DNA of 64,000 nucleotides, from assembly GCF_900095705.1 (NCBI RefSeq), contig NZ_LT608327.1, positions 558,001 to 622,000 on the forward strand. The letters run 5' to 3'. The notes under the pieces were generated by a model, which saw only the letters and a list, made by a program, of their open reading frames with translations, was not told where the DNA came from and searched no databases. Shown in pieces: positions 1-64,000 of this stretch (its first letter is position 1; every line of letters starts with the position of its first letter). A program made the translations under genes and the position numbers. This stretch comes from Fusobacterium massiliense. Lineage in GTDB: Bacteria > Fusobacteriota > Fusobacteriia > Fusobacteriales > Fusobacteriaceae.

Positions 1-900
1 TTCACTTTTGTGAGTAAATAACAAGTAATCTTGTATTAATGGATTTATTTTACAAGCAAGTAAAGCTGCAACAGATGATATAAAACCATCAACTAACATT
101 AATTTTTTATTTAATGCACAACCTATATACATTCCTACCATACAAGCTATATCTAGACCTCCAACTGATGAAATCATATCTACAATATCCATATCGAAAG
201 TATTATATTTTTCACAGGCTTCTTTAATAACTTTTTTCTTTTTATTTAATCCTTCTTGACTAAGTCCACCACCAAGTCCTACAACTTCATCTATATTTTC
301 TTTTAATATTGAATATAAAAGAGCTGAACTTGTAGTAGTATTAGCTATTCCCATTTCTCCATTTGAAAAAATATCGAATTCTTTTGCTTTTTTATAAATA
401 ATGTCTATTCCTATAAAAATTGCTTGTAAACATTCTTCTTCAGACATAGCTTTTTCTTTATAAAAATTATTAGTTCCTCTTCTTATTTTCTTATTAAAAA
501 AATTAGGGTAAGTTCCTTTTATATCATTTTTTATTCCTACATCGATTAAATTAAATTCTATATTTAATTGATTTGTAAATATTCCTATTGCTGCAATTTT
601 ATTAAGCATAGCTTCTGAAACAATAGCTGTATACTCTATAGGACATGAAGAAACTCCTTCCTCTATAACTCCATTGTCAGCTGCTGCAACAATATGGCAT
701 TTTTTTTCTACTTTTTTTAATGGATACCCATATATTCCAGCTATTTTTTTACATATTTCTTCCAATATTCCCAAACTTCCTGCTGGTTTCATTTTTCTAT
801 TTAATTCATTTTGAGCTTTCTTTATATTTTCTAAATTTACCTTTTCTATACTATTAGTTAAATCAAATAAATCTTTTTTTGTTTTAAGTTCTATTTTCAT
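1..900 (-). CDS. cobT: Nicotinate-nucleotide--dimethylbenzimidazole phosphoribosyltransferase CobT (3' end beyond window)
   Basis: CobT transfers phosphoribose from nicotinate mononucleotide to a lower-ligand base such as dimethylbenzimidazole, giving the alpha-riboside phosphate used in cobalamin nucleotide-loop assembly. The frame opens with ATG at 898-900 and stays open for 300 codons to the window edge. The family is about 350 residues, so roughly the last 50, including the usual catalytic Glu region, are missing. Visible motifs are PAGSLG (residues 39-44), [12 protein letters not shown] (73-84) and GEMGIANTT (181-189), all CobT hallmarks. It starts 22 nt after the cobC stop and is the last gene seen of a cobU-cobS-cobC-cobT run. 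The ribosome site is weak (AGAAAG). Confidence 0.93.
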
Positions 901-922
901 ATTATCCACTTTCTAAAATTAT

Positions 923-1498
923 TTAATCTAATCTTGTAAGATAACAAAAATCTAAATTACCTTCAAGCACTACAACTGAACCATTTTTTATATCAAATTT
1001 CCAATAAACATCCATATTCCCAGCTATTAAATAAGCTAATATTGAGTTTATGATTCCCCAATGAGCAACAACCAAATTATCTTTTGAAAAATCTAATCTT
1101 TTTAAAAATGAAATTACCCTTTCATACATTTGAAAAGGACTTTCTCCTGTTTTATAATTAAAATTTTTCCAATCTTTTTCCATAAGTTTAGCTTCTTCCG
1201 GATATTTTGCTAAAATTTCTTCATATGTTAGTCCTTCAAAAATTCCAAAATTAAGCTCCTCTATATCCTTATCAAAAATTATATCTTTTTTTAAATGATT
1301 ACAGATTTCAGCAGTTTCTTTTGCTCTTTTTAACGGACTTGAATAAATATTATCGTAAGAAATATTTAAAAGTTTTTTCTTAGCCATATTTGCTTGTTCT
1401 ATTCCTAGTTCATTTAAAGATGGGTTTAATTTACCAAAAAAAACTTTATTATAATTCAATTCAGTTTGACCATGTCTTACCAATATTAATTTCCCCAT
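923..1498 (-). CDS. cobC: Alpha-ribazole phosphatase / histidine phosphatase CobC
   Basis: This is a histidine phosphatase (phosphoglycerate-mutase superfamily) of 191 residues. The N-terminal LVRHGQTE carries the phosphorylated His9 and Arg8, and a second catalytic His lies in VVAHWG (His146). CobC removes the phosphate from alpha-ribazole phosphate or adenosylcobalamin phosphate, the last step of nucleotide-loop assembly. Sequence alone places it only in the broad superfamily; the specific assignment rests on its position between cobS and cobT. It starts 16 nt after cobS ends, behind an AGGAG ribosome site. A general phosphoglycerate-mutase-like phosphatase is the alternative. Confidence 0.85.
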   Translation of the reverse strand: MGKLILVRHGQTELNYNKVFFGKLNPSLNELGIEQANMAKKKLLNISYDNIYSSPLKRAKETAEICNHLKKDIIFDKDIEELNFGIFEGLTYEEILAKYPEEAKLMEKDWKNFNYKTGESPFQMYERVISFLKRLDFSKDNLVVAHWGIINSILAYLIAGNMDVYWKFDIKNGSVVVLEGNLDFCYLTRLD

Positions 1499-1514
1499 TT
1501 TTTACTCCTAATAT

Positions 1515-2306
1515 TTAATAAAGGAAAAAAGAAGGAAGATACAATATTAAAAATAAATATAAAAGAGATGTAAGTTCAACTAAAGCTCCTAAAGTATCTC
1601 CAGTTATTCCTCCAATTTTTCTTTCAATTAATTTTGAAAAACCATAAGATATAAAAATTAATATTAAAATTATAATAAAATTTATTAGCATAATTTTTTT
1701 ATCAATCAAAGAGACAAAAATATAAGCCACTGTTAAAATAAAAGCAATAATAACATCAAATAACTTTGTATTATCAGCAAACATTTTCCCCATTCCTGTT
1801 GCTCTTGCATAAGGTGCAGAGGCACAACTAACAACGCTACATAGTCTAGATGCAACTGGATAAGTTAATACAGCAAACATTAAGTATTCTCCACCATATT
1901 CACTTGCAATTGAAAATAATAACACAAATTTTATTAAAAAATAAAGAATAAGTGCTAAAACTCCATTACTTCCTATTCTAGAATCTTTCATTATTTCTAG
2001 CATTTTTTGTTTACTTCTGTAACTAAAAATCCCATCAAAAGTATCTGCTAATCCATCAAGATGTAAGCCCCCAGTTATTACAATATCAACTAATATTATT
2101 ACAATAACTGTTAATGGTAATACCGATACTGTTAAATTTTTTGATAAATATGAAATTCCCAATGTAAAAACTAATAATATAAATCCTATTATTATTCCTA
2201 CTAATGGAAAAAATTTCATTGATTTTCCTAATTTTTCTTCCTCATATTTTAAATTAGGCATAGGTAATCTTGTCATAAATGACAAAAGTAATAAAAAGCC
2301 TTTCAT
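1515..2306 (-). CDS. cobS: Adenosylcobinamide-GDP ribazoletransferase CobS
   Basis: CobS is the integral-membrane enzyme that joins adenosylcobinamide-GDP to alpha-ribazole (or its phosphate) to make adenosylcobalamin. The 263-residue protein has the family's usual length and about six hydrophobic segments. The metal-binding motif GGLHLDGLADTFDG lies near residues 79-92, and a downstream loop carries DSRIGSNG. The N-terminus (FLLLLSFMTRLPMP) is typical of CobS. It lies 21 nt after cobU, with AGGAGG immediately ahead of its ATG, consistent with co-transcription. Confidence 0.95.
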   Translation of the reverse strand: MKGFLLLLSFMTRLPMPNLKYEEEKLGKSMKFFPLVGIIIGFILLVFTLGISYLSKNLTVSVLPLTVIVIILVDIVITGGLHLDGLADTFDGIFSYRSKQKMLEIMKDSRIGSNGVLALILYFLIKFVLLFSIASEYGGEYLMFAVLTYPVASRLCSVVSCASAPYARATGMGKMFADNTKLFDVIIAFILTVAYIFVSLIDKKIMLINFIIILILIFISYGFSKLIERKIGGITGDTLGALVELTSLLYLFLILYLPSFFLY

Positions 2307-2327
2307 TATATTCCTCCTATTATTTTT

Positions 2328-2891
2328 TTATTTTATTTTTACTTTAATTCCAGATATAGCTAAATATGCTTCATCTGAATAACTAGCTACAATTTGATTT
2401 ATTCTTCCACAGATATCTCTAAAATATCTACCCAAAGGATACTCTGGAACAAGTCCAAAACCAACTTCATTTGTTACAAATACACAGTCTATTTCTTTTG
2501 ATTTTAAATATTCTAAAAATTTTGTTATTTCAACCACAATTTCAGTTTCTATTTTATTTACGACATCTATATTCACATTGTCCCAATCTACTTCTCTATC
2601 CATTATCATAAAATTCGTAACAAAATTTGTTATGCAATCAAATAAAATTACTTGAGCTTCTAAAATATATTTATCTAAATTTGAAACCAAATTTTTATAT
2701 GCTTCTATTGTTATCCAACTTTCTCCTCTTCTTTCAATATGTTTTTTTACTCTATCTTTCATTTCTTCATCAAAAGGAATTGCTGTTGCAAAATAGATTT
2801 TTTTTTCATATTTTTTTTCTTTTATATATTCTTCAGCAAACTTACTTTTACCACTCCTTGCTCCACCAGTAAAAAATATAATTTTTCCCAT
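2328..2891 (-). CDS. cobU: Adenosylcobinamide kinase / adenosylcobinamide-phosphate guanylyltransferase CobU
   Basis: CobU is a bifunctional enzyme that phosphorylates adenosylcobinamide and then transfers GMP onto it, producing the CobS substrate. The P-loop GGARSGKS is at residues 9-16. The FATAIPFDEEMKDRVKKH block follows the family pattern, including the His that carries GMP (KHIERRGESW). At 187 residues it has the family's usual length. It is the first gene of the cobU-S-C-T run and has an AAGGAG ribosome site. With only loop-assembly genes here, the segment itself supports cobinamide salvage; corrin-ring genes, if any, lie elsewhere. Confidence 0.94.
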   Translation of the reverse strand: MGKIIFFTGGARSGKSKFAEEYIKEKKYEKKIYFATAIPFDEEMKDRVKKHIERRGESWITIEAYKNLVSNLDKYILEAQVILFDCITNFVTNFMIMDREVDWDNVNIDVVNKIETEIVVEITKFLEYLKSKEIDCVFVTNEVGFGLVPEYPLGRYFRDICGRINQIVASYSDEAYLAISGIKVKIK

Positions 2892-2925
2892 TTTTCTCCT
2901 TAAAAAAAGTTATAATATTTTATTT

Positions 2926-2931
2926 ATTATA
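2926..2931 (-). promoter_or_regulatory. Candidate -10 element of the cobU operon
   Basis: TATAAT on the minus strand, 35 bases upstream of the cobU ATG. The -35 region is AT-rich and not clearly conserved, so only the -10 is called. The roughly 100 bases up to the dispersed repeat show no B12-box-like sequence, so I see no cobalamin riboswitch here. Confidence 0.45.
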
Positions 2932-2992
2932 CCATATTTTTTAAGAATATAAAAAATACTATTTTTAAAGTATAAAATTAAATAAAAAAAAT

Positions 2993-3069
2993 AGTTTCTG
3001 ATACCGTATTAGTTCGAAGAGCCTGTGTTTATTGAGCTCGTAGAACTCATACGGCTATCAAGAGACTTT
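2993..3069 (+). repeat. Dispersed hairpin repeat, copy A (forward)
   Basis: About 76 bp, lying between divergent cobU and exbB. The arms (AGTTTCTGATACCGTATTAG, then CTCATACGGCTATCAAGAGA) pair imperfectly over about 33 nt around a short loop. The 'forward' orientation is defined as the one whose plus strand ends in AGAGACTT followed by Ts. It is preceded by the flank AAGTATAAAATTAAAT seen at several other copies. It cannot be a terminator of either neighbouring coding gene. Confidence 0.9.
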
Positions 3070-3123
3070 ATTTATATTATTTATATATTATTTAATTTTA
3101 AAAATATTTTTAAAATAAATTAC

Positions 3124-3152
3124 TTGACTTATAAAATAATATGGTGTACTTT
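3124..3152 (+). promoter_or_regulatory. Candidate promoter of exbB-exbD-tonB
   Basis: TTGACT (3124-3129), a 17-bp spacer and TACTTT (3147-3152), ending 39 bases before the exbB ATG. The -35 is good and the -10 is imperfect. I could not make out a convincing Fur-type operator. Confidence 0.45.
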
Positions 3153-3191
3153 TAGGTTGATTATCAAATTTTATTTTATTTAGGAGGTTAT

Positions 3192-3818
3192 ATGTTACAT
3201 TATTTAGAAGTTGGAGGTTCAATTTTATGGGTACTAGTACTTATATCAATTGGAGCATTTGCAGTAGTTTTAGAAAGATTAGTATTTTTCAGTAAGAATG
3301 AAAAAGGTGTTGGAAAAACTTTTAAAGATGATATTATCAATTTAATTTCTGAAAAAAAATTTTTAGAAGCTGAGAATCTTTGTGATACAAAAAAAAGTTG
3401 TGTGTCTAGTGCTATTAAAAGATTTATACAAAAAGTTAAAAATTTAAATAAAGAATCAACTGAAGTTCAATATTATGAGTATATTCTAAAAGAAATTGTC
3501 ATAACAGAGACTGCTCCTTTTGAAAGTAAATTAAACTGTTTATCAAGTATAATAAATATTTCTCCTATGCTTGGACTTTTAGGTACTGTTACTGGTATGA
3601 TAAAGGCATTTACAAACATTTCTAAATTCGGTTCTGGTGATGCAACAATAGTTGCTGATGGTATAGCTGAAGCTCTTTTAACAACTGCAGCTGGTCTTAT
3701 CATTGCTATTCCAGTAATAGTTTTCCATAGTTATCTAAATAGAAGATTGGAAAAAATGGAAAATGAAATAGATGATATTGCCACTAGTATAATTAATATA
3801 TTAATGTTTGGGAGATAA
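3192..3818 (+). CDS. exbB: ExbB/TolQ/MotA-family proton channel protein
   Basis: ExbB forms the pentameric inner-membrane proton channel that, with ExbD, energises TonB. The 208-residue protein starts with a hydrophobic segment (about residues 9-27). Its C-terminal half holds the two conserved helices, with [18 protein letters not shown] (about 118-135) and the segment ending [15 protein letters not shown]. The order exbB-exbD-tonB and the 2-nt gap to exbD support Ton rather than Tol. It has a TAGGAGG ribosome site. TolQ or MotA-like alternatives are less likely because a TonB gene follows. Confidence 0.92.
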
Positions 3819-3820
3819 TT

Positions 3821-4210
3821 ATGAGTAAATATAGAAAAAGTAGATCTTCAGCTAAACCTGATTTGACACCACTTATAGATGTTGTATTCCTTTTAATTAT
3901 ATTCTTCATGGTAACTACAACTTTTAATAATTTTGGTTCTGTTCAAATAGATTTACCAAGCTCTACAATTCAACAAACTGAAAAAAATAAAAGTATTGAA
4001 ATTATTATAGATAAAGATGGAAAATATTTTGTATCTGATAATGGTAAAATAAATCCTGTAAACTTTGATGAATTAGATGGATATTTAAAAACAGCTAAAG
4101 AAGCAACAGTTTCTGCAGATAAAGAATTAAAATACCAAATTATTATGGATGTTGTAACAAAAATAAAAGAAAATGGTGTAGATAATTTAGGTTTAAATTT
4201 CTATGAATAG
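3821..4210 (+). CDS. exbD: Biopolymer transport protein ExbD
   Basis: ExbD is the single-span partner of ExbB. The conserved membrane aspartate thought to carry protons is Asp20 in [17 protein letters not shown] (residues 15-31). The rest, about residues 40-129, is the small periplasmic domain. The length of 129 residues is normal for the family. The gene starts 2 nt after exbB stops and ends 8 nt before tonB, so the three are almost surely one transcript. The proton coupling is family knowledge. Confidence 0.93.
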
Positions 4211-4218
4211 GAGGTATT

Positions 4219-4956
4219 ATGAAAAAATATATTTTAATATCTCTTGCAATTCACTTATTTTTTATTTTTGGATTTGGTTTTATGCAATTGAATGATTTTG
4301 AAAATGAGAAGTTAAATCCTGTGGTTCCGATAACATTTGTTGCAAAAAATGTTTCTGCTAATCCAGGATCGAATGTTCTAGCTGATAAAGAACATGAAGA
4401 ACAAGCTGAAAAACCTAAACCTAAAAATCAAGAAATCAAAAAAGTTGAAGAAACTAAAGAACCTAAAAAAATTGAAAAAGAAATTGAAAGTAATATTTCA
4501 AATAAAAATGCAAAAGATATGAAACATGAAGAAAATACTACTAGTCAGCCTGCTTCTACTAATGAAAACTCTGGAGCTTCTTCTACTGGAAGTGGTTCTG
4601 GTTCTTCTGATAGTAATGGAGGTTTTGGTTCCAATTTTATTTCAGATGGGGATGGAGGGTATATAGCTCTAAGCTCTAAAGGAATTAATTACCAAATTTT
4701 AAATGAAGTTGAGCCTGATTATCCAGAACAAGCTGAAAATATAGGCTACTCTCAAAAAGTTACTGTTACTGTCAAGTTTTTAGTTGGTTTAAAAGGAAAC
4801 ATAGAGAAAACTGAAATCGTAAAATCACATAAAGATTTAGGCTTTGATGCAGAAGTTATGAAAGCTATTAGAAAATGGCGTTTTAAACCAATATATCATA
4901 ATGGTAAAAATATTAAAGTTTATTTTGTTAAAGATTTTGTTTTTAATCCTCGATAA
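4219..4956 (+). CDS. tonB: TonB energy-transducing protein
   Basis: TonB spans the periplasm and passes ExbBD-derived energy to outer-membrane receptors for iron, haem or vitamin B12. The protein has 245 residues. An N-terminal anchor (about residues 5-24) is followed by a charged Lys/Glu/Pro-rich spacer (about 55-105), a Ser/Gly-rich linker (about 112-140) and the C-terminal domain (about 160-245). That domain carries the family pattern PDYPEQAENIGYSQKVTVTV and a terminal KWRFKPI. The ribosome site GGAGG sits just ahead of the ATG. The cobalamin genes on the other side of the intergenic region may share the Ton theme, but that is inference. Confidence 0.93.
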   Translation: MKKYILISLAIHLFFIFGFGFMQLNDFENEKLNPVVPITFVAKNVSANPGSNVLADKEHEEQAEKPKPKNQEIKKVEETKEPKKIEKEIESNISNKNAKDMKHEENTTSQPASTNENSGASSTGSGSGSSDSNGGFGSNFISDGDGGYIALSSKGINYQILNEVEPDYPEQAENIGYSQKVTVTVKFLVGLKGNIEKTEIVKSHKDLGFDAEVMKAIRKWRFKPIYHNGKNIKVYFVKDFVFNPR

Positions 4957-5013
4957 TTAAACTTTTCTAATGATTAATTAAATTATAAAATATATTAATA
5001 TTTTGTTATAAAA

Positions 5014-5089
5014 AAGTCTCTTGACAACCGTATGAGTTCTATGAACTGAATGAACACAGGCTCTTAGACTAATACGGACGTCAGAGACT
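5014..5089 (-). repeat. Dispersed hairpin repeat, copy B (reverse)
   Basis: This copy lies between convergent tonB and the ABC importer. On the minus strand it ends AGAGACTTTTTT, so it could act as an intrinsic terminator for the importer operon. The conserved outer flank ATTTATACTTTCCTA follows at about 5107-5121. Confidence 0.9.
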
Positions 5090-5206
5090 AATTTTTTTAC
5101 TATTTAAATTTATACTTTCCTACATATTGGTTTTTTAAGTTCAAAAAGCTCTATAAACTAATATATTCATTTAGAAGTTTAACTAAATCTCTTTACTTAT
5201 CTTCTT

Positions 5207-5929
5207 TTACATCTCCGCCATTTTTAATAATTGCTTAACAAATTCATTTTTAGGATTAGAACAAATATTTTTAGGTATATCATATTGTTGAATTTTCCCT
5301 TTATCCAACACTAGAACCTTTGTCCCCAATTTTAAAGCCTCTGTTATGTCATGAGTTATAAAGACAATGGTTGACTCTGTCTTTTTATGTAATTCTTTTA
5401 AATCTTTCTGTAATTGATATCTTGTTATAGCATCTACTGCTCCAAAAGGCTCGTCCATTAATATTATATCAGGATTTGCTACCAAGGCTCTTGCTATTCC
5501 AACTCTCTGTTGTTGACCACCTGATAACTCATCTGGTAATCTATCTTTTAAATTTCTTGAAAGATTTAACATATCCATTTTTTCATCTACAATTTTTTCA
5601 ATTTCCTTTTTATCATATTTTTTTAAATTTAACACATAAGCAATATTATCAAAAACTGTTAAATGTGGAAATAAAATATTCCCTTGAATTACATAACCTA
5701 TTTTTCTTCTAAGTTCTATTAAATCTTCATCTTGAATATTCTTATTATTTATTAAAATTTCTCCCTTGTCTGCTTTTATAAGACCATTTATCATCTTTAA
5801 AATTGTTGTTTTCCCAGAGCCTGATGAACCTATGATAGTTAAAAATGTTCCACATTCAATAGTTAAATTAAAATCTTTTATTACTTCTTGTTTTCCATAA
5901 TTCTTACTAATATTTTTAAATTCTATCAT
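5207..5929 (-). CDS. Osmoprotectant (glycine betaine/choline-type) ABC transporter ATP-binding protein
   Basis: A complete ABC ATPase of 240 residues with Walker A GSSGSGKTT (34-42), signature LSGGQQQRVGIARAL (about 134-148), Walker B ILMDEPFGAVD, and the H-loop in FITHD. The sequence is of the OpuCA/ProV quaternary-amine branch but stops without the C-terminal CBS domains found in many OpuCA proteins. Its stop codon is followed after a short AT-rich gap by hairpin copy B. It overlaps the permease gene by 4 nt (ATGA type), so the two are translationally coupled. Substrate cannot be read from the ATPase; the partner's binding domain points to betaine, choline or carnitine. Confidence 0.9.
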   Translation of the reverse strand: MIEFKNISKNYGKQEVIKDFNLTIECGTFLTIIGSSGSGKTTILKMINGLIKADKGEILINNKNIQDEDLIELRRKIGYVIQGNILFPHLTVFDNIAYVLNLKKYDKKEIEKIVDEKMDMLNLSRNLKDRLPDELSGGQQQRVGIARALVANPDIILMDEPFGAVDAITRYQLQKDLKELHKKTESTIVFITHDITEALKLGTKVLVLDKGKIQQYDIPKNICSNPKNEFVKQLLKMAEM

Positions 5930-7470
5930 TGTTTCACCTCCAATAAACCTTTTTCTTGTAAATATTCTCTTGCTACATCTTCTGGTTTCTTTCCTTTACT
6001 TTCAACTTGATAATTTAAATCTGCCATTTTTTTATCATCTAAAATATTATTTAATTTTTCTAAAACTGGTTTTAACTCTGGATATTCAGATAAAATCTCA
6101 CTTCTTACAACTGTTCCTGCCCTATATGACGGGTACATCTTTTTATCATCTTCTAAAACTATTACATCAGATATTGCGAGTTGACCATCTGTTGTAAATA
6201 TTACCATAACATCAATTTTCTTTTCTTTCATGGCCTGATATTTAAGTCCTATATCCATATCTATTTGTTTTTTAAAATTCATATTATATACTTTTTCTAA
6301 TTCTTTATAGCCATCTTCTCTTTCAAAAAAATCATATTCTGCTCCAAAAATTAAGTCATTTGAGACTTTTGCTAAATCACTATATGTTTTTAATTTATAT
6401 TTTTCTGCTATATCCTTATTTACTGCTAAACCATAAGTATTATTAAAACCGTATAAATTTGTCCATTGAAGATTAAATTTTTCTCTATACTCTTTTTGAA
6501 GCTCTCCGAATTTACTTTCATTATATGCTTCATCTTTTTTTAGTACAGTCTCCCAAGAAGTTCCTGTGTATTCAGGATACAAATCAAACTCTCCCTTAAC
6601 TATTGCAGGGTGTATATTAGAAGTTCCACCACCAACTCCATTTGTGATATTAACTTTTAAATTTGTATCTTGTTCAATAAGTTCAGTTAGCATTTGACCT
6701 AAAATATAGCCCTCTGTCATAGGTTTTGTTGCAATATTTATAATTTTTTCTTTCTTTGAATTTAAAGAAAAATATAGTCCAAATATAATTATAAAAAGTC
6801 CTAAAATTATTAATTTTAGATTTATTTTATATTTTACTCTTTTATGATTAGTCATTCTTTTTTCTATAAGTCCCAATATAAAATCAAAAATTAAAGCTAA
6901 AATTGCTATAAGTAAACTCCCTAGAAAAGTCATAGCTGAATTATTAGTTGTTATTCCTCTATAAATTGCAACTCCTAAGCCTCCTGCTCCAACAAATGAA
7001 GCTATACCTGCAAGTGCTATCGTCATTGTAACCATATTTCTAATACCTGACATCAAAACTGGTAATGCTAATGGCAATTTAACCTTGAATAGTTGTTGTA
7101 ATTTTGTACTTCCCATTCCTTCAGATGCTTCTATTATTAGGGGATTTATAGTTATAATCCCTGTATACGTACTTCTTATTATTGGCAAAAGTGCATATAT
7201 TATTAAAGCAATAAGTGCCGTTGTATTTCCAACTCCTGTGATAGTAATAAAAAATCCTAATAGTGCTATTGAGGGTATAGTATAAAGTATATTAACAGTT
7301 CCCAATATCAAACCTGAAAACTTCCTATATTCACTAATTATTATTCCTAAGATAATACCCAATAAACTAGCAATGGTTATAGCTAGTAATGAAATCAAAA
7401 TATGTTCTATTGTTAAATTAAGAAAAAAGTTAAAATTCTCTTTTAATAATTGTATTACTTGATTTATCAT
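5926..7470 (-). CDS. Osmoprotectant ABC transporter, fused permease and substrate-binding protein
   Basis: A 514-residue fusion. Residues about 1-210 are an OpuCB/ProW-like permease with several membrane spans and the EAA-type loop EASEGMGSTKLQQLFKVKLP. A further membrane segment (about 218-236) tethers a ProX/OpuCC-type binding domain (about 240-514, starting near INIATKPMTEGYILGQM). Such fusions are known in Firmicutes and Fusobacteria and remove the need for a separate binding lipoprotein. The binding domain contains motifs of the glycine betaine/choline family (YPEYTGTSWETVL, FNNTYGLAV). It overlaps the ATPase gene by 4 nt and has an AAGGAG site. Confidence 0.9.
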   Translation of the reverse strand: MINQVIQLLKENFNFFLNLTIEHILISLLAITIASLLGIILGIIISEYRKFSGLILGTVNILYTIPSIALLGFFITITGVGNTTALIALIIYALLPIIRSTYTGIITINPLIIEASEGMGSTKLQQLFKVKLPLALPVLMSGIRNMVTMTIALAGIASFVGAGGLGVAIYRGITTNNSAMTFLGSLLIAILALIFDFILGLIEKRMTNHKRVKYKINLKLIILGLFIIIFGLYFSLNSKKEKIINIATKPMTEGYILGQMLTELIEQDTNLKVNITNGVGGGTSNIHPAIVKGEFDLYPEYTGTSWETVLKKDEAYNESKFGELQKEYREKFNLQWTNLYGFNNTYGLAVNKDIAEKYKLKTYSDLAKVSNDLIFGAEYDFFEREDGYKELEKVYNMNFKKQIDMDIGLKYQAMKEKKIDVMVIFTTDGQLAISDVIVLEDDKKMYPSYRAGTVVRSEILSEYPELKPVLEKLNNILDDKKMADLNYQVESKGKKPEDVAREYLQEKGLLEVKQ

Positions 7471-7526
7471 TATCTATCTCCTTTCTATTTTTTTATTTAA
7501 TTTTATACTTTCCTATAGAGAATGAA

Positions 7527-7561
7527 AAACTCTCGAATCTTATTAAAAAGTTCGAGAGTTT
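7527..7561 (-). terminator. Intrinsic terminator of the hpt-to-Na/Pi operon
   Basis: A perfect 11-bp stem (AAACTCTCGAA / TTCGAGAGTTT, loop 13 nt) ends 9 bases beyond the Na/Pi symporter stop and is followed on the minus strand by a T-run. It separates that operon from the importer operon downstream. Confidence 0.88.
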
Positions 7562-7569
7562 AATTTGGC

Positions 7570-9189
7570 CTATATTTTCATGACATATTCTATTATATTA
7601 TAAGTATGATCCATAATTCTTCTATAGAAATTTATAATATCTAGATATCCAGTATTTACTTTTGGTGAAATTGTTTCCGAACTAGAAAAATGCTCTTTTT
7701 TTACTTCTTTATAATATGCTTTTGCTAGTTGATATTTTCTAATTCCTGTAGAAAAGAGTTCTTTTTCTCTATTTTCAGTCCCTTTACTTATATCTGAAAA
7801 TAACTCAACAGTTAAACTATGTAATTTAAATAACATTGTTTTTCTTTTTTCATCTAGTTCAATAGAATTTTCAAATATCATATATAATCTATTAGCTATT
7901 CTATTTTGATAATCTCCTATAGTTTCATACTCATCACAAGCCAATAAATTCATTCTTGTATCTTCAATAAGATTTTGACTTAATGATTTACTTAATAAAG
8001 AAAAATTTGAATCATATATTTCTTTTTCATATAAATCTAATTTTTCTTCAGCTTCAACTATTTCTTCATTGTATTTTTGAATCTTATCCCTATCAATTAA
8101 ACTTTCCTCTAATTTCAAAAATACATTTTTTATAATATCAGCCATAGATTTTACTTCTATTTTTGTCTGATCTATAATTAAATTTGGTAATGTCATTTGT
8201 AAAGAAGCTAGTTTTGTTACTCTTGTTTCATCTGTTTCTGTGTCTTTTACTATATACAATAAAAATTTATCTATAAAAGAAACAAATGGAGTTAAGACAA
8301 TCACGTTTGTAACATTAAATATTGTATGAGCTGCAGCTATTGCTGGCCCAATATGCTCTTTTGAATCAATAAATATATCTAAAAATTGTAGATAATATCT
8401 AAAAATTGTTGTAACCCAAATTACCCCTATCAAATTAATTAAAGTATGAGCATAAGCAGCTCTCTTTGCATTAGGCTTAGCTCCTAATGAAGCAAGTAGT
8501 GCTGTTACTGTTGTCCCAACATTTTCTCCTAGAACCAAAGCAACAGCAGCTTGATAATCTATAAGTCCCTGTGTTGCAAGAGCTATAGTTATTCCAATTG
8601 TTGCTGCAGAAGACTGAATCAAACCTGTTATAATTGCACCAACAGCTGTAACTTTTAATAATCCAAAATACGAATCTACCTTAAACATTTTAAAAAGGTT
8701 AATTATCTCTGGTAAATCTTTTAAAGGACTTAGAGCTTGACTCATAAGTTGTAATCCAAAAAATATTAAACCTACTCCAATTATTGCACTTAAATTTATT
8801 CTTGACTTCTCTTTTTTTGTGAACATCAAAAGAATACTGGCAACTCCAACTATTGGTAACCCATATTTACCTATGTCTAATACAAGTAACCAACCAGTAA
8901 TAGTTGTCCCTATATTAGCTCCTAATATCACACCTAATGCTTGTTTTAATGTCAAAAGTGAAGCATTTACAAAACCAACTGTCATAACTGTACTCACAGA
9001 TGATGATTGAACTAAAGCAGTTACAATTATTCCAACTAAAATTCCTAAAATTCTATTATTAGTTAGGGAAGCTAAAATTTTCTTTAGCTTTGGTCCTGCT
9101 ATTTTTTGCATACTTGAAGACATGTGTTCCATACCGTATAAAAATAAGCCTAATCCCCCAATAAGTTGTAATAATATTTTTAAATACAT
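7570..9189 (-). CDS. Na/Pi cotransporter family protein with C-terminal PhoU-like domain
   Basis: A 539-residue protein of the NptA/YjbB family. About residues 1-310 are membrane-embedded and hold two copies of the family repeat: GANIGTTITGWLL (about 88-100) and GENVGTTVTALLA (about 222-234). Each is near a QSS motif (LVQSSSVS, LIQSSAAT). About residues 340-539 form an alpha-helical PhoU-like cytoplasmic domain. Family members move phosphate with sodium, and some export it. It is the last gene of the long minus-strand run, 36 nt after the DUF2156 gene, and is followed by a strong terminator. Transport direction is not evident from sequence. Confidence 0.9.
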   Translation of the reverse strand: MYLKILLQLIGGLGLFLYGMEHMSSSMQKIAGPKLKKILASLTNNRILGILVGIIVTALVQSSSVSTVMTVGFVNASLLTLKQALGVILGANIGTTITGWLLVLDIGKYGLPIVGVASILLMFTKKEKSRINLSAIIGVGLIFFGLQLMSQALSPLKDLPEIINLFKMFKVDSYFGLLKVTAVGAIITGLIQSSAATIGITIALATQGLIDYQAAVALVLGENVGTTVTALLASLGAKPNAKRAAYAHTLINLIGVIWVTTIFRYYLQFLDIFIDSKEHIGPAIAAAHTIFNVTNVIVLTPFVSFIDKFLLYIVKDTETDETRVTKLASLQMTLPNLIIDQTKIEVKSMADIIKNVFLKLEESLIDRDKIQKYNEEIVEAEEKLDLYEKEIYDSNFSLLSKSLSQNLIEDTRMNLLACDEYETIGDYQNRIANRLYMIFENSIELDEKRKTMLFKLHSLTVELFSDISKGTENREKELFSTGIRKYQLAKAYYKEVKKEHFSSSETISPKVNTGYLDIINFYRRIMDHTYNIIEYVMKI

Positions 9190-9225
9190 AATCCTCCTAT
9201 CTAGCTTTAGCTAGGTTCTTTGTTA

Positions 9226-10095
9226 TTAGTTTTCTATACTATATTTTTTTAATAAATACAAAGGTTTATATGACATCTTTGCTTCTCTTAACCCTTCATC
9301 TCCAAAGTCATCTTCTCTATTTACATACTCAATATTTTCCCATTCTTTTTCTAAATAAAACATATTTATTGCTTGATAACTTCCAACATAATCAATTAAT
9401 GCCTTTTCTATATGGATAAGTACAGTATTTTGAGTTATTTTTTCTCCTAAAGTATATGCTATCACTTCATTATTTACCTTTAAAAGCCCGCCTTTGATAT
9501 TTAATTTATCCCAATTATTTAAAATTTCAAGTATTCCTGTATTTTCATTTCTTAATATTTCTTCATTTGAATCAGAATAAAGATCAAACCATTTTTTTTG
9601 AAATTTTATAACTTCGTGAATATTTTCTTTTGTTATACTTTCGTATACAAAGTCATAATTTCTTTTAAAATTAGCTACTCTGTTTTTTTTCTTAGAATAG
9701 TGTCGTCCTTTTAAAGTAGATAAACTCTCAAAAGAATAAATATAGTCTTCATAATCTCTTTTTTCTTTTAAGCAAGGAAAATCATCTTTTAATTTTTCAT
9801 ACCAATATTCATTAAAATAATGAATTGGTACTTTTTTATCAATAAGTTTATTTATCTTTCTTTTCATCTCTTCAATATTTTCAGTGGTTTCTTCTTTAGG
9901 AAGTGGCATAAAGTAATATTCTTTTCCTTTATAAAAACTTCTTATAGTCAAAACATTATTTTCAATCTCATATTCTGTATTTTCTCCAAAGCTCCACAAA
10001 AATAAATTTGTAAAACTTAAATCACATATCTCATATCTATTTTTAGTATATTCTTCAATAGAATCTTTTGATTCTATTGTTAATTTACTCTGCAT
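9226..10095 (-). CDS. DUF2156 (phosphatidylglycerol lysyltransferase C-terminal-like) protein
   Basis: A 289-residue soluble protein that looks like the DUF2156/LPG_synthase_C fold, a tandem GNAT-like arrangement. The recognisable features are the N-terminal FTNLFLWS block (about 29-36), a basic RHYSKKKNRVANFKRNYDF stretch (about 130-148) and the C-terminal block ending EGLREAKMSYKP. Full MprF proteins add an integral-membrane part that transfers Lys to phosphatidylglycerol. This protein lacks it, so aminoacyl-lipid synthesis cannot be assumed. It lies 12 nt after pepV in the same operon. The family call is moderate to good; no activity is assigned. Confidence 0.75.
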   Translation of the reverse strand: MQSKLTIESKDSIEEYTKNRYEICDLSFTNLFLWSFGENTEYEIENNVLTIRSFYKGKEYYFMPLPKEETTENIEEMKRKINKLIDKKVPIHYFNEYWYEKLKDDFPCLKEKRDYEDYIYSFESLSTLKGRHYSKKKNRVANFKRNYDFVYESITKENIHEVIKFQKKWFDLYSDSNEEILRNENTGILEILNNWDKLNIKGGLLKVNNEVIAYTLGEKITQNTVLIHIEKALIDYVGSYQAINMFYLEKEWENIEYVNREDDFGDEGLREAKMSYKPLYLLKKYSIEN

Positions 10096-10107
10096 AATTT
10101 CTCCTAA

Positions 10108-11466
10108 CTATTTTGCTAACTTATAAATTGCTTCTACATAAATTTTTAATAATGTATCTATTTTTGAAATTTCTAAATATTCATCTCTTTGATGCATTCT
10201 ATCTTCTTGTTCTGGAAGTAATGCTCCAAAAGCCACAGCATTTTTTGCATATTTTGCATAAGTCCCTCCACCAATAGCTACTGGTTTTGCATCTATATCT
10301 CCTGTCATATCTTTATAAATATTCATTAAAGTTGACACTAAGAAACTATCTCTATCGACATATAGAGGTTGAGTATTAGAATGTAAAACAAATTCATATC
10401 CATAATCCTCTATATTTTTCTTTATTGTTTCTATAATATCTTCATTTTTTATTTTTACAGGTATTCTCATATCTAGCCAAATTTCAAGTTCATTATCTTC
10501 TAAAATTATTTTTCCTAGATTCAAAGTTAAATCTCCAGTTTCTCCATCAGTACATTTAACCCCAAAAGACTTTCCATCAGTTTCCATTTTTACAAATTTA
10601 TCAAAAAATGAAACCAAACCTTTTAATTCTTCATTTTTTATTTCTAAACCTTTAAAAACTTCAAATAATGCTGATACTGCATTATATCCCTTACTTGGAT
10701 AGGCTCCATGAGCTGGGATTCCTGCTGAATATATTTTATAAAAATTTCCTTCTTTTGAAAATTCTACTTTATTTTTATTTTCAACTGTCTTAAAAAATTC
10801 CACTGGTACTGTTGCATGAGCTTCATTCGGAACAGAATTAAATGCATTTCCACCTTTTATTACTACATCTTTTAAAGTATTAAATTTTTTCTTTATTTTT
10901 ACTCTAACACTACCTTTTTCAGCATAAGTTACTGGAAAACTAGAGTCAGGTGTAAAAGCTATATCAGGGTAAGGCATTTTTAATTCACCAAAATAATACT
11001 TTAAACAAGCACTTCCACTTTCTTCATCTGCACCTAAAATCATTCTAACTTTTTTATTTAATTTTATACCAGAGTCTGCTATTGCTTTCATTGCAAAAAG
11101 TGATATTATTGCCGGACCTTTATCATCTAATGTTCCTCTTCCAAAGATTTTACCATCTGCTATAGTTCCTGAAAATGGAGGATAAGTCCAACTATCTCCC
11201 TCAGGGACAACATCAACATGTGCAAGTATTCCTAATGTTTCTTTTCCTTCTCCCATATCTATATGCATTGCATAATTATCAAATTTCTCAGCTTTAAATC
11301 CTAATTTTTTAGCCAAATCCATAAAATGATCTAATGCTTTAGCTGGACCTTCTCCAAATGGCATTCCAGGCAGAGGTGCTTCTTTTACACTTTTAACTCT
11401 AATTGCATTTTGTATTTCTTTTACTACTTCTTCTTTATACTCTAGCACTTTTTCTTTTAAATCCAT
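10108..11466 (-). CDS. pepV: M20-family dipeptidase PepV/Sapep
   Basis: A di-zinc M20 peptidase of 452 residues that cleaves dipeptides, often with N-terminal beta-Ala or D-Ala. Metal ligands are visible at His83 and Asp85 (LAHVDVVPEG), Asp115 (GRGTLDDKG) and Glu148/Glu149 (GADEESGS), with another His near the C-terminus (EQEDRMHQRDE). The WTYPPFSG sequence (94-101) is typical of PepV. A lid domain interrupts the catalytic domain at about 185-330. It lies 18 nt from mlaA and 12 nt from the DUF2156 gene. Amino-acid and peptide fermentation in Fusobacterium makes a dipeptidase fitting. Confidence 0.92.
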   Translation of the reverse strand: MDLKEKVLEYKEEVVKEIQNAIRVKSVKEAPLPGMPFGEGPAKALDHFMDLAKKLGFKAEKFDNYAMHIDMGEGKETLGILAHVDVVPEGDSWTYPPFSGTIADGKIFGRGTLDDKGPAIISLFAMKAIADSGIKLNKKVRMILGADEESGSACLKYYFGELKMPYPDIAFTPDSSFPVTYAEKGSVRVKIKKKFNTLKDVVIKGGNAFNSVPNEAHATVPVEFFKTVENKNKVEFSKEGNFYKIYSAGIPAHGAYPSKGYNAVSALFEVFKGLEIKNEELKGLVSFFDKFVKMETDGKSFGVKCTDGETGDLTLNLGKIILEDNELEIWLDMRIPVKIKNEDIIETIKKNIEDYGYEFVLHSNTQPLYVDRDSFLVSTLMNIYKDMTGDIDAKPVAIGGGTYAKYAKNAVAFGALLPEQEDRMHQRDEYLEISKIDTLLKIYVEAIYKLAK

Positions 11467-11484
11467 ATTCTTTCCTCCTTATTT

Positions 11485-12258
11485 TTAAAATATCTCTTTT
11501 CTTGTTTCCTCTTGTAACATTCTATATTTACTATATAAATATCTAACATACTCATATTCAAATGGAGAACTTGTTCCATAATATTCAAACGGAACACTTT
11601 TTCTTTTATCTACGCCTTTAAGTGTAGTCATTCCTATACTATTAGTATTAAATAATTCCATACTTTTATAAAAATCTGTATATCTTGAAACTCCTGTATC
11701 AACAGCCATTCCAACTCCATCTCTTAAATAACTAGGTCCAAATAAAGGTAAGACTATATATGGACCTCTCCCTACTCCATAATGAGCTAGAGTTAGTCCA
11801 AAATCTTCATAAGGCTTAGGCATTCCCATTTTAGAAGCTACATCGAACATTCCACCTAATCCTAAAATAGTATTTATACTCAATCTCCCTAAAGCTTTCA
11901 TAGATTTTCTACCTTTCATTTGTAAAGTAGAATTAACTAAAGTATTTAAAACTCTAGTATTTTTAAAGAAATTTGTTACTCTATCTTCAACAAAATCAGG
12001 TGTTATATATCTATATGTATTTATAACTGGACTAACCACAATTTTTTCTAATTGATGGTTTAAATAATACATTTTTCTATTAAATGGTTCCCACGGATCT
12101 GGTTCATTAGCTATAAAATTTTGTACTTCAAGAATATTAATATTCTCTGGTTTTATTGTTTCATTATAACTGTTCTCTTCAGTATTAATTTGATTATTAC
12201 TACAAGCTATAAAAATTAATGAAAATAGGAATATTGAAGATAGTTTCTTAATTTTCAT
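11485..12258 (-). CDS. mlaA: MlaA/VacJ-family outer-membrane lipoprotein
   Basis: MlaA sits in the outer membrane and removes misplaced phospholipids from the outer leaflet, passing them to the Mla ABC system. I set the start at the ATG at 12256-12258: it has GGGGTG seven bases upstream, whereas an ATG five codons earlier would place a cysteine ahead of the signal peptide. From this start the signal peptide ends in a lipobox with Cys19 (IFIAC). Hallmarks are PDPWEPFNRKMYYLN and GVGRGPYIVLPLFGPSYLRD. It overlaps the upstream hydrolase gene by 11 nt. No other mla genes are in the window. Confidence 0.92.
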   Translation of the reverse strand: MKIKKLSSIFLFSLIFIACSNNQINTEENSYNETIKPENINILEVQNFIANEPDPWEPFNRKMYYLNHQLEKIVVSPVINTYRYITPDFVEDRVTNFFKNTRVLNTLVNSTLQMKGRKSMKALGRLSINTILGLGGMFDVASKMGMPKPYEDFGLTLAHYGVGRGPYIVLPLFGPSYLRDGVGMAVDTGVSRYTDFYKSMELFNTNSIGMTTLKGVDKRKSVPFEYYGTSSPFEYEYVRYLYSKYRMLQEETRKEIF

Positions 12259-13534
12259 ATTTAAACACCCCATTTTTTATATAATTTACCATAATATCAA
12301 CATTTTCTTTATAAAACATATTTCCACAATGTCCACCCTTTGGATATATTATAATTCTATCTTTAAATGTATTTTTTAAATATGTAAAATCTTCTTCACT
12401 CAATATTAACTCATCTTTATTTGTTACAGCCACAATTTTATCTGAATTTCTTAAATATTCATCTATAATATTTAGATTTGCTTCTTTTTTTAAACCTTCG
12501 AGATTAAAATTTCCATCTCTTAATTTATTATAAAATGGATAGCCTATTTTTTTTACATAATCCTCAAAATTTGCAAAATTTATTTCACTATAATAAGGTT
12601 TTAAATTTGTAAATTTATTTATACTTTCTGGATTTTTAGTGTACACTCTACTTTTAGTAAATATATCAGATATAAAATTTAAATCTATAGAGCTCAATCT
12701 AAATGCAAGTCCTATAAATGCTTTTTTTTCATCTGTTGATAAAAAATCTCCTTTTACTATTTCATAAATAGCGTCAGAGTTTAATTTATTATTTTCTCCT
12801 TGCATTAATCCTTTAGCTTTTACTAAAGTACCTTCTATTAAGTTTTGTATTCCAAGAGATTTCTTATCAGTTAAATCATCTAAATATTTATCTAATTTTA
12901 CTGCTGAACTATATAAATCAACAGCTGGATTTACTAAAAATACTCTTTTAAAATTAAAGACTTTTTCATTTTCATCAATAAAAGATACAATAGCAGAGTT
13001 TGTTGCACCTAAACTATAACCCATAATATAAAATTCTGAAACATCTATTTGATTTTTTATTTTATTATAAGCAGCTTTCATAGCATTATATATATCTTCT
13101 CCATCATTTAAAAGTAAACCAGGTGCAACATTTTTTGATGCAGATATTAAAAATTGAGCACTCATAGGTGAACTAATTGACAAAGTATGATAACCAGCTG
13201 TATAAAATATTTTTTCCATATTTTTTACTCTAACTGATTTATAATCAGAACCTGTTCCTGCTAAAATAAAAATTAAAGGTGCCTTTTTATTTTTTTGCTT
13301 TGTAAAAGAAAATTTAAAATCTTTTGCATACCAAAAAACATCTGGTATATCTTTTTCATCTTTTAGTTTAACATCATAATACTTTGTTGGAATTTTTTCT
13401 TTTATTCCCGGTGTCATAAGCGTTGAACTTCCTATTATTGTTGCCGAATAAGGATTATCTATTGGAAAATTATAAGCACTTATTCCAAATGACACTATAA
13501 AAAATAAACTTACCATTAAAATTACTTTCCTCAA
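12248..13534 (-). CDS. Secreted alpha/beta-hydrolase (lipase-like)
   Basis: A 428-residue protein with an N-terminal signal peptide (about residues 1-20, no lipobox). An alpha/beta-hydrolase fold follows: ILAGTGSDYKS holds the oxyanion-region block and GYSLGATNS places the nucleophile at Ser174. A late acid (NKDELIL) and His (KGGHCGN) are candidates for the rest of the triad. It is likely periplasmic or surface-exposed and may act on lipids or esters. Its gene overlaps mlaA by 11 nt, so the two are translationally coupled and a role in phospholipid turnover is a reasonable inference. The exact substrate is unknown. Confidence 0.78.
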   Translation of the reverse strand: MRKVILMVSLFFIVSFGISAYNFPIDNPYSATIIGSSTLMTPGIKEKIPTKYYDVKLKDEKDIPDVFWYAKDFKFSFTKQKNKKAPLIFILAGTGSDYKSVRVKNMEKIFYTAGYHTLSISSPMSAQFLISASKNVAPGLLLNDGEDIYNAMKAAYNKIKNQIDVSEFYIMGYSLGATNSAIVSFIDENEKVFNFKRVFLVNPAVDLYSSAVKLDKYLDDLTDKKSLGIQNLIEGTLVKAKGLMQGENNKLNSDAIYEIVKGDFLSTDEKKAFIGLAFRLSSIDLNFISDIFTKSRVYTKNPESINKFTNLKPYYSEINFANFEDYVKKIGYPFYNKLRDGNFNLEGLKKEANLNIIDEYLRNSDKIVAVTNKDELILSEEDFTYLKNTFKDRIIIYPKGGHCGNMFYKENVDIMVNYIKNGVFKYEN

Positions 13535-13545
13535 ATCTTCCTCCT

Positions 13546-16500
13546 TTAAAATAATGAAATTTGATTCGTTTCATTTAAAGTAGCAATTGCTCCAATAGCT
13601 TTTAATTTATCTGCTACTGTCTGTGACATCTTTGTTCTTCTCTTTAAATCTTCAACAGAAATAAATTCTCCGTCTTTTCTTTCATTTAAAATGTTATCTA
13701 TAACTGCTCCTCCAAGACCATTTACTCCTATTAATGGTATTCTAATTTTACCATCTTCAATAGTAAATTTTTTACCTTCAGACTTATAAATATCCACTGG
13801 AAGTAGTTCTATTCCTCTTGCTTCCATTTCAATTATAATTTCACAGATTGCCTGTTCTGTTTTCTGTTTAACATCTAATTTTTTCTTTTCTTGAATAATT
13901 TTATCTAATTCTTCTAATTTATTTTTTGCTAGAACTCCCTTACTCATAATTTCCATATCAAAATCATCAGCTTTTCTTGATAAAAATGCAGCGTAAAAAG
14001 CTAGTGGTTGATGAACTTTAAAATATGCTATTCTCATAGCCATCATTACATAAGCAACTGCGTGACCTTTAGGAAACATATATTCTATTCTTCTGCAAGA
14101 TTCTATATACCATTCTGGAACTCCTTTTTCTTTCATAAGTTCAGAATGTTTTTGCCAACTATCTGGTTCCTTTTTAGGTTTTCCTTTTCTAACAAATTCC
14201 ATTATTTTAAATGCAGTTCCCTTTTCTATTCCTTGATCTATTAGATAGTTCATAATGTCATCTCTAACAGTTATTATTTGGGATAAGGTTGCTTGTCCAT
14301 TTTTAACAAATTCTTGAGCATTATTTAGCCATACATTTGTTCCATGAGATAGCCCAGATATTCTCACAAGTTCTGCAAATGTTGTAGGTCTTGTTTCTAT
14401 AAGCATCTGCCTAACAAAACCTGTACCAAATTCTGGTATACCATAAGTTCCTATTTCACTTCCTATTTGCTCTGGAGTTACACCTAATGACTCTGTTGAT
14501 GAGAATATCTTTAAAGTATCTTTATCAGCAAGAGGTATATCTTTAATTTCAATATTTGTATATTCTTGAAGTAATTTTATTGTTGTTGGATCATCATGAC
14601 CAAGTATATCAAGTTTTACTAATTGCTCATCCATAACATGATAATCATAATGAGTTGTTGTTGATTCACTTGTTTCATCGTTGGCAGGTCTTTGAACAGG
14701 ACAAAATTCATAAATCGAATTTTCTTTAGGAACAATTACCATTCCTCCTGGGTGCTGACCCGTTGTCTTTTTAGCTCCTTGACATAATCTTCCCAATCTC
14801 ATAATTTCTGCTTTAGCTTGGCTTATATTATGATCTTCAAAAAACTTTTTCACATATCCTTCAGCATTTTTTTCAGCCAAAGTTGAAATAGTTCCTGCTT
14901 TAAAGACATTTTCTTTACCAAATAGTTCCTCACAATATCTATGAATTTCAGATTGATATTCTCCTGAAAAATTTAAATCTATATCTGGAACTTTATCTCC
15001 ATTAAATCCCATAAAAACTTCAAAAGGTATAGAATATCCATCTTTTCTAAGCTGTTGGTTACATTTTGGACAAATTTTATCAGGTAAATCTATTCCAACT
15101 CCTTCTCTTTCTATGAACTCAGAATGTTTACAGTCTGGATTATCACATATATAATGTGGATATAAAGCATTAACTTCTGTTATCCCCATCATAAATGCTA
15201 CTAAAGAAGAACCAACTGATCCTCTTGAACCAACTAAATATCCATTATCCAATGATTTTTTTACTAATTTTTGTGCTGATAAATATAGAACTGAAAATCC
15301 ATTTCCTATAATTGCATTTAGCTCTCTTTCAAGTCTGGCTTTAACTATCTCTGGTAAGTTTTCACCATATATCCTGTGAGCTTTCTCATAAGTCATAGTT
15401 CTTACTATTTCTTCTGCATTATCCATTTTTGGAGGATAAAATCCGCTTGGAATCGGCTGTACATCTTCTATCATTTCTGCAATTTTATTAGTATTTTCTA
15501 TTACAATTTCTTTTGCTACTTCTTCACCTAGATAACTAAACTCTTTTAGCATTTCTTCTGTAGTCCTAAAATAAAAACCGTTATCTATTCTATATTGATT
15601 TTCTCTATAAACAGTTCCACTTCCATATAATAATATCGATCTAATAATATCTTCATATTCTTCAAGATAATGTACATTTGAACTTGCAGTAACCAAAACT
15701 TCATTTCTTTTAGCTACTTCGTAGAAATATTTATTCATTTCTTCAACTTCTTCATACGAACCTAAAGCTCCTGTATTATCTTTTTCTATAACTTCATTAT
15801 ATGTTGATTTAGGTAATAATTCTACATAATCATAAAATTTAATATTTTCTTCTATTTTTTTTAAATCATTTCTCAAATAAAGATCAACTAATTCTCCAGT
15901 ATTCATAAAATGAGCTGATAAAGAAGTTCCTATTAATAAACCTTCCCTATTTTCTTTTAATACTGATTTAGGTATTCTAGCTTTTTTATTACCGAAGTAT
16001 TTTATATGAGCTTCAGAAACTAGCTTATACATATTTTTTAATCCAGATTGATTTTTAACAAGAGTTATGATGTTTTTCAAACCTTGTTTCTTTCTATTTA
16101 CTTCAAATCCATTATTTATATCTTTTAAATATTCAAATCCTTGTTCTTTATATTTTTCTAAAAATATAATAAACATATTAGCTGTTGCTTGAGAGTCATC
16201 GACAGCTCTATGATGATTTTCCAATGCTAGACCTAATGTTTTATTTAAATCTCCAAGACCATATTTTTTTAAATCTGGGAATAAATCTCTTGCCATCTGC
16301 AAAGTATCTATCACAGAACATTCATAGTCAAGAGCTAGATATTTTTTTATATCTCTTTTTATAAATCCAATATCAAAAGGAGCGTTATGAGCAACCAAAA
16401 CAGCTTCTCCAATAAAGTCCACAAATTCTTTTATAACTACATCAATCTTTGGCATATTTGCTACTTGATCATCTGTTATAGAAGTTATATTTGTAATATG

Positions 16501-17910
16501 TTCAGGAATATGTCTTCCTGGATTAATCAATTGAGAGTATCTATCTAATATTCTACCAGCTTTTATTTTAACTGCTCCAATTTCAATAATTTCATGAGTG
16601 TGAGAGTTTAATCCCATTGTTTCTATATCAAAAACAACAAACTCTTCTTCATCTATTTTTTTATCTTTTGGATTTGTTATCATAGGAGCCAAATCATCTA
16701 CCATATACATTTCACAACCAAAAATTATTTTCATTTTATCTTCTTCTGTTGAAAGTTTTTTAGCAGTTTTATATGCTCCCGGAAAAGAATGAACTACAGA
16801 ATAATCAGTTATTGCAACGGCTTTATGCCCATATTCTTTGGCTCTTTTTATGATATCTTCTATATCAGTTACTCCAACCATTTCACTCATTTTTGAATGT
16901 GTATGTAACTCTACCATTTTTTCTTCAGAATTATCTTTTTTATTTTTCCCAGTTTTTTCTAAAATATTTATTGTATTTATCATTATTATTTTTTCATTTG
17001 GAACAGAGTAAGTATCTGTTGAAACTTTTCCACTTATTTTTACATTAACTTCATCATACAAATCGAATTTTTCATCAGCTTCACTAAAAAATTTAGCTGT
17101 AATAGAAGTTGTTCCATCTGTTAATCTTAAAGTTCTTAATATTTTTCCTGTTTTTGTAGTTAATTCATCAGTTGAAAAAATTTCTCCTTCCACAACGCAA
17201 GATTCTCCATCATACAATTGATAAAACTCTTTCATAGAGATAGAGTTTTCTTTAATTTCTTTTGTCTTAGATCCTCTTCTAAAATCAGATTTTGCTTTAA
17301 ACACTTCTTTTGTTTCAACACTTTGATTAACTGGAAGATTTTTTGCTACTTCTTCTTGAAACTCTTTTTCATTTTTTTTGATATCTTCTTTTATTTTTTC
17401 TTTAAAATCAACAACTTCTTTTGATAAATCTCCTGTTTTAAATGATACTCTATAATTATTTAAACCATATTCATTTAAAAGAATTTCAATTTTCCCTGCA
17501 ATTCCCATTTCCTCTAATATATTTTTATGACTAAAGTCATTTAATTCAACAATTATAAGCTTTTCTTTGATATGTAGTTTATAAAAACGCAAAAAGGCTT
17601 TAGAGGTTGAATTTTTTACTTTCAATCGTTCTATAGCCCTATTTATAATTTTTTTTATATCCTCTTCAGTTTCCAAGTTTAAATTTTTACTTTCCGTTAC
17701 AAATTCAATATCTAATTCAGAACCAAATTTTGATAAAATATCATTATATATCAAATCTATATCATTTATACAATCTAACGAAGAAACAGAGCAATTAAAA
17801 ATAATTTTTTTTGCTCTTTTATTTAAAATAATACTATTAATTTTAATACTATTTAATCCTAACCTAGAAAAAAACTCTATATTTGGTTCTATAAAAACTT
17901 GTTCACTCAT
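13546..17910 (-). CDS. polC: DNA polymerase III alpha subunit, PolC type
   Basis: PolC is the replicative polymerase with built-in proofreading found in low-GC Gram-positives and Fusobacteria. At 1454 residues it has the family length. Domain order: an N-terminal domain, an OB fold (about 230-315), a PHP domain beginning VELHTHSKMSEM, and a DEDDh exonuclease inserted in the PHP region (VVFDIETMGLN and HNAPFDIGF). Next come a zinc-binding module (CDNPDCKHSE then CPKC) and the palm with PDIDLNFSG supplying catalytic aspartates. A late helix-hairpin-helix region completes it. The gene is 27 nt from the RNA methyltransferase upstream and 11 nt from the hydrolase downstream. Confidence 0.97.
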   Translation of the reverse strand: MSEQVFIEPNIEFFSRLGLNSIKINSIILNKRAKKIIFNCSVSSLDCINDIDLIYNDILSKFGSELDIEFVTESKNLNLETEEDIKKIINRAIERLKVKNSTSKAFLRFYKLHIKEKLIIVELNDFSHKNILEEMGIAGKIEILLNEYGLNNYRVSFKTGDLSKEVVDFKEKIKEDIKKNEKEFQEEVAKNLPVNQSVETKEVFKAKSDFRRGSKTKEIKENSISMKEFYQLYDGESCVVEGEIFSTDELTTKTGKILRTLRLTDGTTSITAKFFSEADEKFDLYDEVNVKISGKVSTDTYSVPNEKIIMINTINILEKTGKNKKDNSEEKMVELHTHSKMSEMVGVTDIEDIIKRAKEYGHKAVAITDYSVVHSFPGAYKTAKKLSTEEDKMKIIFGCEMYMVDDLAPMITNPKDKKIDEEEFVVFDIETMGLNSHTHEIIEIGAVKIKAGRILDRYSQLINPGRHIPEHITNITSITDDQVANMPKIDVVIKEFVDFIGEAVLVAHNAPFDIGFIKRDIKKYLALDYECSVIDTLQMARDLFPDLKKYGLGDLNKTLGLALENHHRAVDDSQATANMFIIFLEKYKEQGFEYLKDINNGFEVNRKKQGLKNIITLVKNQSGLKNMYKLVSEAHIKYFGNKKARIPKSVLKENREGLLIGTSLSAHFMNTGELVDLYLRNDLKKIEENIKFYDYVELLPKSTYNEVIEKDNTGALGSYEEVEEMNKYFYEVAKRNEVLVTASSNVHYLEEYEDIIRSILLYGSGTVYRENQYRIDNGFYFRTTEEMLKEFSYLGEEVAKEIVIENTNKIAEMIEDVQPIPSGFYPPKMDNAEEIVRTMTYEKAHRIYGENLPEIVKARLERELNAIIGNGFSVLYLSAQKLVKKSLDNGYLVGSRGSVGSSLVAFMMGITEVNALYPHYICDNPDCKHSEFIEREGVGIDLPDKICPKCNQQLRKDGYSIPFEVFMGFNGDKVPDIDLNFSGEYQSEIHRYCEELFGKENVFKAGTISTLAEKNAEGYVKKFFEDHNISQAKAEIMRLGRLCQGAKKTTGQHPGGMVIVPKENSIYEFCPVQRPANDETSESTTTHYDYHVMDEQLVKLDILGHDDPTTIKLLQEYTNIEIKDIPLADKDTLKIFSSTESLGVTPEQIGSEIGTYGIPEFGTGFVRQMLIETRPTTFAELVRISGLSHGTNVWLNNAQEFVKNGQATLSQIITVRDDIMNYLIDQGIEKGTAFKIMEFVRKGKPKKEPDSWQKHSELMKEKGVPEWYIESCRRIEYMFPKGHAVAYVMMAMRIAYFKVHQPLAFYAAFLSRKADDFDMEIMSKGVLAKNKLEELDKIIQEKKKLDVKQKTEQAICEIIIEMEARGIELLPVDIYKSEGKKFTIEDGKIRIPLIGVNGLGGAVIDNILNERKDGEFISVEDLKRRTKMSQTVADKLKAIGAIATLNETNQISLF

Positions 17911-17937
17911 AACCTTTTCCTTATTCTAATTTTAAAA

Positions 17938-18501
17938 TTATTTTTCACCAAATAACCTATCTAAAATTATTGCAACAGCTGCTCTAACTGACAAATGATT
18001 GTATTTTGAATTTCCTCTAATCGGTTCAAGTATATAATCAGACATCTCCATAACTTCATCTGTCAATCCCCAACCTGTACCAAATAACAATAAGTATGGT
18101 TTGTCATCTTCATAAATTTTCTTTGATAAATTTTCATAACTAATGCTGTTATTAAAAATTCTAGCAGATGTTGTTATAACTAAAGGTTTTTCCCCTTCTA
18201 CTCTTTCAATTTCAGCAATTACAGCTTCTATACTTTCCATTACATCTGTACTTCTAAAAGCTTTTTCTCTATCCTTATTGTATTGACCTCCTGTCCCATC
18301 TTGCCAATAACCTATTATTCTTTCTGTTAATTTTTTTTGTGCATCTACTGGCACAACTAATCTATATCCTTTTATTTCATATGTCCCACAAGATCTTGAA
18401 ATATCATGTATATCAAAATTAGTTACTGATGTACATACTACATCTTTATTTCTATTGTATACTGGATAATGAACTAAACTCAAATAAACTTTATTTCTCA
18501 T
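17938..18501 (-). CDS. TrmD-linked SAM-dependent RNA methyltransferase (Methyltrn_RNA_4-like)
   Basis: A 187-residue protein resembling the small SPOUT-type RNA methyltransferases found next to, or fused with, TrmD in Thermotoga and Aquifex (Methyltrn_RNA_4 family). Supporting features are the N-terminal VYLSLVHYPVYNRNKDVV, a central LLFGTGWGLTDEV loop resembling a SPOUT cofactor knot, and the C-terminal KYNHLSVRAAVAIILDRL, close to the knot-forming helix of SpoU/TrmH proteins. It overlaps trmD by 11 nt, so the two are translationally coupled. The RNA target is unknown; tRNA is the natural guess from the neighbour. Confidence 0.82.
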   Translation of the reverse strand: MRNKVYLSLVHYPVYNRNKDVVCTSVTNFDIHDISRSCGTYEIKGYRLVVPVDAQKKLTERIIGYWQDGTGGQYNKDREKAFRSTDVMESIEAVIAEIERVEGEKPLVITTSARIFNNSISYENLSKKIYEDDKPYLLLFGTGWGLTDEVMEMSDYILEPIRGNSKYNHLSVRAAVAIILDRLFGEK

Positions 18502-19225
18502 TATTTTGTCCTTCCAATTCTTTGATTATTTCATTTAGAATTTTTCTCTCAGAATTACTTAAATCTTTTTTTTCTAACAAATCTTTTCTTCTTATATAAG
18601 TTCTTTTTAAACTTTCTCTTATTCTCCACTCTTCTATTTTTTTATGATTTCCAGATATTAAAACATCAGGTACTTTTATTCCATTAAAATCTGCTGGACG
18701 AGTATAATGTGGATAATCTAACAAACCATTAAAAAACGAATCATTTTCATAGGACTCTTTTTTTATAACATTAGGTAATAATCTAATTATAGCATCTGCT
18801 ATTATCATTGCTGGTAGTTCTCCTCCAGTTAAAACAAAATCTCCTATCGAAATTTCCATATCAACTTTGTGCTCTACAATTCTCTCGTCTATTCCTTCAT
18901 AATGACCAGCAATAATGGTTATTTCTTTTTCTTCTGAAATTTCTTTAACAAGTTGTTGATTTAATTTTTGACCTTGAGGAGAAGTATAAATAACTTTTCC
19001 TTTAACATCTTCCAAAGCTCTGAAAATAGGTTCTGGTTTCATTACCATTCCGTTTCCACCACCAAAAGGTATATCATCAGCTTGTTTATGCTTATCATAA
19101 CAATAGTTTCTTATATCCACTATATTAAATTCAACTACTTCAGATTTTATAGCTCTAGCAATTATACTTTCACTTATAAATCCTTCGAACATTTTAGGAA
19201 ATAATGTCAAGATATTTATTTTCAT
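18491..19225 (-). CDS. trmD: tRNA (guanine-37-N1)-methyltransferase TrmD
   Basis: TrmD methylates G37 next to the anticodon, preventing +1 frameshifting. The 244-residue protein has the full TrmD pattern: an N-terminal INILTLFPKMFEGF, the ADDIPFGGGNGMVMKPEP loop (about 50-67), and the trefoil-knot SAM site in IAGHYEGIDERI and SIGDFVLTGGELPAM. The substrate-binding loop includes DYPHYTRPADFNG. It overlaps rimM by 4 nt and the next methyltransferase by 11 nt. The rimM-trmD pairing is conserved across bacteria. Confidence 0.97.
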   Translation of the reverse strand: MKINILTLFPKMFEGFISESIIARAIKSEVVEFNIVDIRNYCYDKHKQADDIPFGGGNGMVMKPEPIFRALEDVKGKVIYTSPQGQKLNQQLVKEISEEKEITIIAGHYEGIDERIVEHKVDMEISIGDFVLTGGELPAMIIADAIIRLLPNVIKKESYENDSFFNGLLDYPHYTRPADFNGIKVPDVLISGNHKKIEEWRIRESLKRTYIRRKDLLEKKDLSNSERKILNEIIKELEGQNNEK

Positions 19226-19743
19226 TTTTTTACCTTAGGTTCCTTCATACCGTCTATAGTATCAACTAAAATTTTCTTATTGTCAAAATCAATTTTCTTT
19301 ATAAAAACATCAACATCTGGAATCATTGTTTCAAATTCTTCACTTTCAACAATATAAATATCATGAGCTGCTGTTTCCATAATTTCAACTAAATCTCCAA
19401 GGCACTCATTTTCTTTCACATCATACACTTTAAAACCTATCATATCACTTACTAAATACTCATCTTCTGCTATTCCTAAAATATCTCTTCTAACTTTTAT
19501 CTTAGCATTTCTTATTTCAGTAGCTGCTTGTTTATTGTTTATTTCTTCAAATGAAAATATCCATTTATTAGCTACAAATTTATCTATTTTTTTGACAGTA
19601 AATATTTTTTGTTCGTCTGTTTCCAATTCAAGAAGAACTTTATTTCCCACCAGCAAATCAACATTGATTAAATCTGATACTACTTTTACTTCTCCTTTTA
19701 AATGATGAGAGCCTAAAACTTTTCCTGCTACCAAAAGTTCCAT
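19222..19743 (-). CDS. rimM: Ribosome maturation factor RimM
   Basis: RimM helps mature the 30S head around protein uS19. The 173-residue protein has the two family domains: a beta-barrel N-terminal part (about 1-92) opening with VAGKVLGSHHLKGEVKV, and a PRC-barrel C-terminal part (about 95-170) with DMIGFKVYDVKENECLG and a terminal EFETMIPDVDVFIKKID. It lies 8 nt after khpA and overlaps trmD by 4 nt in a ribosome-maturation cluster. Confidence 0.95.
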   Translation of the reverse strand: MELLVAGKVLGSHHLKGEVKVVSDLINVDLLVGNKVLLELETDEQKIFTVKKIDKFVANKWIFSFEEINNKQAATEIRNAKIKVRRDILGIAEDEYLVSDMIGFKVYDVKENECLGDLVEIMETAAHDIYIVESEEFETMIPDVDVFIKKIDFDNKKILVDTIDGMKEPKVKK

Positions 19744-19751
19744 ATTATCTC

Positions 19752-20003
19752 CTAATCTAAAAATTCAACATTAACATTTAATTTATCTTTAACTCCTGCA
19801 GCTTGCATAACTCCTCTTATAGCATTAGCTGTCAATCCATTTTTCCCTATGATTTTTCCCATTTCACCTTTTTCAACCATTACTTTAAAAGTTACAGTTG
19901 AATCTAAAATTTCATAAGTTATATTTACTTTTTCTTTTGTTTCAACTAATTCTTTTACAATATAATTAATTAAATTTTCTAAATTTTCCACAATATCCTC
20001 CAT
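19752..20003 (-). CDS. khpA: KH-domain RNA-binding protein KhpA
   Basis: A single KH domain of 83 residues, the usual KhpA size, with the RNA-contacting GKNG motif inside MGKIIGKNGLTANAIRG. I prefer the ATG at 20001-20003 over a TTG six codons earlier. The ATG has GAGAGG eight to nine bases upstream and overlaps the previous gene's stop by one base (TAATG), a standard coupled start. KhpA forms a broad RNA chaperone with KhpB in Gram-positives. Its place just before rimM and trmD is the conserved neighbourhood. Confidence 0.92.
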   Translation of the reverse strand: MEDIVENLENLINYIVKELVETKEKVNITYEILDSTVTFKVMVEKGEMGKIIGKNGLTANAIRGVMQAAGVKDKLNVNVEFLD

Positions 20004-20245
20004 TATAGAGTACCTCTCCAAGCACCCTCTTCAATTATCTTCAACTCAACCCATTTTTGACCCAAATCAATCAAAATATCTCTCATAAAATCTTTGAAGT
20101 CATCAGTAGAAATAACACTAATTATCCCCTTCACAGGATCCAGTGTTCTCACAACTCCGGCACCTTCATAGGCTTCTACTATTTTATTTATAAAATCTAT
20201 ATCTTCTCTTTTACTCTGAATTAAAAATTCATAACTTTTATTCAC
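20003..20245 (-). CDS. Small conserved protein, DUF4911-like
   Basis: An 80-residue acidic protein without signal peptide or membrane span, apparently a DUF4911 member, read as a compact alpha/beta domain (VRTLDPVKGIISVISTDDFKDF). Its stop overlaps the khpA start and it begins 6 nt after rsmA. In this setting, between an rRNA methyltransferase and a KH protein, a role linked to ribosome assembly or RNA binding is plausible but unproven. The family name is from memory of the sequence pattern and should be treated as moderate. Confidence 0.7.
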   Translation of the reverse strand: MNKSYEFLIQSKREDIDFINKIVEAYEGAGVVRTLDPVKGIISVISTDDFKDFMRDILIDLGQKWVELKIIEEGAWRGTL

Positions 20246-20251
20246 AAAAAA

Positions 20252-21046
20252 TCATCTACCTTCAAAAACATTAATTATTTGTATAAAATCTTCTATCGAC
20301 ACATTTTCTGCTCTTTCATTTTCAGAAATATTTACTTTATTTAGATATTCTTTCACAATATCTTTAGAATACCCCATTGTTGCAAAATTATTAACTATAT
20401 TTTTTCTTTTATTTGAAAATGCAGCTTTTATATATTTAAAAAATAAATCTTCATTAATTAATTTTTCATATCTTTTATCTTTATAAAACTTTATTGAAAT
20501 AAAAGCCGAATCTACATTTGGAACAGGTGTAAAGTGTTCTTTAGAAATAGTGAATAGATACTCTGCTTCTCCTAAATATTCAATAGCTAAAGTTAATACA
20601 CTTCTTTCTTTCCCTTTTGTTGCACAAATTCTTTCTCCTACTTCTTTCTGAACCATTATATAGGCTTCATCAATTAGTTCTCTATATTTAGCAATCTTAT
20701 TAATAATAGGAGAAGTTATATAGTAAGGTATATTTGCAACCACCTTTGTTGATTCTTCAATATATTTTTCAAAATCAACCTCCAAAACATCTCCCATAAC
20801 TAATTCAAAATTTTCTTTATTTGAAAACTCTTTTCTTAAGAAATTTTCTAAATCTCTATCTATTTCTATACAAGTAACCTTTTTGGCTTTTTCTAATAAC
20901 AACTTTGTTAAAGCACCTTGACCTGGTCCTATTTCTAAAATTTTACTCTCAGAATTTATGTTAGAAACTTCAATTATTTTATTTAAAACTTCATTTCTAT
21001 CATTCAAAAAATTTTGACCATACTTTTTCTTATGTTTATATTCCAT
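20252..21046 (-). CDS. rsmA: 16S rRNA adenine-N6,N6-dimethyltransferase RsmA (KsgA)
   Basis: RsmA dimethylates two adjacent adenines near the 3' end of 16S rRNA during late 30S assembly. Its 264 residues show KKYGQNFLND at the N-terminus, SAM motif I ILEIGPGQGALT (about 37-48), the acidic CIEIDRD, and the catalytic motif IV ANIPYYITSPII (about 100-111). The late VDSAFISIKF and a helical C-terminal domain complete the family pattern. It begins 8 nt after hpt stops, in the same run. Confidence 0.96.
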   Translation of the reverse strand: MEYKHKKKYGQNFLNDRNEVLNKIIEVSNINSESKILEIGPGQGALTKLLLEKAKKVTCIEIDRDLENFLRKEFSNKENFELVMGDVLEVDFEKYIEESTKVVANIPYYITSPIINKIAKYRELIDEAYIMVQKEVGERICATKGKERSVLTLAIEYLGEAEYLFTISKEHFTPVPNVDSAFISIKFYKDKRYEKLINEDLFFKYIKAAFSNKRKNIVNNFATMGYSKDIVKEYLNKVNISENERAENVSIEDFIQIINVFEGR

Positions 21047-21054
21047 TTTCTCTC

Positions 21055-21582
21055 CTATTCAGGAATAACTACAGCTATATATGGTAAATTTCTATACTTT
21101 TGATCATAGTCTAGTCCATACCCTATTATAAACTTATCTGGAACTTCAAACCCTATATAATCAACATCTACTTGAACTCTTCTTCTGTCAGGTTTACTTA
21201 ATAATGTACAAGTTTTTATAGTCTTAACTCCTTTAACTTTCTTAAAATAATCTATAACATATTCTAAAGTTAATCCAGTATCGATAATATCTTCAACAAT
21301 TAATACATTTTTTCCTCTTAAATCTAAATCAGTGTCTTTTAGTATTTTAACGTCTCCGCTACTTACAGTTTCACTTCCATAACTAGATACATTCATAAAA
21401 TCAATAATAACAGGAGTTTCTATTTCTTTTACTAAGTCACTTAAAAAAATTACTGAGCCTTTTAAAAGACCAACACAAACTACTTCTTCACCTGCATAAT
21501 CTTTTTCAATTTCTTTTGCTAATTCTTTTATTCTGCTTTCAACTTTTTGTCTATCGATCAAACTTTCTATTCTATATTTCAC
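21055..21582 (-). CDS. hpt: Hypoxanthine phosphoribosyltransferase
   Basis: A type I phosphoribosyltransferase of 175 residues that salvages hypoxanthine (and usually guanine) to IMP/GMP with PRPP. The PRPP loop is VLIVEDIIDTGLTL (about 93-106), and the purine-recognition region is DYIGFEVPDKFIIGYGLDYDQ. It uses a GTG start at 21580-21582, supported by AGGAGG seven bases upstream. It is the first gene of the 13-gene minus-strand run and has its own promoter at 21613-21641. Confidence 0.95.
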   Translation of the reverse strand: MKYRIESLIDRQKVESRIKELAKEIEKDYAGEEVVCVGLLKGSVIFLSDLVKEIETPVIIDFMNVSSYGSETVSSGDVKILKDTDLDLRGKNVLIVEDIIDTGLTLEYVIDYFKKVKGVKTIKTCTLLSKPDRRRVQVDVDYIGFEVPDKFIIGYGLDYDQKYRNLPYIAVVIPE

Positions 21583-21612
21583 AATAGCCTCCTAATTTAT
21601 TTAATTTTGTAA

Positions 21613-21641
21613 ATTTTAACATTTTAAATTACTTTTAGCAA
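21613..21641 (-). promoter_or_regulatory. Candidate promoter of the hpt operon
   Basis: On the minus strand: TTGCTA (21636-21641), a 17-bp spacer and TAAAAT (21613-21618), 31 bases before the hpt GTG. It would drive the 13-gene run ending at the terminator at 7527-7561. Confidence 0.55.
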
Positions 21642-21655
21642 GTAATTAAATTAAA

Positions 21656-21690
21656 AAACTACTTAAAATATTTTTAATATTAAGTAGTTT
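21656..21690 (-). terminator. Intrinsic terminator downstream of the 21815-22525 gene
   Basis: An 11-bp perfect stem (AAACTACTTAA / TTAAGTAGTTT) followed by Ts on both strands. It ends the single-gene unit upstream and isolates the hpt promoter from read-through. Confidence 0.75.
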
Positions 21691-21727
21691 TATTTCTCTA
21701 TAGTAAAGTAAAAATTGAATAAAAAAT

Positions 21728-21802
21728 AGTCTCTGACATTCGTATCAGTTTGGAGCCTATGTTTATTGGGCTCGTAAAACTCATACAGCTATCAAGAGAC
21801 TT
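21728..21802 (+). repeat. Dispersed hairpin repeat, copy C (forward)
   Basis: The stem sequence is diverged from the consensus (GACATTCGTATCAG against CTCATACAGCTATCAAGAG) but still pairs. It sits between two minus-strand genes with its T-run on the plus strand, so it is in the wrong orientation to be the main terminator there; that role falls to the hairpin at 21656-21690. The outer flank CTCTATAGTAAAGTA precedes it. Confidence 0.85.
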
Positions 21803-21814
21803 TTTTATGAGATA

Positions 21815-22525
21815 TTATTTTTCTATATTTTCTGAATTTTCATTTTCTTTTGACTCTTCAACTTTTGGAATAGGTCTTCCAAACATCCATTCAATATGTC
21901 TTCTCATTCCAGTCATATCAAATTTCTTACCTTTTATTTCTATGATATTATCTTCCGGTAATGCAATATGACCATCTGCTAATGGTAAATCTTTATCTAG
22001 TGAAATCTGAAATTTTATAGGTTCTACTGTTTCATCATTAGCAAATTCTAAAGGCTTAAATTCGGTTTTCACAACTCTTATCAAATTTTCATTTTCTAGA
22101 ATTTCTTTTATTTCATCTTCTGAAAATTCTCTTTTAGGTGGATAATCAGCATTAAATAATCTCTTTGTCTTTAAAAATTTTAATTTTTTATCAGCACATA
22201 ATTCAAATACATCTATTGTATATTTTCCTCTTTCTGTCACCAAAAAACTTCCAGTATTTAAAATTTTTCTTCCATATCCATATTCATCAGGTAATACTCC
22301 AAAACTTCCTTTTGTTATTAATTCATCACTTGGCGAATTTACTCTTATTTCAAACATTGTTGGTCCTTCTAATTCTGCAAAAGAAAGAATCATAGCTATA
22401 TTATCTACTGGAAAAGGAAAAACAGGTTGAACCAAATTATCAAATATACCTAATGCATCAATTCCATTCGGTACATTTTGGCTAATATCTGCTCTAAGAG
22501 CTGTTTCTACATTTCTAAGTTTCAT
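21815..22525 (-). CDS. Conserved protein of unknown function
   Basis: A 236-residue soluble protein. I start it at the ATG at 22523-22525, which has AGGAG eight bases upstream, rather than an in-frame ATG nine codons earlier with no ribosome site. The first half looks beta-rich (FPVDNIAMILSFAELEGPTMFEIRV; GRKILNTGSFLVTERGKYTIDVF), somewhat like DUF6941-type proteins, but I am not sure. The last 15 residues are Glu/Asn-rich and probably disordered. It is a single-gene unit divergent from polA, with a terminator beyond the repeat. I do not recognise a function. Confidence 0.75.
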   Translation of the reverse strand: MKLRNVETALRADISQNVPNGIDALGIFDNLVQPVFPFPVDNIAMILSFAELEGPTMFEIRVNSPSDELITKGSFGVLPDEYGYGRKILNTGSFLVTERGKYTIDVFELCADKKLKFLKTKRLFNADYPPKREFSEDEIKEILENENLIRVVKTEFKPLEFANDETVEPIKFQISLDKDLPLADGHIALPEDNIIEIKGKKFDMTGMRRHIEWMFGRPIPKVEESKENENSENIEK

Positions 22526-22652
22526 TTTGGTCTCCTTTTTTATTTCATACAAAATTTAATTTTTTTATAATATATCATAATTTAAATTAAAAAACTATAT
22601 TTTATTTTAAAATAAAATTTAAAATAAAAAATTATATTCTAACTATTTGTGA

Positions 22653-22658
22653 TATAAT
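22653..22658 (+). promoter_or_regulatory. Candidate -10 of the polA promoter
   Basis: TATAAT preceded by TG at the extended -10 position (TGATATAAT), 34 bases ahead of the polA ATG. There is no clear -35. A 20-bp AT-only palindrome lies upstream at about 22600. Confidence 0.5.
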
Positions 22659-22692
22659 AAATAAAATAAATAAAAAATCGAGAGGTAATTTT

Positions 22693-25425
22693 ATGAAAAA
22701 AGCTGTACTTTTAGATGTAAGTGCAATAATGTACAGAGCATATTTTGCAAATATGAATTTTAGAACTAAAAATGAACCCACTGGGGCAGTCTACGGATTT
22801 ATCAATACATTACTCACTATAATAAATGAATTTCAACCTGATTATATGGCTGCTGCCTTTGATGTTAAGAGATCTTCTTTAAAAAGAACTGAAATTTTTA
22901 AAGAATATAAATCTAATAGACAGTCAGCTCCTGAAGATTTGATTCTTCAAATTCCCAGAATCGAGGAAGTGTTAGATGCATATAATATTAAAAGATATAA
23001 AATTGATGGCTATGAAGCTGATGATGTGTTAGGGAGTTTAGCTAAAAAACTCGCTAAGGAAAATATAGAAGTTGTTATAGTTACTGGAGATAAAGATTTA
23101 GCTCAATTAGTGGAAAAAAATATTTCTATCGCCTTATTAGGAAAAGGTGAAAAAGGTGAAAAGTTTGGAATTTTGAAGAATTCTGAGGACGTTATAAATT
23201 ATTTAGGTGTTATACCTGAAAAAATACCTGACCTTTTTGGACTTATAGGAGATAAAAGTGATGGAATTCCAGGTGTTACTAAAATTGGAGAAAAAAAAGC
23301 TCTTGCTATTTTTTCTAAATATGATAGCTTAGAAAAAATATATGATAATTTAGATGAATTAAAAAGTATTGCTGGAATAGGTGCTTCTCTTATAAATAAT
23401 ATTACTAATGAAAAAGACATAGCATTTTTAAGTAGAGAACTAGCTACCATATTTACAAATCTTGACTTAAATTTCGGTATAGATGATTTAAAATACTCTT
23501 TAAATAAAGATAAGTTATATAGACTTTGTAAAATTTTAGAGTTTAAAATGTTTATAAAAAAATTAGATTTAGAGATTTCAGACAACGAACAAACTTTATT
23601 CCCAAAAGAAAATATTTTAGAAAATAAGTTTGATGAAACTAAAAAAGAAATAACTTATATCAATAATAATGAAGTAAATTTAAAATTAGATAATAGAGAA
23701 CTTCTAATAATTGACAATATAGAAAAATTAAATAACATAAAAGAATATTTTGAGAAATACACAAAAATAGCTTCTATTTATTATGAAAGCAATGGCGTTG
23801 CCATTTCTACAGAAGAGAAAGATTTTTATTTTCCTCTTTTCCATAGTGGTTTATTAAGTAGCAATCTAGATAAATTAGTTTTTTCTGATTTTATTAAAAC
23901 TTTAACTTTAAAATTCATATCTTATAATTTTAAGTCTTTAATAAACTTAGGAATAGAATTTAAAAATATGTACCTTGATATGATGATTGCATATCATCTT
24001 ATAAGTTCTCAAACAAAAATTGATCCTATTCTTCCTATTTCAGAATATTCAAATTTAGAGGTTAAAGATTATAAGACATTATTTGCTAAAGCTCTACCAG
24101 AATCTTTAACAAATGACGAATTTGCTCCTTATATTACTGATATAAGCAAAGGTATTTTGTTTATATACAACGAAATAAATACCTTATTGCATGAAAATGA
24201 CTTGTATGATGTTTTAATGGAAACAGAAATGCCTCTTATACCAGTTTTAGCACTTATGGAGAGAAATGGAATAAAAATTGATTCTAATTACTTTAAAAAC
24301 TATTCTTTAGAATTAGAAAAAGAAATAAATGAAGTTGAAACTAAAATTTATGAATTGGCTGGAGAGATATTTAATATAAATTCTCCAAAACAATTAGGAG
24401 AAATTTTATTTATTAAATTAAACTTACCTAGTGGAAAGAAGACTAAAACAGGATATTCAACAGATGTTATGGTCTTGGAAGATTTAGAAAGTTGGGGATA
24501 CGAAATAGCTTCTTTACTTTTAAATTATAGAAGACTCAATAAACTTAAAACAACATACGTTGATACTCTTCCTTTATTAAAGGACGAAAATTCAAGAGTG
24601 CATACCACTTTAAATCAAACAGGGACTGTTACTGGTAGACTTTCTTCATCTGAACCAAATTTACAAAATATACCGGTAAAGACTGAAGAAGGAATTAAAA
24701 TTAGAGAAGGATTTATAGCTGAAAAAGGAAAAGTTCTAATGAGTATAGACTATTCCCAAGTCGAACTAAGAGTATTAACTTCTTTGTGTGAAGATCCAAA
24801 TCTTATAAAAGCTTATAAAGAAGACAAGGATTTGCATGACCTTACTGCTAGAGGAATTTTTAATCTTTCAGATGATGAAGATGTTTCAAGAGAGCAAAGA
24901 ATAATAGCTAAAATTATAAATTTTAGTATCATATATGGAAAAACTCCTTTCGGACTCGCTAAAGAATTAAAAATTCCGGTAAAAGATGCATCTGAATATA
25001 TAGATAGATATTTTAAACAATATCCTAAAGTTACAGTATTTGAAAGAGAAATCATTGAAGAGACAGAAGAAAAAGGTTATGTGACAACACTTTTTGGTAG
25101 AAAAAGATTTATTGCCGGGATCAACTCAAATAATAAAAACATAAAATCTCAGTCAGAAAGAATGGCTGTTAATACAGTTATTCAAGGTACAGCTGCTGAA
25201 ATTATTAAAAAGGTAATGATTGAAGTTGCAAAAAATATAAAAGATAAAAACGATATATCTTTACTTTTGCAAGTTCATGATGAACTTATATTTGAGATTG
25301 ATGAAAATAGTATTGAAAAATATTCGACGTTTTTATCTGATATAATGACTAATACAATAAAATTAAAAAATGTTGATTTAAAAATTAACATAAATGTAGG
25401 CTCAAATTGGGCTAAAGCAAAATAA
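22693..25425 (+). CDS. polA: DNA polymerase I (5' nuclease and polymerase; proofreading domain degenerate)
   Basis: Pol I fills gaps and removes RNA primers in lagging-strand and repair synthesis. At 910 residues, it begins with a 5'-nuclease/FEN domain (about 1-280; GYEADDVLGSLA and VTGDKDLAQLV hold metal ligands). A 3'-5' exonuclease-like domain follows (about 320-510), then the polymerase domain. Palm aspartates are Asp686 (SIDYSQVELRVL) and Asp863 (VHDEL). The exonuclease-like part reads IASIYYESNGVAI where proofreading enzymes have an Asp-X-Glu, so it appears inactive, as in Bacillus and Taq enzymes. It is the first gene of the polA-whiA-ribF-scpA-murJ unit. Confidence 0.96.
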   Translation: MKKAVLLDVSAIMYRAYFANMNFRTKNEPTGAVYGFINTLLTIINEFQPDYMAAAFDVKRSSLKRTEIFKEYKSNRQSAPEDLILQIPRIEEVLDAYNIKRYKIDGYEADDVLGSLAKKLAKENIEVVIVTGDKDLAQLVEKNISIALLGKGEKGEKFGILKNSEDVINYLGVIPEKIPDLFGLIGDKSDGIPGVTKIGEKKALAIFSKYDSLEKIYDNLDELKSIAGIGASLINNITNEKDIAFLSRELATIFTNLDLNFGIDDLKYSLNKDKLYRLCKILEFKMFIKKLDLEISDNEQTLFPKENILENKFDETKKEITYINNNEVNLKLDNRELLIIDNIEKLNNIKEYFEKYTKIASIYYESNGVAISTEEKDFYFPLFHSGLLSSNLDKLVFSDFIKTLTLKFISYNFKSLINLGIEFKNMYLDMMIAYHLISSQTKIDPILPISEYSNLEVKDYKTLFAKALPESLTNDEFAPYITDISKGILFIYNEINTLLHENDLYDVLMETEMPLIPVLALMERNGIKIDSNYFKNYSLELEKEINEVETKIYELAGEIFNINSPKQLGEILFIKLNLPSGKKTKTGYSTDVMVLEDLESWGYEIASLLLNYRRLNKLKTTYVDTLPLLKDENSRVHTTLNQTGTVTGRLSSSEPNLQNIPVKTEEGIKIREGFIAEKGKVLMSIDYSQVELRVLTSLCEDPNLIKAYKEDKDLHDLTARGIFNLSDDEDVSREQRIIAKIINFSIIYGKTPFGLAKELKIPVKDASEYIDRYFKQYPKVTVFEREIIEETEEKGYVTTLFGRKRFIAGINSNNKNIKSQSERMAVNTVIQGTAAEIIKKVMIEVAKNIKDKNDISLLLQVHDELIFEIDENSIEKYSTFLSDIMTNTIKLKNVDLKININVGSNWAKAK

Positions 25426-25450
25426 AATTATAGAAAGGAGTGATGTTCCT

Positions 25451-26356
25451 GTGTCATATAGCTCAAATGTGAAACAGGAGATTACTAAAAAAAATCCTGT
25501 TACTAATTTAGAATGTTTGGCAGAATTATCAGCTATTTTTGAAATAAAGTCTTTTTATTTAAAAGATAAAATTGATATAAAAATGGAAAATTCTATTTTA
25601 GCAAAAAGAGTTTATTATCTTCTAAAAAAAGTTGTTGATTTAAAATTTGGAATAAAATACTCTGTTTCTAAGAGATTTTCAGAACATACAATATACACAA
25701 TTTCTTTATATTTTCAAAAAGGTTTAAAAGAATTTTTAGAATCTTTAAAATTTAGCTTTTTAGATATAATTCAAAATGAAGAAATATTCAGAGGTTATAT
25801 AAGAGGGTTTTTCTTAAGTTGTGGTTATATTAAAGATCCTAAGAAAGAATATTCTTTAGATTTCTTTTTGGATAATGAAGAATCAGCTGACAAATTATAT
25901 GAACTTTTATTTTCTAAAAATAAAAAAGTTTTTAAAACAACTAAAAAAAGTAAAATTCTTGTTTATTTAAGAAATTCAGAAGATATTATGGATATTTTAG
26001 TCTTAATAGATGCTATTCAACATTTTTTTGAATACGAAGAAACAACTATAATAAAAAACTTAAAAAACAAAACAATTAGAGAAATGAATTGGGAAGTAGC
26101 AAATGAAACTAAAACTTTAAACACTGGTAATCATCAAATAAAAATGATAAACTTTATTGATGATAGAGTAGGTTTAAATAGTTTAAGCTCTGCTTTAGAA
26201 GAAGCAGCTAGACTAAGATTGAATAATCCAGAAAATTCTTTACAAGAATTAGCTGATATAATTAACATATCTAAATCTGGTATAAGAAATCGTTTTAGAA
26301 GAATAGAAGAAATTTATAATTCTCTTTTATCCGAAGAAAATAATACAATTATTTAA
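25451..26356 (+). CDS. whiA: WhiA-family DNA-binding protein
   Basis: WhiA combines a degenerate LAGLIDADG-homing-endonuclease-like fold with a C-terminal helix-turn-helix. It is a sporulation regulator in Streptomyces and influences division and chromosome segregation in Bacillus. The 301-residue protein starts MSYSSNVKQEITK, the usual WhiA opening, from a GTG preceded by AAAGGAG. The family signature RGFFLSCGYIKDPKKEYSLDF lies at about 118-138. The HTH lies near the C-terminus (NSLQELADIINISKSGIRNR, about 262-281). Its role in Fusobacterium has not been shown by the sequence. Confidence 0.92.
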   Translation: MSYSSNVKQEITKKNPVTNLECLAELSAIFEIKSFYLKDKIDIKMENSILAKRVYYLLKKVVDLKFGIKYSVSKRFSEHTIYTISLYFQKGLKEFLESLKFSFLDIIQNEEIFRGYIRGFFLSCGYIKDPKKEYSLDFFLDNEESADKLYELLFSKNKKVFKTTKKSKILVYLRNSEDIMDILVLIDAIQHFFEYEETTIIKNLKNKTIREMNWEVANETKTLNTGNHQIKMINFIDDRVGLNSLSSALEEAARLRLNNPENSLQELADIINISKSGIRNRFRRIEEIYNSLLSEENNTII

Positions 26357-26377
26357 AAGTTAGGAGCATATTTAACA

Positions 26378-27334
26378 ATGATAGTAATAAATGATATCTT
26401 ATCAACAAATTTAAATTTTAAAGATACCTATGTTGCAATAGGAAACTTTGATGGAGTTCACTATGGACATAAAAAACTTATAAAAGAAACTGTTCATGCA
26501 GCTCATGAAAAAAACTGTCAAGCAGTAGTTTTTAGTTTTGAAAATCATCCATTAGAACTTTTGCAACCAGATAAAAAATTTAACTATATAAATACCACAG
26601 AAGAAAAATTATATCTTTTAGAAAGTTTAGGAGTAGATATTGTAATTACACAAAAATTAGATAAAAATTTCTTAGACTACACTCCATTGGAATTTGTTAG
26701 AATCCTTAAAAACAAATTAAAAGTAAAGGAAATTTTTGTTGGTTTTAATTTTTCTTTTGGAAAAGGTGGTGTTGGAAAAACTGAGGACCTTGAATACTTA
26801 GCTGAATTACATAATATAAAAGTTACAGAAATGCCACCTATTACTGTTAATAATGAGTTAGTTAGTTCTAGTATCATTAGAAAAAAAATACTTGAATCTG
26901 AATTTAATCAAGTTATCGCTTTTTTAGACCATCCTATGTTGGTAATAGGTGAAGTAATCCATGGAAAAAAAATAGCAAGAAAATTAGGTTTCCCAACTGC
27001 AAATATAAAAATGGATAACCGATTATATCCTCCTTCTGGAATTTATGGAGCATATTTACAGGTAGGAGATAAAAATTCTAAAATTGAATATGGTGTAGTT
27101 AATGTCGGTTTTAACCCTACATTAAAACAAGAAATGAGTTTAGAAGTACATATATTAGATTTTGATAAAGAAATATATGGAGAAAAATTATATATACAAA
27201 TCGTTGAATTTATAAGAAAAGAAAAAAAATTCGATTCAATAGATGAGCTGAAAGAAAATATTCAAGATAATGTAAATTCTTGGAAAAAGCATAAAAGAGA
27301 GATGGAAAATGGAAGTAGTTTTAAAATTAAGTAA
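26378..27334 (+). CDS. ribF: Bifunctional riboflavin kinase / FAD synthetase RibF
   Basis: RibF phosphorylates riboflavin to FMN and adenylates FMN to FAD. The N-terminal nucleotidyltransferase (about 1-185) has GNFDGVHYGHKKLI with the His28-X-Gly-His31 signature. The C-terminal flavokinase (about 186-315) has the KKIARKLGFPTANI motif and PPSGIYGAYL. The length of 318 residues is normal. Its last 26 bases overlap scpA in another frame, suggesting coupled translation. The start follows TAGGAG at a comfortable distance. Confidence 0.96.
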   Translation: MIVINDILSTNLNFKDTYVAIGNFDGVHYGHKKLIKETVHAAHEKNCQAVVFSFENHPLELLQPDKKFNYINTTEEKLYLLESLGVDIVITQKLDKNFLDYTPLEFVRILKNKLKVKEIFVGFNFSFGKGGVGKTEDLEYLAELHNIKVTEMPPITVNNELVSSSIIRKKILESEFNQVIAFLDHPMLVIGEVIHGKKIARKLGFPTANIKMDNRLYPPSGIYGAYLQVGDKNSKIEYGVVNVGFNPTLKQEMSLEVHILDFDKEIYGEKLYIQIVEFIRKEKKFDSIDELKENIQDNVNSWKKHKREMENGSSFKIK

Positions 27335-27983
27335 TTTTGAAGGTCCTTTTGATTTGTTACTGAATTTGATTGAAAAAAAGAAAGTTAATATCTTTGATGT
27401 AAATATATCACAATTAATTGATGAATATCTTGAAGTTTTAGAACAATCTCAAAAAGAAAATGTTGAAATTAAGTCTGATTTTTTAATTATAGTTTCTGAA
27501 TTATTAGAAATAAAAACTTTAAACTTGCTAAACATTGATGTTGACAAAGAAAAAGAAAACTCTCTTAAAAGAAGATTGGAAGAGCATAAATTATTTAAAG
27601 AAATTATTCCTAAAATATCCGATATTGAAAATGAATTTAACATATCCTATTCTAGGGGAGAAAGTAAAAGAACTATAAAAAAAATTGCTAAAGATTATGA
27701 TTTAACAGAAATTACAAGTCAAGATATTTTCAATATTTATAGAGCTTACTTTAACGAAGTTGAGCTTAATGATATTATGGAGTTAAATTTAACAAAACAA
27801 TACGATTTAAAAGATGTTATGGATGATATACTCATAAAGGTTTTTACAAACAATATATCTATGGATAATCTTTTTTTAGAAGCTGAGAACAAATTGCATT
27901 TAGTTTATATTTTCTTAGCAATCTTGGAACTTTATAAAGACGGTAAAATCAATATTATTGATGGAGAGATAATAAAATGTTAA
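27309..27983 (+). CDS. scpA: Segregation and condensation protein ScpA
   Basis: ScpA is the kleisin that bridges SMC heads in the bacterial condensin. The 224-residue protein opens with LSNFEGPFDLLLNLIEKKKVNIFDVNIS, the diagnostic ScpA N-terminus. The middle has SDFLIIVSELLEIKTLNLL, and a winged-helix C-terminal part ends FLAILELYKDGKINI. It starts inside the end of ribF (26-nt overlap) with GAGAG upstream and overlaps murJ by 7 nt. scpB is not adjacent, unlike in many genomes. Confidence 0.95.
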   Translation: MEVVLKLSNFEGPFDLLLNLIEKKKVNIFDVNISQLIDEYLEVLEQSQKENVEIKSDFLIIVSELLEIKTLNLLNIDVDKEKENSLKRRLEEHKLFKEIIPKISDIENEFNISYSRGESKRTIKKIAKDYDLTEITSQDIFNIYRAYFNEVELNDIMELNLTKQYDLKDVMDDILIKVFTNNISMDNLFLEAENKLHLVYIFLAILELYKDGKINIIDGEIIKC

Positions 27984-29446
27984 AAAAATCAATACATACG
28001 ATGATAATAACTATGATAAGTAGAGTATTAGGACTTTTTAGAGGAACTTTAGTTGCTTATTTCTTTGGCTCTTCTGTACTTACTGATGCTTATTATAGTG
28101 CATTTAAAATAAGTAATTTTTTTAGACAATTATTAGGAGAAGGAGCATTAGGAAATACCTTTATTCCTTTGTATCATAAGAAGAAAAAAGAAGAAGGAAC
28201 TAAAAAAAGTGAAGAATATATATTTTCTATTTTAAATATAACTTTTATTTTTAGCTTTTTTATAAGTATTTTAATGATAATTTTTTCAAGCTATATCATT
28301 GATTTTATTGTAGTTGGTTTTTCTGACGATTTAAAAATTATAGCTTCAAGATTATTAAAAATAATGTCCTTTTATTTTTTATTTATATCACTTTCAGGTA
28401 TGATAGGTTCTGTATTAAATACTTTTGGATATTTTGTTATACCTGCTTCAACGTCAATTTTTTTTAATTTATCAATAATTTTTTCTGCTATGTATCTTAC
28501 AAAATATTTTAGTATAGATGCCCTTGCATATGGAGTATTAATTGGAGGAGTTTTACAATTTTTAGTAGTATTTTTCCCTTTTCTTAAGCTCTTAAAAAAA
28601 TATTCTTTTAAAGTTAATATGAAAGATACCTATGTAAAATTATTAGGAATAAAATTAATCCCTATGCTTATAGGAGTTTTTGCAAGACAAATAAATACAA
28701 TAATAGACCAATTTTTTGCTTCATTTTTAGTTGCTGGTTCTATTACAGCACTTGAAAATGCAAGTAGAGTTTATTTATTACCAGTTGGAGTTTTTGGTGT
28801 TACTATATCAAATGTATTGTTCCCAAGCATTTCAAAGGCTGCCGCTAATAATGACAAAGTTGATATTAATAGAAGATTGGTCGGAGCTATAAATTTTTTA
28901 AACTTTTTAACTATTCCAAGTTTACTAATATTGGTATTCTATTCAAAAGAAATCATTAGACTTATTTTTTCTTATGGAAAATTTGGGGAAGAAGCGGTTA
29001 AAATAACTTCAGAAGCTCTACTTTTTTATTCACTAGGACTTATTTTTTATGTTGGAGTACAATTAGTAAGCAAAGCATACTATGCTGTTGGTGATAATAA
29101 AAGACCTGCAAAATTTTCTATTTTATCAATTATTATGAATATAGCATTGAATTTTATCCTAATCAAAAATTTTAAACACTGTGGTTTAGCATTAGCTACT
29201 TCAATTTCATCCGGATTAAATTTTTTCTTGTTACTTTTCATTTATAATAAATTATATGTTAAATTAGATTTGAAAAATATAATTATTTCTTTTATTAAAA
29301 TATCTATATCAGCATTAATAGCACTGTTTATTTCAACATATTTTAATAATATATTCTTAAAATTAATAATTTTTTCAATAATCTTTTTAGCTTTATGGAT
29401 TTATCCTATGTACAAATATAGAGAGAAAGTTTTTTATAAAAATTAA
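27977..29446 (+). CDS. murJ: Lipid II flippase MurJ
   Basis: MurJ (MviN, MOP superfamily) flips lipid II across the inner membrane for peptidoglycan synthesis. The 489-residue protein has about 14 hydrophobic segments. The N-terminal signature MISRVLGLFRGTLVAYFFG, with the essential Arg, is followed by FKISNFFRQLLGEGALGNTFIPLY. A second conserved Arg motif appears at FARQINTIIDQFFAS. It overlaps scpA by 7 nt and is the last gene before a new promoter at 29470. Confidence 0.95.
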   Translation: MLKKSIHTMIITMISRVLGLFRGTLVAYFFGSSVLTDAYYSAFKISNFFRQLLGEGALGNTFIPLYHKKKKEEGTKKSEEYIFSILNITFIFSFFISILMIIFSSYIIDFIVVGFSDDLKIIASRLLKIMSFYFLFISLSGMIGSVLNTFGYFVIPASTSIFFNLSIIFSAMYLTKYFSIDALAYGVLIGGVLQFLVVFFPFLKLLKKYSFKVNMKDTYVKLLGIKLIPMLIGVFARQINTIIDQFFASFLVAGSITALENASRVYLLPVGVFGVTISNVLFPSISKAAANNDKVDINRRLVGAINFLNFLTIPSLLILVFYSKEIIRLIFSYGKFGEEAVKITSEALLFYSLGLIFYVGVQLVSKAYYAVGDNKRPAKFSILSIIMNIALNFILIKNFKHCGLALATSISSGLNFFLLLFIYNKLYVKLDLKNIIISFIKISISALIALFISTYFNNIFLKLIIFSIIFLALWIYPMYKYREKVFYKN

Positions 29447-29469
29447 TTATCTTATTTTATTTTTTATGT

Positions 29470-29475
29470 TATAAT
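29470..29475 (+). promoter_or_regulatory. Candidate extended -10 promoter for the 29509-37887 gene run
   Basis: TGTTATAAT gives an extended -10 (TATAAT at 29470-29475), 33 bases before the ATG at 29509. The -35 region is weak. It separates this run from the polA-murJ unit. Confidence 0.5.
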
Positions 29476-29508
29476 CATAACGAAATATAAAACTTAGGGA
29501 GGAGTTTA

Positions 29509-30246
29509 ATGGCACTAGATTTTCTATTTAAAGAAAAAGAAGAAAAATACTTGAAACAAATAGAAGAAAAAACTTCATTACTTGAAAAAAAAGAAAAGGA
29601 AATTAAAAACTTAAAAATAGATTTAAAAGAAGTTACTAATTTGTTTAGAGAGCTAGAAAAAGAAAATGACGAGTTAAAAGTTGAACTGGAAAAGGTAAAA
29701 AATACTTTCAGTCCAAAACAACTTGAAATTTTTGAAAGAAATCTTAAAAAAAACATGGAAGATGTAAAAAAATATAAAGATCTTCTTGCTGTTTATAAGA
29801 TTAATCCAGACAAACAACCTACAAAATATAGAATCGAAGTAAAAAAACTCTTTTCTGAAAAAAAGTATGAGGATATTGTAAAAAAACTTAGCGAAAATAA
29901 TATTTCTTTTGTTGATGAATTGTTTCCAATAGATTTTTATACACTTTTAAAAGATGAAAAAAATATTGATGAAGCCAAAAAAATACTTGATAACTATAAA
30001 GTTGGAAAATACAACTGGGATATAAACACTGCTTTAAATAAAGGGATAAAACTTTCAAAGATATTTTCTTCTAAAAAATTATTAACTGTTTTTTCTGAAC
30101 TTAATTTAGAGTTTGCAGATGATATTAGCGATTTTGATTTCTCTATACTTAAAGAATATGGATTTAAAGACTCACAAATAAATGATTTCTTAAGTAAAAG
30201 AGAAGAATACTATACAAACTTTAGAATTGTTGAAGAGGTTAAATAA
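29509..30246 (+). CDS. Coiled-coil protein of unknown function
   Basis: A 245-residue cytoplasmic protein with no signal peptide or membrane span. Residues about 5-100 are heptad-like and very rich in Glu and Lys, clearly a long coiled coil (KEKEEKYLKQIEEKTSLLEK). The remainder (about 105-245) looks globular and helical. It contains two short similar stretches (NISFVDELFPIDFYTLL and NLEFADDISDFDFSIL), perhaps a degenerate internal repeat. It lies directly before coaBC. I do not recognise the family. Confidence 0.75.
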   Translation: MALDFLFKEKEEKYLKQIEEKTSLLEKKEKEIKNLKIDLKEVTNLFRELEKENDELKVELEKVKNTFSPKQLEIFERNLKKNMEDVKKYKDLLAVYKINPDKQPTKYRIEVKKLFSEKKYEDIVKKLSENNISFVDELFPIDFYTLLKDEKNIDEAKKILDNYKVGKYNWDINTALNKGIKLSKIFSSKKLLTVFSELNLEFADDISDFDFSILKEYGFKDSQINDFLSKREEYYTNFRIVEEVK

Positions 30247-30247
30247 A

Positions 30248-31462
30248 ATGAAAAATATTTTATTAGGAGTTACTGGAGGAATTGCTGCCTATAAATCAGC
30301 TGGTATAATTAGCCTTTTGAAGAAAAAGGGATATAATGTTAAGGTTATTATGACAAAAAATTCTACACAAATAATTACTCCCTTAACACTAGAAACACTA
30401 TCAAAAAATAAAGTTTATGTGGATATGTGGGATACTAATTCACATTATGAAGTTGAACATATTTCTTTAGCTGATTGGGCAGATATTATACTTATAGCCC
30501 CAGCAACTTTTAATATCATTGGGAAAGTTGCTAATGGAATTGCAGATGATATGCTTTCTACTGTCTTATCTGCAGTATCTGTAAGAAAACCTGTATTTTT
30601 TGCATTAGCAATGAATGTTAATATGTATGAAAATCCAATTTTATTAGAAAATATTAAAAAATTAAAATCTTACGGTTATAAATTTATAGATGCAGATGAA
30701 GGTCTTTTAGCATGTGATTATGTTGGTAAAGGAAAAATGAAGAGTGAACTTGAAATTGTTGAAGAACTTGAAAAATTTTATATTTTAAGTAGAATAGCTT
30801 CTTCTCCAAAAATGCTAAAAGGAAAAAAAATATTAATAACTAGTGGTAGAACTAAAGAAAATATAGATCCTGTTAGATACCTATCTAATAATTCTAGTGG
30901 AAAAATGGGATATTCTTTATCTCAAGCTGCCATTGATTTCGGAGCTGAAGTTATTCTTATTAGTGGTCCTACAAATTTAAAAATTCCTAATGATCTAAAA
31001 GAATTTATTCAAGTTGAATCTGCTTTAGAAATGTACGAAGCTGTAAAAAGAAAATTTAAAGATATTGATATCTTTATTTCTTGTGCTGCTGTTGCAGATT
31101 ACAGACCTAAAGAATATCAAAATAAAAAAATAAAAAAATCTGACTCTGATTTAGTTATAGAGCTAGTTAGAAATCCAGATATATTGTTTGAAATGGGTAA
31201 AATTAAAAGCAAGGAACAAATATTAATCGGTTTTGCTGCTGAAACTAATGATATAAAAGAAAATGCTTTAAAAAAATTAGAAAAGAAAAACCTTGATTTA
31301 ATTGTAGCTAATGATGCAAGTACTATGAGTAGTGAAACTGCTGGTGTTGAAATTATAGGAAAGAATAATTTCTCTAAAAAATTAGAAAGCAAAAACAAAT
31401 TAGAAATTGCCTATGAAATTATTAAAGAAATAACTGATTTTATTTATAAAGGAACAATTTAA
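30248..31462 (+). CDS. coaBC: Phosphopantothenoylcysteine decarboxylase / phosphopantothenate--cysteine ligase CoaBC
   Basis: CoaBC makes 4'-phosphopantetheine for coenzyme A from phosphopantothenate and cysteine. I start it at the ATG at 30248 (404 residues), just after the upstream stop and with GAAGAGG upstream; a start seven codons earlier would overlap that gene. The CoaC half (about 1-180) is a flavodoxin-like HFCD domain with GVTGGIAAYKS, a catalytic His in EVEHISLADWAD and Cys in LLACDYVGKGKM. The CoaB half (about 190-400) has ITSGRTKENIDPVRYLSNNS and SCAAVADYRPKE. Confidence 0.95.
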   Translation: MKNILLGVTGGIAAYKSAGIISLLKKKGYNVKVIMTKNSTQIITPLTLETLSKNKVYVDMWDTNSHYEVEHISLADWADIILIAPATFNIIGKVANGIADDMLSTVLSAVSVRKPVFFALAMNVNMYENPILLENIKKLKSYGYKFIDADEGLLACDYVGKGKMKSELEIVEELEKFYILSRIASSPKMLKGKKILITSGRTKENIDPVRYLSNNSSGKMGYSLSQAAIDFGAEVILISGPTNLKIPNDLKEFIQVESALEMYEAVKRKFKDIDIFISCAAVADYRPKEYQNKKIKKSDSDLVIELVRNPDILFEMGKIKSKEQILIGFAAETNDIKENALKKLEKKNLDLIVANDASTMSSETAGVEIIGKNNFSKKLESKNKLEIAYEIIKEITDFIYKGTI

Positions 31463-32013
31463 TGAATAGAATTTTAGAAATTTTTATATTATTTTTTAAA
31501 ATAGGTGCATTTACTATAGGAGGTGGATATGCTATGCTATCTCTTATAGAGGATGAAATCGTTAATAAGAAATCTTGGCTAAGTCAAGAAGAATTTTTAG
31601 ATGGTATGGCAATAGCACAATCTACCCCAGGTGTACTTGCTGTTAATATATCCGTTATAACTGGATATAAAATAGCCGGTTTTCCTGGTATGATAGTTGG
31701 AATGTTAGGTGCAGTCTTACCTTCTTTTTTTATAGTTTTATTTTTAAGCCAATTCTTATTAGCCTATGGAAAAACAAATATAGTTCAAGGAATGTTTAAT
31801 GGAATAAAACCAGCTATTACTGCTTTAATTGTTATATCTGTATACAAAATAGGAAAATCTGCTAAAATAAATAGTAAAAATTTTATTTTCCCTATAATTG
31901 TAGCTGTACTAATAAGATTTTTTAATTTTTCTCCAATATATATTATTATTCTAACTATGATATTAGGTAATTTATATTTTAAAATTAAAGAAAAAGAAGC
32001 TGATAAAAAATGA
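31462..32013 (+). CDS. Chromate transporter-family protein, first half
   Basis: A 183-residue single-domain CHR-family membrane protein with about five to six hydrophobic segments. It carries the family motifs FKIGAFTIGGGYAMLSL (about 11-27) and AIAQSTPGVLAVNIS (about 50-64). Short CHR proteins come in pairs that together equal one long ChrA, and the next gene is the partner. Its ATG overlaps the coaBC stop (TAATG). Proven members export chromate; many relatives in anaerobes have unknown substrates, so chromate is a family label only. Confidence 0.88.
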   Translation: MNRILEIFILFFKIGAFTIGGGYAMLSLIEDEIVNKKSWLSQEEFLDGMAIAQSTPGVLAVNISVITGYKIAGFPGMIVGMLGAVLPSFFIVLFLSQFLLAYGKTNIVQGMFNGIKPAITALIVISVYKIGKSAKINSKNFIFPIIVAVLIRFFNFSPIYIIILTMILGNLYFKIKEKEADKK

Positions 32014-32534
32014 TATACTTAAAATTATTTTATATTTTCTTTAAAGTTGGACTTTTTAGTTTTGGTGGTGGTTATGCTATTCTTCCACTTATGCAACATG
32101 AAGTTGTAGATGTAAATAATTGGATTAGTTTTCATGATTTTATGGAGATAGTTGCAGTTTCTCAAATCACTCCTGGTCCAATTTCCATAAATTTAGCTAC
32201 ACATGTTGGCTATAGAATAGCTAATACTCTAGGTTCTACAATTGCTACGATAAGTGTTATATTACCTTCTCTAATTATAATTACTTTAATAGTTATTTTC
32301 TTAGAAAAATTTAGTGATTTGCCAGTAGTAAAAAGAATATTTAAGGCATTGAGAATTACAATCGTTGGATTAATCTTAGCTGCTGCTATTGCTCTTTTTG
32401 TAAAAGATAATTTTATTGATTACAAGTCATACATAATTTTTGTTGCTACTATAATTGGAGGACTTTTTTTTAATATTGGTAGTATAAGTCTTATAATTTT
32501 ATCAGCTTTAGCTGGTATTCTTCTATATTATTAA
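32010..32534 (+). CDS. Chromate transporter-family protein, second half
   Basis: A 174-residue partner of the preceding gene, overlapping it by 4 nt. It has the same motifs, FKVGLFSFGGGYAILPL (about 10-26) and VSQITPGPISINLA (about 50-63), and a similar hydrophobic pattern. The two are tandem homologues likely to form a heteromer in which the halves sit in opposite orientation, as proposed for short-chain CHR pairs. Transport of chromate or another oxyanion is inferred from the family. Confidence 0.88.
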   Translation: MIYLKLFYIFFKVGLFSFGGGYAILPLMQHEVVDVNNWISFHDFMEIVAVSQITPGPISINLATHVGYRIANTLGSTIATISVILPSLIIITLIVIFLEKFSDLPVVKRIFKALRITIVGLILAAAIALFVKDNFIDYKSYIIFVATIIGGLFFNIGSISLIILSALAGILLYY

Positions 32535-32552
32535 CTTTATGAAAGGAAAAAA

Positions 32553-33521
32553 ATGGCAAATATTTTTACAGATTATAAAATTAAAAATATACATATAAAA
32601 AATAGAATTGTTTTACCTCCAATGGTTAGATTTTCTCTTGTTTCTGATGATGGCTATGTAAATGATAACTTGATAAAATGGTATGGAATGATAGCTAGAA
32701 GTGGTGTTGGTCTTATAATAGTTGAGGCATCTGCAGTTGAAGAGAGTGGAAAATTAAGAAAAAATCAAATCGGTATTTGGGACGATAAATTTATGGATGG
32801 ACTTAGTAGAATTGCAAAAGAAATACATAAATATGATGTTCCTTGTATGATACAAATTCATCACGCCGGTTTCAAAGAAGAAATTAATAATGTTCCAGAA
32901 GAAGAATTAGATAGAATACTAAAATTATTTGAAGTAGCTTTTGTGAGAGCCAAAAATTGTGGATTTGATGGCATAGAAATTCATGGAGCTCATAAGTACT
33001 TAATATCTCAATTAAATTCAAAAATTTGGAATAAAAGAACAGACAAATATGGTGAACATCTATACTTTTCAAGAAAATTAATTGAAAATACTAAGCATTT
33101 ATTTAATGATAATTTTATATTAGGATATAGAATGGGGGGAAATGAACCAGAACTTGAAGATGGAATAGAAAATGCCAAACTTTTAGAAAGTTACGGTATA
33201 GATATACTTCATGTATCTAGTGGAGTTCCTAATCCAGACTATAAAAATCAATTAAAAATTAATTCTTATCCAAATGATTTTCCTGAGAGTTGGATAATAT
33301 ATATGGGAACAGAAATTAAAAAATATGTAAATATTCCTGTTATAGGAGTAAGTAAAATAAAAAAAGAAAAACAAGCTAGTTGGCTTGTCGAAAATGATTT
33401 ATTAGATTTTGTTGCTGTTGGTAAAGCAATGATATCTCAAGATAAATGGATGGAAAAAGCAAGAAAAGAGTATAATAGAAGAATTATAGAAAAAGAAAAG
33501 GAGAAATTAAAAAATGAATAA
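32553..33521 (+). CDS. Old-yellow-enzyme-type NAD(P)H:flavin oxidoreductase
   Basis: A 322-residue FMN-binding TIM barrel. The N-terminus (FTDYKIKNIHIKNRIVLPPM) is typical of the OYE family. QIHHAGF and the catalytic pair in FDGIEIHGAHKYLISQ follow. The phosphate-binding strand is seen in VNIPVIGVSKIK and LLDFVAVGKAMISQ. There is no iron-sulphur C-terminal extension like that of 2,4-dienoyl-CoA reductase. Such enzymes reduce activated C=C bonds; the physiological substrate is unknown. It overlaps the next gene by 8 nt. Confidence 0.88.
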   Translation: MANIFTDYKIKNIHIKNRIVLPPMVRFSLVSDDGYVNDNLIKWYGMIARSGVGLIIVEASAVEESGKLRKNQIGIWDDKFMDGLSRIAKEIHKYDVPCMIQIHHAGFKEEINNVPEEELDRILKLFEVAFVRAKNCGFDGIEIHGAHKYLISQLNSKIWNKRTDKYGEHLYFSRKLIENTKHLFNDNFILGYRMGGNEPELEDGIENAKLLESYGIDILHVSSGVPNPDYKNQLKINSYPNDFPESWIIYMGTEIKKYVNIPVIGVSKIKKEKQASWLVENDLLDFVAVGKAMISQDKWMEKARKEYNRRIIEKEKEKLKNE

Positions 33522-34314
33522 TATTTTAAATTATTGTATAGTCGTAAAGCAACAAGAAAATGGGAAATTTTTAATTACTTATCCAGATTTTGAAGGTATT
33601 TCAAGTATAGCTGAAACAGAAAAAAGTATACAAGACATTGCTAAATCAACTTTAAAATTAAAATATGAAGAATTAAAGAAAAATAATCTTGAAATTAAAG
33701 AACCTTTAAAAATATCTGAACTATCTAGGAATTTAAAAAGTGGGGAATTTATAATGAATATTTCTTTTCAACCTAGTTTTGATTTTAAAAAATTAGCTGA
33801 TAGCCTAAAAGATACTCAAGTTGTTAAAGAAAAAGTTAAAAATGTTATTGATGGAGATATTAAAGAAAAATTTAATAATACCCCAGTAAGAACTTTAGGT
33901 ATTACAGCCGGAGTAATTTCAATACTAAATACACTACTTTTTTCTTTAGTCGTAATTAAAGTCCCATTTTTTGGTAATTATAGTGTCAACTTCTTTAAAG
34001 GTCTAGGAGAGCTAGCTCAAATTAGTAGCGATATCAAAAAACTTAACATTTTGTTATTACTATCTGGTTTTATATTCCTTGCTATAGCAGGGCTTATAAT
34101 TTTTTCTAGTTTACAATCTAAAAAAAATATTTTTAAGTATTCAACTTTTTCTCATATAGCTTTTTTTATATTATTTTATATAGTTTTATTTATAAAGATT
34201 CCAAATGATGCTAGTAAATTTATTTCAATTTCAGCTTTAAAAATATTTATTTATATAATTTCTTCTGGATTAGCATTTTATACATACAAGAGAATGATGA
34301 AATATGAAAAATAA
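33514..34314 (+). CDS. HicB-like domain fused to a four-span membrane domain
   Basis: A 266-residue protein of unknown function. The first 65 or so residues (YCIVVKQQENGKFLITYPDF then ETEKSIQDIAKSTLKLKYEE) match the layout of the partial-RNase-H-like HicB antitoxin domain. A polar linker follows, then four hydrophobic segments at about 126-150, 176-198, 209-228 and 238-257. No HicA-type toxin is adjacent and no HTH is visible, so a toxin-antitoxin role is not supported. The gene overlaps both neighbours (8 and 11 nt) and must be co-translated with the OYE enzyme and the YwqK-like protein. Confidence 0.75.
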   Translation: MNNILNYCIVVKQQENGKFLITYPDFEGISSIAETEKSIQDIAKSTLKLKYEELKKNNLEIKEPLKISELSRNLKSGEFIMNISFQPSFDFKKLADSLKDTQVVKEKVKNVIDGDIKEKFNNTPVRTLGITAGVISILNTLLFSLVVIKVPFFGNYSVNFFKGLGELAQISSDIKKLNILLLLSGFIFLAIAGLIIFSSLQSKKNIFKYSTFSHIAFFILFYIVLFIKIPNDASKFISISALKIFIYIISSGLAFYTYKRMMKYEK

Positions 34315-35191
34315 AATGTTAGGTAAAAAAAAATTTATAGGATTTTTAGCCTTATTTTTAATTATTTTTATTGCTTTTATTTATTATAAAAATACTAGCT
34401 CATACTCACAATTTATTGAAGAAAAAGATAAACAAGTAAAAAGGACTGAATGGAAAAATTCTATTCTTGAAAGTATCAAAAAAAATGATTTTGCCCAAAC
34501 TGATAAAAAATCATTATATGAACAAGTAATATCTCTTATTACAAAAGAAGAATTCTATCACTTTAAATCTAAAGTTGATGATGATAGGACTATAATAGTT
34601 GAAACTAAAGATAATACTTTAAGACAACAAGTTTTTGTTGATGATAAAATAGCTATATTATTAGAATTTACTGCTAATAAAGATTTTAGTGATTATAATT
34701 TGCTTATCACAGACTATAATACAAATAAAATTGAAACTTATAACAATTTAACTAGCAATAGTGGTACTGGACTTATTGAATTTAAAAATGGAAATAAAAT
34801 AGAATTTTTACACAATAAGGGAATTATTAATGGAGAAGCGAAGCTTTATTTTACAAATGGGGATATAGAAATTTTTAATTACTTTCATGGAGAAAAAATA
34901 GGAAAAGCTATTAAATTCTATAAAAATGGAGATAAAGAAATATATAGTTACTCAAAAAATGAAACAAAAAATGGAAAATCTGTGTATTATTATTCAAACG
35001 GAGATATAGAAGAAGTTAATTATTATAATAGTGTCTTAAATGGACTTGCTAAATATACTTATTCAGATGGTTTTACTGAAGAATATATGTATGTAGATGG
35101 AAAAAGAGTAGAAGAAGATAAAGAAAAAAAGAAACTTGAAATAGAGGAAATTGAAGGAAAGGAAGTTGAAGAATCTTATGAGATTAGATAA
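34304..35191 (+). CDS. Membrane-anchored YwqK/MORN-variant repeat protein
   Basis: A 295-residue protein with an N-terminal anchor (about residues 8-27). An alpha/beta region follows (about 35-150), then at least four roughly 20-residue repeats of the MORN-variant type. The repeats include NGEAKLYFTNGDIEIFNYFH, IGKAIKFYKNGDKEIYSYSK, NGKSVYYYSNGDIEEVNYYN and NGLAKYTYSDGFTEEYMYVD. The Glu/Lys-rich tail is likely unstructured. Such repeats appear in proteins labelled YwqK antitoxin-like, but no toxin is beside it. It probably faces the periplasm. It overlaps the next gene by 14 nt. Function is unknown. Confidence 0.78.
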   Translation: MKNKMLGKKKFIGFLALFLIIFIAFIYYKNTSSYSQFIEEKDKQVKRTEWKNSILESIKKNDFAQTDKKSLYEQVISLITKEEFYHFKSKVDDDRTIIVETKDNTLRQQVFVDDKIAILLEFTANKDFSDYNLLITDYNTNKIETYNNLTSNSGTGLIEFKNGNKIEFLHNKGIINGEAKLYFTNGDIEIFNYFHGEKIGKAIKFYKNGDKEIYSYSKNETKNGKSVYYYSNGDIEEVNYYNSVLNGLAKYTYSDGFTEEYMYVDGKRVEEDKEKKKLEIEEIEGKEVEESYEIR

Positions 35192-35858
35192 ATTTTTGGT
35201 TGAATGTGGACTTGGAACTAGAAAAGAAGTAAAAAAAATGATTTCTTATAAAGAAGTTTCTGTTAATGATTCTTTTAATGTTAAAGCTGACCAAAATATA
35301 GACGAAAATACAGATATCGTTAAATATCTTGAAGAAACTTTAACTTATAAAAAATACAGATATTACATTTTAAATAAAGAAGCCGGATATATTACAGCTA
35401 CTGAAGATGGAAGAGATAAAACTGTTATGGAACTACTTCCTGAATGGGTAATAAGAAAAGATTTAGCTCCTGTTGGTAGACTTGATAAAGACACTGAAGG
35501 ACTTCTACTACTTACAAATGATGGACAATTAAATCATAAATTATTGTCTCCTAAGAACCATGTAGAGAAAGTCTATTATGTTGAAGTTGAAAAAGATATA
35601 AAAGATGAAAGTATTCCTTTATTAGAAAATGGAATTGATATTGGTGGATATATAACTCAACCTGCTAAAGTAAAAAAACTAACTAATAAAAGTCTAGAAC
35701 TTACGATAAAAGAAGGTAAATTTCATCAAGTAAAAAGAATGTTAGAAGCTGTAGAAAACAAGGTTGTATATTTGAAAAGAATAAAATTTGGAAAAATTGA
35801 ACTAGAAAATCTAGAATTAGGAGAAGTTAAAGAAATTAAAAAAGAAGAAATTTTATAA
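35178..35858 (+). CDS. RsuA/RluB-family pseudouridine synthase
   Basis: Converts a specific uridine in rRNA to pseudouridine. I start it at the ATG at 35178 (226 residues), because MRLDKFLVECG is the normal beginning of the N-terminal S4 domain; an upstream in-frame ATG would overlap the preceding gene by 41 nt. The S4 domain is about 1-55. The catalytic domain has the family motif GRLDKDTEGLLLLTNDG with the catalytic Asp, and ends with FHQVKRMLEAV. Whether it is RsuA (16S) or RluB/E-type (23S) cannot be settled by eye. Confidence 0.9.
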   Translation: MRLDKFLVECGLGTRKEVKKMISYKEVSVNDSFNVKADQNIDENTDIVKYLEETLTYKKYRYYILNKEAGYITATEDGRDKTVMELLPEWVIRKDLAPVGRLDKDTEGLLLLTNDGQLNHKLLSPKNHVEKVYYVEVEKDIKDESIPLLENGIDIGGYITQPAKVKKLTNKSLELTIKEGKFHQVKRMLEAVENKVVYLKRIKFGKIELENLELGEVKEIKKEEIL

Positions 35859-35894
35859 AAATATCTTAAATAAGAGAAAGGAAGATAAAATATT

Positions 35895-36263
35895 ATGAAA
35901 AAAATTTATTTATTACTTTTGGCTACCGTAATACTAGGTAATGCATGTACTATTGGTTTAGGAACTTCTTTTGGTTTAGGTGGTAGTGGTATCTCTATTG
36001 GAACATCTGCTAGTAAAAATATAAGTTTAAACAATAAAAAAGAAACTAACAAAAATGATGAAATAAAAGAAATTAAAAAAGAAGAAGCAAATATATCTGA
36101 AAATATACAAAATGAAAATACTCATGCAAATATTAATGAATCTAATGACATAAAAAGTGAAAACAAAAAAAAAGAAAATAAAGAAAATATTGTCAATAAA
36201 AGTTCAAAATCAATAAAAGAAGATAATATAAAAAAAAGACATAAACAAGAAAGACAAAATTAA
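35895..36263 (+). CDS. Small low-complexity lipoprotein candidate
   Basis: A 122-residue protein with an N-terminal hydrophobic signal followed by LGNAC, a weak lipobox (Cys18). A Gly/Ser-rich stretch follows (about 21-40), then a Lys/Glu/Asn-rich tail that is almost certainly disordered. The ribosome site AAAGGAAG is present and codon use matches its neighbours. It lies between the pseudouridine synthase and earP, with only a 2-nt gap to earP. I do not recognise a family and the tail composition makes homology searching hard. Confidence 0.65.
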   Translation: MKKIYLLLLATVILGNACTIGLGTSFGLGGSGISIGTSASKNISLNNKKETNKNDEIKEIKKEEANISENIQNENTHANINESNDIKSENKKKENKENIVNKSSKSIKEDNIKKRHKQERQN

Positions 36264-36265
36264 AA

Positions 36266-37321
36266 ATGAATATAAATAGTGTTGATATTTTTTGTGAAGT
36301 TATTGATAATTATGGAGATGTTGGTGTAGCTTATAGGTTTGCAAGAGAATTATTTAGAGTTTATCCAAATAAAAAAATTAGATTTATTGTAAATAAAACA
36401 TCTGAAATAAATTTAATAAAGAAATCTGATTACATTCCAATTTTTACTTTTGATGAAATTAAAAGTCTTAACAAACCTGCTGAGCTTGTTATAGAAACTT
36501 TTGCTTGCAATATTCCAGAAAATTATATGAGTAAAATAAGAAATTCTAAAAAGAAAACTTTAATCATTAACCTTGAATATTTTTCTTGTGAAGAATGGGT
36601 GGATAGTTTTCATTTACAAGAATCTTTTATGGGAGAAAATATAAAAAAGTTTTTCTACATTCCAGGTTTATCTGAAAAAAGTGGTGGTCTTATTTTAGAT
36701 AAAGAATTTTTGGAAAGAACTCAAAATGCTAAGAAAAATAAAAAAAATATCTTGTTAGAACTAGGTTTTAAAGATGATTATGATATCATTGGTTCAATAT
36801 TTTCTTATGAAAAAAACTTTGATATTTTTATTGAGTATTTAAAAAAATTAAATAAAAAAATTCTATTATTTATTTTAAGTGAAAAAACTCAAAAAAATTT
36901 TATAAAATATTTTGATAATAATGATTATTATGATAAAATAGAATTTGTTAAATTACCTTTTCTCACTTATGATAAATACGAAGAACTTTTAGCTATATGT
37001 GATTTTAATTTTGTTAGAGGTGAAGATAGCTTGGGGAGAGCACTATTGTTAGGAGTTCCATTTTTGTGGCACATCTACCCTCAAGAAGAAAATATACATC
37101 TACAAAAATTAAATAGCTTTTTAGAATTATATTGTCCAAATGATATGAAATTGAAAAAAGAATTTTTAGATTATAATTTAAATAAAAATAATTTTTCATA
37201 TTTTTTTGAGAATTATGATAAAATAAAACATCATAATATAGAATATAGCAAGTATTTAATAAAAAACTGTAATTTAATAGATAAATTTAAAACATTTATA
37301 GAAAATATAGGAGGAAATTAA
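36266..37321 (+). CDS. earP: EF-P arginine rhamnosyltransferase EarP
   Basis: EarP transfers rhamnose from dTDP-rhamnose to Arg32 of elongation factor P, activating it to rescue polyproline-stalled ribosomes. The 351-residue protein opens with VDIFCEVIDNYGDVGVAYR, where Asp14 and Asp18 match the catalytic aspartates of proteobacterial EarP. The C-terminal nucleotide-sugar site appears as VRGEDSLGRALLLGVPFLWHI with QEENIH. It ends 2 nt before efp, and that EF-P has Arg at position 32, so enzyme and substrate are adjacent and match. The ribosome site is weak. Confidence 0.93.
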   Translation: MNINSVDIFCEVIDNYGDVGVAYRFARELFRVYPNKKIRFIVNKTSEINLIKKSDYIPIFTFDEIKSLNKPAELVIETFACNIPENYMSKIRNSKKKTLIINLEYFSCEEWVDSFHLQESFMGENIKKFFYIPGLSEKSGGLILDKEFLERTQNAKKNKKNILLELGFKDDYDIIGSIFSYEKNFDIFIEYLKKLNKKILLFILSEKTQKNFIKYFDNNDYYDKIEFVKLPFLTYDKYEELLAICDFNFVRGEDSLGRALLLGVPFLWHIYPQEENIHLQKLNSFLELYCPNDMKLKKEFLDYNLNKNNFSYFFENYDKIKHHNIEYSKYLIKNCNLIDKFKTFIENIGGN

Positions 37322-37323
37322 TA

Positions 37324-37887
37324 ATGAAAATTGCACAAGAATTAAGAGCAGGAAGTACAATTAAAATAGGAAATGACCCTTTCGTTGTACTTAAAGCTGA
37401 ATACAACAAGTCAGGAAGAAATGCTGCTGTTGTAAAATTTAAAATGAAAAATTTAATATCAGGAAATATGACAGATTCTGTTTATAAAGCTGACGACAAA
37501 ATGGACGATATTAAATTAGACAAAGTAAAAGCTATTTATTCGTATGAAAATGGAGGATCTTATGTATTCTCTAACCCAGAAACTTGGGAAGAAATTGAAT
37601 TAAAAAGCGAAGATTTAGGAGATGCCCTAAATTATCTTGAAGAAGGAATGGAATTAGAAGTTGTTTACTATGAATCAACTCCAGTTGCAATAGAATTACC
37701 AACTTTCGTTGAAAGAGAAATTACTTACACTGAACCTGGATTAAGAGGAGATACTTCTGGAAAAGTTATGAAACCTGCTAGAATTAATACAGGATTTGAA
37801 ATTCAAGTTCCTTTATTCGTTGAACAAGGAGAATGGATTAAAATAGATACTAGAAACAACGAATATGTTGAAAGAGTAAAGAAATAA
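37324..37887 (+). CDS. efp: Elongation factor P (Arg32 type)
   Basis: EF-P binds between the P and E sites and promotes peptide-bond formation at proline runs. The 187-residue protein has the family's three beta-barrel domains. The loop tip that reaches the peptidyl-transferase centre reads NKSGRNAA, with Arg32 at the site that carries Lys in other EF-P types. The third domain has the GLRGDTSGKVMKPA signature, and the terminus reads IKIDTRNNEYVERV. It sits 2 nt after earP and is followed by a strong terminator. Confidence 0.97.
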   Translation: MKIAQELRAGSTIKIGNDPFVVLKAEYNKSGRNAAVVKFKMKNLISGNMTDSVYKADDKMDDIKLDKVKAIYSYENGGSYVFSNPETWEEIELKSEDLGDALNYLEEGMELEVVYYESTPVAIELPTFVEREITYTEPGLRGDTSGKVMKPARINTGFEIQVPLFVEQGEWIKIDTRNNEYVERVKK

Positions 37888-37904
37888 TAAAAAATATCTT
37901 ATCT

Positions 37905-37932
37905 AAAGAGGGATTTTTAACCCTCTTTTTAT
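37905..37932 (+). terminator. Intrinsic terminator after efp
   Basis: An 8-bp perfect stem (AAAGAGGG / CCCTCTTT) with an 8-nt loop, followed by a T-rich tract, 17 bases past the efp stop. It ends the 29509-37887 run. Confidence 0.9.
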
Positions 37933-37960
37933 TTTTTTATAAGGAAAGATAGCTAAAATT

Positions 37961-38030
37961 AGTCTCTGACGTCCGTATTAATTCAAAATACCTGTATTCA
38001 TTGAACTCCTAGAATTTTTTATTTATCAAC
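37961..38030 (+). repeat. Dispersed hairpin repeat, copy D (forward, 3' arm decayed)
   Basis: The 5' arm AGTCTCTGACGTCCGTATTA is intact. The loop side (CCTGTATTCATTGAACTCCT) is recognisable, but the 3' arm ends in AT-rich sequence with only ATTTATCAAC left. This is a decaying copy between efp and dctP. Confidence 0.75.
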
Positions 38031-38099
38031 AAATTTTATTTATGATTAAAAAATGTACAAAAATAGATAAAAAAAAATCAAATTTTATATCTTAATATA

Positions 38100-38128
38100 T
38101 TGACACTTTAAAATATGTATGATAACAT
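38100..38128 (+). promoter_or_regulatory. Candidate promoter of the dctP-dctQ-dctM operon
   Basis: TTGACA (38100-38105), a 17-bp spacer and TAACAT (38123-38128), leaving an 84-base leader before the dctP ATG. The 325-base gap between efp and dctP thus holds a terminator, decayed repeat D and this promoter. Confidence 0.65.
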
Positions 38129-38212
38129 TAAAATGATGTATTAAAAGCATATCTTTTGAATAAAAAGTGTTTTTAATATAATTAGATATAAAATTATAAT
38201 AGGGAGGATTTT

Positions 38213-39235
38213 ATGAAAAAGATTTTATCTTTAATTATGCTTTCAACTGTCTTATTACTTTTAGTTGCTTGTGGTGGTAAAAAAGAAGGTGAAAAAAAAG
38301 AAGCTAGAGTTATTAAAGTTACTACAAAATTCGTTGATGATGAACAAACAGCAAAATCTTTAGTTAAAGTTGTTGATGCAATCAATAAAAGAAGTAATGG
38401 TAGCCTAGAACTTCAATTATTTACTAGTGGAACTTTACCTATTGGTAAAGATGGTATGGAACAAGTTGCAAACGGATCAGATTGGATTTTAGTTGATGGA
38501 GTTAATTTCTTAGGAGATTATATTCCTGATTACAATGCTGTTACAGGACCTATGTTATATCAATCATTTGAAGAATACTTAAGAATGGTTAAAACTCCAT
38601 TAGTTCAAGATTTAAATGCTCAAGCTCTTGAAAAAGGAATTAAAGTACTATCTTTGGATTGGTTATTTGGTTTCAGAAATATCGAAGCTAAAAAACCTAT
38701 AAAAACTCCTGAAGATATGAAAGGACTTAAATTAAGAGTACCTACTAGCCAATTATACACATTTACTGTTGAAGCTATGGGAGGAAACCCTGTTGCTATG
38801 CCTTATCCTGATACTTACGCTGCATTACAACAAGGTGTTATAGATGGACTTGAAGGGTCTATTTTAAGTTTTTATGGAACTAAACAATATGAAAATGTTA
38901 AAGAATATTCTTTAACTCGTCATTTATTAGGTGTTTCAGCTGTATGTATCTCTAAAAAATGTTGGGATAGTTTAAGTGATGAAGAAAGAACTATTATTCA
39001 AGAAGAATTTGATAACGGTGCTCAAGACAATTTAACTGAAACTCAAAAATTAGAAGATGAATATGCTCAAAAATTAAAAGACAATGGAGTTACTTTCCAT
39101 GAAGTAGATGCTGAAGCATTCAACAAAGCTGTTGCTCCTGTATATGGAATGTTCCCTAAATGGACTCCAGGAATTTATGACAAAATTATGGAAAACTTAA
39201 AACAAATTAGAGAAGACATTAAAAACGGAAAATAA
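38213..39235 (+). CDS. dctP: TRAP transporter substrate-binding lipoprotein (DctP family)
   Basis: The extracytoplasmic solute receptor of a TRAP importer. Its 340 residues begin with a signal peptide and a clear lipobox LVAC, so it is anchored to the membrane rather than free in the periplasm. The DctP fold is shown by LKLRVPTSQLYTFTVEAMGG, whose Arg normally clamps the ligand carboxylate, and by MPYPDTYAALQQGVIDGLEG. The substrate is a carboxylate by family rule; the exact one is not readable. A hairpin follows the gene, probably raising its expression above the membrane subunits. Confidence 0.93.
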   Translation: MKKILSLIMLSTVLLLLVACGGKKEGEKKEARVIKVTTKFVDDEQTAKSLVKVVDAINKRSNGSLELQLFTSGTLPIGKDGMEQVANGSDWILVDGVNFLGDYIPDYNAVTGPMLYQSFEEYLRMVKTPLVQDLNAQALEKGIKVLSLDWLFGFRNIEAKKPIKTPEDMKGLKLRVPTSQLYTFTVEAMGGNPVAMPYPDTYAALQQGVIDGLEGSILSFYGTKQYENVKEYSLTRHLLGVSAVCISKKCWDSLSDEERTIIQEEFDNGAQDNLTETQKLEDEYAQKLKDNGVTFHEVDAEAFNKAVAPVYGMFPKWTPGIYDKIMENLKQIREDIKNGK

Positions 39236-39271
39236 TATTAGTATCAATAACAGAATATGATAATAAATACT

Positions 39272-39298
39272 AGGGCTGTTGTTATAACAGCCCTTTTC
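39272..39298 (+). terminator. Attenuator hairpin between dctP and dctQ
   Basis: A 9-bp perfect stem (AGGGCTGTT / AACAGCCCT) with a 5-nt loop and a short run of four Ts. Lying inside an operon, it likely allows partial read-through so the receptor is made in excess. Confidence 0.75.
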
Positions 39299-39316
39299 AT
39301 AAATTAAGGAGTACAT

Positions 39317-39790
39317 ATGAAAGATTTTTTAAAAAAGATTGAACTATATATCGGTAGTATATTTATTAGTGTTACAACTATCGTTGTAATAATGAATGTA
39401 TTTACAAGATATTTTTTAAAGTTTACTTATTTTTGGACTGAAGAAATTGCTGTTGGTTGTTTTGTCTGGACAATATTTTTAGGAACTGCAGCTGCTTATA
39501 GAGAAAAAGGTCTTATAGGGGTTGAAGCTATTGTAATTCTTTTACCAGAAAAAATAAGAGATATAGTAGAATTTTTAACATATATTTTACTAACTATTCT
39601 AAGTGGACTTATGTGTATATTTAGTTTTACTTATGTAAGTAGTTCTTCAAAAATTACTGCTGCCTTGGAACTTTCTTATGGCTATATTAACTTTGCAATT
39701 GTCATTAGTTTTGCTCTTATGACACTTTATTCTATCATTTTTACGATAGAAAGTTTTAAAAAAGCATTTCTAACAAAAGCTAATCAATAA
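39317..39790 (+). CDS. dctQ: TRAP transporter small membrane subunit (DctQ)
   Basis: A 157-residue protein with four hydrophobic segments (about 14-34, 47-66, 84-107 and 124-146), the DctQ size and topology. The conserved RYFLKFTYFWTEEIAVGCFVW region lies at about 35-55. DctQ pairs with DctM to form the sodium-driven TRAP membrane complex. It begins 18 bases after the attenuator hairpin and ends 11 nt before dctM, which has a GGGAGG site. Confidence 0.92.
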   Translation: MKDFLKKIELYIGSIFISVTTIVVIMNVFTRYFLKFTYFWTEEIAVGCFVWTIFLGTAAAYREKGLIGVEAIVILLPEKIRDIVEFLTYILLTILSGLMCIFSFTYVSSSSKITAALELSYGYINFAIVISFALMTLYSIIFTIESFKKAFLTKANQ

Positions 39791-39801
39791 GGGAGGAAAA
39801 T

Positions 39802-41088
39802 ATGGAAGCATTATATCCAGTTGTAGTATTATTCGTTTTATTCTTTTTAAATATTCCCATTGCTTTTGCTTTAATGGGATCAGCTTTATTTTATTTTATA
39901 TTTTTAAACACAACAATGTCTATGGACATGGTTATTCAACAATTTGTTACATCCGTTGAATCTTTCCCATATCTAGCAGTTCCTTTCTTTATAATGGTTG
40001 GTTCAGTTATGAATTATTCAGGAATAAGTGAAGAGCTTATGAATATGGCAGAAGTTTTAGCTGGTCATATGAAGGGAGGTCTTGCACAAGTAAACTGTCT
40101 TTTAAGTGCTATGATGGGTGGAATTTCTGGTTCAGCAAATGCAGATGCTGCTATGGAATCAAAAATTTTAGTTCCAGAAATGATAAAAAAAGGATTTTCT
40201 AAAGAATTTTCAGCTGCTGTTACCGCAGCTTCATCTGCAGTAAGTCCTGTTATCCCTCCTGGAACAAACTTAATATTATATGCTTTAATTGCCAATGTTC
40301 CAGTTGGAGACATGTTTTTAGCAGGATATACCCCTGGAATTTTAATGACTGTTTCTATGATGATAACAGTTTATATTATTTCTAAAAAAAGAGGCTATGA
40401 GCCTTCAAGAGAAAGAATGGCAGGTCCTATTGAAATAGCTAAACAAACAATAAAATCAATTTGGGCTTTAGCTATACCATTTGGAATCATAATGGGTATG
40501 AGAATAGGTATATTTACTCCTACTGAAGCAGGAGGAGTTGCTGTTTTCTTTTGTTTCTTAGTTGGTTTCTTTGTTTATAAAAAATTAAAATTACATCATA
40601 TACCAATAATTTTAATGGAAACTGTAAAAAGTACTGGTGCTGTTATGATAATAATAGCTTCTGCTAAAGTTTTTGGTTATTATATGACACTTGAAAGAAT
40701 TCCTCAATTTATAACTCAAGCATTAATGGACTTTACAGATAATAAATTAGTTTTATTAATGGTTATAAACTTACTTTTATTATTTGTTGGAATGTTTATA
40801 GAAGGAGGAGCAGCACTTGTAATACTTGCTCCATTATTGGTTCCTGCTGTAAAAGCATTGGGTGTAGATCCTTTACATTTTGGAGTTATATTTATAGTAA
40901 ATATTATGATCGGAGGATTAACTCCACCTTTTGGTTCTATGATGTTCACTGTATGCTCTATTGTTGGCGTACGCTTGGAAGAGTTTTTAAAAGAGGTATG
41001 GCCTTTTATAGTTGCTCTTCTTATAGTATTATTCGTTGTAACTTATTCAGAATCAATAGCATTATTTATCCCAAATTTATTTAGATAA
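39802..41088 (+). CDS. dctM: TRAP transporter large membrane subunit (DctM)
   Basis: The transport-channel subunit, 428 residues with about 12 hydrophobic segments. It shows the elevator-type repeat features SGSANADAAMESKILVPEM with VSPVIPPGTNLILYAL (about 109-165), and NIMIGGLTPPFGSMMF in the second half (about 370-385). With dctP and dctQ it makes a complete Na+-coupled carboxylate importer. The HAD-phosphatase gene begins 14 nt downstream and may be co-transcribed. Confidence 0.94.
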   Translation: MEALYPVVVLFVLFFLNIPIAFALMGSALFYFIFLNTTMSMDMVIQQFVTSVESFPYLAVPFFIMVGSVMNYSGISEELMNMAEVLAGHMKGGLAQVNCLLSAMMGGISGSANADAAMESKILVPEMIKKGFSKEFSAAVTAASSAVSPVIPPGTNLILYALIANVPVGDMFLAGYTPGILMTVSMMITVYIISKKRGYEPSRERMAGPIEIAKQTIKSIWALAIPFGIIMGMRIGIFTPTEAGGVAVFFCFLVGFFVYKKLKLHHIPIILMETVKSTGAVMIIIASAKVFGYYMTLERIPQFITQALMDFTDNKLVLLMVINLLLLFVGMFIEGGAALVILAPLLVPAVKALGVDPLHFGVIFIVNIMIGGLTPPFGSMMFTVCSIVGVRLEEFLKEVWPFIVALLIVLFVVTYSESIALFIPNLFR

Positions 41089-41102
41089 GATTAGGAGAAG
41101 TT

Positions 41103-41894
41103 ATGAAAAATCTACAAAATATAAAGTGTTTTTTACTAGATATGGACGGAACTATTTATCTTGGTAATGAACTAATTGATGGTGCTAAAGAATTTTTAAA
41201 GACTTTAAGAGATAAAAATATAAAATATATTTTTTTGACAAATAACTCATCAAAAAATAAAGATAAATATGTTGAAAAATTAAATAAATTAGGCATAGAA
41301 GCTAATCGAGAAGATATTTTTACTTCTGGAGAAGCAACTACTATATATCTTTCGAATATTAAAAAAAATGCTAAAGTTTTTTTATTAGGAACTAAAGATT
41401 TAGAAGAAGAATTTGAAAAAGAAGGATTCCAACTTATTAAAGATAGAAATCAAGAAATAGACTTTGTTGTTTTAGGTTTTGACACTACTTTAACTTATGA
41501 AAAATTATGGATAGCTTGTGAATATATTGCTAATGGTGTTCAATATATTGCTACTCACCCTGATTTTAATTGTCCTTTAGAAGGTGGAAAGTTTATGCCA
41601 GATGCCGGTGCTATGATGGCATTTATAAAAGCTTCAACAGGAAAAGAACCTGTAGTGATTGGTAAACCTAATAGACATATAATAGATGCTATTATTGATA
41701 AATATTCTTTGAAAAGAGAAGAATTGGCTATGGTCGGAGATAGACTTTATACTGATATCAGAACAGGAATTGATAACAATTTAACTTCAATTTTAGTTAT
41801 GAGCGGTGAAACTGATGAAAAGATGTTAAAAGAAAGCCCTTATATTCCTGATTTTATTTTTCAATCAGTAAAAGAACTTAAAGAAAAAATTTAA
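41103..41894 (+). CDS. HAD superfamily phosphatase, subfamily IIA (NagD-like)
   Basis: A 263-residue HAD hydrolase. Motif I is LLDMDGTIYLG (nucleophile and acid/base Asp), motif II is FLTNNSSK, and motif III/IV is IGKPNRHI then MVGDRLYTDI. A C2-type cap lies between (about 80-185). NagD-like enzymes dephosphorylate nucleotides or small sugar or glycerol phosphates; the substrate here is open. It follows dctM by 14 nt with an AGGAG site, so it may serve metabolism of the TRAP substrate, though that is inference. Confidence 0.88.
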   Translation: MKNLQNIKCFLLDMDGTIYLGNELIDGAKEFLKTLRDKNIKYIFLTNNSSKNKDKYVEKLNKLGIEANREDIFTSGEATTIYLSNIKKNAKVFLLGTKDLEEEFEKEGFQLIKDRNQEIDFVVLGFDTTLTYEKLWIACEYIANGVQYIATHPDFNCPLEGGKFMPDAGAMMAFIKASTGKEPVVIGKPNRHIIDAIIDKYSLKREELAMVGDRLYTDIRTGIDNNLTSILVMSGETDEKMLKESPYIPDFIFQSVKELKEKI

Positions 41895-41917
41895 TATTCT
41901 CTTATTATAAATAAAGA

Positions 41918-41992
41918 AATCTCTTGATATCTGTATGAGTTCTACGGACTCAATAACACAGGTTCTTTGAACTGATACGGACGTCAGAGACT
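41918..41992 (-). repeat. Dispersed hairpin repeat, copy E (reverse)
   Basis: This copy lies between the convergent HAD gene and the 58-residue ORF, with the T-run side toward the minus strand. The outer flank TTTATACTTTCC follows at about 42009-42020. Some stem bases differ (ATATCTGTATGAG) but the pairing layout is kept. Confidence 0.88.
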
Positions 41993-42069
41993 AATTTTAC
42001 TATTCATATTTATACTTTCCTTATAAAGTAAAAATGGAGTATCTATTCTAGATACACCATTCATATTTA

Positions 42070-42246
42070 TTAAATATATTTTTTTATAATTCCAACAATT
42101 TCACAAACTTTTTCTTCAGACAAATTTAAACTTTTAAATTCATCAATCATTTCTTCTATTCTAATTAAATTTCCTACTTTACTTCTAACTTCATCTTTTT
42201 TCATTTCTATAACATTTTCTATATAACTATCTAATATCTTTTTCAT
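42070..42246 (-). CDS. 58-residue protein of unknown function
   Basis: A short reading frame of 58 codons plus stop. The start ATG (42244-42246) follows GAGGAG at ideal spacing, and a TTGACA element lies 46 bases upstream (42292-42297) with a TATAAA-like sequence at 17-19 bp. The product is charged and helical (begins MKKILDSYIENVIEMKKDEV, ends VCEIVGIIKKYI), with no signal peptide or membrane span, and may form a two-helix bundle. Hairpin copy E is placed to terminate it. I do not recognise the family; it could be the remnant of a larger protein, but its own expression signals argue for a real small gene. Confidence 0.65.
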   Translation of the reverse strand: MKKILDSYIENVIEMKKDEVRSKVGNLIRIEEMIDEFKSLNLSEEKVCEIVGIIKKYI

Positions 42247-42290
42247 TTTATTCTCCTCAACTTAAATTTATAAAAGTAAAATAAAAGAGC

Positions 42291-42322
42291 ATGTCAAAAC
42301 AGATTTTTAATAATAAAAATCT
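42291..42322 (-). promoter_or_regulatory. Candidate -35 and upstream hairpin of the 58-residue ORF
   Basis: TTGACA on the minus strand at 42292-42297, with TTTATA/TATAAA 17-19 bp downstream. Immediately upstream is a 9-bp inverted repeat with a 4-nt loop (AGATTTTTA / TAAAAATCT, 42301-42322) of unknown role. Confidence 0.45.
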
Positions 42323-42556
42323 AGAACATAAGCAACTTATTCTACTATCAGTAATGATAAAACTACACTTCAGTACATTTATATTACTTTCAATCTAAGT
42401 CAATGAATAAAAATAAATATTCCCAAGACAGATGTGTACATCTGTTTTATTTGCAGTCAAATTTTTATTACGGATTAAGAACATTTAACACATCTCCCTT
42501 CTTCTGTTGATATATTCATATTATATAGTATAAGATTATAAAAATCAATAGTAAAA
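42323..42556. other. Gene-free spacer with a short palindrome
   Basis: No reading frame of note on either strand. The only structured element is ACAGATGT-GT-ACATCTGT (42428-42445), 8-bp arms with a 2-bp centre, followed by a T-rich tract. The loop is too tight for a hairpin, so a protein-binding site is more likely if it is functional. It could be eroded sequence from a lost gene. Confidence 0.4.
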
Positions 42557-42634
42557 AAGTCTCTCTTGACGTCCGTATGAGTTCTACGAGCTCAATAAAC
42601 ACAGGCTCTTCGACTAATATGGACGTCAGAGACT
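42557..42634 (-). repeat. Dispersed hairpin repeat, copy F (reverse)
   Basis: A near-consensus copy lying 54 bases beyond the end of the metal-efflux ATPase gene, with its T-run on the minus strand, so it is well placed to terminate that operon. The flank AAATTTATACTTTCCTATAG follows at about 42646-42665. Confidence 0.92.
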
Positions 42635-42688
42635 AATAAGCATTTAAATTTATACTTTCCTATAGAATTAAAAACTCTTATATATCGA

Positions 42689-44530
42689 CTATTTATCTAT
42701 TTTTAAAGCTCTAAATGAATTTAAAACAGCTATTATTGTTACCCCTACATCTGCAAAAACTGCCATCCACATATCTGCAATCCCTAAAGCACTTAGTATT
42801 AAAGCAAGAACTTTTACTCCAAAAGCTACTAACATATTTTGGTTTGCTATTTTTATAGTTTTTCTAGCTAATTTTATAGCTGTTATTATTTTACTAGGTT
42901 CATCATTCATAATAACAATATCAGCTGCTTCAATAGCTGCATCAGAACCCATAGCTCCCATTGCTATACCAATATCAGCTCTAGCTAGAACTGGTGCATC
43001 ATTTATTCCATCTCCAACAAAAGCGATCTTACTTTTAGAGTTATTTTTTGATATTATTTTTTCAAATATATCTACTTTATCTTGAGGTAGAAGTTCTGAA
43101 TAAATCTCATCTATTTCTATATCATTCCCAATATAATTAGCTATATTTTTCCTATCTCCAGTAAGCATAATAGTCTTTTTTATTCCAATTTTCTTCAAAT
43201 CTCTTATAGTTTCTTTAGTATCTTTTTTTAATTCATCTGATATTAATATGTACCCTATAAAAAGTCCATCAATTTGAATGTACAAAACTGTTCCTATTTC
43301 TTCATTCAAAAAATTATTTGGAACGGAAATTAACTTCTCATTCCCTATCATAACTATTTTATTTTCTATACTTGCTTCAATACCCTTTCCAGATACTTCC
43401 TTTACTGAATGTATTAAACTTTTATCAATTTCTTTATTATAATATTTTACAATAGACTTTGCTATTGGATGATTAGATGAGGACTCAGCAAAAGCTACTA
43501 ATCTTAAGGTTTCTTCTTCTGTGTACTTATCATTATACAGAACTATTTTTTGAACTTTAAAAATTCCCTTAGTTAAGGTTCCTGTCTTATCAAATACAAT
43601 TCTATCTACTTTTGATAGACTTTCTAAATAATTTCCACCTTTTATTAAGATTCCAGCCCTTGATGCTGCTCCTATACCACTAAAAAAGCTCAATGGAATA
43701 GATAAGACAAAAGCACACGGACAAGAAACAACAAGAAAAGCTAAAGCTCTAAAAATCCACATTTTAAAATTGTAATCTCCTAATATTATTGGAGGAAATA
43801 TAGCCAATAATATAGCTAAAATTACAACAATAGGAGTATAGACTTTTGCAAATCTTGTCATTAATCTTTCTGTTTCTGATTTTTTTGCAACAGAGTTTTC
43901 AACTAAATCTAAAATTTTGTTTACAGTAGAGTCAAAATATTCTTTAGTTACTTTTGCTTTAATGACACCATTAATATTTATACAGCCACTTAAAATTTTG
44001 GTCCCTTCTCTAGCTTCTAAAGGTATAGATTCTCCTGTCAATGGAGATGTGTTAATTGTTGTTTCCCCTTCAATAATTTCTGCATCAAGTGGAACTTTTT
44101 CTCCAGGTCTTATCTCTATAATATCTCCTATTTGAACTTCATCTGGCTCAACTTGCATTATTTCATTATTTTTATACAAATTTGCATACTCAGCTTTAAT
44201 ATCCATTAACTCTGCAATAGATTTTCTTGATTTTCCAATTGCATAACTTTGAAATAATTCTCCAACTTCATAAAATAACATTACAACAACAGCTTCAGGG
44301 TATTCTCCTATCATAAAAGCTCCTAGCGTTGCTATCGTCATTAAAGTATTTTCATCAAAATAATTTCCTCTTTTTATATTATTCACAAATTTAAAAATAA
44401 CATTTTTTCCAATAATTACATAACTAATTATAATTAATATAAGCTGTAAATATTGATTTGAATTTCTTAATAACATTGAAATAGAAAATAATACTGCTCC
44501 TAAAACAAGAGTTAATTCTTTCTTCTTCAT
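42689..44530 (-). CDS. Heavy-metal P1B-type ATPase (Cd/Zn/Co-like exporter)
   Basis: A 613-residue metal pump. It shows the membrane CPC motif (LVVSCPCAFVLSIPLSFF, about residue 270), phosphorylation motif DKTGTLTKG (about 313), HP motif (SSNHPIAKS), and the nucleotide-domain GDGINDAPVLARADIGIAMG. The actuator motif is TGES. The N-terminal metal-binding HMA domain usual in these pumps is absent; it is encoded as the separate 71-residue protein just upstream. With an ArsR/CadC-like regulator in the operon, cadmium, zinc, lead or cobalt export is most likely. It is the third gene of the operon. Confidence 0.92.
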   Translation of the reverse strand: MKKKELTLVLGAVLFSISMLLRNSNQYLQLILIIISYVIIGKNVIFKFVNNIKRGNYFDENTLMTIATLGAFMIGEYPEAVVVMLFYEVGELFQSYAIGKSRKSIAELMDIKAEYANLYKNNEIMQVEPDEVQIGDIIEIRPGEKVPLDAEIIEGETTINTSPLTGESIPLEAREGTKILSGCININGVIKAKVTKEYFDSTVNKILDLVENSVAKKSETERLMTRFAKVYTPIVVILAILLAIFPPIILGDYNFKMWIFRALAFLVVSCPCAFVLSIPLSFFSGIGAASRAGILIKGGNYLESLSKVDRIVFDKTGTLTKGIFKVQKIVLYNDKYTEEETLRLVAFAESSSNHPIAKSIVKYYNKEIDKSLIHSVKEVSGKGIEASIENKIVMIGNEKLISVPNNFLNEEIGTVLYIQIDGLFIGYILISDELKKDTKETIRDLKKIGIKKTIMLTGDRKNIANYIGNDIEIDEIYSELLPQDKVDIFEKIISKNNSKSKIAFVGDGINDAPVLARADIGIAMGAMGSDAAIEAADIVIMNDEPSKIITAIKLARKTIKIANQNMLVAFGVKVLALILSALGIADMWMAVFADVGVTIIAVLNSFRALKIDK

Positions 44531-44547
44531 TTTTTTCTCTCTTTCTA

Positions 44548-44763
44548 CTATGCTTTTATTATATTTATATTTGGTTCTATATCTTTTACAAGTTTTTTAA
44601 CTTTTTCTACAACTTCTTCCATATTTTCACTTTCTAAAGTTAATTTAGTTGTCATAAAATTAACTATAACAGATTTTACACCCTCTATTTTTGCTATTTC
44701 TCCTTCTATTTTAGAAGCACAGTGTGCACAATCCAAACCTTCTAATTTAAATACTTTTTTCAT
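44548..44763 (-). CDS. Heavy-metal-associated (HMA) domain protein
   Basis: A 71-residue single HMA domain with the metal site LDCAHCASK (the Cys-X-X-Cys pair at about residues 10-13). The ferredoxin-like fold is indicated by VKSVIVNFMTTKLTLE. It lies 1 nt after the regulator gene and 17 nt before the ATPase, which lacks its own HMA domain. It probably hands metal to that pump, or acts as its detached N-terminal domain. A copper-chaperone label would be misleading in this setting. Confidence 0.88.
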   Translation of the reverse strand: MKKVFKLEGLDCAHCASKIEGEIAKIEGVKSVIVNFMTTKLTLESENMEEVVEKVKKLVKDIEPNINIIKA

Positions 44764-44764
44764 A

Positions 44765-45145
44765 TTATTCCTCTCCTTTTTTTTCTTGAATATGTATCAA
44801 TCCTTGTTCAAATATTTCTTTAACATGATTATCTGACAAGGAATAAAAAACTTCTTTTCCAGATTTTCTAAATTTAACTAAATTTGCCTCTCTTAATCCT
44901 CTTAATTGATGTGAAACTGCAGATTTTGTCATATTTAATAGGTTTGCAATATCACATACACACATTTCATTAGAATCTAAAGCCCAAAGTATTTTGATTC
45001 TGGTTCCATCTCCAATAACTTTAAAAAAATCTGATAAATCTCCTAAAAGTTCATCCTTCGGGAAATTTTTTCTCGTTTTCTCAACAATTTCAGAATGGAC
45101 ACAATCACAATCACAACTTGCAGTATTTTTTGCCAATATTTTCAC
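44765..45145 (-). CDS. ArsR/SmtB-family metal-responsive repressor (CadC-like)
   Basis: A 126-residue winged-helix regulator. The N-terminal Cys cluster CDCDC (Cys11, 13, 15) and the alpha-3 motif MCVCDIANLL (Cys62 and Cys64, equivalent to the CadC ELCVCDL site) indicate a CadC-type thiolate sensor for Cd, Pb or Zn. The HTH is MTKSAVSHQLRGLREANLV. A C-terminal Asp/His pair (DNHVKEIF and LIHIQE) could form the second, alpha-5 site. It is the first gene of the efflux operon and very likely represses the promoter at 45325-45354, where two matching operators lie. Confidence 0.9.
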   Translation of the reverse strand: MKILAKNTASCDCDCVHSEIVEKTRKNFPKDELLGDLSDFFKVIGDGTRIKILWALDSNEMCVCDIANLLNMTKSAVSHQLRGLREANLVKFRKSGKEVFYSLSDNHVKEIFEQGLIHIQEKKGEE

Positions 45146-45160
45146 CTCTTATATTAAATA

Positions 45161-45239
45161 AAGTCTCTTGATAGCCGTATGAGTTCTACGTGCTTAACAA
45201 AAACAGGCTCTTCGAACTAATATACAGACGACAGAGACT
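45161..45239 (-). repeat. Dispersed hairpin repeat, copy G (reverse), in the efflux-operon leader
   Basis: A near-consensus copy lying between the efflux promoter and the regulator start codon, with its T-run on the transcribed (minus) sense. It therefore forms part of the 5' untranslated leader and could terminate or attenuate the transcript before the regulator gene. It ends 16 bases before the ATG at 45145. Confidence 0.9.
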
Positions 45240-45300
45240 AATTTTTGCTATTTTAACTTATACTTTTCTATGGAATAAAAAAGTCATTTAAATTTTATAA

Positions 45301-45316
45301 TTGAATATCTATTCAA
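45301..45316 (-). promoter_or_regulatory. Efflux-operon operator 2 (ArsR/SmtB-type)
   Basis: The inverted repeat TTGAATAT-CTATTCAA is of TGAAT-N4-ATTCA type, as bound by ArsR/SmtB proteins. It covers the expected first transcribed bases. Confidence 0.75.
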
Positions 45317-45324
45317 CTGTATAT

Positions 45325-45354
45325 ATTATAATTGAATATGTACTCAATTGTCAA
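45325..45354 (-). promoter_or_regulatory. Sigma70-type promoter of the metal-efflux operon with operator 1 in the spacer
   Basis: On the minus strand: a perfect TTGACA (45349-45354), an 18-bp spacer and a perfect TATAAT (45325-45330). The spacer (45331-45348) is itself the operator-like inverted repeat ATTGAGTACATATTCAAT, matching operator 2. A repressor bound here would block RNA polymerase directly. The expected start is near 45318, giving a leader of about 170 nt. Confidence 0.85.
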
Positions 45355-45407
45355 GTTTTTTTATAAACTTTCTACTTAACAATATTTAAAAAAATTTTAA
45401 AATGTAT

Positions 45408-45413
45408 TATAAT
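45408..45413 (+). promoter_or_regulatory. Candidate -10 of the nitroreductase promoter
   Basis: TATAAT, 30 bases before the nitroreductase ATG. No good -35 is visible, though AT-rich sequence is present. The efflux promoter lies about 55 bases upstream in the opposite direction. Confidence 0.4.
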
Positions 45414-45443
45414 ATAGAATATAAAATATTTTAGGAGGTTTTT

Positions 45444-45959
45444 ATGGATTTATTAAAATTAATAGGTAACAGATATAGTTGTAGAAGATACTCTACTCAA
45501 GAATTAAATTCAGAAGTTCTTGATAAGGTTTTAGAAGCTGGTAGACTTGCTCCAACTTCTCACAATAATCAACCTCAAAGAATTTATGTTGTAAAAAGTG
45601 AAAAAGCTAAAGAAAAATTAATGAAAGATTTTGCTTATGACTTTAAAGCTCCTTGTTATTTAGTTTGTGGATATAACAAAGATGAAGTTTGGAAAAATGA
45701 TTTTAACGGAGATAAAGAAAGTGGAGAAATTGATATTTCTATCGTTATGACTCATATGTTGTTAATGGCAGAAGAATTAGGGCTTGGAGCTTGTTGGATT
45801 GGTAGAATGAATCCAGAAACAGTTAAAAAAAATCTAGAAATATCAGATAATGTCGAAATTGTTGCTGTTTTAAGTTTAGGATATCACAGAGAAGATGATA
45901 GACCATCTAAACTTCATCAAATTCGTAGATCTAACAATGAATTAGTTAAAATTTTATAA
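45444..45959 (+). CDS. Nitroreductase-family FMN oxidoreductase
   Basis: A 171-residue nitroreductase. The FMN-binding N-terminus RYSCRRYSTQELNSEVLDKV includes the Arg/Ser contacts. SHNNQPQRIYVV supplies further flavin contacts, and the late GLGACWIGRMNPETVKK and VLSLGYHREDD are typical. Such enzymes reduce nitroaromatics, quinones or flavins with NAD(P)H. It forms a single-gene unit with a TAGGAGG site, divergent from the efflux operon and followed by hairpin copy H. The substrate is unknown. Confidence 0.92.
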   Translation: MDLLKLIGNRYSCRRYSTQELNSEVLDKVLEAGRLAPTSHNNQPQRIYVVKSEKAKEKLMKDFAYDFKAPCYLVCGYNKDEVWKNDFNGDKESGEIDISIVMTHMLLMAEELGLGACWIGRMNPETVKKNLEISDNVEIVAVLSLGYHREDDRPSKLHQIRRSNNELVKIL

Positions 45960-46010
45960 AAAATGATTTTTTTATTCTATAAGAAAAGTATAAAATTAAA
46001 CAGCAAAATT

Positions 46011-46086
46011 AGTCTCTGACGTCTGAGTTAGTTCGAAGAGCCTATATTCATTGAGCTCGTAAAACTCATACGGCTCTCAAGAGATT
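46011..46086 (+). repeat. Dispersed hairpin repeat, copy H (forward)
   Basis: The copy lies 51 bases past the nitroreductase stop, with the T-run on the plus strand, so it is well placed as that gene's terminator. The flank TTCTATAAGAAAAGTATAAA precedes it at about 45974-45993. Confidence 0.9.
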
Positions 46087-46125
46087 TTTTTATTTTTATA
46101 ATATTATAAACATAGGAGGTTTTTT

Positions 46126-47385
46126 ATGGTAACTGTAAGTGCATTAGGTGCTATAATTGGTCTTGTCGTTGCAATAGTTCTTATAATGAGAAAGGTTAAT
46201 CCTGCATACTCTCTAATTTTAGGTTCTATTGTTGGAGGGCTTGTTGGTGGAGCTAATATAACAGAAACTGTTGGACTTATGATTTCTGGAGCTCAAGGTA
46301 TGATTCCTGCTATTTTAAGAATTATTACTGCTGGAGTATTAGCAGGAGTATTAATTGAAACAGGTGCTGCAAAAAAAATTGCAGAGACTATAGTTAGTAA
46401 ATTAGGAGAGTCTAAAGCTGTAATTGCCATAGTTATTTCTGCAATGATTTTGACTATGGTTGGTGTTTTTATAGATGTTGCAGTAATCACTGTTGCTCCA
46501 ATAGCAATGGCAATAGCTAAAAAAACAAATTTATCTAGAACAGCTGTTTTAATTGCGATGATTGGAGGAGGAAAATCTGGAAACATTATGTCACCTAACC
46601 CAAATGCAATAGCTGCTTCAGATGCTTTTAGCCTTCCTTTGACATCTGTTATGGCTGCAGGTATAATTCCTGCTATTTTTGGTATTATCGTTACAATAAT
46701 TATAGCTAGAGCCCTTACAAAAAAAGGTAGTGAAATTAAAGAAAATGAAATTAATATTAGCTCTGAAGGTGACGAAGGTCCTAGTTTCTTTGCTGCAATT
46801 TTAGGTCCTTTGGTTGCTATTATAATTTTATCACTAAGACCAATAGCAGGAATAGTTATAGACCCTTTAATTGCTCTGCCTTTAGGTGGTTTTATCGGTT
46901 GCTTATTTATGGGAAAATTAAAACATTTCAATGAATATTGTGTTTTTGGACTTGGAAAAATGATTGGTGTTGCTATATTGTTACTTGGAACTGGTACTAT
47001 ATCTGGAATTATAGCAAATTCTGACCTAAAAACTGTATTAGAAAACTTCTTATCATCTACTGGTGCTCCAGCATTCTTGTTAGCTCCACTTGCTGGAATA
47101 CTAATGTCAGGTGCTACTGCATCTACAACGGCTGGAACTGCAGTTGGAAGTAAAGTTTTTGGTCCTAGTTTACTTGATTTAGGGCTATCTCCAATTAGTT
47201 CAGCTGCTATGATACATTCTGGTGCTACTGTTTTAGATCACTTACCTCATGGAAGTTTTTTCCACGCAACTGGTGGAAGTGTAAATATGGATATGAAAGA
47301 AAGATTAGCACTAATTCCATTTGAATCTATAGTTGGTCTTACTTTAACTATTGTCTCAACTATTATTTATGGTATTATTTTTTAA
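46126..47385 (+). CDS. GntP-family permease (probable glycerate permease)
   Basis: A 419-residue membrane protein with about 12-13 hydrophobic segments. GntP features are MRKVNPAYSLILGSIVGGL near the N-terminus, IGGGKSGNIMSPNPNAIA (about 146-163), and the C-terminal half ending HSGATVLDHLPHGSFFHATGG. The family imports gluconate and related hydroxy acids with protons. The gene is 12 nt upstream of glycerate kinase, so glycerate is the best substrate guess. A TAGGAGG site precedes the ATG. Hairpin copy H separates it from the nitroreductase. Confidence 0.88.
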   Translation: MVTVSALGAIIGLVVAIVLIMRKVNPAYSLILGSIVGGLVGGANITETVGLMISGAQGMIPAILRIITAGVLAGVLIETGAAKKIAETIVSKLGESKAVIAIVISAMILTMVGVFIDVAVITVAPIAMAIAKKTNLSRTAVLIAMIGGGKSGNIMSPNPNAIAASDAFSLPLTSVMAAGIIPAIFGIIVTIIIARALTKKGSEIKENEINISSEGDEGPSFFAAILGPLVAIIILSLRPIAGIVIDPLIALPLGGFIGCLFMGKLKHFNEYCVFGLGKMIGVAILLLGTGTISGIIANSDLKTVLENFLSSTGAPAFLLAPLAGILMSGATASTTAGTAVGSKVFGPSLLDLGLSPISSAAMIHSGATVLDHLPHGSFFHATGGSVNMDMKERLALIPFESIVGLTLTIVSTIIYGIIF

Positions 47386-47397
47386 TGGAGGTTTAAT

Positions 47398-48537
47398 ATG
47401 AAAATTGTAATCGCTCCAGATTCTTTTAAAGAAAGTATGACAGCTCATGAAGCTTGTATTTCAATTGAGAAAGGTATGAAAAAAATATTTCCTAATGCCG
47501 AATATATAAAAGTTCCTATGGCTGATGGTGGAGAAGGTACTACTCAATCTCTTGTCGATGCTACAAATGGAAAGATTTATTATGTTGAAACTACTGATCC
47601 TCTAGGAAATAAAATTCAATCTAAATTTGGAATATTAGGTTCTAATGATATTGCTATTTTAGAAATGGCTAGTACAAGTGGATTAGAATTAGTTCCTAGA
47701 GATAAAAGAAATCCAATGATTACTACAACTTATGGAACTGGTGAACTTATAAAAAAAGCTATGGATATGGGAGTTAAAACTATATTAGTAGGTATTGGTG
47801 GTAGTGCAACCAACGATGGTGGGGCTGGTATGCTTCAAGCTTTAGGTGGAAAATTATTAGATAAAAACAACAAACAAATAGGTTTTGGTGGAGGAGAACT
47901 ATCTAAAATAACTAAAATTGATCTTTCTGAAATAGATAGTAGAATAAAAGATGTCAATTTTATCGTTGCTTGTGATGTTCAAAACCCTTTAACTGGAGAA
48001 AATGGTGCTTCTAATATTTTTGGCAGACAAAAAGGTGCTTCTGAAGAAATGGTTAAAATATTAGATGAAAATTTAAGACATTATGCCAAAATTATAAAAG
48101 AAAATTTGAATATCGATATTGAAAATGTTCCAGGTTCTGGAGCTGCTGGTGGATTAGGAGCTGGACTTATGGCTTTTCTTTCTGCTAATTTAAAAAAAGG
48201 TATTGATATTGTAATAGAATATACAGATCTAGATAGAAAAATGAAAAATGCAGATCTTGTAATAACTGGAGAAGGCAGTATTGATGCTCAAACTCGCTTT
48301 GGAAAAACTCCCTATGGAGTTATTACAGTAGCTAAAAAATATAATATCCCCAATATCACTCTTGCTGGAAATGTTGGGAAAGATATAGAGATATTATATG
48401 ATTATGGTTTTGATGCTATTTTTTCAATTATGCAAGGTGTTGATACGTTAGAAAATGCTCTAAAAAATGGAAAAGAAAATCTTGAAAAGACTGCTGAAAA
48501 TATTGCTAGATTTTTTAAATTTTCTTTAAGAAAATAA
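47398..48537 (+). CDS. glxK: Glycerate kinase (GarK/GlxK family)
   Basis: A 379-residue kinase that phosphorylates D-glycerate, normally to 2-phosphoglycerate in this family. It opens with IAPDSFKESMTAHEACISIE, then VPMADGGEGTTQSLVDA, GIGGSATNDGGAGMLQALGG and the late LVITGEGSIDAQTRFGKTP, all family signatures. Together with the permease 12 nt upstream it gives uptake and entry of glycerate into lower glycolysis. It is followed immediately by a strong terminator. Confidence 0.94.
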   Translation: MKIVIAPDSFKESMTAHEACISIEKGMKKIFPNAEYIKVPMADGGEGTTQSLVDATNGKIYYVETTDPLGNKIQSKFGILGSNDIAILEMASTSGLELVPRDKRNPMITTTYGTGELIKKAMDMGVKTILVGIGGSATNDGGAGMLQALGGKLLDKNNKQIGFGGGELSKITKIDLSEIDSRIKDVNFIVACDVQNPLTGENGASNIFGRQKGASEEMVKILDENLRHYAKIIKENLNIDIENVPGSGAAGGLGAGLMAFLSANLKKGIDIVIEYTDLDRKMKNADLVITGEGSIDAQTRFGKTPYGVITVAKKYNIPNITLAGNVGKDIEILYDYGFDAIFSIMQGVDTLENALKNGKENLEKTAENIARFFKFSLRK

Positions 48538-48547
48538 TTTTTTAGAT

Positions 48548-48590
48548 AAAAAAGCTGTTGCTCTTCATTGAACCTTGCAACAGCTTTTTT
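48548..48590 (+). terminator. Intrinsic terminator after glycerate kinase
   Basis: A 14-bp stem (AAAAAAGCTGTTGC / GCAACAGCTTTTTT) with a T-run, 10 bases after the stop. The A-run on the other side makes it bidirectional. Confidence 0.92.
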
Positions 48591-48625
48591 CATTCTATAA
48601 GAAAGTATAAATTTAAATACTTATT

Positions 48626-48702
48626 AGTCTCTGACATCCGTATTAGTTCGAAGAGCCTGTGTTTATTGAGCTCGTAGAACTCATACGGCTGTCAAGAGAC
48701 TT
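48626..48702 (+). repeat. Dispersed hairpin repeat, copy I (forward)
   Basis: A near-consensus copy between convergent glycerate kinase and atpC. The flank TTCTATAAGAAAGTATAAAT precedes it at about 48593-48612. Since a good terminator already serves the kinase gene, this copy is not needed for that purpose. Confidence 0.93.
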
Positions 48703-48707
48703 TTTTA

Positions 48708-49112
48708 TTATAAATTTTTTTTAAAATCTATCTTAGATTGAAAAATTTTTATATTTTTTTCAATCTTTTTCTTTTCTTCAGCAGAAGCCTTTTCTAAAAA
48801 ATTCTTTTGATTTTCAAGTTCAGCTTCTTCAAATTGAAGATCAATTTCATCAGATGTAAAAATTTCATCAGCTATTATTGTTGCCTCATTATTTGAAATT
48901 TCTAAAAAACCACCTGTAATAAAATATGCATCTCTTTTAGTTTTATCAGGACTTTCTATTTCCATTTTTCCATAAGAAAGCTCTGCAACAAAAGGAGCAT
49001 GATTAGGAAGTATTCCAATATCTCCTTCCGATGTTCTCAGTCTTAGATATCCAGCTTCCTCTTCTAGCACTTTCCTAATTTGAGTTACAACACTCACTTT
49101 TAAACTAGGCAT
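48708..49112 (-). CDS. atpC: F-ATPase epsilon subunit
   Basis: A 134-residue epsilon subunit of the rotor stalk. The N-terminal beta-sandwich (about 1-85) has [22 protein letters not shown], and the C-terminal helical hairpin (about 88-134) is Glu/Lys-rich and can inhibit ATP hydrolysis. It is the last gene of the atp operon, 10 nt after atpD. Hairpin copy I follows its stop closely. Confidence 0.95.
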
Positions 49113-49122
49113 CAGTCCCTCC

Positions 49123-50511
<1,389 letters not shown>

Positions 50512-50551
50512 TTACTATTGCCTCCTTACTCACATTATTTATTTAAAATTT

Positions 50552-51400
50552 TTATAAAGCAGATGCTCCTCCAACTATTTCAGTTATTTCTTGAGTTATT
50601 GCAGCTTGTCTATTTCTATTATATTTTATATCTAAAGTTTTTATCATTTCATCTGCATTATCAGTAGCACTACTCATAGAATTTTTTCTAGCTGAATGTT
50701 CGCTTGCAGTGTTATTTAAAATAGCTTGATATACTTGTAAATTTATAAATCTTGGTAAAAGCGAAGATAAAATGTAGTCAGTATCTGGCTCAAATATATA
50801 TTCACTATTTACACTTCCTTCTATTCTTTTGATAGGAATTATTTTTTCACAAGTTAAATCATATCTTAAAGCTGAAATAAATTTATTATAGATTATATGA
50901 ATTTCATCAAATATATCCTTATTATATTTATCTACAACTTCTTCTGAAATATTTTTAGCTATTCTATTCATTTCTTCAGGTGCTATTTTTGAAAAAGACT
51001 CTGAAAAATCATATTTCTTTTTACTAGCATGGTCTATGGCTTTTTTCCCTATTGGAATTATTGTTATAGTTTTATCTTTGTTTTCTGAAACTAATCTTTC
51101 TAGTGCTTTTAAAGTTGAACTATTAAAACTTCCACAAAGACCTCTATCTGAAGTAATAACTATTACTGCAATATTTTTAACTTCTTTTTTACCATCAAAC
51201 AATGGATGTTTTTCATACTTTACACCAGAAGCTATATTTCCTAAAATTTTTCTCATACTTTCTTCATAAGGTCTTGATTCTACAACTAATTTAGAATACT
51301 TTTTAAATTTTGTCGTAGAAACAATTTCCATAGCATTAGTAATTTGACGAGTAGACTGAACACTTTTTATTCTACTTTTTATTTCTTTCATTCCAGCCAT
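50552..51400 (-). CDS. atpG: F-ATPase gamma subunit
   Basis: The central-stalk subunit, 282 residues. The N-terminal helix ([20 protein letters not shown]) and the C-terminal helix ending [20 protein letters not shown] form the antiparallel coiled coil turning inside alpha3beta3. The Rossmann-like middle includes [16 protein letters not shown]. It starts 11 nt after atpA, with AGGAG upstream. Confidence 0.97.
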
Positions 51401-51411
51401 AATTTTACTCC

Positions 51412-52914
51412 TTAATTAAAACTTTTTTTGAAAGTAGCTATTTCAGATTTTACTTTTTCTTCTAAATCCTTATCCAATGCTTTTTTCTCTGCTATTTCAG
51501 TTAAAATGTTAGTATTAGATTTTAAATATTCTAGTAATTCTTTTTCAAATCTTCTAACATCTACAACTTCAATATCATCTAAATGTCCATTTATAACTGC
51601 ATAGAAAGAGATTACTTGTCTTTCAACAGTAAATGGTTGATATTGTGGTTGTTTTAAAATTTCCATTATTCTATGTCCTCTTTCAAGTTGAGCCTTAGTT
51701 GCTTTATCTAAATCAGACCCAAATTGAGCAAATGTCAATAACTCTGTGTATTGTGCAAGCTCCAGTTTTACTTTTGAAGCAACTTGCTTCATAGCTTTTA
51801 TTTGAGCAGCTCCTCCAACTCTTGATACAGATATACCTGCATTTATTGCTGGTCTAAATCCTGAGTTAAACAATTGTGACTCTAAGAATATTTGTCCATC
51901 TGTAATTGAAATAACATTTGTAGGTATGTATGCTGATACATCTCCTGCTTGTGTTTCAATTATAGGAAGAGCAGTTATAGAACCTCCACCTAATTCATCA
52001 GATAGTTTAGCTGCTCTTTCAAGTAATCTTGAATGTAAATAGAATACGTCCCCTGGATAAGCTTCACGTCCAGGTGGTCTTCTAAGTAGTAAAGACATCT
52101 CTCTATAAGCTACTGCATGTTTAGATAAATCATCATAAATTATTAAGACATGCTCTCCTTTTTCCATAAAATATTCCCCTATTGCTACACCAGAATAAGG
52201 TGCCATATATTGCAAAGGAGCTGCTTCAGATGCAGTTGCAGCAACTATAATTGTATAATCCATACATCCTAAATCACTTAATTTTTTATATATTTGTGCA
52301 ACAGTTGATCTCTTTTGACCTATTGCAACATAAATACATTTTACATTTTGACCCTTTTGATTAATTATTGTATCAATAGCAATAGCTGTTTTACCTGTTT
52401 GTCTATCTCCAATTATAAGTTCTCTTTGTCCTCTTCCAATAGGTACCATACCATCTATTGATTTAATACCAGTTTGAAGTGGCTCAGTAACCGGTTGTCT
52501 TGATATAATTCCAGAAGCCTTTCTTTCAATAGGCATATACTTATCTGCAACTATATTCCCTTTTCCATCTATTGGCTCTCCTAGTGAATTGATAACTCTT
52601 CCTAATAAATTCTCACCAGCAGGAACAGAAACAACTTTACCAGTTGCTCTAACTTCATCTCCCTCTTTTATAAGAGAGGCATTACCAAGGATAACGGCTC
52701 CAACATTATCTTCTTCTAAGTTTAAAGCCATTCCCATTACTCCATGGGGAAATTCAAGAAGCTCTCCAGACATAGCATTACTCAAACCATATATTCTTGC
52801 AATACCGTCTCCAACTTCAAGAACAGACCCAGAAGTTTTTATTTCCAATGTTTTTTTGTAACTATCTATTTCTTTTTTTATAATAGAACTTACTTCTTCT
52901 GGTCTAATTTTCAA
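51412..52914 (-). CDS. atpA: F-ATPase alpha subunit
   Basis: The regulatory nucleotide-binding subunit, 500 residues. The N-terminal beta-barrel ends near residue 95, Walker A is GDRQTGKTA, and the arginine-finger region lies in [14 protein letters not shown]. It begins 24 nt after atpH with an AGGTG-type site (revealed as CACCT on the plus strand) and lies 11 nt before atpG. Confidence 0.98.
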
Positions 52915-52938
52915 ATTATTACACCTCCATTAAAGACC

Positions 52939-53463
52939 TTAACTTTTTTTCCAGTTATTTAATTCTCTACGAATAGAGCCGTCAATAACCCTATCTCCAA
53001 TTTTTAGAATTCCTCCACCTAGAATATTTTTATCAATTTTTACATCTAAGTTTATTTCTTTTCCAGTTTTTTGAGATAGTTTTTCTATAAGTTTTTTCTT
53101 TTGTTCTTCCGTTAATTCTTTTGTAAAAGTTGCTTCAACATTTAAAATTCTATTTTTTGCATAATATATTTTCAAATATTCACTAACAATATATTTAATA
53201 CAGTTTATTCTTTTTTTATCTAAAATATAAAGTAAAATATTTAGATTATCTTCATCAGAATTTTCAAAAATTTCACGTAACACAACTTTCTTTTTTTCAT
53301 TATCAATTAAAGGGTTTATAATAAAATTTTTAAACTCAATATCTTTTTTATAAAGCTCCATAGCTGAATTTAATAATTCATATATTTCCTTTATTTGATT
53401 TTTTGCTTCTGCAATATCAAATATTGCTTTTGCATATCTTTTTCCAACTTGACTTTTTATCAT
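52939..53463 (-). CDS. atpH: F-ATPase delta subunit
   Basis: The peripheral-stalk connector (bacterial delta, OSCP-like), 174 residues. The N-terminal six-helix domain opens with [17 protein letters not shown]. The C-terminal half has the conserved [20 protein letters not shown] near residues 150-169, which is the family signature. It overlaps atpF by 4 nt. Confidence 0.96.
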
Positions 53464-53951
53464 TTATCTTCGCCTACCTCTTCTATAAACTTGTCAATAA
53501 GCGAATCTTCCTGTTTACTGTCAATTCTTTCATTTATTATTTTTTCTGCTAATTCAGCAGCTAAAGCTTTAACCTCATTGCTTAATTCAGCCTTAGTATC
53601 ACTTTTTATTTTCTCAACTTCTAATTCAGTTGCTTTTATAATATTTTCTCTATTATCTCTAGCTTCTTTTATTAAAAGATGTGCTTCTTCTTCCGCTTTT
53701 CTCTGTGCATTTCTAACAATTTCACTAGCTTCTTTTCTTGAAGAGCTAATTTGTTCCTCAGCTTCTTTCAAAAGTTTTTCAGCTTCATTTTTATTTTTAG
53801 TTGCTTCAACTAGTTCAGTTTCAATTTTTTTCTTTCTTTCACTTATAATTTTTCCTATAGGTTCTTTAAAATATTTTTTTACAATAAATATAAGTACAAA
53901 AAAGTTTATTATTTGCCAAAAAAAAGTAGTATCAATAGATATTATTGGCAC
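53460..53951 (-). CDS. atpF: F-ATPase b subunit
   Basis: The peripheral-stalk b subunit, 163 residues. One N-terminal membrane span (about 6-24) is followed by a long Ala/Glu/Lys-rich coiled coil (about 35-150), the expected stator architecture. There is only one b-type gene, so the stator is presumably a homodimer. It overlaps atpH by 4 nt and follows atpE by 40 nt with AAAGGAGG upstream. Confidence 0.95.
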
Positions 53952-53991
53952 AATATCCTACCTCCTTTCATCAGTTTAAATGATAAAAATA

Positions 53992-54279
<288 letters not shown>

Positions 54280-54290
54280 TTATTAATTAT

Positions 54291-55043
54291 TTAAGCTTCT
54301 ATGTATTCTTTGTCTCCAATAGACCCTTGAACATATACCATAGAAAGAGTTACGAAAACAAAACTTTGTACCAATCCTGCAAATAAATCAAAATATAAGT
54401 GTAGAGCTGCTGGAACAAAATAAGGTACTGCCATATATACAAGTCCCATTATAACTCCCCCAGCAAACATATTACCAAACAATCTCATAGAGATATTCAA
54501 TGGTTTTGCAAGTTCTCCTACTATATTTAATGGTAGCATTACTGGTGTTGGATCTGCAAATCCTTTTAAATATCCTAGTATCCCATTATTTTTTATATTT
54601 ATAGAAATAAACATAACTGTAGTTATCATAGCTAAGCACACAGTTGTATTTAAATCTGCTGTTGGGGATCTAAATGCTGGATAAATCACTAATACTCCCT
54701 CTTGAACTCTAGCCCAAGGGACAGGGAAAAATGCAATTATATTTGACAAAAATATAAACATAAATAGTGTTGCAAAATATGTATAATATTTTTTCTTCCA
54801 AGCTCCTAATATTTGCCCAATAGTAGAGTCTAAAAATTCATATATTCCCTCTAATATAGATTGAAATTTCCCTGGTACTAACTCTAATTTTTTTGTTCCT
54901 AATTTAAAAATAAGAAAAAATATAAAGAGTATAATCCAAGTAGTAACTACGGTTGAAGTTACTGGAAGTCCAAATACCGAAAAAATTATATCCGGTCCTG
55001 AAACTAGAGAGCTTTCTGTAAACTCTATTGGTCCTAATATCAT
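54291..55043 (-). CDS. atpB: F-ATPase a subunit
   Basis: The stator ion-channel subunit, 250 residues and five to six membrane spans. The essential Arg lies in ISMRLFGNMFAGG (about 183-195). The late VQSFVFVTLSMVYV segment is conserved. Together with the c ring it forms the Na+ path. A hairpin sits just upstream of its AAAGGAGG site (55058-55079), and it is 29 nt from atpE. Confidence 0.96.
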   Translation of the reverse strand: MILGPIEFTESSLVSGPDIIFSVFGLPVTSTVVTTWIILFIFFLIFKLGTKKLELVPGKFQSILEGIYEFLDSTIGQILGAWKKKYYTYFATLFMFIFLSNIIAFFPVPWARVQEGVLVIYPAFRSPTADLNTTVCLAMITTVMFISINIKNNGILGYLKGFADPTPVMLPLNIVGELAKPLNISMRLFGNMFAGGVIMGLVYMAVPYFVPAALHLYFDLFAGLVQSFVFVTLSMVYVQGSIGDKEYIEA

Positions 55044-55057
55044 TCTTACCTCCTTTC

Positions 55058-55079
55058 ATTAATCAAAAAATTGATTAAT
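55058..55079 (-). other. Hairpin between the AtpI-like gene and atpB
   Basis: A perfect 9-bp inverted repeat (ATTAATCAA / TTGATTAAT) around a 4-nt loop, ending just before the atpB ribosome site. It could be a processing or stabilising element separating the small leader genes from the structural subunits. There is no good T-run for termination. Confidence 0.5.
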
Positions 55080-55084
55080 TACTT

Positions 55085-55459
55085 TTACTTTAAATATTTT
55101 TTTATTTTTTCAAGTACATTCATAAAATAAATAGTAAGTTTTACATTTAAAGTTCCTATAAATCCACTTAAAAAAAGTTTAAAGTCATTAGTTAAATATA
55201 ATAGCAAGCCTAAAAAAATCATATGTAAAAAATATCTTCTGGCATAACCAAAATATGCTATTTTTTTTGCTGCTCTAATATCATTAGTATAGGCAATAGC
55301 TTTACTATCCAATGCTAACAAATAGAATGATAAAACAGAAATAATACAACCTCCTGACATTCCTAAAAACAAATACTTACTTTGAAATATCAGACCAATT
55401 AGAAAACAAATTATAGTGTTAATTATTACTATTTTAAAAATTTTCTTTATGTTTTCCAT
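55085..55459 (-). CDS. AtpI-like ATP synthase assembly protein
   Basis: A 124-residue membrane protein with four hydrophobic segments (about 9-26, 30-48, 75-93 and 95-113), the AtpI pattern. Its position directly before atpB is the classical place for atpI. AtpI assists c-ring assembly and, with AtpZ, may move Mg2+/Ca2+. Sequence conservation is poor in this family, so the call leans on topology and position. It starts at the base where the preceding gene's stop ends (1-nt overlap). Confidence 0.75.
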   Translation of the reverse strand: MENIKKIFKIVIINTIICFLIGLIFQSKYLFLGMSGGCIISVLSFYLLALDSKAIAYTNDIRAAKKIAYFGYARRYFLHMIFLGLLLYLTNDFKLFLSGFIGTLNVKLTIYFMNVLEKIKKYLK

Positions 55460-55704
55460 TATTCTTTTCCTTTTTTATTATTCTCACTTTTATAGAATAT
55501 AAGTTTATATACTCTATAAAAACCATTCACTATTCCTAATATTATCATAAATATAAAAAAATGCCAACTTTTAAATAAATATTTTTCTACTATTTTATAT
55601 AAATATATTGATATTGCTACATTTATGAAAATTGTTAAGCCTATTTGTGAAAATAAACCTAAGTATCTAAAAAAATCTTTATCGAAATAATTATTCCATT
55701 TCAT
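55459..55704 (-). CDS. AtpZ/AtpI-like small membrane protein
   Basis: An 81-residue protein with two hydrophobic segments (about 13-34 and 43-66) joined by a short charged loop, then a Lys/Glu-rich tail. AtpZ proteins have exactly this two-helix layout and lie before atpI in many operons. It begins 3 nt after glmM stops and overlaps the AtpI-like gene by 1 nt. The motif FKSWHFFIFMIILGIVNGFY matches the AtpZ second helix pattern only loosely. Confidence 0.7.
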   Translation of the reverse strand: MKWNNYFDKDFFRYLGLFSQIGLTIFINVAISIYLYKIVEKYLFKSWHFFIFMIILGIVNGFYRVYKLIFYKSENNKKGKE

Positions 55705-55707
55705 TCT

Positions 55708-57069
55708 TTAATTTAGTTCTTTTTCAATTAAATTTGAAATATCAATTGCTAATTTTTCTACAAGTTCTGTATTTTCTCCTTCAGTCATAACTCTAATTAA
55801 AGGTTCAGTCCCTGATTTTCTAACTAATATTCTAACTTCATCTTTATATTTATTTTCAATTTCAGAAATAAAAGTTATTATATTTACATTTTTATCCCAT
55901 GTATTTTTTTTCATGTTATCCACTTTAACATTTATAAGTTTTTGTGGTGCATCTTTAACTAAAGTTGCCATTTGATCTAATGTTTTTTTAGAATCTCTTA
56001 ATGCTTCAACTAATTTTATAGATGAAAGTATTCCATCGCCAGTAGTTGCATACTCTTTTAAAATTATATGCCCAGATTGCTCTCCACCAATTGAAATATC
56101 ATCTGCTAACATTTTTTCTAGGACATTTCTATCTCCAACATTAGCTCTTAATAATTCTATTCCATTTTCTTTTAAATATTTTTCAAAACCTATATTACTC
56201 ATTACAGTTGTTACAACTTTATTGTGATTCAATTCACCTCTGTTTTTCATAGCTGTTGCAAGTATAGCTATAATCTTATCTCCATCAATAATTTTCCCAA
56301 ATTTATCAACAGCTATAAGTCTATCGGCATCTCCATCATAAGCAAGTCCTAAGTCAGCTTCATAACCTACTACTACTTTAGATAATATTTCTGGATGTGT
56401 TGACCCACATTTAACATTAATATTTCTTCCATTAGGAGCATCATTTATAACAACAAGTTCTGCTCTTAAATCTAAAAATACATCTTTAGCTGCTCTATAT
56501 GCTGAACCATTTGCTGTGTCTAAGACAATTTTCATATCTTTAAAATCCCCTTTAACACATTGAGATAAATAATTTTTATATAAAAAATATTCATCTTCAG
56601 CATACTTAAACTTTCCAACTTTATCTCCAGGTAACGGATCAGATAATATCTTATCTACATTATCCATATAATCCTCTATTTCATTTTCTATTTCATCAGA
56701 AAACTTATATCCTAATGAACTAAATAATTTTATTCCATTGTCTTTTGCTGGATTATGTGAGGCAGAAATCATTATTCCAGCAGCAGCTTGCTTTAATTTA
56801 GTTATATAGGCAACTCCAGGAGTTGGAATAACTCCAACGAAATCTATATATATTCCCATAGATGTTAAACCAGCTGTAAGAGCTGATCTTAGCATATATC
56901 CAGATATTCTCGTATCACTTCCCATTATAACTTTTATTTTTTCATTTGTATTTTTTGATTTTTTTCTTAAGAAATGTCCTAAAGCATACCCAAGTTTTAA
57001 TGCCTTATCGACTGTTAGTTCTTTATTTGCTTCTCCTCTAATACCATCTGTACCAAAGTATCTCCCCAT
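55708..57069 (-). CDS. glmM: Phosphoglucosamine mutase GlmM
   Basis: GlmM interconverts glucosamine-6- and 1-phosphate for UDP-GlcNAc and cell-envelope synthesis. The 453-residue protein begins GRYFGTDGIRGEAN, has the phosphoserine site ISASHNP (Ser104), the metal loop YDGDADRLIAVD, substrate loop GGEQSGHII and the phosphate-binding RKSGTEPLIRVM. It is 21 nt after the Gx transporter gene and 3 nt before atpZ, so it probably shares a promoter with the ATPase operon. Confidence 0.97.
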   Translation of the reverse strand: MGRYFGTDGIRGEANKELTVDKALKLGYALGHFLRKKSKNTNEKIKVIMGSDTRISGYMLRSALTAGLTSMGIYIDFVGVIPTPGVAYITKLKQAAAGIMISASHNPAKDNGIKLFSSLGYKFSDEIENEIEDYMDNVDKILSDPLPGDKVGKFKYAEDEYFLYKNYLSQCVKGDFKDMKIVLDTANGSAYRAAKDVFLDLRAELVVINDAPNGRNINVKCGSTHPEILSKVVVGYEADLGLAYDGDADRLIAVDKFGKIIDGDKIIAILATAMKNRGELNHNKVVTTVMSNIGFEKYLKENGIELLRANVGDRNVLEKMLADDISIGGEQSGHIILKEYATTGDGILSSIKLVEALRDSKKTLDQMATLVKDAPQKLINVKVDNMKKNTWDKNVNIITFISEIENKYKDEVRILVRKSGTEPLIRVMTEGENTELVEKLAIDISNLIEKELN

Positions 57070-57090
57070 TGAAAAGTTCCTCCCCTATTT

Positions 57091-57609
57091 TTATATTTTT
57101 ATTTTTTTTAAATTTAATTTTGTTGCAATAACTCCGGTGATAATTCCCATTAAAACACCAAGAGCTAAAAAAAATGTTATAAACAATATTATTGATTTAC
57201 TATTTAAAGATATATTTCTAAACATTAAAAAATAAACAACTATTAACTGCAATAAATTATGTGTAAATGCTGATATACAACTTATCGCAACCAAAGATAA
57301 GTAAGCTCTAAATCTATATAAAATTATCATAAATAAAGTACTTATAAGTCCTGCACTAAAACTTATCATAAATCCTGGTGTGAAAAGTGTTCCTAACATT
57401 AATGCTTGGATAAATATTCTAAAGAATACAACTTTTATAGCCATTCTAGAGTTAAATTTTTCAAGAGCTATTAAAACCGATATATTTGAAAGTCCTATTT
57501 TCATCCAAGGAAATGGTTTTGGTATAATATTTTCAAGTAGTGACAAATAAAGCCCCAACAACACTAAAGCTATTAAATATTTTTCTTCTCTATATTCTTT
57601 AGTTTGCAC
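57091..57609 (-). CDS. Gx transporter family protein (Hpre_diP_synt_I-type membrane protein)
   Basis: A 172-residue membrane protein with five to six spans. The family mark PKPFPWMKIGLSNISVLIAL appears near residues 31-50, and the fold resembles the S-component of ECF transporters. Older annotation calls it heptaprenyl diphosphate synthase component I, which is doubtful. It uses a GTG start (57607-57609), with GGGAG eight bases upstream. No ApbE or NusG-like partner is adjacent; the next gene is glmM. The substrate is unknown. Confidence 0.82.
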   Translation of the reverse strand: MQTKEYREEKYLIALVLLGLYLSLLENIIPKPFPWMKIGLSNISVLIALEKFNSRMAIKVVFFRIFIQALMLGTLFTPGFMISFSAGLISTLFMIILYRFRAYLSLVAISCISAFTHNLLQLIVVYFLMFRNISLNSKSIILFITFFLALGVLMGIITGVIATKLNLKKIKI

Positions 57610-57662
57610 AAAACCACTCCCTTATATTTTTTATTCTATAGAAAAAATTAAATAGTAAAATC

Positions 57663-57735
57663 AGTCTCTGATATTAGCATAAGTTTAAAGAGCCTATTTT
57701 TATTAAGCTCCTAGAACTCAACTATCAAAAAACTT
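57663..57735 (+). repeat. Dispersed hairpin repeat, copy J (forward, diverged)
   Basis: Recognisable by AGTCTCTGATATTAGCATAA, AGAGCCTATTTTTATTAAGC and TAGAACTCAACTATCAAAAAACTT. The stem has decayed and the CATACGG block is gone. It lies between purB and the Gx gene, both on the minus strand. The flank TTCTATAGAAAAAATTAAAT precedes it. Confidence 0.75.
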
Positions 57736-57758
57736 TATTTATACCCATTTAATTATTA

Positions 57759-59192
57759 CTAAACCCTTAAATCTGAATTCATTCCAATTAAATCTTTATA
57801 TTTTTCTAAAATTGGTTTTATCTCAACACTTATAAACTTTTCTGTTTGTTGTGGTGCAAAACCAACAAAATTCTTAGGTTCTAATAATGATAACAACTTT
57901 TGTTTATCTAATTTAAAATAATCATCATTTACTATTCTATCAATTAAATCATTATCTTTACCTTCAATTTTTACTTGTTTTCCAGCTTCCATAGAATGAA
58001 CTCTTATTCTTTCATGAAGTTCTTGTCTATCTCCACCGGCTTTTACACACTCCATAATTATATATTCCGTTGCCATAAATGGTAACTCACTCATTATTCT
58101 TTTTTCAATGATTTTATTATAAACTACCAAACCTTCCATTATATTGTTCCAAATAATTAAAATTGCATCTACTGCTAAGAATGCTTGTGGAAGTGCTAAT
58201 CTTTTATTAGCTGAATCATCAAGAGTTCTTTCAAACCATTGAGTTGAAGCTGTCATAGCCGTACTTTGTTGCAATGCTATTACAAATTTTGCAAGTGAAG
58301 ATATTCTTTCACTTCTCATTGGATTTCTTTTATATGCCATAGCTGACGAACCAATTTGACTCTTTTCAAAAGGTTCTTCTATTTCTTTTAAATGTTGTAA
58401 TAATCTTAAGTCATTAGTAAATTTATGAGCTGATTGGGCTATATTTGAAAGTAAATTCATTATTTCAGAATCAACTTTTCTGTCATAAGTTTGACCTGTT
58501 ACACCAAATCTTTTAGTGAATCCCATTTTCCCTGACACAAGGATATCTAGCTCTTCAACTTTTGAAAAATCTCCTTCAAACAAATCTTTAAAACTTGCTT
58601 GTGTTCCAGTTGTTCCTTTAACTCCTCTAAATCTTAAAGTGCTTTCTTTAAATTCTAATTCTTCCAAATCTAACAATAAAGATTGTAGCCATAAAGTTGC
58701 TCTTTTACCAACAGTTGTTAATTGTGCTGCTTGAAAATGTGTAAAACCTAAAGTTGGAATATCCTTATTTTCTAATGCAAACTTAGATAAATTATTCATA
58801 ACGTTTATAAGTTTTTTCTTAAGAATAGCAAGACCTTCTTTTATTTGGATAAGGTCTGTATTATCTCCAACAAAAGCACTTGTTGCTCCTAAATGTATTA
58901 TTGGCATAGCAAGGGGTGCTTGTGTTCCAAATGTATGAACATGAGCCATAACATCATGTCTGAACTCTTTTTCTTTTTTACTAGCTAACTCATAATCAAT
59001 GTTATAGATATTTTTTTTCATTTCATCTATTTGCTCTTGGCTAATATTTAATCCTAACTCTTTTTCAGATTCAGCAAGAGCTATCCAAAGTTTTCTCCAA
59101 GTTGAAAATTTCATATCCGGAGAAAAATTATACATCATTTCTTTTGAGCTATACCTTTCACATAATGGGTTTGAGTAGATTTCGTTATTCAT
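57759..59192 (-). CDS. purB: Adenylosuccinate lyase PurB
   Basis: PurB releases fumarate from SAICAR and adenylosuccinate in purine synthesis. At 477 residues it belongs to the fumarase/aspartase superfamily. The signature is GSSAMAYKRNPMRSERIS (about 276-293), with catalytic region HLGATSAFVGDN (about 86-97) and TLGFTHFQAAQLTTVGKR. It is the longer, eukaryote-like PurB type rather than the 430-residue Bacillus type. It overlaps the acetyltransferase gene by 8 nt. Confidence 0.95.
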   Translation of the reverse strand: MNNEIYSNPLCERYSSKEMMYNFSPDMKFSTWRKLWIALAESEKELGLNISQEQIDEMKKNIYNIDYELASKKEKEFRHDVMAHVHTFGTQAPLAMPIIHLGATSAFVGDNTDLIQIKEGLAILKKKLINVMNNLSKFALENKDIPTLGFTHFQAAQLTTVGKRATLWLQSLLLDLEELEFKESTLRFRGVKGTTGTQASFKDLFEGDFSKVEELDILVSGKMGFTKRFGVTGQTYDRKVDSEIMNLLSNIAQSAHKFTNDLRLLQHLKEIEEPFEKSQIGSSAMAYKRNPMRSERISSLAKFVIALQQSTAMTASTQWFERTLDDSANKRLALPQAFLAVDAILIIWNNIMEGLVVYNKIIEKRIMSELPFMATEYIIMECVKAGGDRQELHERIRVHSMEAGKQVKIEGKDNDLIDRIVNDDYFKLDKQKLLSLLEPKNFVGFAPQQTEKFISVEIKPILEKYKDLIGMNSDLRV

Positions 59193-59616
59193 TGTTTACC
59201 TCCAATTTCATTATTATTGCATCTTCCGTTGGTTCTGAGTAATATTTTTTTCTTATTGATATTTGTTTAAAATTATTCTTTTTATAGAAGTTAATTGCCG
59301 AGAGATTACTTTCTCTAACTTCTAAAAATATATCTTTATTTTTTATTTTATCTAAAAGCTTTTGAGCACATTGTTTATTTCTATATTCAATAGCTGTGGC
59401 TATTGAGATTACTTCATAAACATCTATACTGTCTAAACTTACAAGGTATGAGCAAACATTATCATCTATAATATAAACATACACCGTATAATTTTTATCA
59501 TCTAAAATACTATGTAAACTTTTTTCAGATATAGCACTATCTTTAAAGATTTCTTTTTCTAATCTTAATAATTGAGAAATATATTTTTCATCATTTTTTT
59601 TTAAAATCTCTATCAT
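59185..59616 (-). CDS. GNAT acetyltransferase, RimI-like
   Basis: A 143-residue GNAT fold with the acetyl-CoA loop near EYRNKQCAQKLLDKI and the late VRESNLSAINFYKKNNFKQ characteristic of RimI and its relatives. RimI acetylates the N-terminal Ala of ribosomal protein bS18, but many small GNATs look alike. The loop here (RNKQCAQ) departs from the usual Arg-X-X-Gly-X-Gly/Ala. It sits between lepB (14 nt) and purB (8-nt overlap). The RimI name is plausible, not proven. Confidence 0.78.
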   Translation of the reverse strand: MIEILKKNDEKYISQLLRLEKEIFKDSAISEKSLHSILDDKNYTVYVYIIDDNVCSYLVSLDSIDVYEVISIATAIEYRNKQCAQKLLDKIKNKDIFLEVRESNLSAINFYKKNNFKQISIRKKYYSEPTEDAIIMKLEVNNE

Positions 59617-59630
59617 TTTTACCTCATCAA

Positions 59631-60551
59631 TTATTTTACTATTCCTATTCTATTTAAAGGCCAAAATCTCAAAACAGCTTTTCCTCTAATTCTATTTTCA
59701 GCAACAAATCCCCACATTCTTGAGTCAAAGCTATTATCTGTATTATCTCCTAGTGCTAAATAATAGTCTTTATCTAAAATTACTTCCACTTCATTCCCAT
59801 TGATTAGTTCAGATAATACTTTTTTATCATGAATAAAATCTAATATTTTCCCTGTCTCTTTTCCGTTCAAAATAAATTTTAAATTAGGTAAGTAAGCTTC
59901 TATTGCCATAGAATTTGTTTTTAATTCCTCTTGAATTTTTGCAATATCGAGAGAATATGCTTTATAAGCCTCTGTGTAATTTCCGGCTGGAATAATTTTT
60001 AGTTTATCTCCTTTTTTAGGAACAACCCATTCTTGATTTTCTATACCCAAATTACTATAATTTCTTTCTTCAATAGCTTTTCCATTGATATATAATTTTT
60101 GATTTTCAAATTTTACAGTTTCTCCTGGTAATCCCATAGCTCTTTTTGTATATAAAACTTTATTTTGAATAGGTTCTTCAAAAACTATAATTTCATTTCT
60201 TTCTGGTTTCATGAATTTGTATTTTATCATATTACCAAAAACTCTGTCTCCAACTTCTATTGTTGGTATCATTGAACCTGTTGGTATCTTAAAATTCCCT
60301 ATATAAAATCTTTGTATAACAACTACTAAAACTCCAGCTACAACTATTGTTTCTATATAATTCATTGTTTTTCTTAATATTTTTATTTTTTTCTCATCTA
60401 CAATTAAGAACTTCTCTACAATTTTTTCTAACCATCTCTCTCTACGAAGCTCTGCTTTTTGTGCTAATTTTTTTTCTTTTACAAAAATATAAACAAAAAA
60501 TGCTGTTAATATTAAGTAAAATATCAAGTAGCCTAAGAATTTTAATGACAT
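59631..60551 (-). CDS. lepB: Signal peptidase I LepB
   Basis: LepB cleaves signal peptides of exported proteins. I start it at the ATG at 60549-60551 (306 residues), which has GGAGGT at normal distance; an in-frame TTG four codons earlier would run through that ribosome site. Two membrane spans (about 5-25 and 65-82) precede the catalytic domain. Ser93 is the nucleophile (KIPTGSMIPTIEVGD) and Lys136 the base (LYTKRAMGLPGE). Box E is LGDNTDNSFDSRMWG. It heads the lepB-rimI-purB run, divergent from the split symporter gene. Confidence 0.95.
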   Translation of the reverse strand: MSLKFLGYLIFYLILTAFFVYIFVKEKKLAQKAELRRERWLEKIVEKFLIVDEKKIKILRKTMNYIETIVVAGVLVVVIQRFYIGNFKIPTGSMIPTIEVGDRVFGNMIKYKFMKPERNEIIVFEEPIQNKVLYTKRAMGLPGETVKFENQKLYINGKAIEERNYSNLGIENQEWVVPKKGDKLKIIPAGNYTEAYKAYSLDIAKIQEELKTNSMAIEAYLPNLKFILNGKETGKILDFIHDKKVLSELINGNEVEVILDKDYYLALGDNTDNSFDSRMWGFVAENRIRGKAVLRFWPLNRIGIVK

Positions 60552-60705
60552 TTTTACCTCCAAATTTTCAACTATTTTATAATTTTATGTGATATTAATA
60601 TATTCAAAATTATATAAAATTACTGCTCTTAATTATATCATAATTTATAATAAATGTATTCTTTTTATTTAGTTTAAAAATTTATATTTTTTTTGATTAA
60701 ATATA

Positions 60706-60734
60706 TTGTTTTTTGTTTCAAAAAAATATATAAT
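60706..60734 (+). promoter_or_regulatory. Promoter of the interrupted symporter gene
   Basis: TTGTTT (60706-60711), a 17-bp spacer and a perfect TATAAT (60729-60734), 40 bases before the ATG at 60775. It remains intact, so transcription should still run into the insertion sequence. Confidence 0.65.
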
Positions 60735-60887
60735 AATAAAATATTAAATATAACTATATATAAGGAGGCATATTATGGAAAAAAAAGGAGATTTCTTAAT
60801 TCTGAAATTAATTATCGGTGTTATTGTTGGTTTAATAGTAGGTTTTGTTGCAAACGAACAAGTTATTTCTGTTATTCTTCCAATTAA

Positions 60888-60895
60888 ATTTTTTC
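60888..60895 (+). repeat. Target-site duplication, left copy
   Basis: ATTTTTTC, directly before the left inverted repeat. An exact match lies at 62437-62444. Eight bp is the usual duplication length for ISL3-family elements. Confidence 0.93.
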
Positions 60896-60961
60896 GGTTG
60901 TATACTAAATGGTGTTGATAGAAAAAATTTCTATTAATGCCATTTTTTAATAAAAAAAAAA

Positions 60962-60990
60962 TTGAGACAATGAAATTTTCCTGTTAAAAT
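60962..60990 (+). promoter_or_regulatory. Transposase promoter
   Basis: TTGAGA (60962-60967), a 17-bp spacer and TAAAAT (60985-60990), with TG at the extended position (60982-60983). The expected start is near 60997, about 30 bases before the likely TTG start codon. Confidence 0.6.
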
Positions 60991-61034
60991 TAAATCGCTC
61001 AAAATAACCATAAAGGAAGTGATTTCATTGTCTC
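60964..61034 (+). promoter_or_regulatory. Inverted repeat sequestering the transposase start codon in read-through RNA
   Basis: GAGACAATGAAAT (60964-60976) and ATTTCATTGTCTC (61022-61034) are perfect 13-bp complements separated by 45 nt. The second arm covers the likely TTG start (61028-61030), and the ribosome site GGAAG lies 3 bases before it. The first arm overlaps the -35 region, so it is absent from RNA made at the element's own promoter. Confidence 0.7.
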
Positions 61035-62305
61035 CATCTGATTTTATCAAAAATATCTTAAATATTCAAGATAATAATATTTCTTTTCCAGAAGAAAACT
61101 ATTTTCAAATTATTAAAAAAAACGATTTCTTTATTAAAGTTTTTAAAGGATTTCTTAAATCTAATCACTGTGCTTGTCCACATTGTAACTCTAAAAATAT
61201 TGTTAAAAATGGTTCAAGAATTCGTAAAGTTAGGTATATTCCTTACCAGAATTACAATATTGAACTTGAGCTTACTATACAAAGGTATATTTGTAAGGAT
61301 TGTAAAAAAACTTTTTCACCTTCCACTAATGTTGTTAGTAATAATTCTAGTATATCTAATAATCTTAAATATACTATCGCGCTTGAACTTCAAAAAAATA
61401 TTTCTCTTACATCTATTGCTAAGAGATATAATATTTCCGTCTCTTCTGTGCAAAGAATTATGGATACCTGCTATTCTAATTTTAAAGTTAATAGAGAACA
61501 TTTACCAGAAACTATTTGTATTGATGAATTTAAATCTGTTAAAAATATTGATGGCGCTATGTCTTTTGTTTTTGCTGACTTTCAAAGTAAGAGCATTATC
61601 GATATAGTGGAAGATAGAAGACTTCCTTCTCTTACAGAATATTTTTCTAGATTTTCTTTAAAATCTAAAAATAATGTGAAATATATTTGTATGGATATGT
61701 ATGCTCCATATATTAGCTTAGTTAAATCTATCTTTCCTAATGGAGAAATAGTTTTAGATAAATTTCATATTGTTAACCTTATTAACAGAGCATTTAATCA
61801 AACTAGAATATATATTATGAACTCTATTCAAGATCCTTCTTTAAAAAGAAAATTAAAGAGATTTTGGAAGTTATTATTAAAATATTACCCTGACCTTTGC
61901 GAAATAAAATACTACTGTCAAAGTTTTAAGTACAAATTAAGTAGTAAAGATAAAGTAGATTATATTCTTGATAAAATACCTGAATTAGAAATTAATTTTA
62001 ATATATATCAAGATATTATCCAAGCAATTAAACATAATAATTTTAAAAAATTTGAAGGAATAGTAGAAAAATATCTTGGAAGTAAAGAAAAAATTTCTGA
62101 GAAAATGAGAGTTGCTTTAAAAACTCTTAAAAAATATATGGAATATATTAAAAATATGTTTGAAACTAATATTACTAATGGAGTAATAGAAGGTTTAAAT
62201 AATAAAATTAAATCAATAAAAAGAACTGCATTTGGATATTCAAAATTTAGCAATTTTAAAAAGCGTATATTAATTCAAGAAGGAATTGTTTCAATTAATG
62301 CCTAA
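61028..62305 (+). CDS. ISL3-family transposase
   Basis: A DDE transposase of about 425 residues. The likely start is TTG at 61028 (eight bases after GGAAG), giving MSPSDFIKNI; a GTG at 61019 overlaps that ribosome site. The N-terminal zinc-finger-like part has CACPHCNSKN and YICKDCKKTF, followed by an HTH (TSIAKRYNISVSSVQRIM). The catalytic domain shows the acidic residues in CIDEFKSVK, MDMYAPYISLV with LDKFHIV, and GVIEGLNNKIKSIKRTAFGY. These are the ISL3 (transposase_12) signatures. The frame is intact, so the element may be active. Confidence 0.92.
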   Translation: MSPSDFIKNILNIQDNNISFPEENYFQIIKKNDFFIKVFKGFLKSNHCACPHCNSKNIVKNGSRIRKVRYIPYQNYNIELELTIQRYICKDCKKTFSPSTNVVSNNSSISNNLKYTIALELQKNISLTSIAKRYNISVSSVQRIMDTCYSNFKVNREHLPETICIDEFKSVKNIDGAMSFVFADFQSKSIIDIVEDRRLPSLTEYFSRFSLKSKNNVKYICMDMYAPYISLVKSIFPNGEIVLDKFHIVNLINRAFNQTRIYIMNSIQDPSLKRKLKRFWKLLLKYYPDLCEIKYYCQSFKYKLSSKDKVDYILDKIPELEINFNIYQDIIQAIKHNNFKKFEGIVEKYLGSKEKISEKMRVALKTLKKYMEYIKNMFETNITNGVIEGLNNKIKSIKRTAFGYSKFSNFKKRILIQEGIVSINA

Positions 62306-62343
62306 TTTTTTTATGCAATAATGAATTTTAGTAACAATAAAAA

Positions 62344-62381
62344 AAGAGAATTTTCAAGTTTTTATTCTCAAAAATTCTCTT
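62344..62381 (+). terminator. Terminator inside the insertion sequence
   Basis: An 11-bp stem (AAGAGAATTTT / AAAATTCTCTT) lies 38 bases past the transposase stop. The following T-run is short, so it is a moderate terminator. It would reduce read-through into the downstream symporter fragment. Confidence 0.65.
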
Positions 62382-62436
62382 AATTATGCTAAGTCATAGT
62401 CTAAACTTTTTCATCAACACTATTTGACAAATAGCC

Positions 62437-62444
62437 ATTTTTTC
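62437..62444 (+). repeat. Target-site duplication, right copy
   Basis: ATTTTTTC, directly after the right inverted repeat, matching 60888-60895 exactly. Confidence 0.93.
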
Positions 62445-63513
62445 TAGGTCAAGTTATTTTCTTTGTTGTACCACTTATCATAATTGGTTTTATTGCTCCT
62501 GCAATAACTCAATTAAAATCAAATGCTAGTAAAATGTTGTTAACTATGTTGGGATTATCTTATATTTCTTCAGTAGGTGCTGCACTTTTTTCTGCAACTG
62601 CTGGATATATTTTAATTCCTAAATTAAACATTCTTTCTAATGTTGAAGGTTTAAAAGAATTACCTCAAATACTATTTAAAGTAGAAATTCCACCTGCAAT
62701 TTCAGTAATGGGAGCTTTAGTTTTAGCATTACTTTTAGGACTTGCAGTAGTTTGGACTGGTTCAAAAAGAACTGAGGAACTTTTAAACGAATTTAACAAT
62801 ATTATGTTAATGGTTGTAAATAAGATAGTAATTCCTCTATTACCTATATTCATTGCAACAACTTTTGCTGGACTTGCATACGAAGGAAGTATTACTAAAC
62901 AATTACCTGTATTTTTAAAAGTTATTTTAATTGTTTTAGTAGGACACTATATTTGGATATTCATACTATATAGTATCGGAGGGCTTGTTTCTGGTAAAAA
63001 TCCTTGGTCTTTATTAAAATTCTATGGTCCTGCTTATTTAACAGCTGTTGGAACTATGTCATCTGCTGCAACACTTCCTGTAAGTTTAAAATGTGTTAAA
63101 AAATCAGGAGTGTTAGATGAAGAAATAACTAACTTTGCTATTCCTTTAGGAGCTACAACTCATTTATGTGGTTCTGTATTAACTGAAACTTTCTTTGTTA
63201 TGGTTGTTTCTAAAATATTATATGGTGCTGTTCCTCCTGTTGGAACTATGATATTATTCATTGTTTTATTAGGTGTATTTGCAGTTGGAGCACCTGGAGT
63301 TCCTGGTGGAACTGTTTTAGCATCTTTAGGATTAATTATATCTGTTTTAGGATTTGATGAAGCTGGAACAGGTCTTATGATAACTATATTTGCTTTACAA
63401 GATAGTTTCGGAACTGCATGTAATATAACAGGAGATGGAGCTTTAGCACTTATTTTAAATGGAATTTTTAAAAGAAAATAAATTTAGAACATTTACAAAA
63501 TTTTAATTTGTTG

Positions 63514-63693
63514 ATTTAAAAATAGTTCGTTATAACCAGATTTCTTAACGATTAAAAATCAAGAGTTCGCTACAAATTTGGCAAAACTCGCTAACTTGCT
63601 AACAAGTTAGCTCAAACACGCCAAGATTTGTTCGGCTCACTCTATTTGATTTTTAATCTAAAATCTGGAAAAATAACTCACTTATTTTTAAAT
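63514..63693. repeat. 180-bp imperfect palindrome
   Basis: The two halves are near-complements along their whole length. The left half includes ATTTAAAAATAG, CCAGATTT, GATTAAAAATCAA and ACAAATTTGGC. The right half carries their complements in reverse order. The centre is perfect, GCTAACTTG-CTAA-CAAGTTAGC (63590-63611). It is unlike the 76-bp family. There is no coding frame. It may be a MITE-like element or a long structured RNA; only one copy is in the window. Confidence 0.8.
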
Positions 63694-63705
63694 TATCCAA
63701 AAGAT

Positions 63706-63780
63706 AGCCCCGATGTCCGTATTAGTTCGAAGAGCCTGTGTTTATTGAGCTCGTAGAACTCATACGGCTATCAGGGGCTT
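63706..63780 (+). repeat. Dispersed hairpin repeat, copy K (forward, altered terminal stem)
   Basis: The interior is at consensus, but the outer stem is AGCCCC paired with GGGGCTT instead of AGTCTC with GAGACTT. Both arms changed together, so pairing is kept. It lies beyond the symporter gene and the 180-bp palindrome. Confidence 0.92.
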
Positions 63781-63819
63781 ATATAAGGTTGATAAATTAA
63801 AATTTAAATAATAAAAATT

Positions 63820-63897
63820 AGACTCTGGAGTATATATTAGTTTGAAGATAATCTATTTATCAAACTTGTAAAACTAATATATCTATCTAGAGTCTTT
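63820..63897 (+). repeat. Hairpin repeat, copy L (highly diverged, pairing retained)
   Basis: AGACTCT pairs with AGAGTCT, and ATATATTAGTTT pairs with AAACTAATATAT. Spacing and a T-run after the 3' arm match the family. The interior GAAGATAATCTATTTATCAA resembles the consensus loop only loosely. The flank TAAAATTTAAATAATAAAAA precedes it. Copies K and L are 39 bases apart. Confidence 0.75.
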
Positions 63898-64000
63898 TTT
63901 TATATTTTTTTCTTTAAACTTTGTAATTATTACAATTTTTTTAAATTTTTCTATTTTTTTCAAAAATATTTTTATTTTTTTATTTGACATTATAGTTTGA
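63898..64000. other. Terminal AT-rich spacer with a possible promoter start
   Basis: No reading frame is supported. TTGACA at 63983-63988 could be the -35 of a rightward promoter whose -10 lies outside the window. Confidence 0.35.

What the first reader, a model, noticed from the sequence alone, without database searches (positions are those of the whole stretch)
33514..35191. Two overlapping membrane genes with antitoxin-like domains but no toxin
The first joins a HicB-like N-terminal domain to four membrane spans; the second is a membrane-anchored protein with YwqK/MORN-type repeats. Both domain types are often labelled antitoxin, yet no HicA or other small toxin is present. The two genes overlap by 11 nt and are embedded in a housekeeping run. 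This may be an unrecognised membrane-associated system in which a HicB-like fold senses or binds something at the membrane.
Basis: partly seen in the sequence, partly recalled or inferred. Interest (0 to 1): 0.62.

Follow-up and report, generated by a model that had tools for sequence, protein, structure and literature searches.

The report
Membrane-anchored HicB-fold protein with MORN partner
Fusobacteria carry a protein in which the toxin-blocking half of a known antitoxin (HicB) is welded to a membrane anchor and always sits beside a MORN-repeat envelope protein, with no toxin gene nearby; the old antitoxin fold seems to have been reused for some job at the cell envelope.

Summary
Gene C (33514-34314, 266 aa) has a HicB-fold head (residues 1-86) and four predicted membrane spans. 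It overlaps gene A (34304-35191, 295 aa; one span plus MORN repeats) by 11 nt, inside a co-directional housekeeping run.

The HicB call rests on Pfam PF15919 hits in six orthologues (all below cutoff), hhalign 98.7% to ordinary HicBs, and an AlphaFold domain model (pLDDT 86) whose 18 best PDB matches are HicB-type. The head stops where HicB's ribbon-helix-helix normally starts; the membrane part replaces it.

In 389 genomes the full protein occurs only in two species of the window's genus and four species of two other Fusobacteriaceae genera. A Fusobacterium vincentii record also has it. A MORN gene is always within one gene. In the other genera the order is reversed and two lipoproteins complete a four-gene operon. 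One species lost only the HicB head.

HicA is absent from five of these seven genomes; in the other two it has its own HicB. This is not a HicAB toxin-antitoxin system. Best reading: an exapted HicB head on an inner-membrane protein of an envelope complex. Its ligand and role are unknown.

The parts
33514..34314 (+). Gene C: HicB-fold head plus 4-TM inner-membrane protein, 266 aa; start overlaps the preceding oxidoreductase gene by 8 nt
33514..33771 (+). HicB-like N-terminal domain (residues 1-86; strand-strand-strand-helix-strand), predicted cytosolic
   Evidence: PF15919 E=4.9e-5; hhalign 98.7%; AF2 pLDDT 85.7 and Foldseek to 6g1c TMq 0.73, prob 1.00
33772..33900 (+). Charged linker (residues 87-129) at the position where ordinary HicB has its ribbon-helix-helix DNA-binding domain
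   Evidence: alignment A9
33901..34275 (+). Four transmembrane spans (residues about 130-254); K/R-rich loop between TM2 and TM3, conserved PFFG in the loop between TM1 and TM2; predicted N-in/C-in
34304..35191 (+). Gene A: single N-terminal TM anchor plus periplasmic MORN-repeat protein, 295 aa; overlaps C by 11 nt
34763..35119 (+). Tandem 23/24-residue MORN repeats (residues about 154-272)
   Evidence: lag-23 identity 26 vs 7.9 +/- 2.7; PF02493 above cutoff in orthologues

Best explanation
C is an inner-membrane protein whose cytosolic head is a HicB-fold domain cut off from its DNA-binding tail and reused as a protein-binding or assembly module. C and A form an inner-membrane complex: the head faces the cytosol, and A's MORN repeats (plus two lipoproteins in the four-gene version) face the periplasm. 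The likely role is to couple or position an envelope complex, not to neutralise a HicA toxin. Shown: domain make-up, conservation of the pair, a four-gene operon in other genera, absence of HicA, and natural loss of the head in one species. Inferred: topology, physical interaction between C and A, and the coupling role. The ligand of the head is unknown.
For: HicB fold by sequence and structure. The head ends at strand 4, where ordinary HicBs continue into the KKTLTIPSWLN ribbon-helix-helix. C and A adjacent in the same place in the window's genus and within one gene, in reversed order, in two other genera. Two predicted lipoproteins, B and D, give strong full-length matches only in the four genomes with that operon. 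No HicA in G000, G002, G021, G029 or G079; in G001 and G032 HicA lies beside its own ordinary HicB. G002 keeps the TM part and A but lacks the head. Positive-inside pattern puts the head in the cytosol and MORN in the periplasm (established rule). Purifying selection.
Against: No direct evidence of interaction or function. Each single-protein PF15919 hit is below Pfam's gathering score. The TM part matches no family convincingly, so no function can be read from it. A's N-terminal half is hardly conserved between genera, so A orthology there rests on position, anchor and repeats. Loss of the head in G002 shows the head is dispensable at least there.
Confidence: 0.55

Rival explanations
1. Membrane-tethered antitoxin: the head still binds HicA-fold toxins, supplied in trans (for example by phages or plasmids), and the membrane anchor holds or sequesters them.
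For: The HicA-binding fold is intact in prediction, with best matches to HicB chains including those from HicAB complexes 4p78, 6g26 and 6hpb.
Against: No HicA in five of seven genomes; in the other two HicA has its own HicB. Association with MORN and lipoproteins is unexplained. No homologue in phages; only one Fusobacterium record in the plasmid collection.
Confidence: 0.12
2. A new toxin-antitoxin pair in cis: the 4-TM part is a membrane toxin held in check by its own HicB head or by A.
For: Small two-gene overlapping unit; both domain types carry antitoxin labels in databases.
Against: G002 has the TM part with no HicB head and keeps it, so the head is not a needed inhibitor. In the window's genus the pair sits at one conserved chromosomal locus, unlike mobile TA modules. 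Relatives have four genes, not two. The type II survey PMC2701414 (2009) reports that no type II system with a membrane component had been detected.
Confidence: 0.08
3. Neutral coincidence: a lineage-specific domain fusion with no shared function, and a MORN gene nearby only because MORN genes are abundant in fusobacteria.
For: MORN proteins are expanded in Fusobacterium (PMC12940168); several MORN loci per genome; low conservation of A's N-terminal half.
Against: Association holds in all eight genomes or records examined and in two different gene orders across three genera; B and D co-occur strictly; purifying selection.
Confidence: 0.15

Closest known systems
HicB antitoxin of HicAB type II toxin-antitoxin systems (PF15919; structures 6g1c, 5yrz, 4p7d)
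   Same: N-terminal partial RNase H fold with the PDFEG signature, strand-strand-strand-helix-strand order, full-length alignment through strand 4.
   Different: No RHH or HTH DNA-binding domain; four TM spans instead; no HicA partner; paired with a MORN protein; confined to Fusobacteriaceae in the genomes searched.
MORN-repeat proteins (PF02493; related MORN_2/YwqK) of fusobacteria
   Same: 23/24-residue MORN repeats behind an N-terminal export or anchor segment, as in the expanded fusobacterial MORN proteins (PMC12940168).
   Different: Fixed neighbour of the HicB-TM protein, overlapping or nearly so in the window's genus; an inner-membrane anchor rather than a cleaved signal is assumed from hydropathy.
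Panacea-domain toxin-antitoxin systems (PMC8832971)
   Same: A precedent for one antitoxin domain being reused with many partners (abstract only read).
   Different: A different domain, paired with separate toxins. Here the antitoxin fold is fused to the membrane part and no toxin is seen.

Membership tests
HicAB type II toxin-antitoxin system | HicB N-terminal partial RNase H fold | tested here: met
HicAB type II toxin-antitoxin system | Adjacent small hicA gene (dsRBD-fold ribonuclease, about 60 aa) | tested here: not met
   no PF07927 match in the whole window genome nor in G002, G021, G029, G079; no room for a separate ORF, C abuts the oxidoreductase gene and overlaps A
HicAB type II toxin-antitoxin system | C-terminal RHH or HTH DNA-binding domain (autoregulation) | tested here: not met
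   replaced by linker and four TM spans
HicAB type II toxin-antitoxin system | Neutralises a toxin | not testable with these tools
   needs experiment
HicAB type II toxin-antitoxin system | Mobile, patchy, found on phages and plasmids | tested here: inconclusive
   fixed locus in the window's genus, different locus and order in other genera; no phage homologue; the one 'plasmid' hit is a 2.1-Mb record
MORN-repeat protein (PF02493) | Tandem repeats of about 23 residues matching PF02493 | tested here: met
   above gathering score in orthologues; periodicity in the window copy, whose own Pfam score is 15.6 bits, below cutoff
YwqK-family antitoxin / MORN_2 (PF07661) | MORN_2 repeat match | tested here: not met
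   no PF07661 hit in the window protein; E=0.051 in F. vincentii

The most novel reading that the evidence does not exclude
A previously undescribed fusobacterial envelope system (4-TM protein, MORN protein, and two lipoproteins in its full form) that uses a captured HicB head as a cytosolic sensor or docking module, so that a cytosolic ligand controls an envelope complex.
Probability: 0.25. Interest if true: 0.7.

Novelty: new variant of a known kind. Interest (0 to 1): 0.5.

Why it matters
Antitoxin folds are used to annotate toxin-antitoxin systems; here is a conserved case where the fold has left that role, lost its DNA-binding half and gained a membrane anchor. A species that lost only the HicB head is a natural control. 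The pair is present in Fusobacterium vincentii, of the F. nucleatum group, for which transposon mutagenesis and RNA maps exist, so its role can be tested directly, and it gives one fixed partner to a member of the large, unexplained fusobacterial MORN family.

Tried and rejected
HicAB system with a distant or missed HicA: PF07927 searched over whole genomes, absent in the window genome. Known defence system: PADLOC gives nothing convincing for the four proteins. Known family for the 4-TM part: Pfam and NCBIfam give only weak, mutually inconsistent hits; a profile of the TM part alone finds no convincing relatives outside this family in 98 Fusobacteriota genomes. Phage or plasmid origin: no viral or phage homologue. 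B and D equivalents in the window's genus: no credible match. Full-length AF2 model without alignment: too poor (pLDDT 54.5) to interpret the TM part. Papers: no report of a HicB-membrane fusion found, which is weak evidence because the library is open-access only.

Full report
What was checked. The two reading frames are at the stated coordinates and overlap by 11 nt (33514-34314 and 34304-35191). They lie in a co-directional run: coaBC, two chromate-transporter halves, an FMN oxidoreductase, C, A, an RsuA-type pseudouridine synthase, a small lipoprotein, earP, efp, then a strong terminator-like site at 37905-37928 (coaBC, chromate transporter and efp named by eye from the translations). The window comes from a Fusobacteriaceae-type genome of 1.8 Mb; a relative in the same genus is a Fusobacterium sp..

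Protein C. Residues 7-81 match HicB_lk (PF15919, E=4.9e-5, 23.9 bits against a cutoff of 27) and PHROG_497 HicB-like (E=5e-7). PF15919 appears in six members of the family, including the very divergent G032 protein, always over the same N-terminal stretch (E from 4.9e-5 to 0.08). A profile of five such heads aligns to a profile of ten ordinary HicBs over 87 columns with 98.7% probability. An AlphaFold2 run without any alignment already gives strand-strand-strand-helix-strand, and its best PDB matches are HicB chains. With an alignment that includes ordinary HicBs the domain model reaches pLDDT 85.7 and pTM 0.73, and the first 18 PDB matches are all HicB or HicB-like chains (6g1c_B TM 0.73/0.84). 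The second model is not independent of the HicB assumption; the first is.

What replaces the DNA-binding half. In the alignment with phage-borne HicBs the head runs through strand 4 (GEFIMNISF against NEFVVIIEF) and ends just before the KKTLTIPSWLN ribbon-helix-helix segment. There C has a charged linker and four hydrophobic spans. The TM2-TM3 loop is rich in K/R and nearly free of acidic residues in all members, which by the positive-inside rule puts the head and the C terminus in the cytosol (inference).

Protein A. One N-terminal span after a lysine-rich start (so N-in, rest periplasmic, inferred), a variable region, and 23/24-residue repeats (lag-23 identity 26 against 7.9 +/- 2.7 shuffled). 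Orthologues exceed Pfam's cutoff for MORN PF02493. The window copy itself scores below it.

Distribution. Full HicB-4TM proteins occur in G000 and G001 (window genus), G021, G029 and G079 (genus g8) and G032 (genus g13); G002 (window genus) has only the TM part. A wider set of 389 genomes in 292 genera gave no more. Fusobacterium vincentii SB055 has the pair at the same locus (52% identity over 98% of C; overlap 29 nt). Other HicB hits in the phylum that I inspected are ordinary HicBs of about 90-140 aa, often beside a HicA of about 60 aa.

The pair as a unit. In the window's genus and F. vincentii the order is oxidoreductase - C - A - rsuA. In G001 the junction falls at a contig end; C ends contig C2 and A begins contig C27, followed by rsuA, so adjacency there is inferred. 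In g8 and g13 the order is A - B - C - D, in unrelated surroundings, where B (about 205 aa) and D (about 240-255 aa) begin with lipoprotein-type signals. B and D give strong matches only in those four genomes. So C and A stay together through an order change and a change of locus. dN/dS between the two closest genomes is 0.05-0.21 for all four genes. C and A diverge faster than their neighbour (53% and 41% against 81% identity, window to F. vincentii).

No toxin. PF07927 (HicA) is absent from G000, G002, G021, G029 and G079. G001 and G032 each have one, next to its own ordinary HicB. In the window genome C is the only HicB-type protein found.

A natural deletion. In G002 the reading frame starts beyond the HicB head, immediately after the oxidoreductase gene, and the TM part and A are kept. 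This argues against the head being an inhibitor of a toxic TM part, and shows the TM-MORN association does not depend on the head.

Mechanism. The best reading is an exapted HicB head on an inner-membrane protein that works with a periplasmic MORN partner, and in some genera with two lipoproteins, in an envelope complex. The steps shown are composition, conservation, co-occurrence and lack of HicA. Topology, complex formation and a sensing or docking role are inferred. Literature on fusobacterial MORN proteins points to export and adhesion or envelope functions, with function unknown (PMC12940168, PMC11005410); no paper found describes a HicB-membrane fusion. HicB's textbook architecture is a partial RNase H head plus HTH or RHH tail (PMC11594946, PMC2701414).

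Limits. Only one F. nucleatum-group record was reachable. Whole-genome handles are a species sample. The TM part is unclassified. No experiment or complex prediction was possible.

Noticed in passing
L046:5746-8700 and L047:5939-8893 with neighbours; L048:6837-8757: In genus g8 the four-gene operon lies beside a type IV restriction-type enzyme (PADLOC mREase_IV, E=8e-191), and in G032 an AbiLi-like ATPase gene is a few genes downstream. The window's genus has no such neighbours, so a defence link is only a hint.
   Followed up: partly
window 35895-36263; L130:11507-11821; L045:9253-9531: A small lipoprotein-like gene of unknown family is kept at the same place after rsuA in the window's genus and F. 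vincentii; it is not related to the B or D lipoproteins by the searches made.
   Followed up: no
window 36266-37887: EarP-type EF-P arginine rhamnosyltransferase (Pfam E=4.9e-91) directly upstream of efp, the same order in G001 and F. vincentii.
   Followed up: no
L130 (NZ_CP084075.1): A 2.1-Mb Fusobacterium vincentii record is labelled a plasmid; it carries the same housekeeping run and is very likely the chromosome.
   Followed up: no
L130:14349-17405: A 1018-aa TIR-like protein lies downstream of efp in F. vincentii, where the window has a TRAP-type solute-binding gene.
   Followed up: no
L045:3171-3722: G002 has an extra gene on the opposite strand that resembles a methylated-DNA methyltransferase, inserted in the otherwise conserved run upstream of coaBC.
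   Followed up: no
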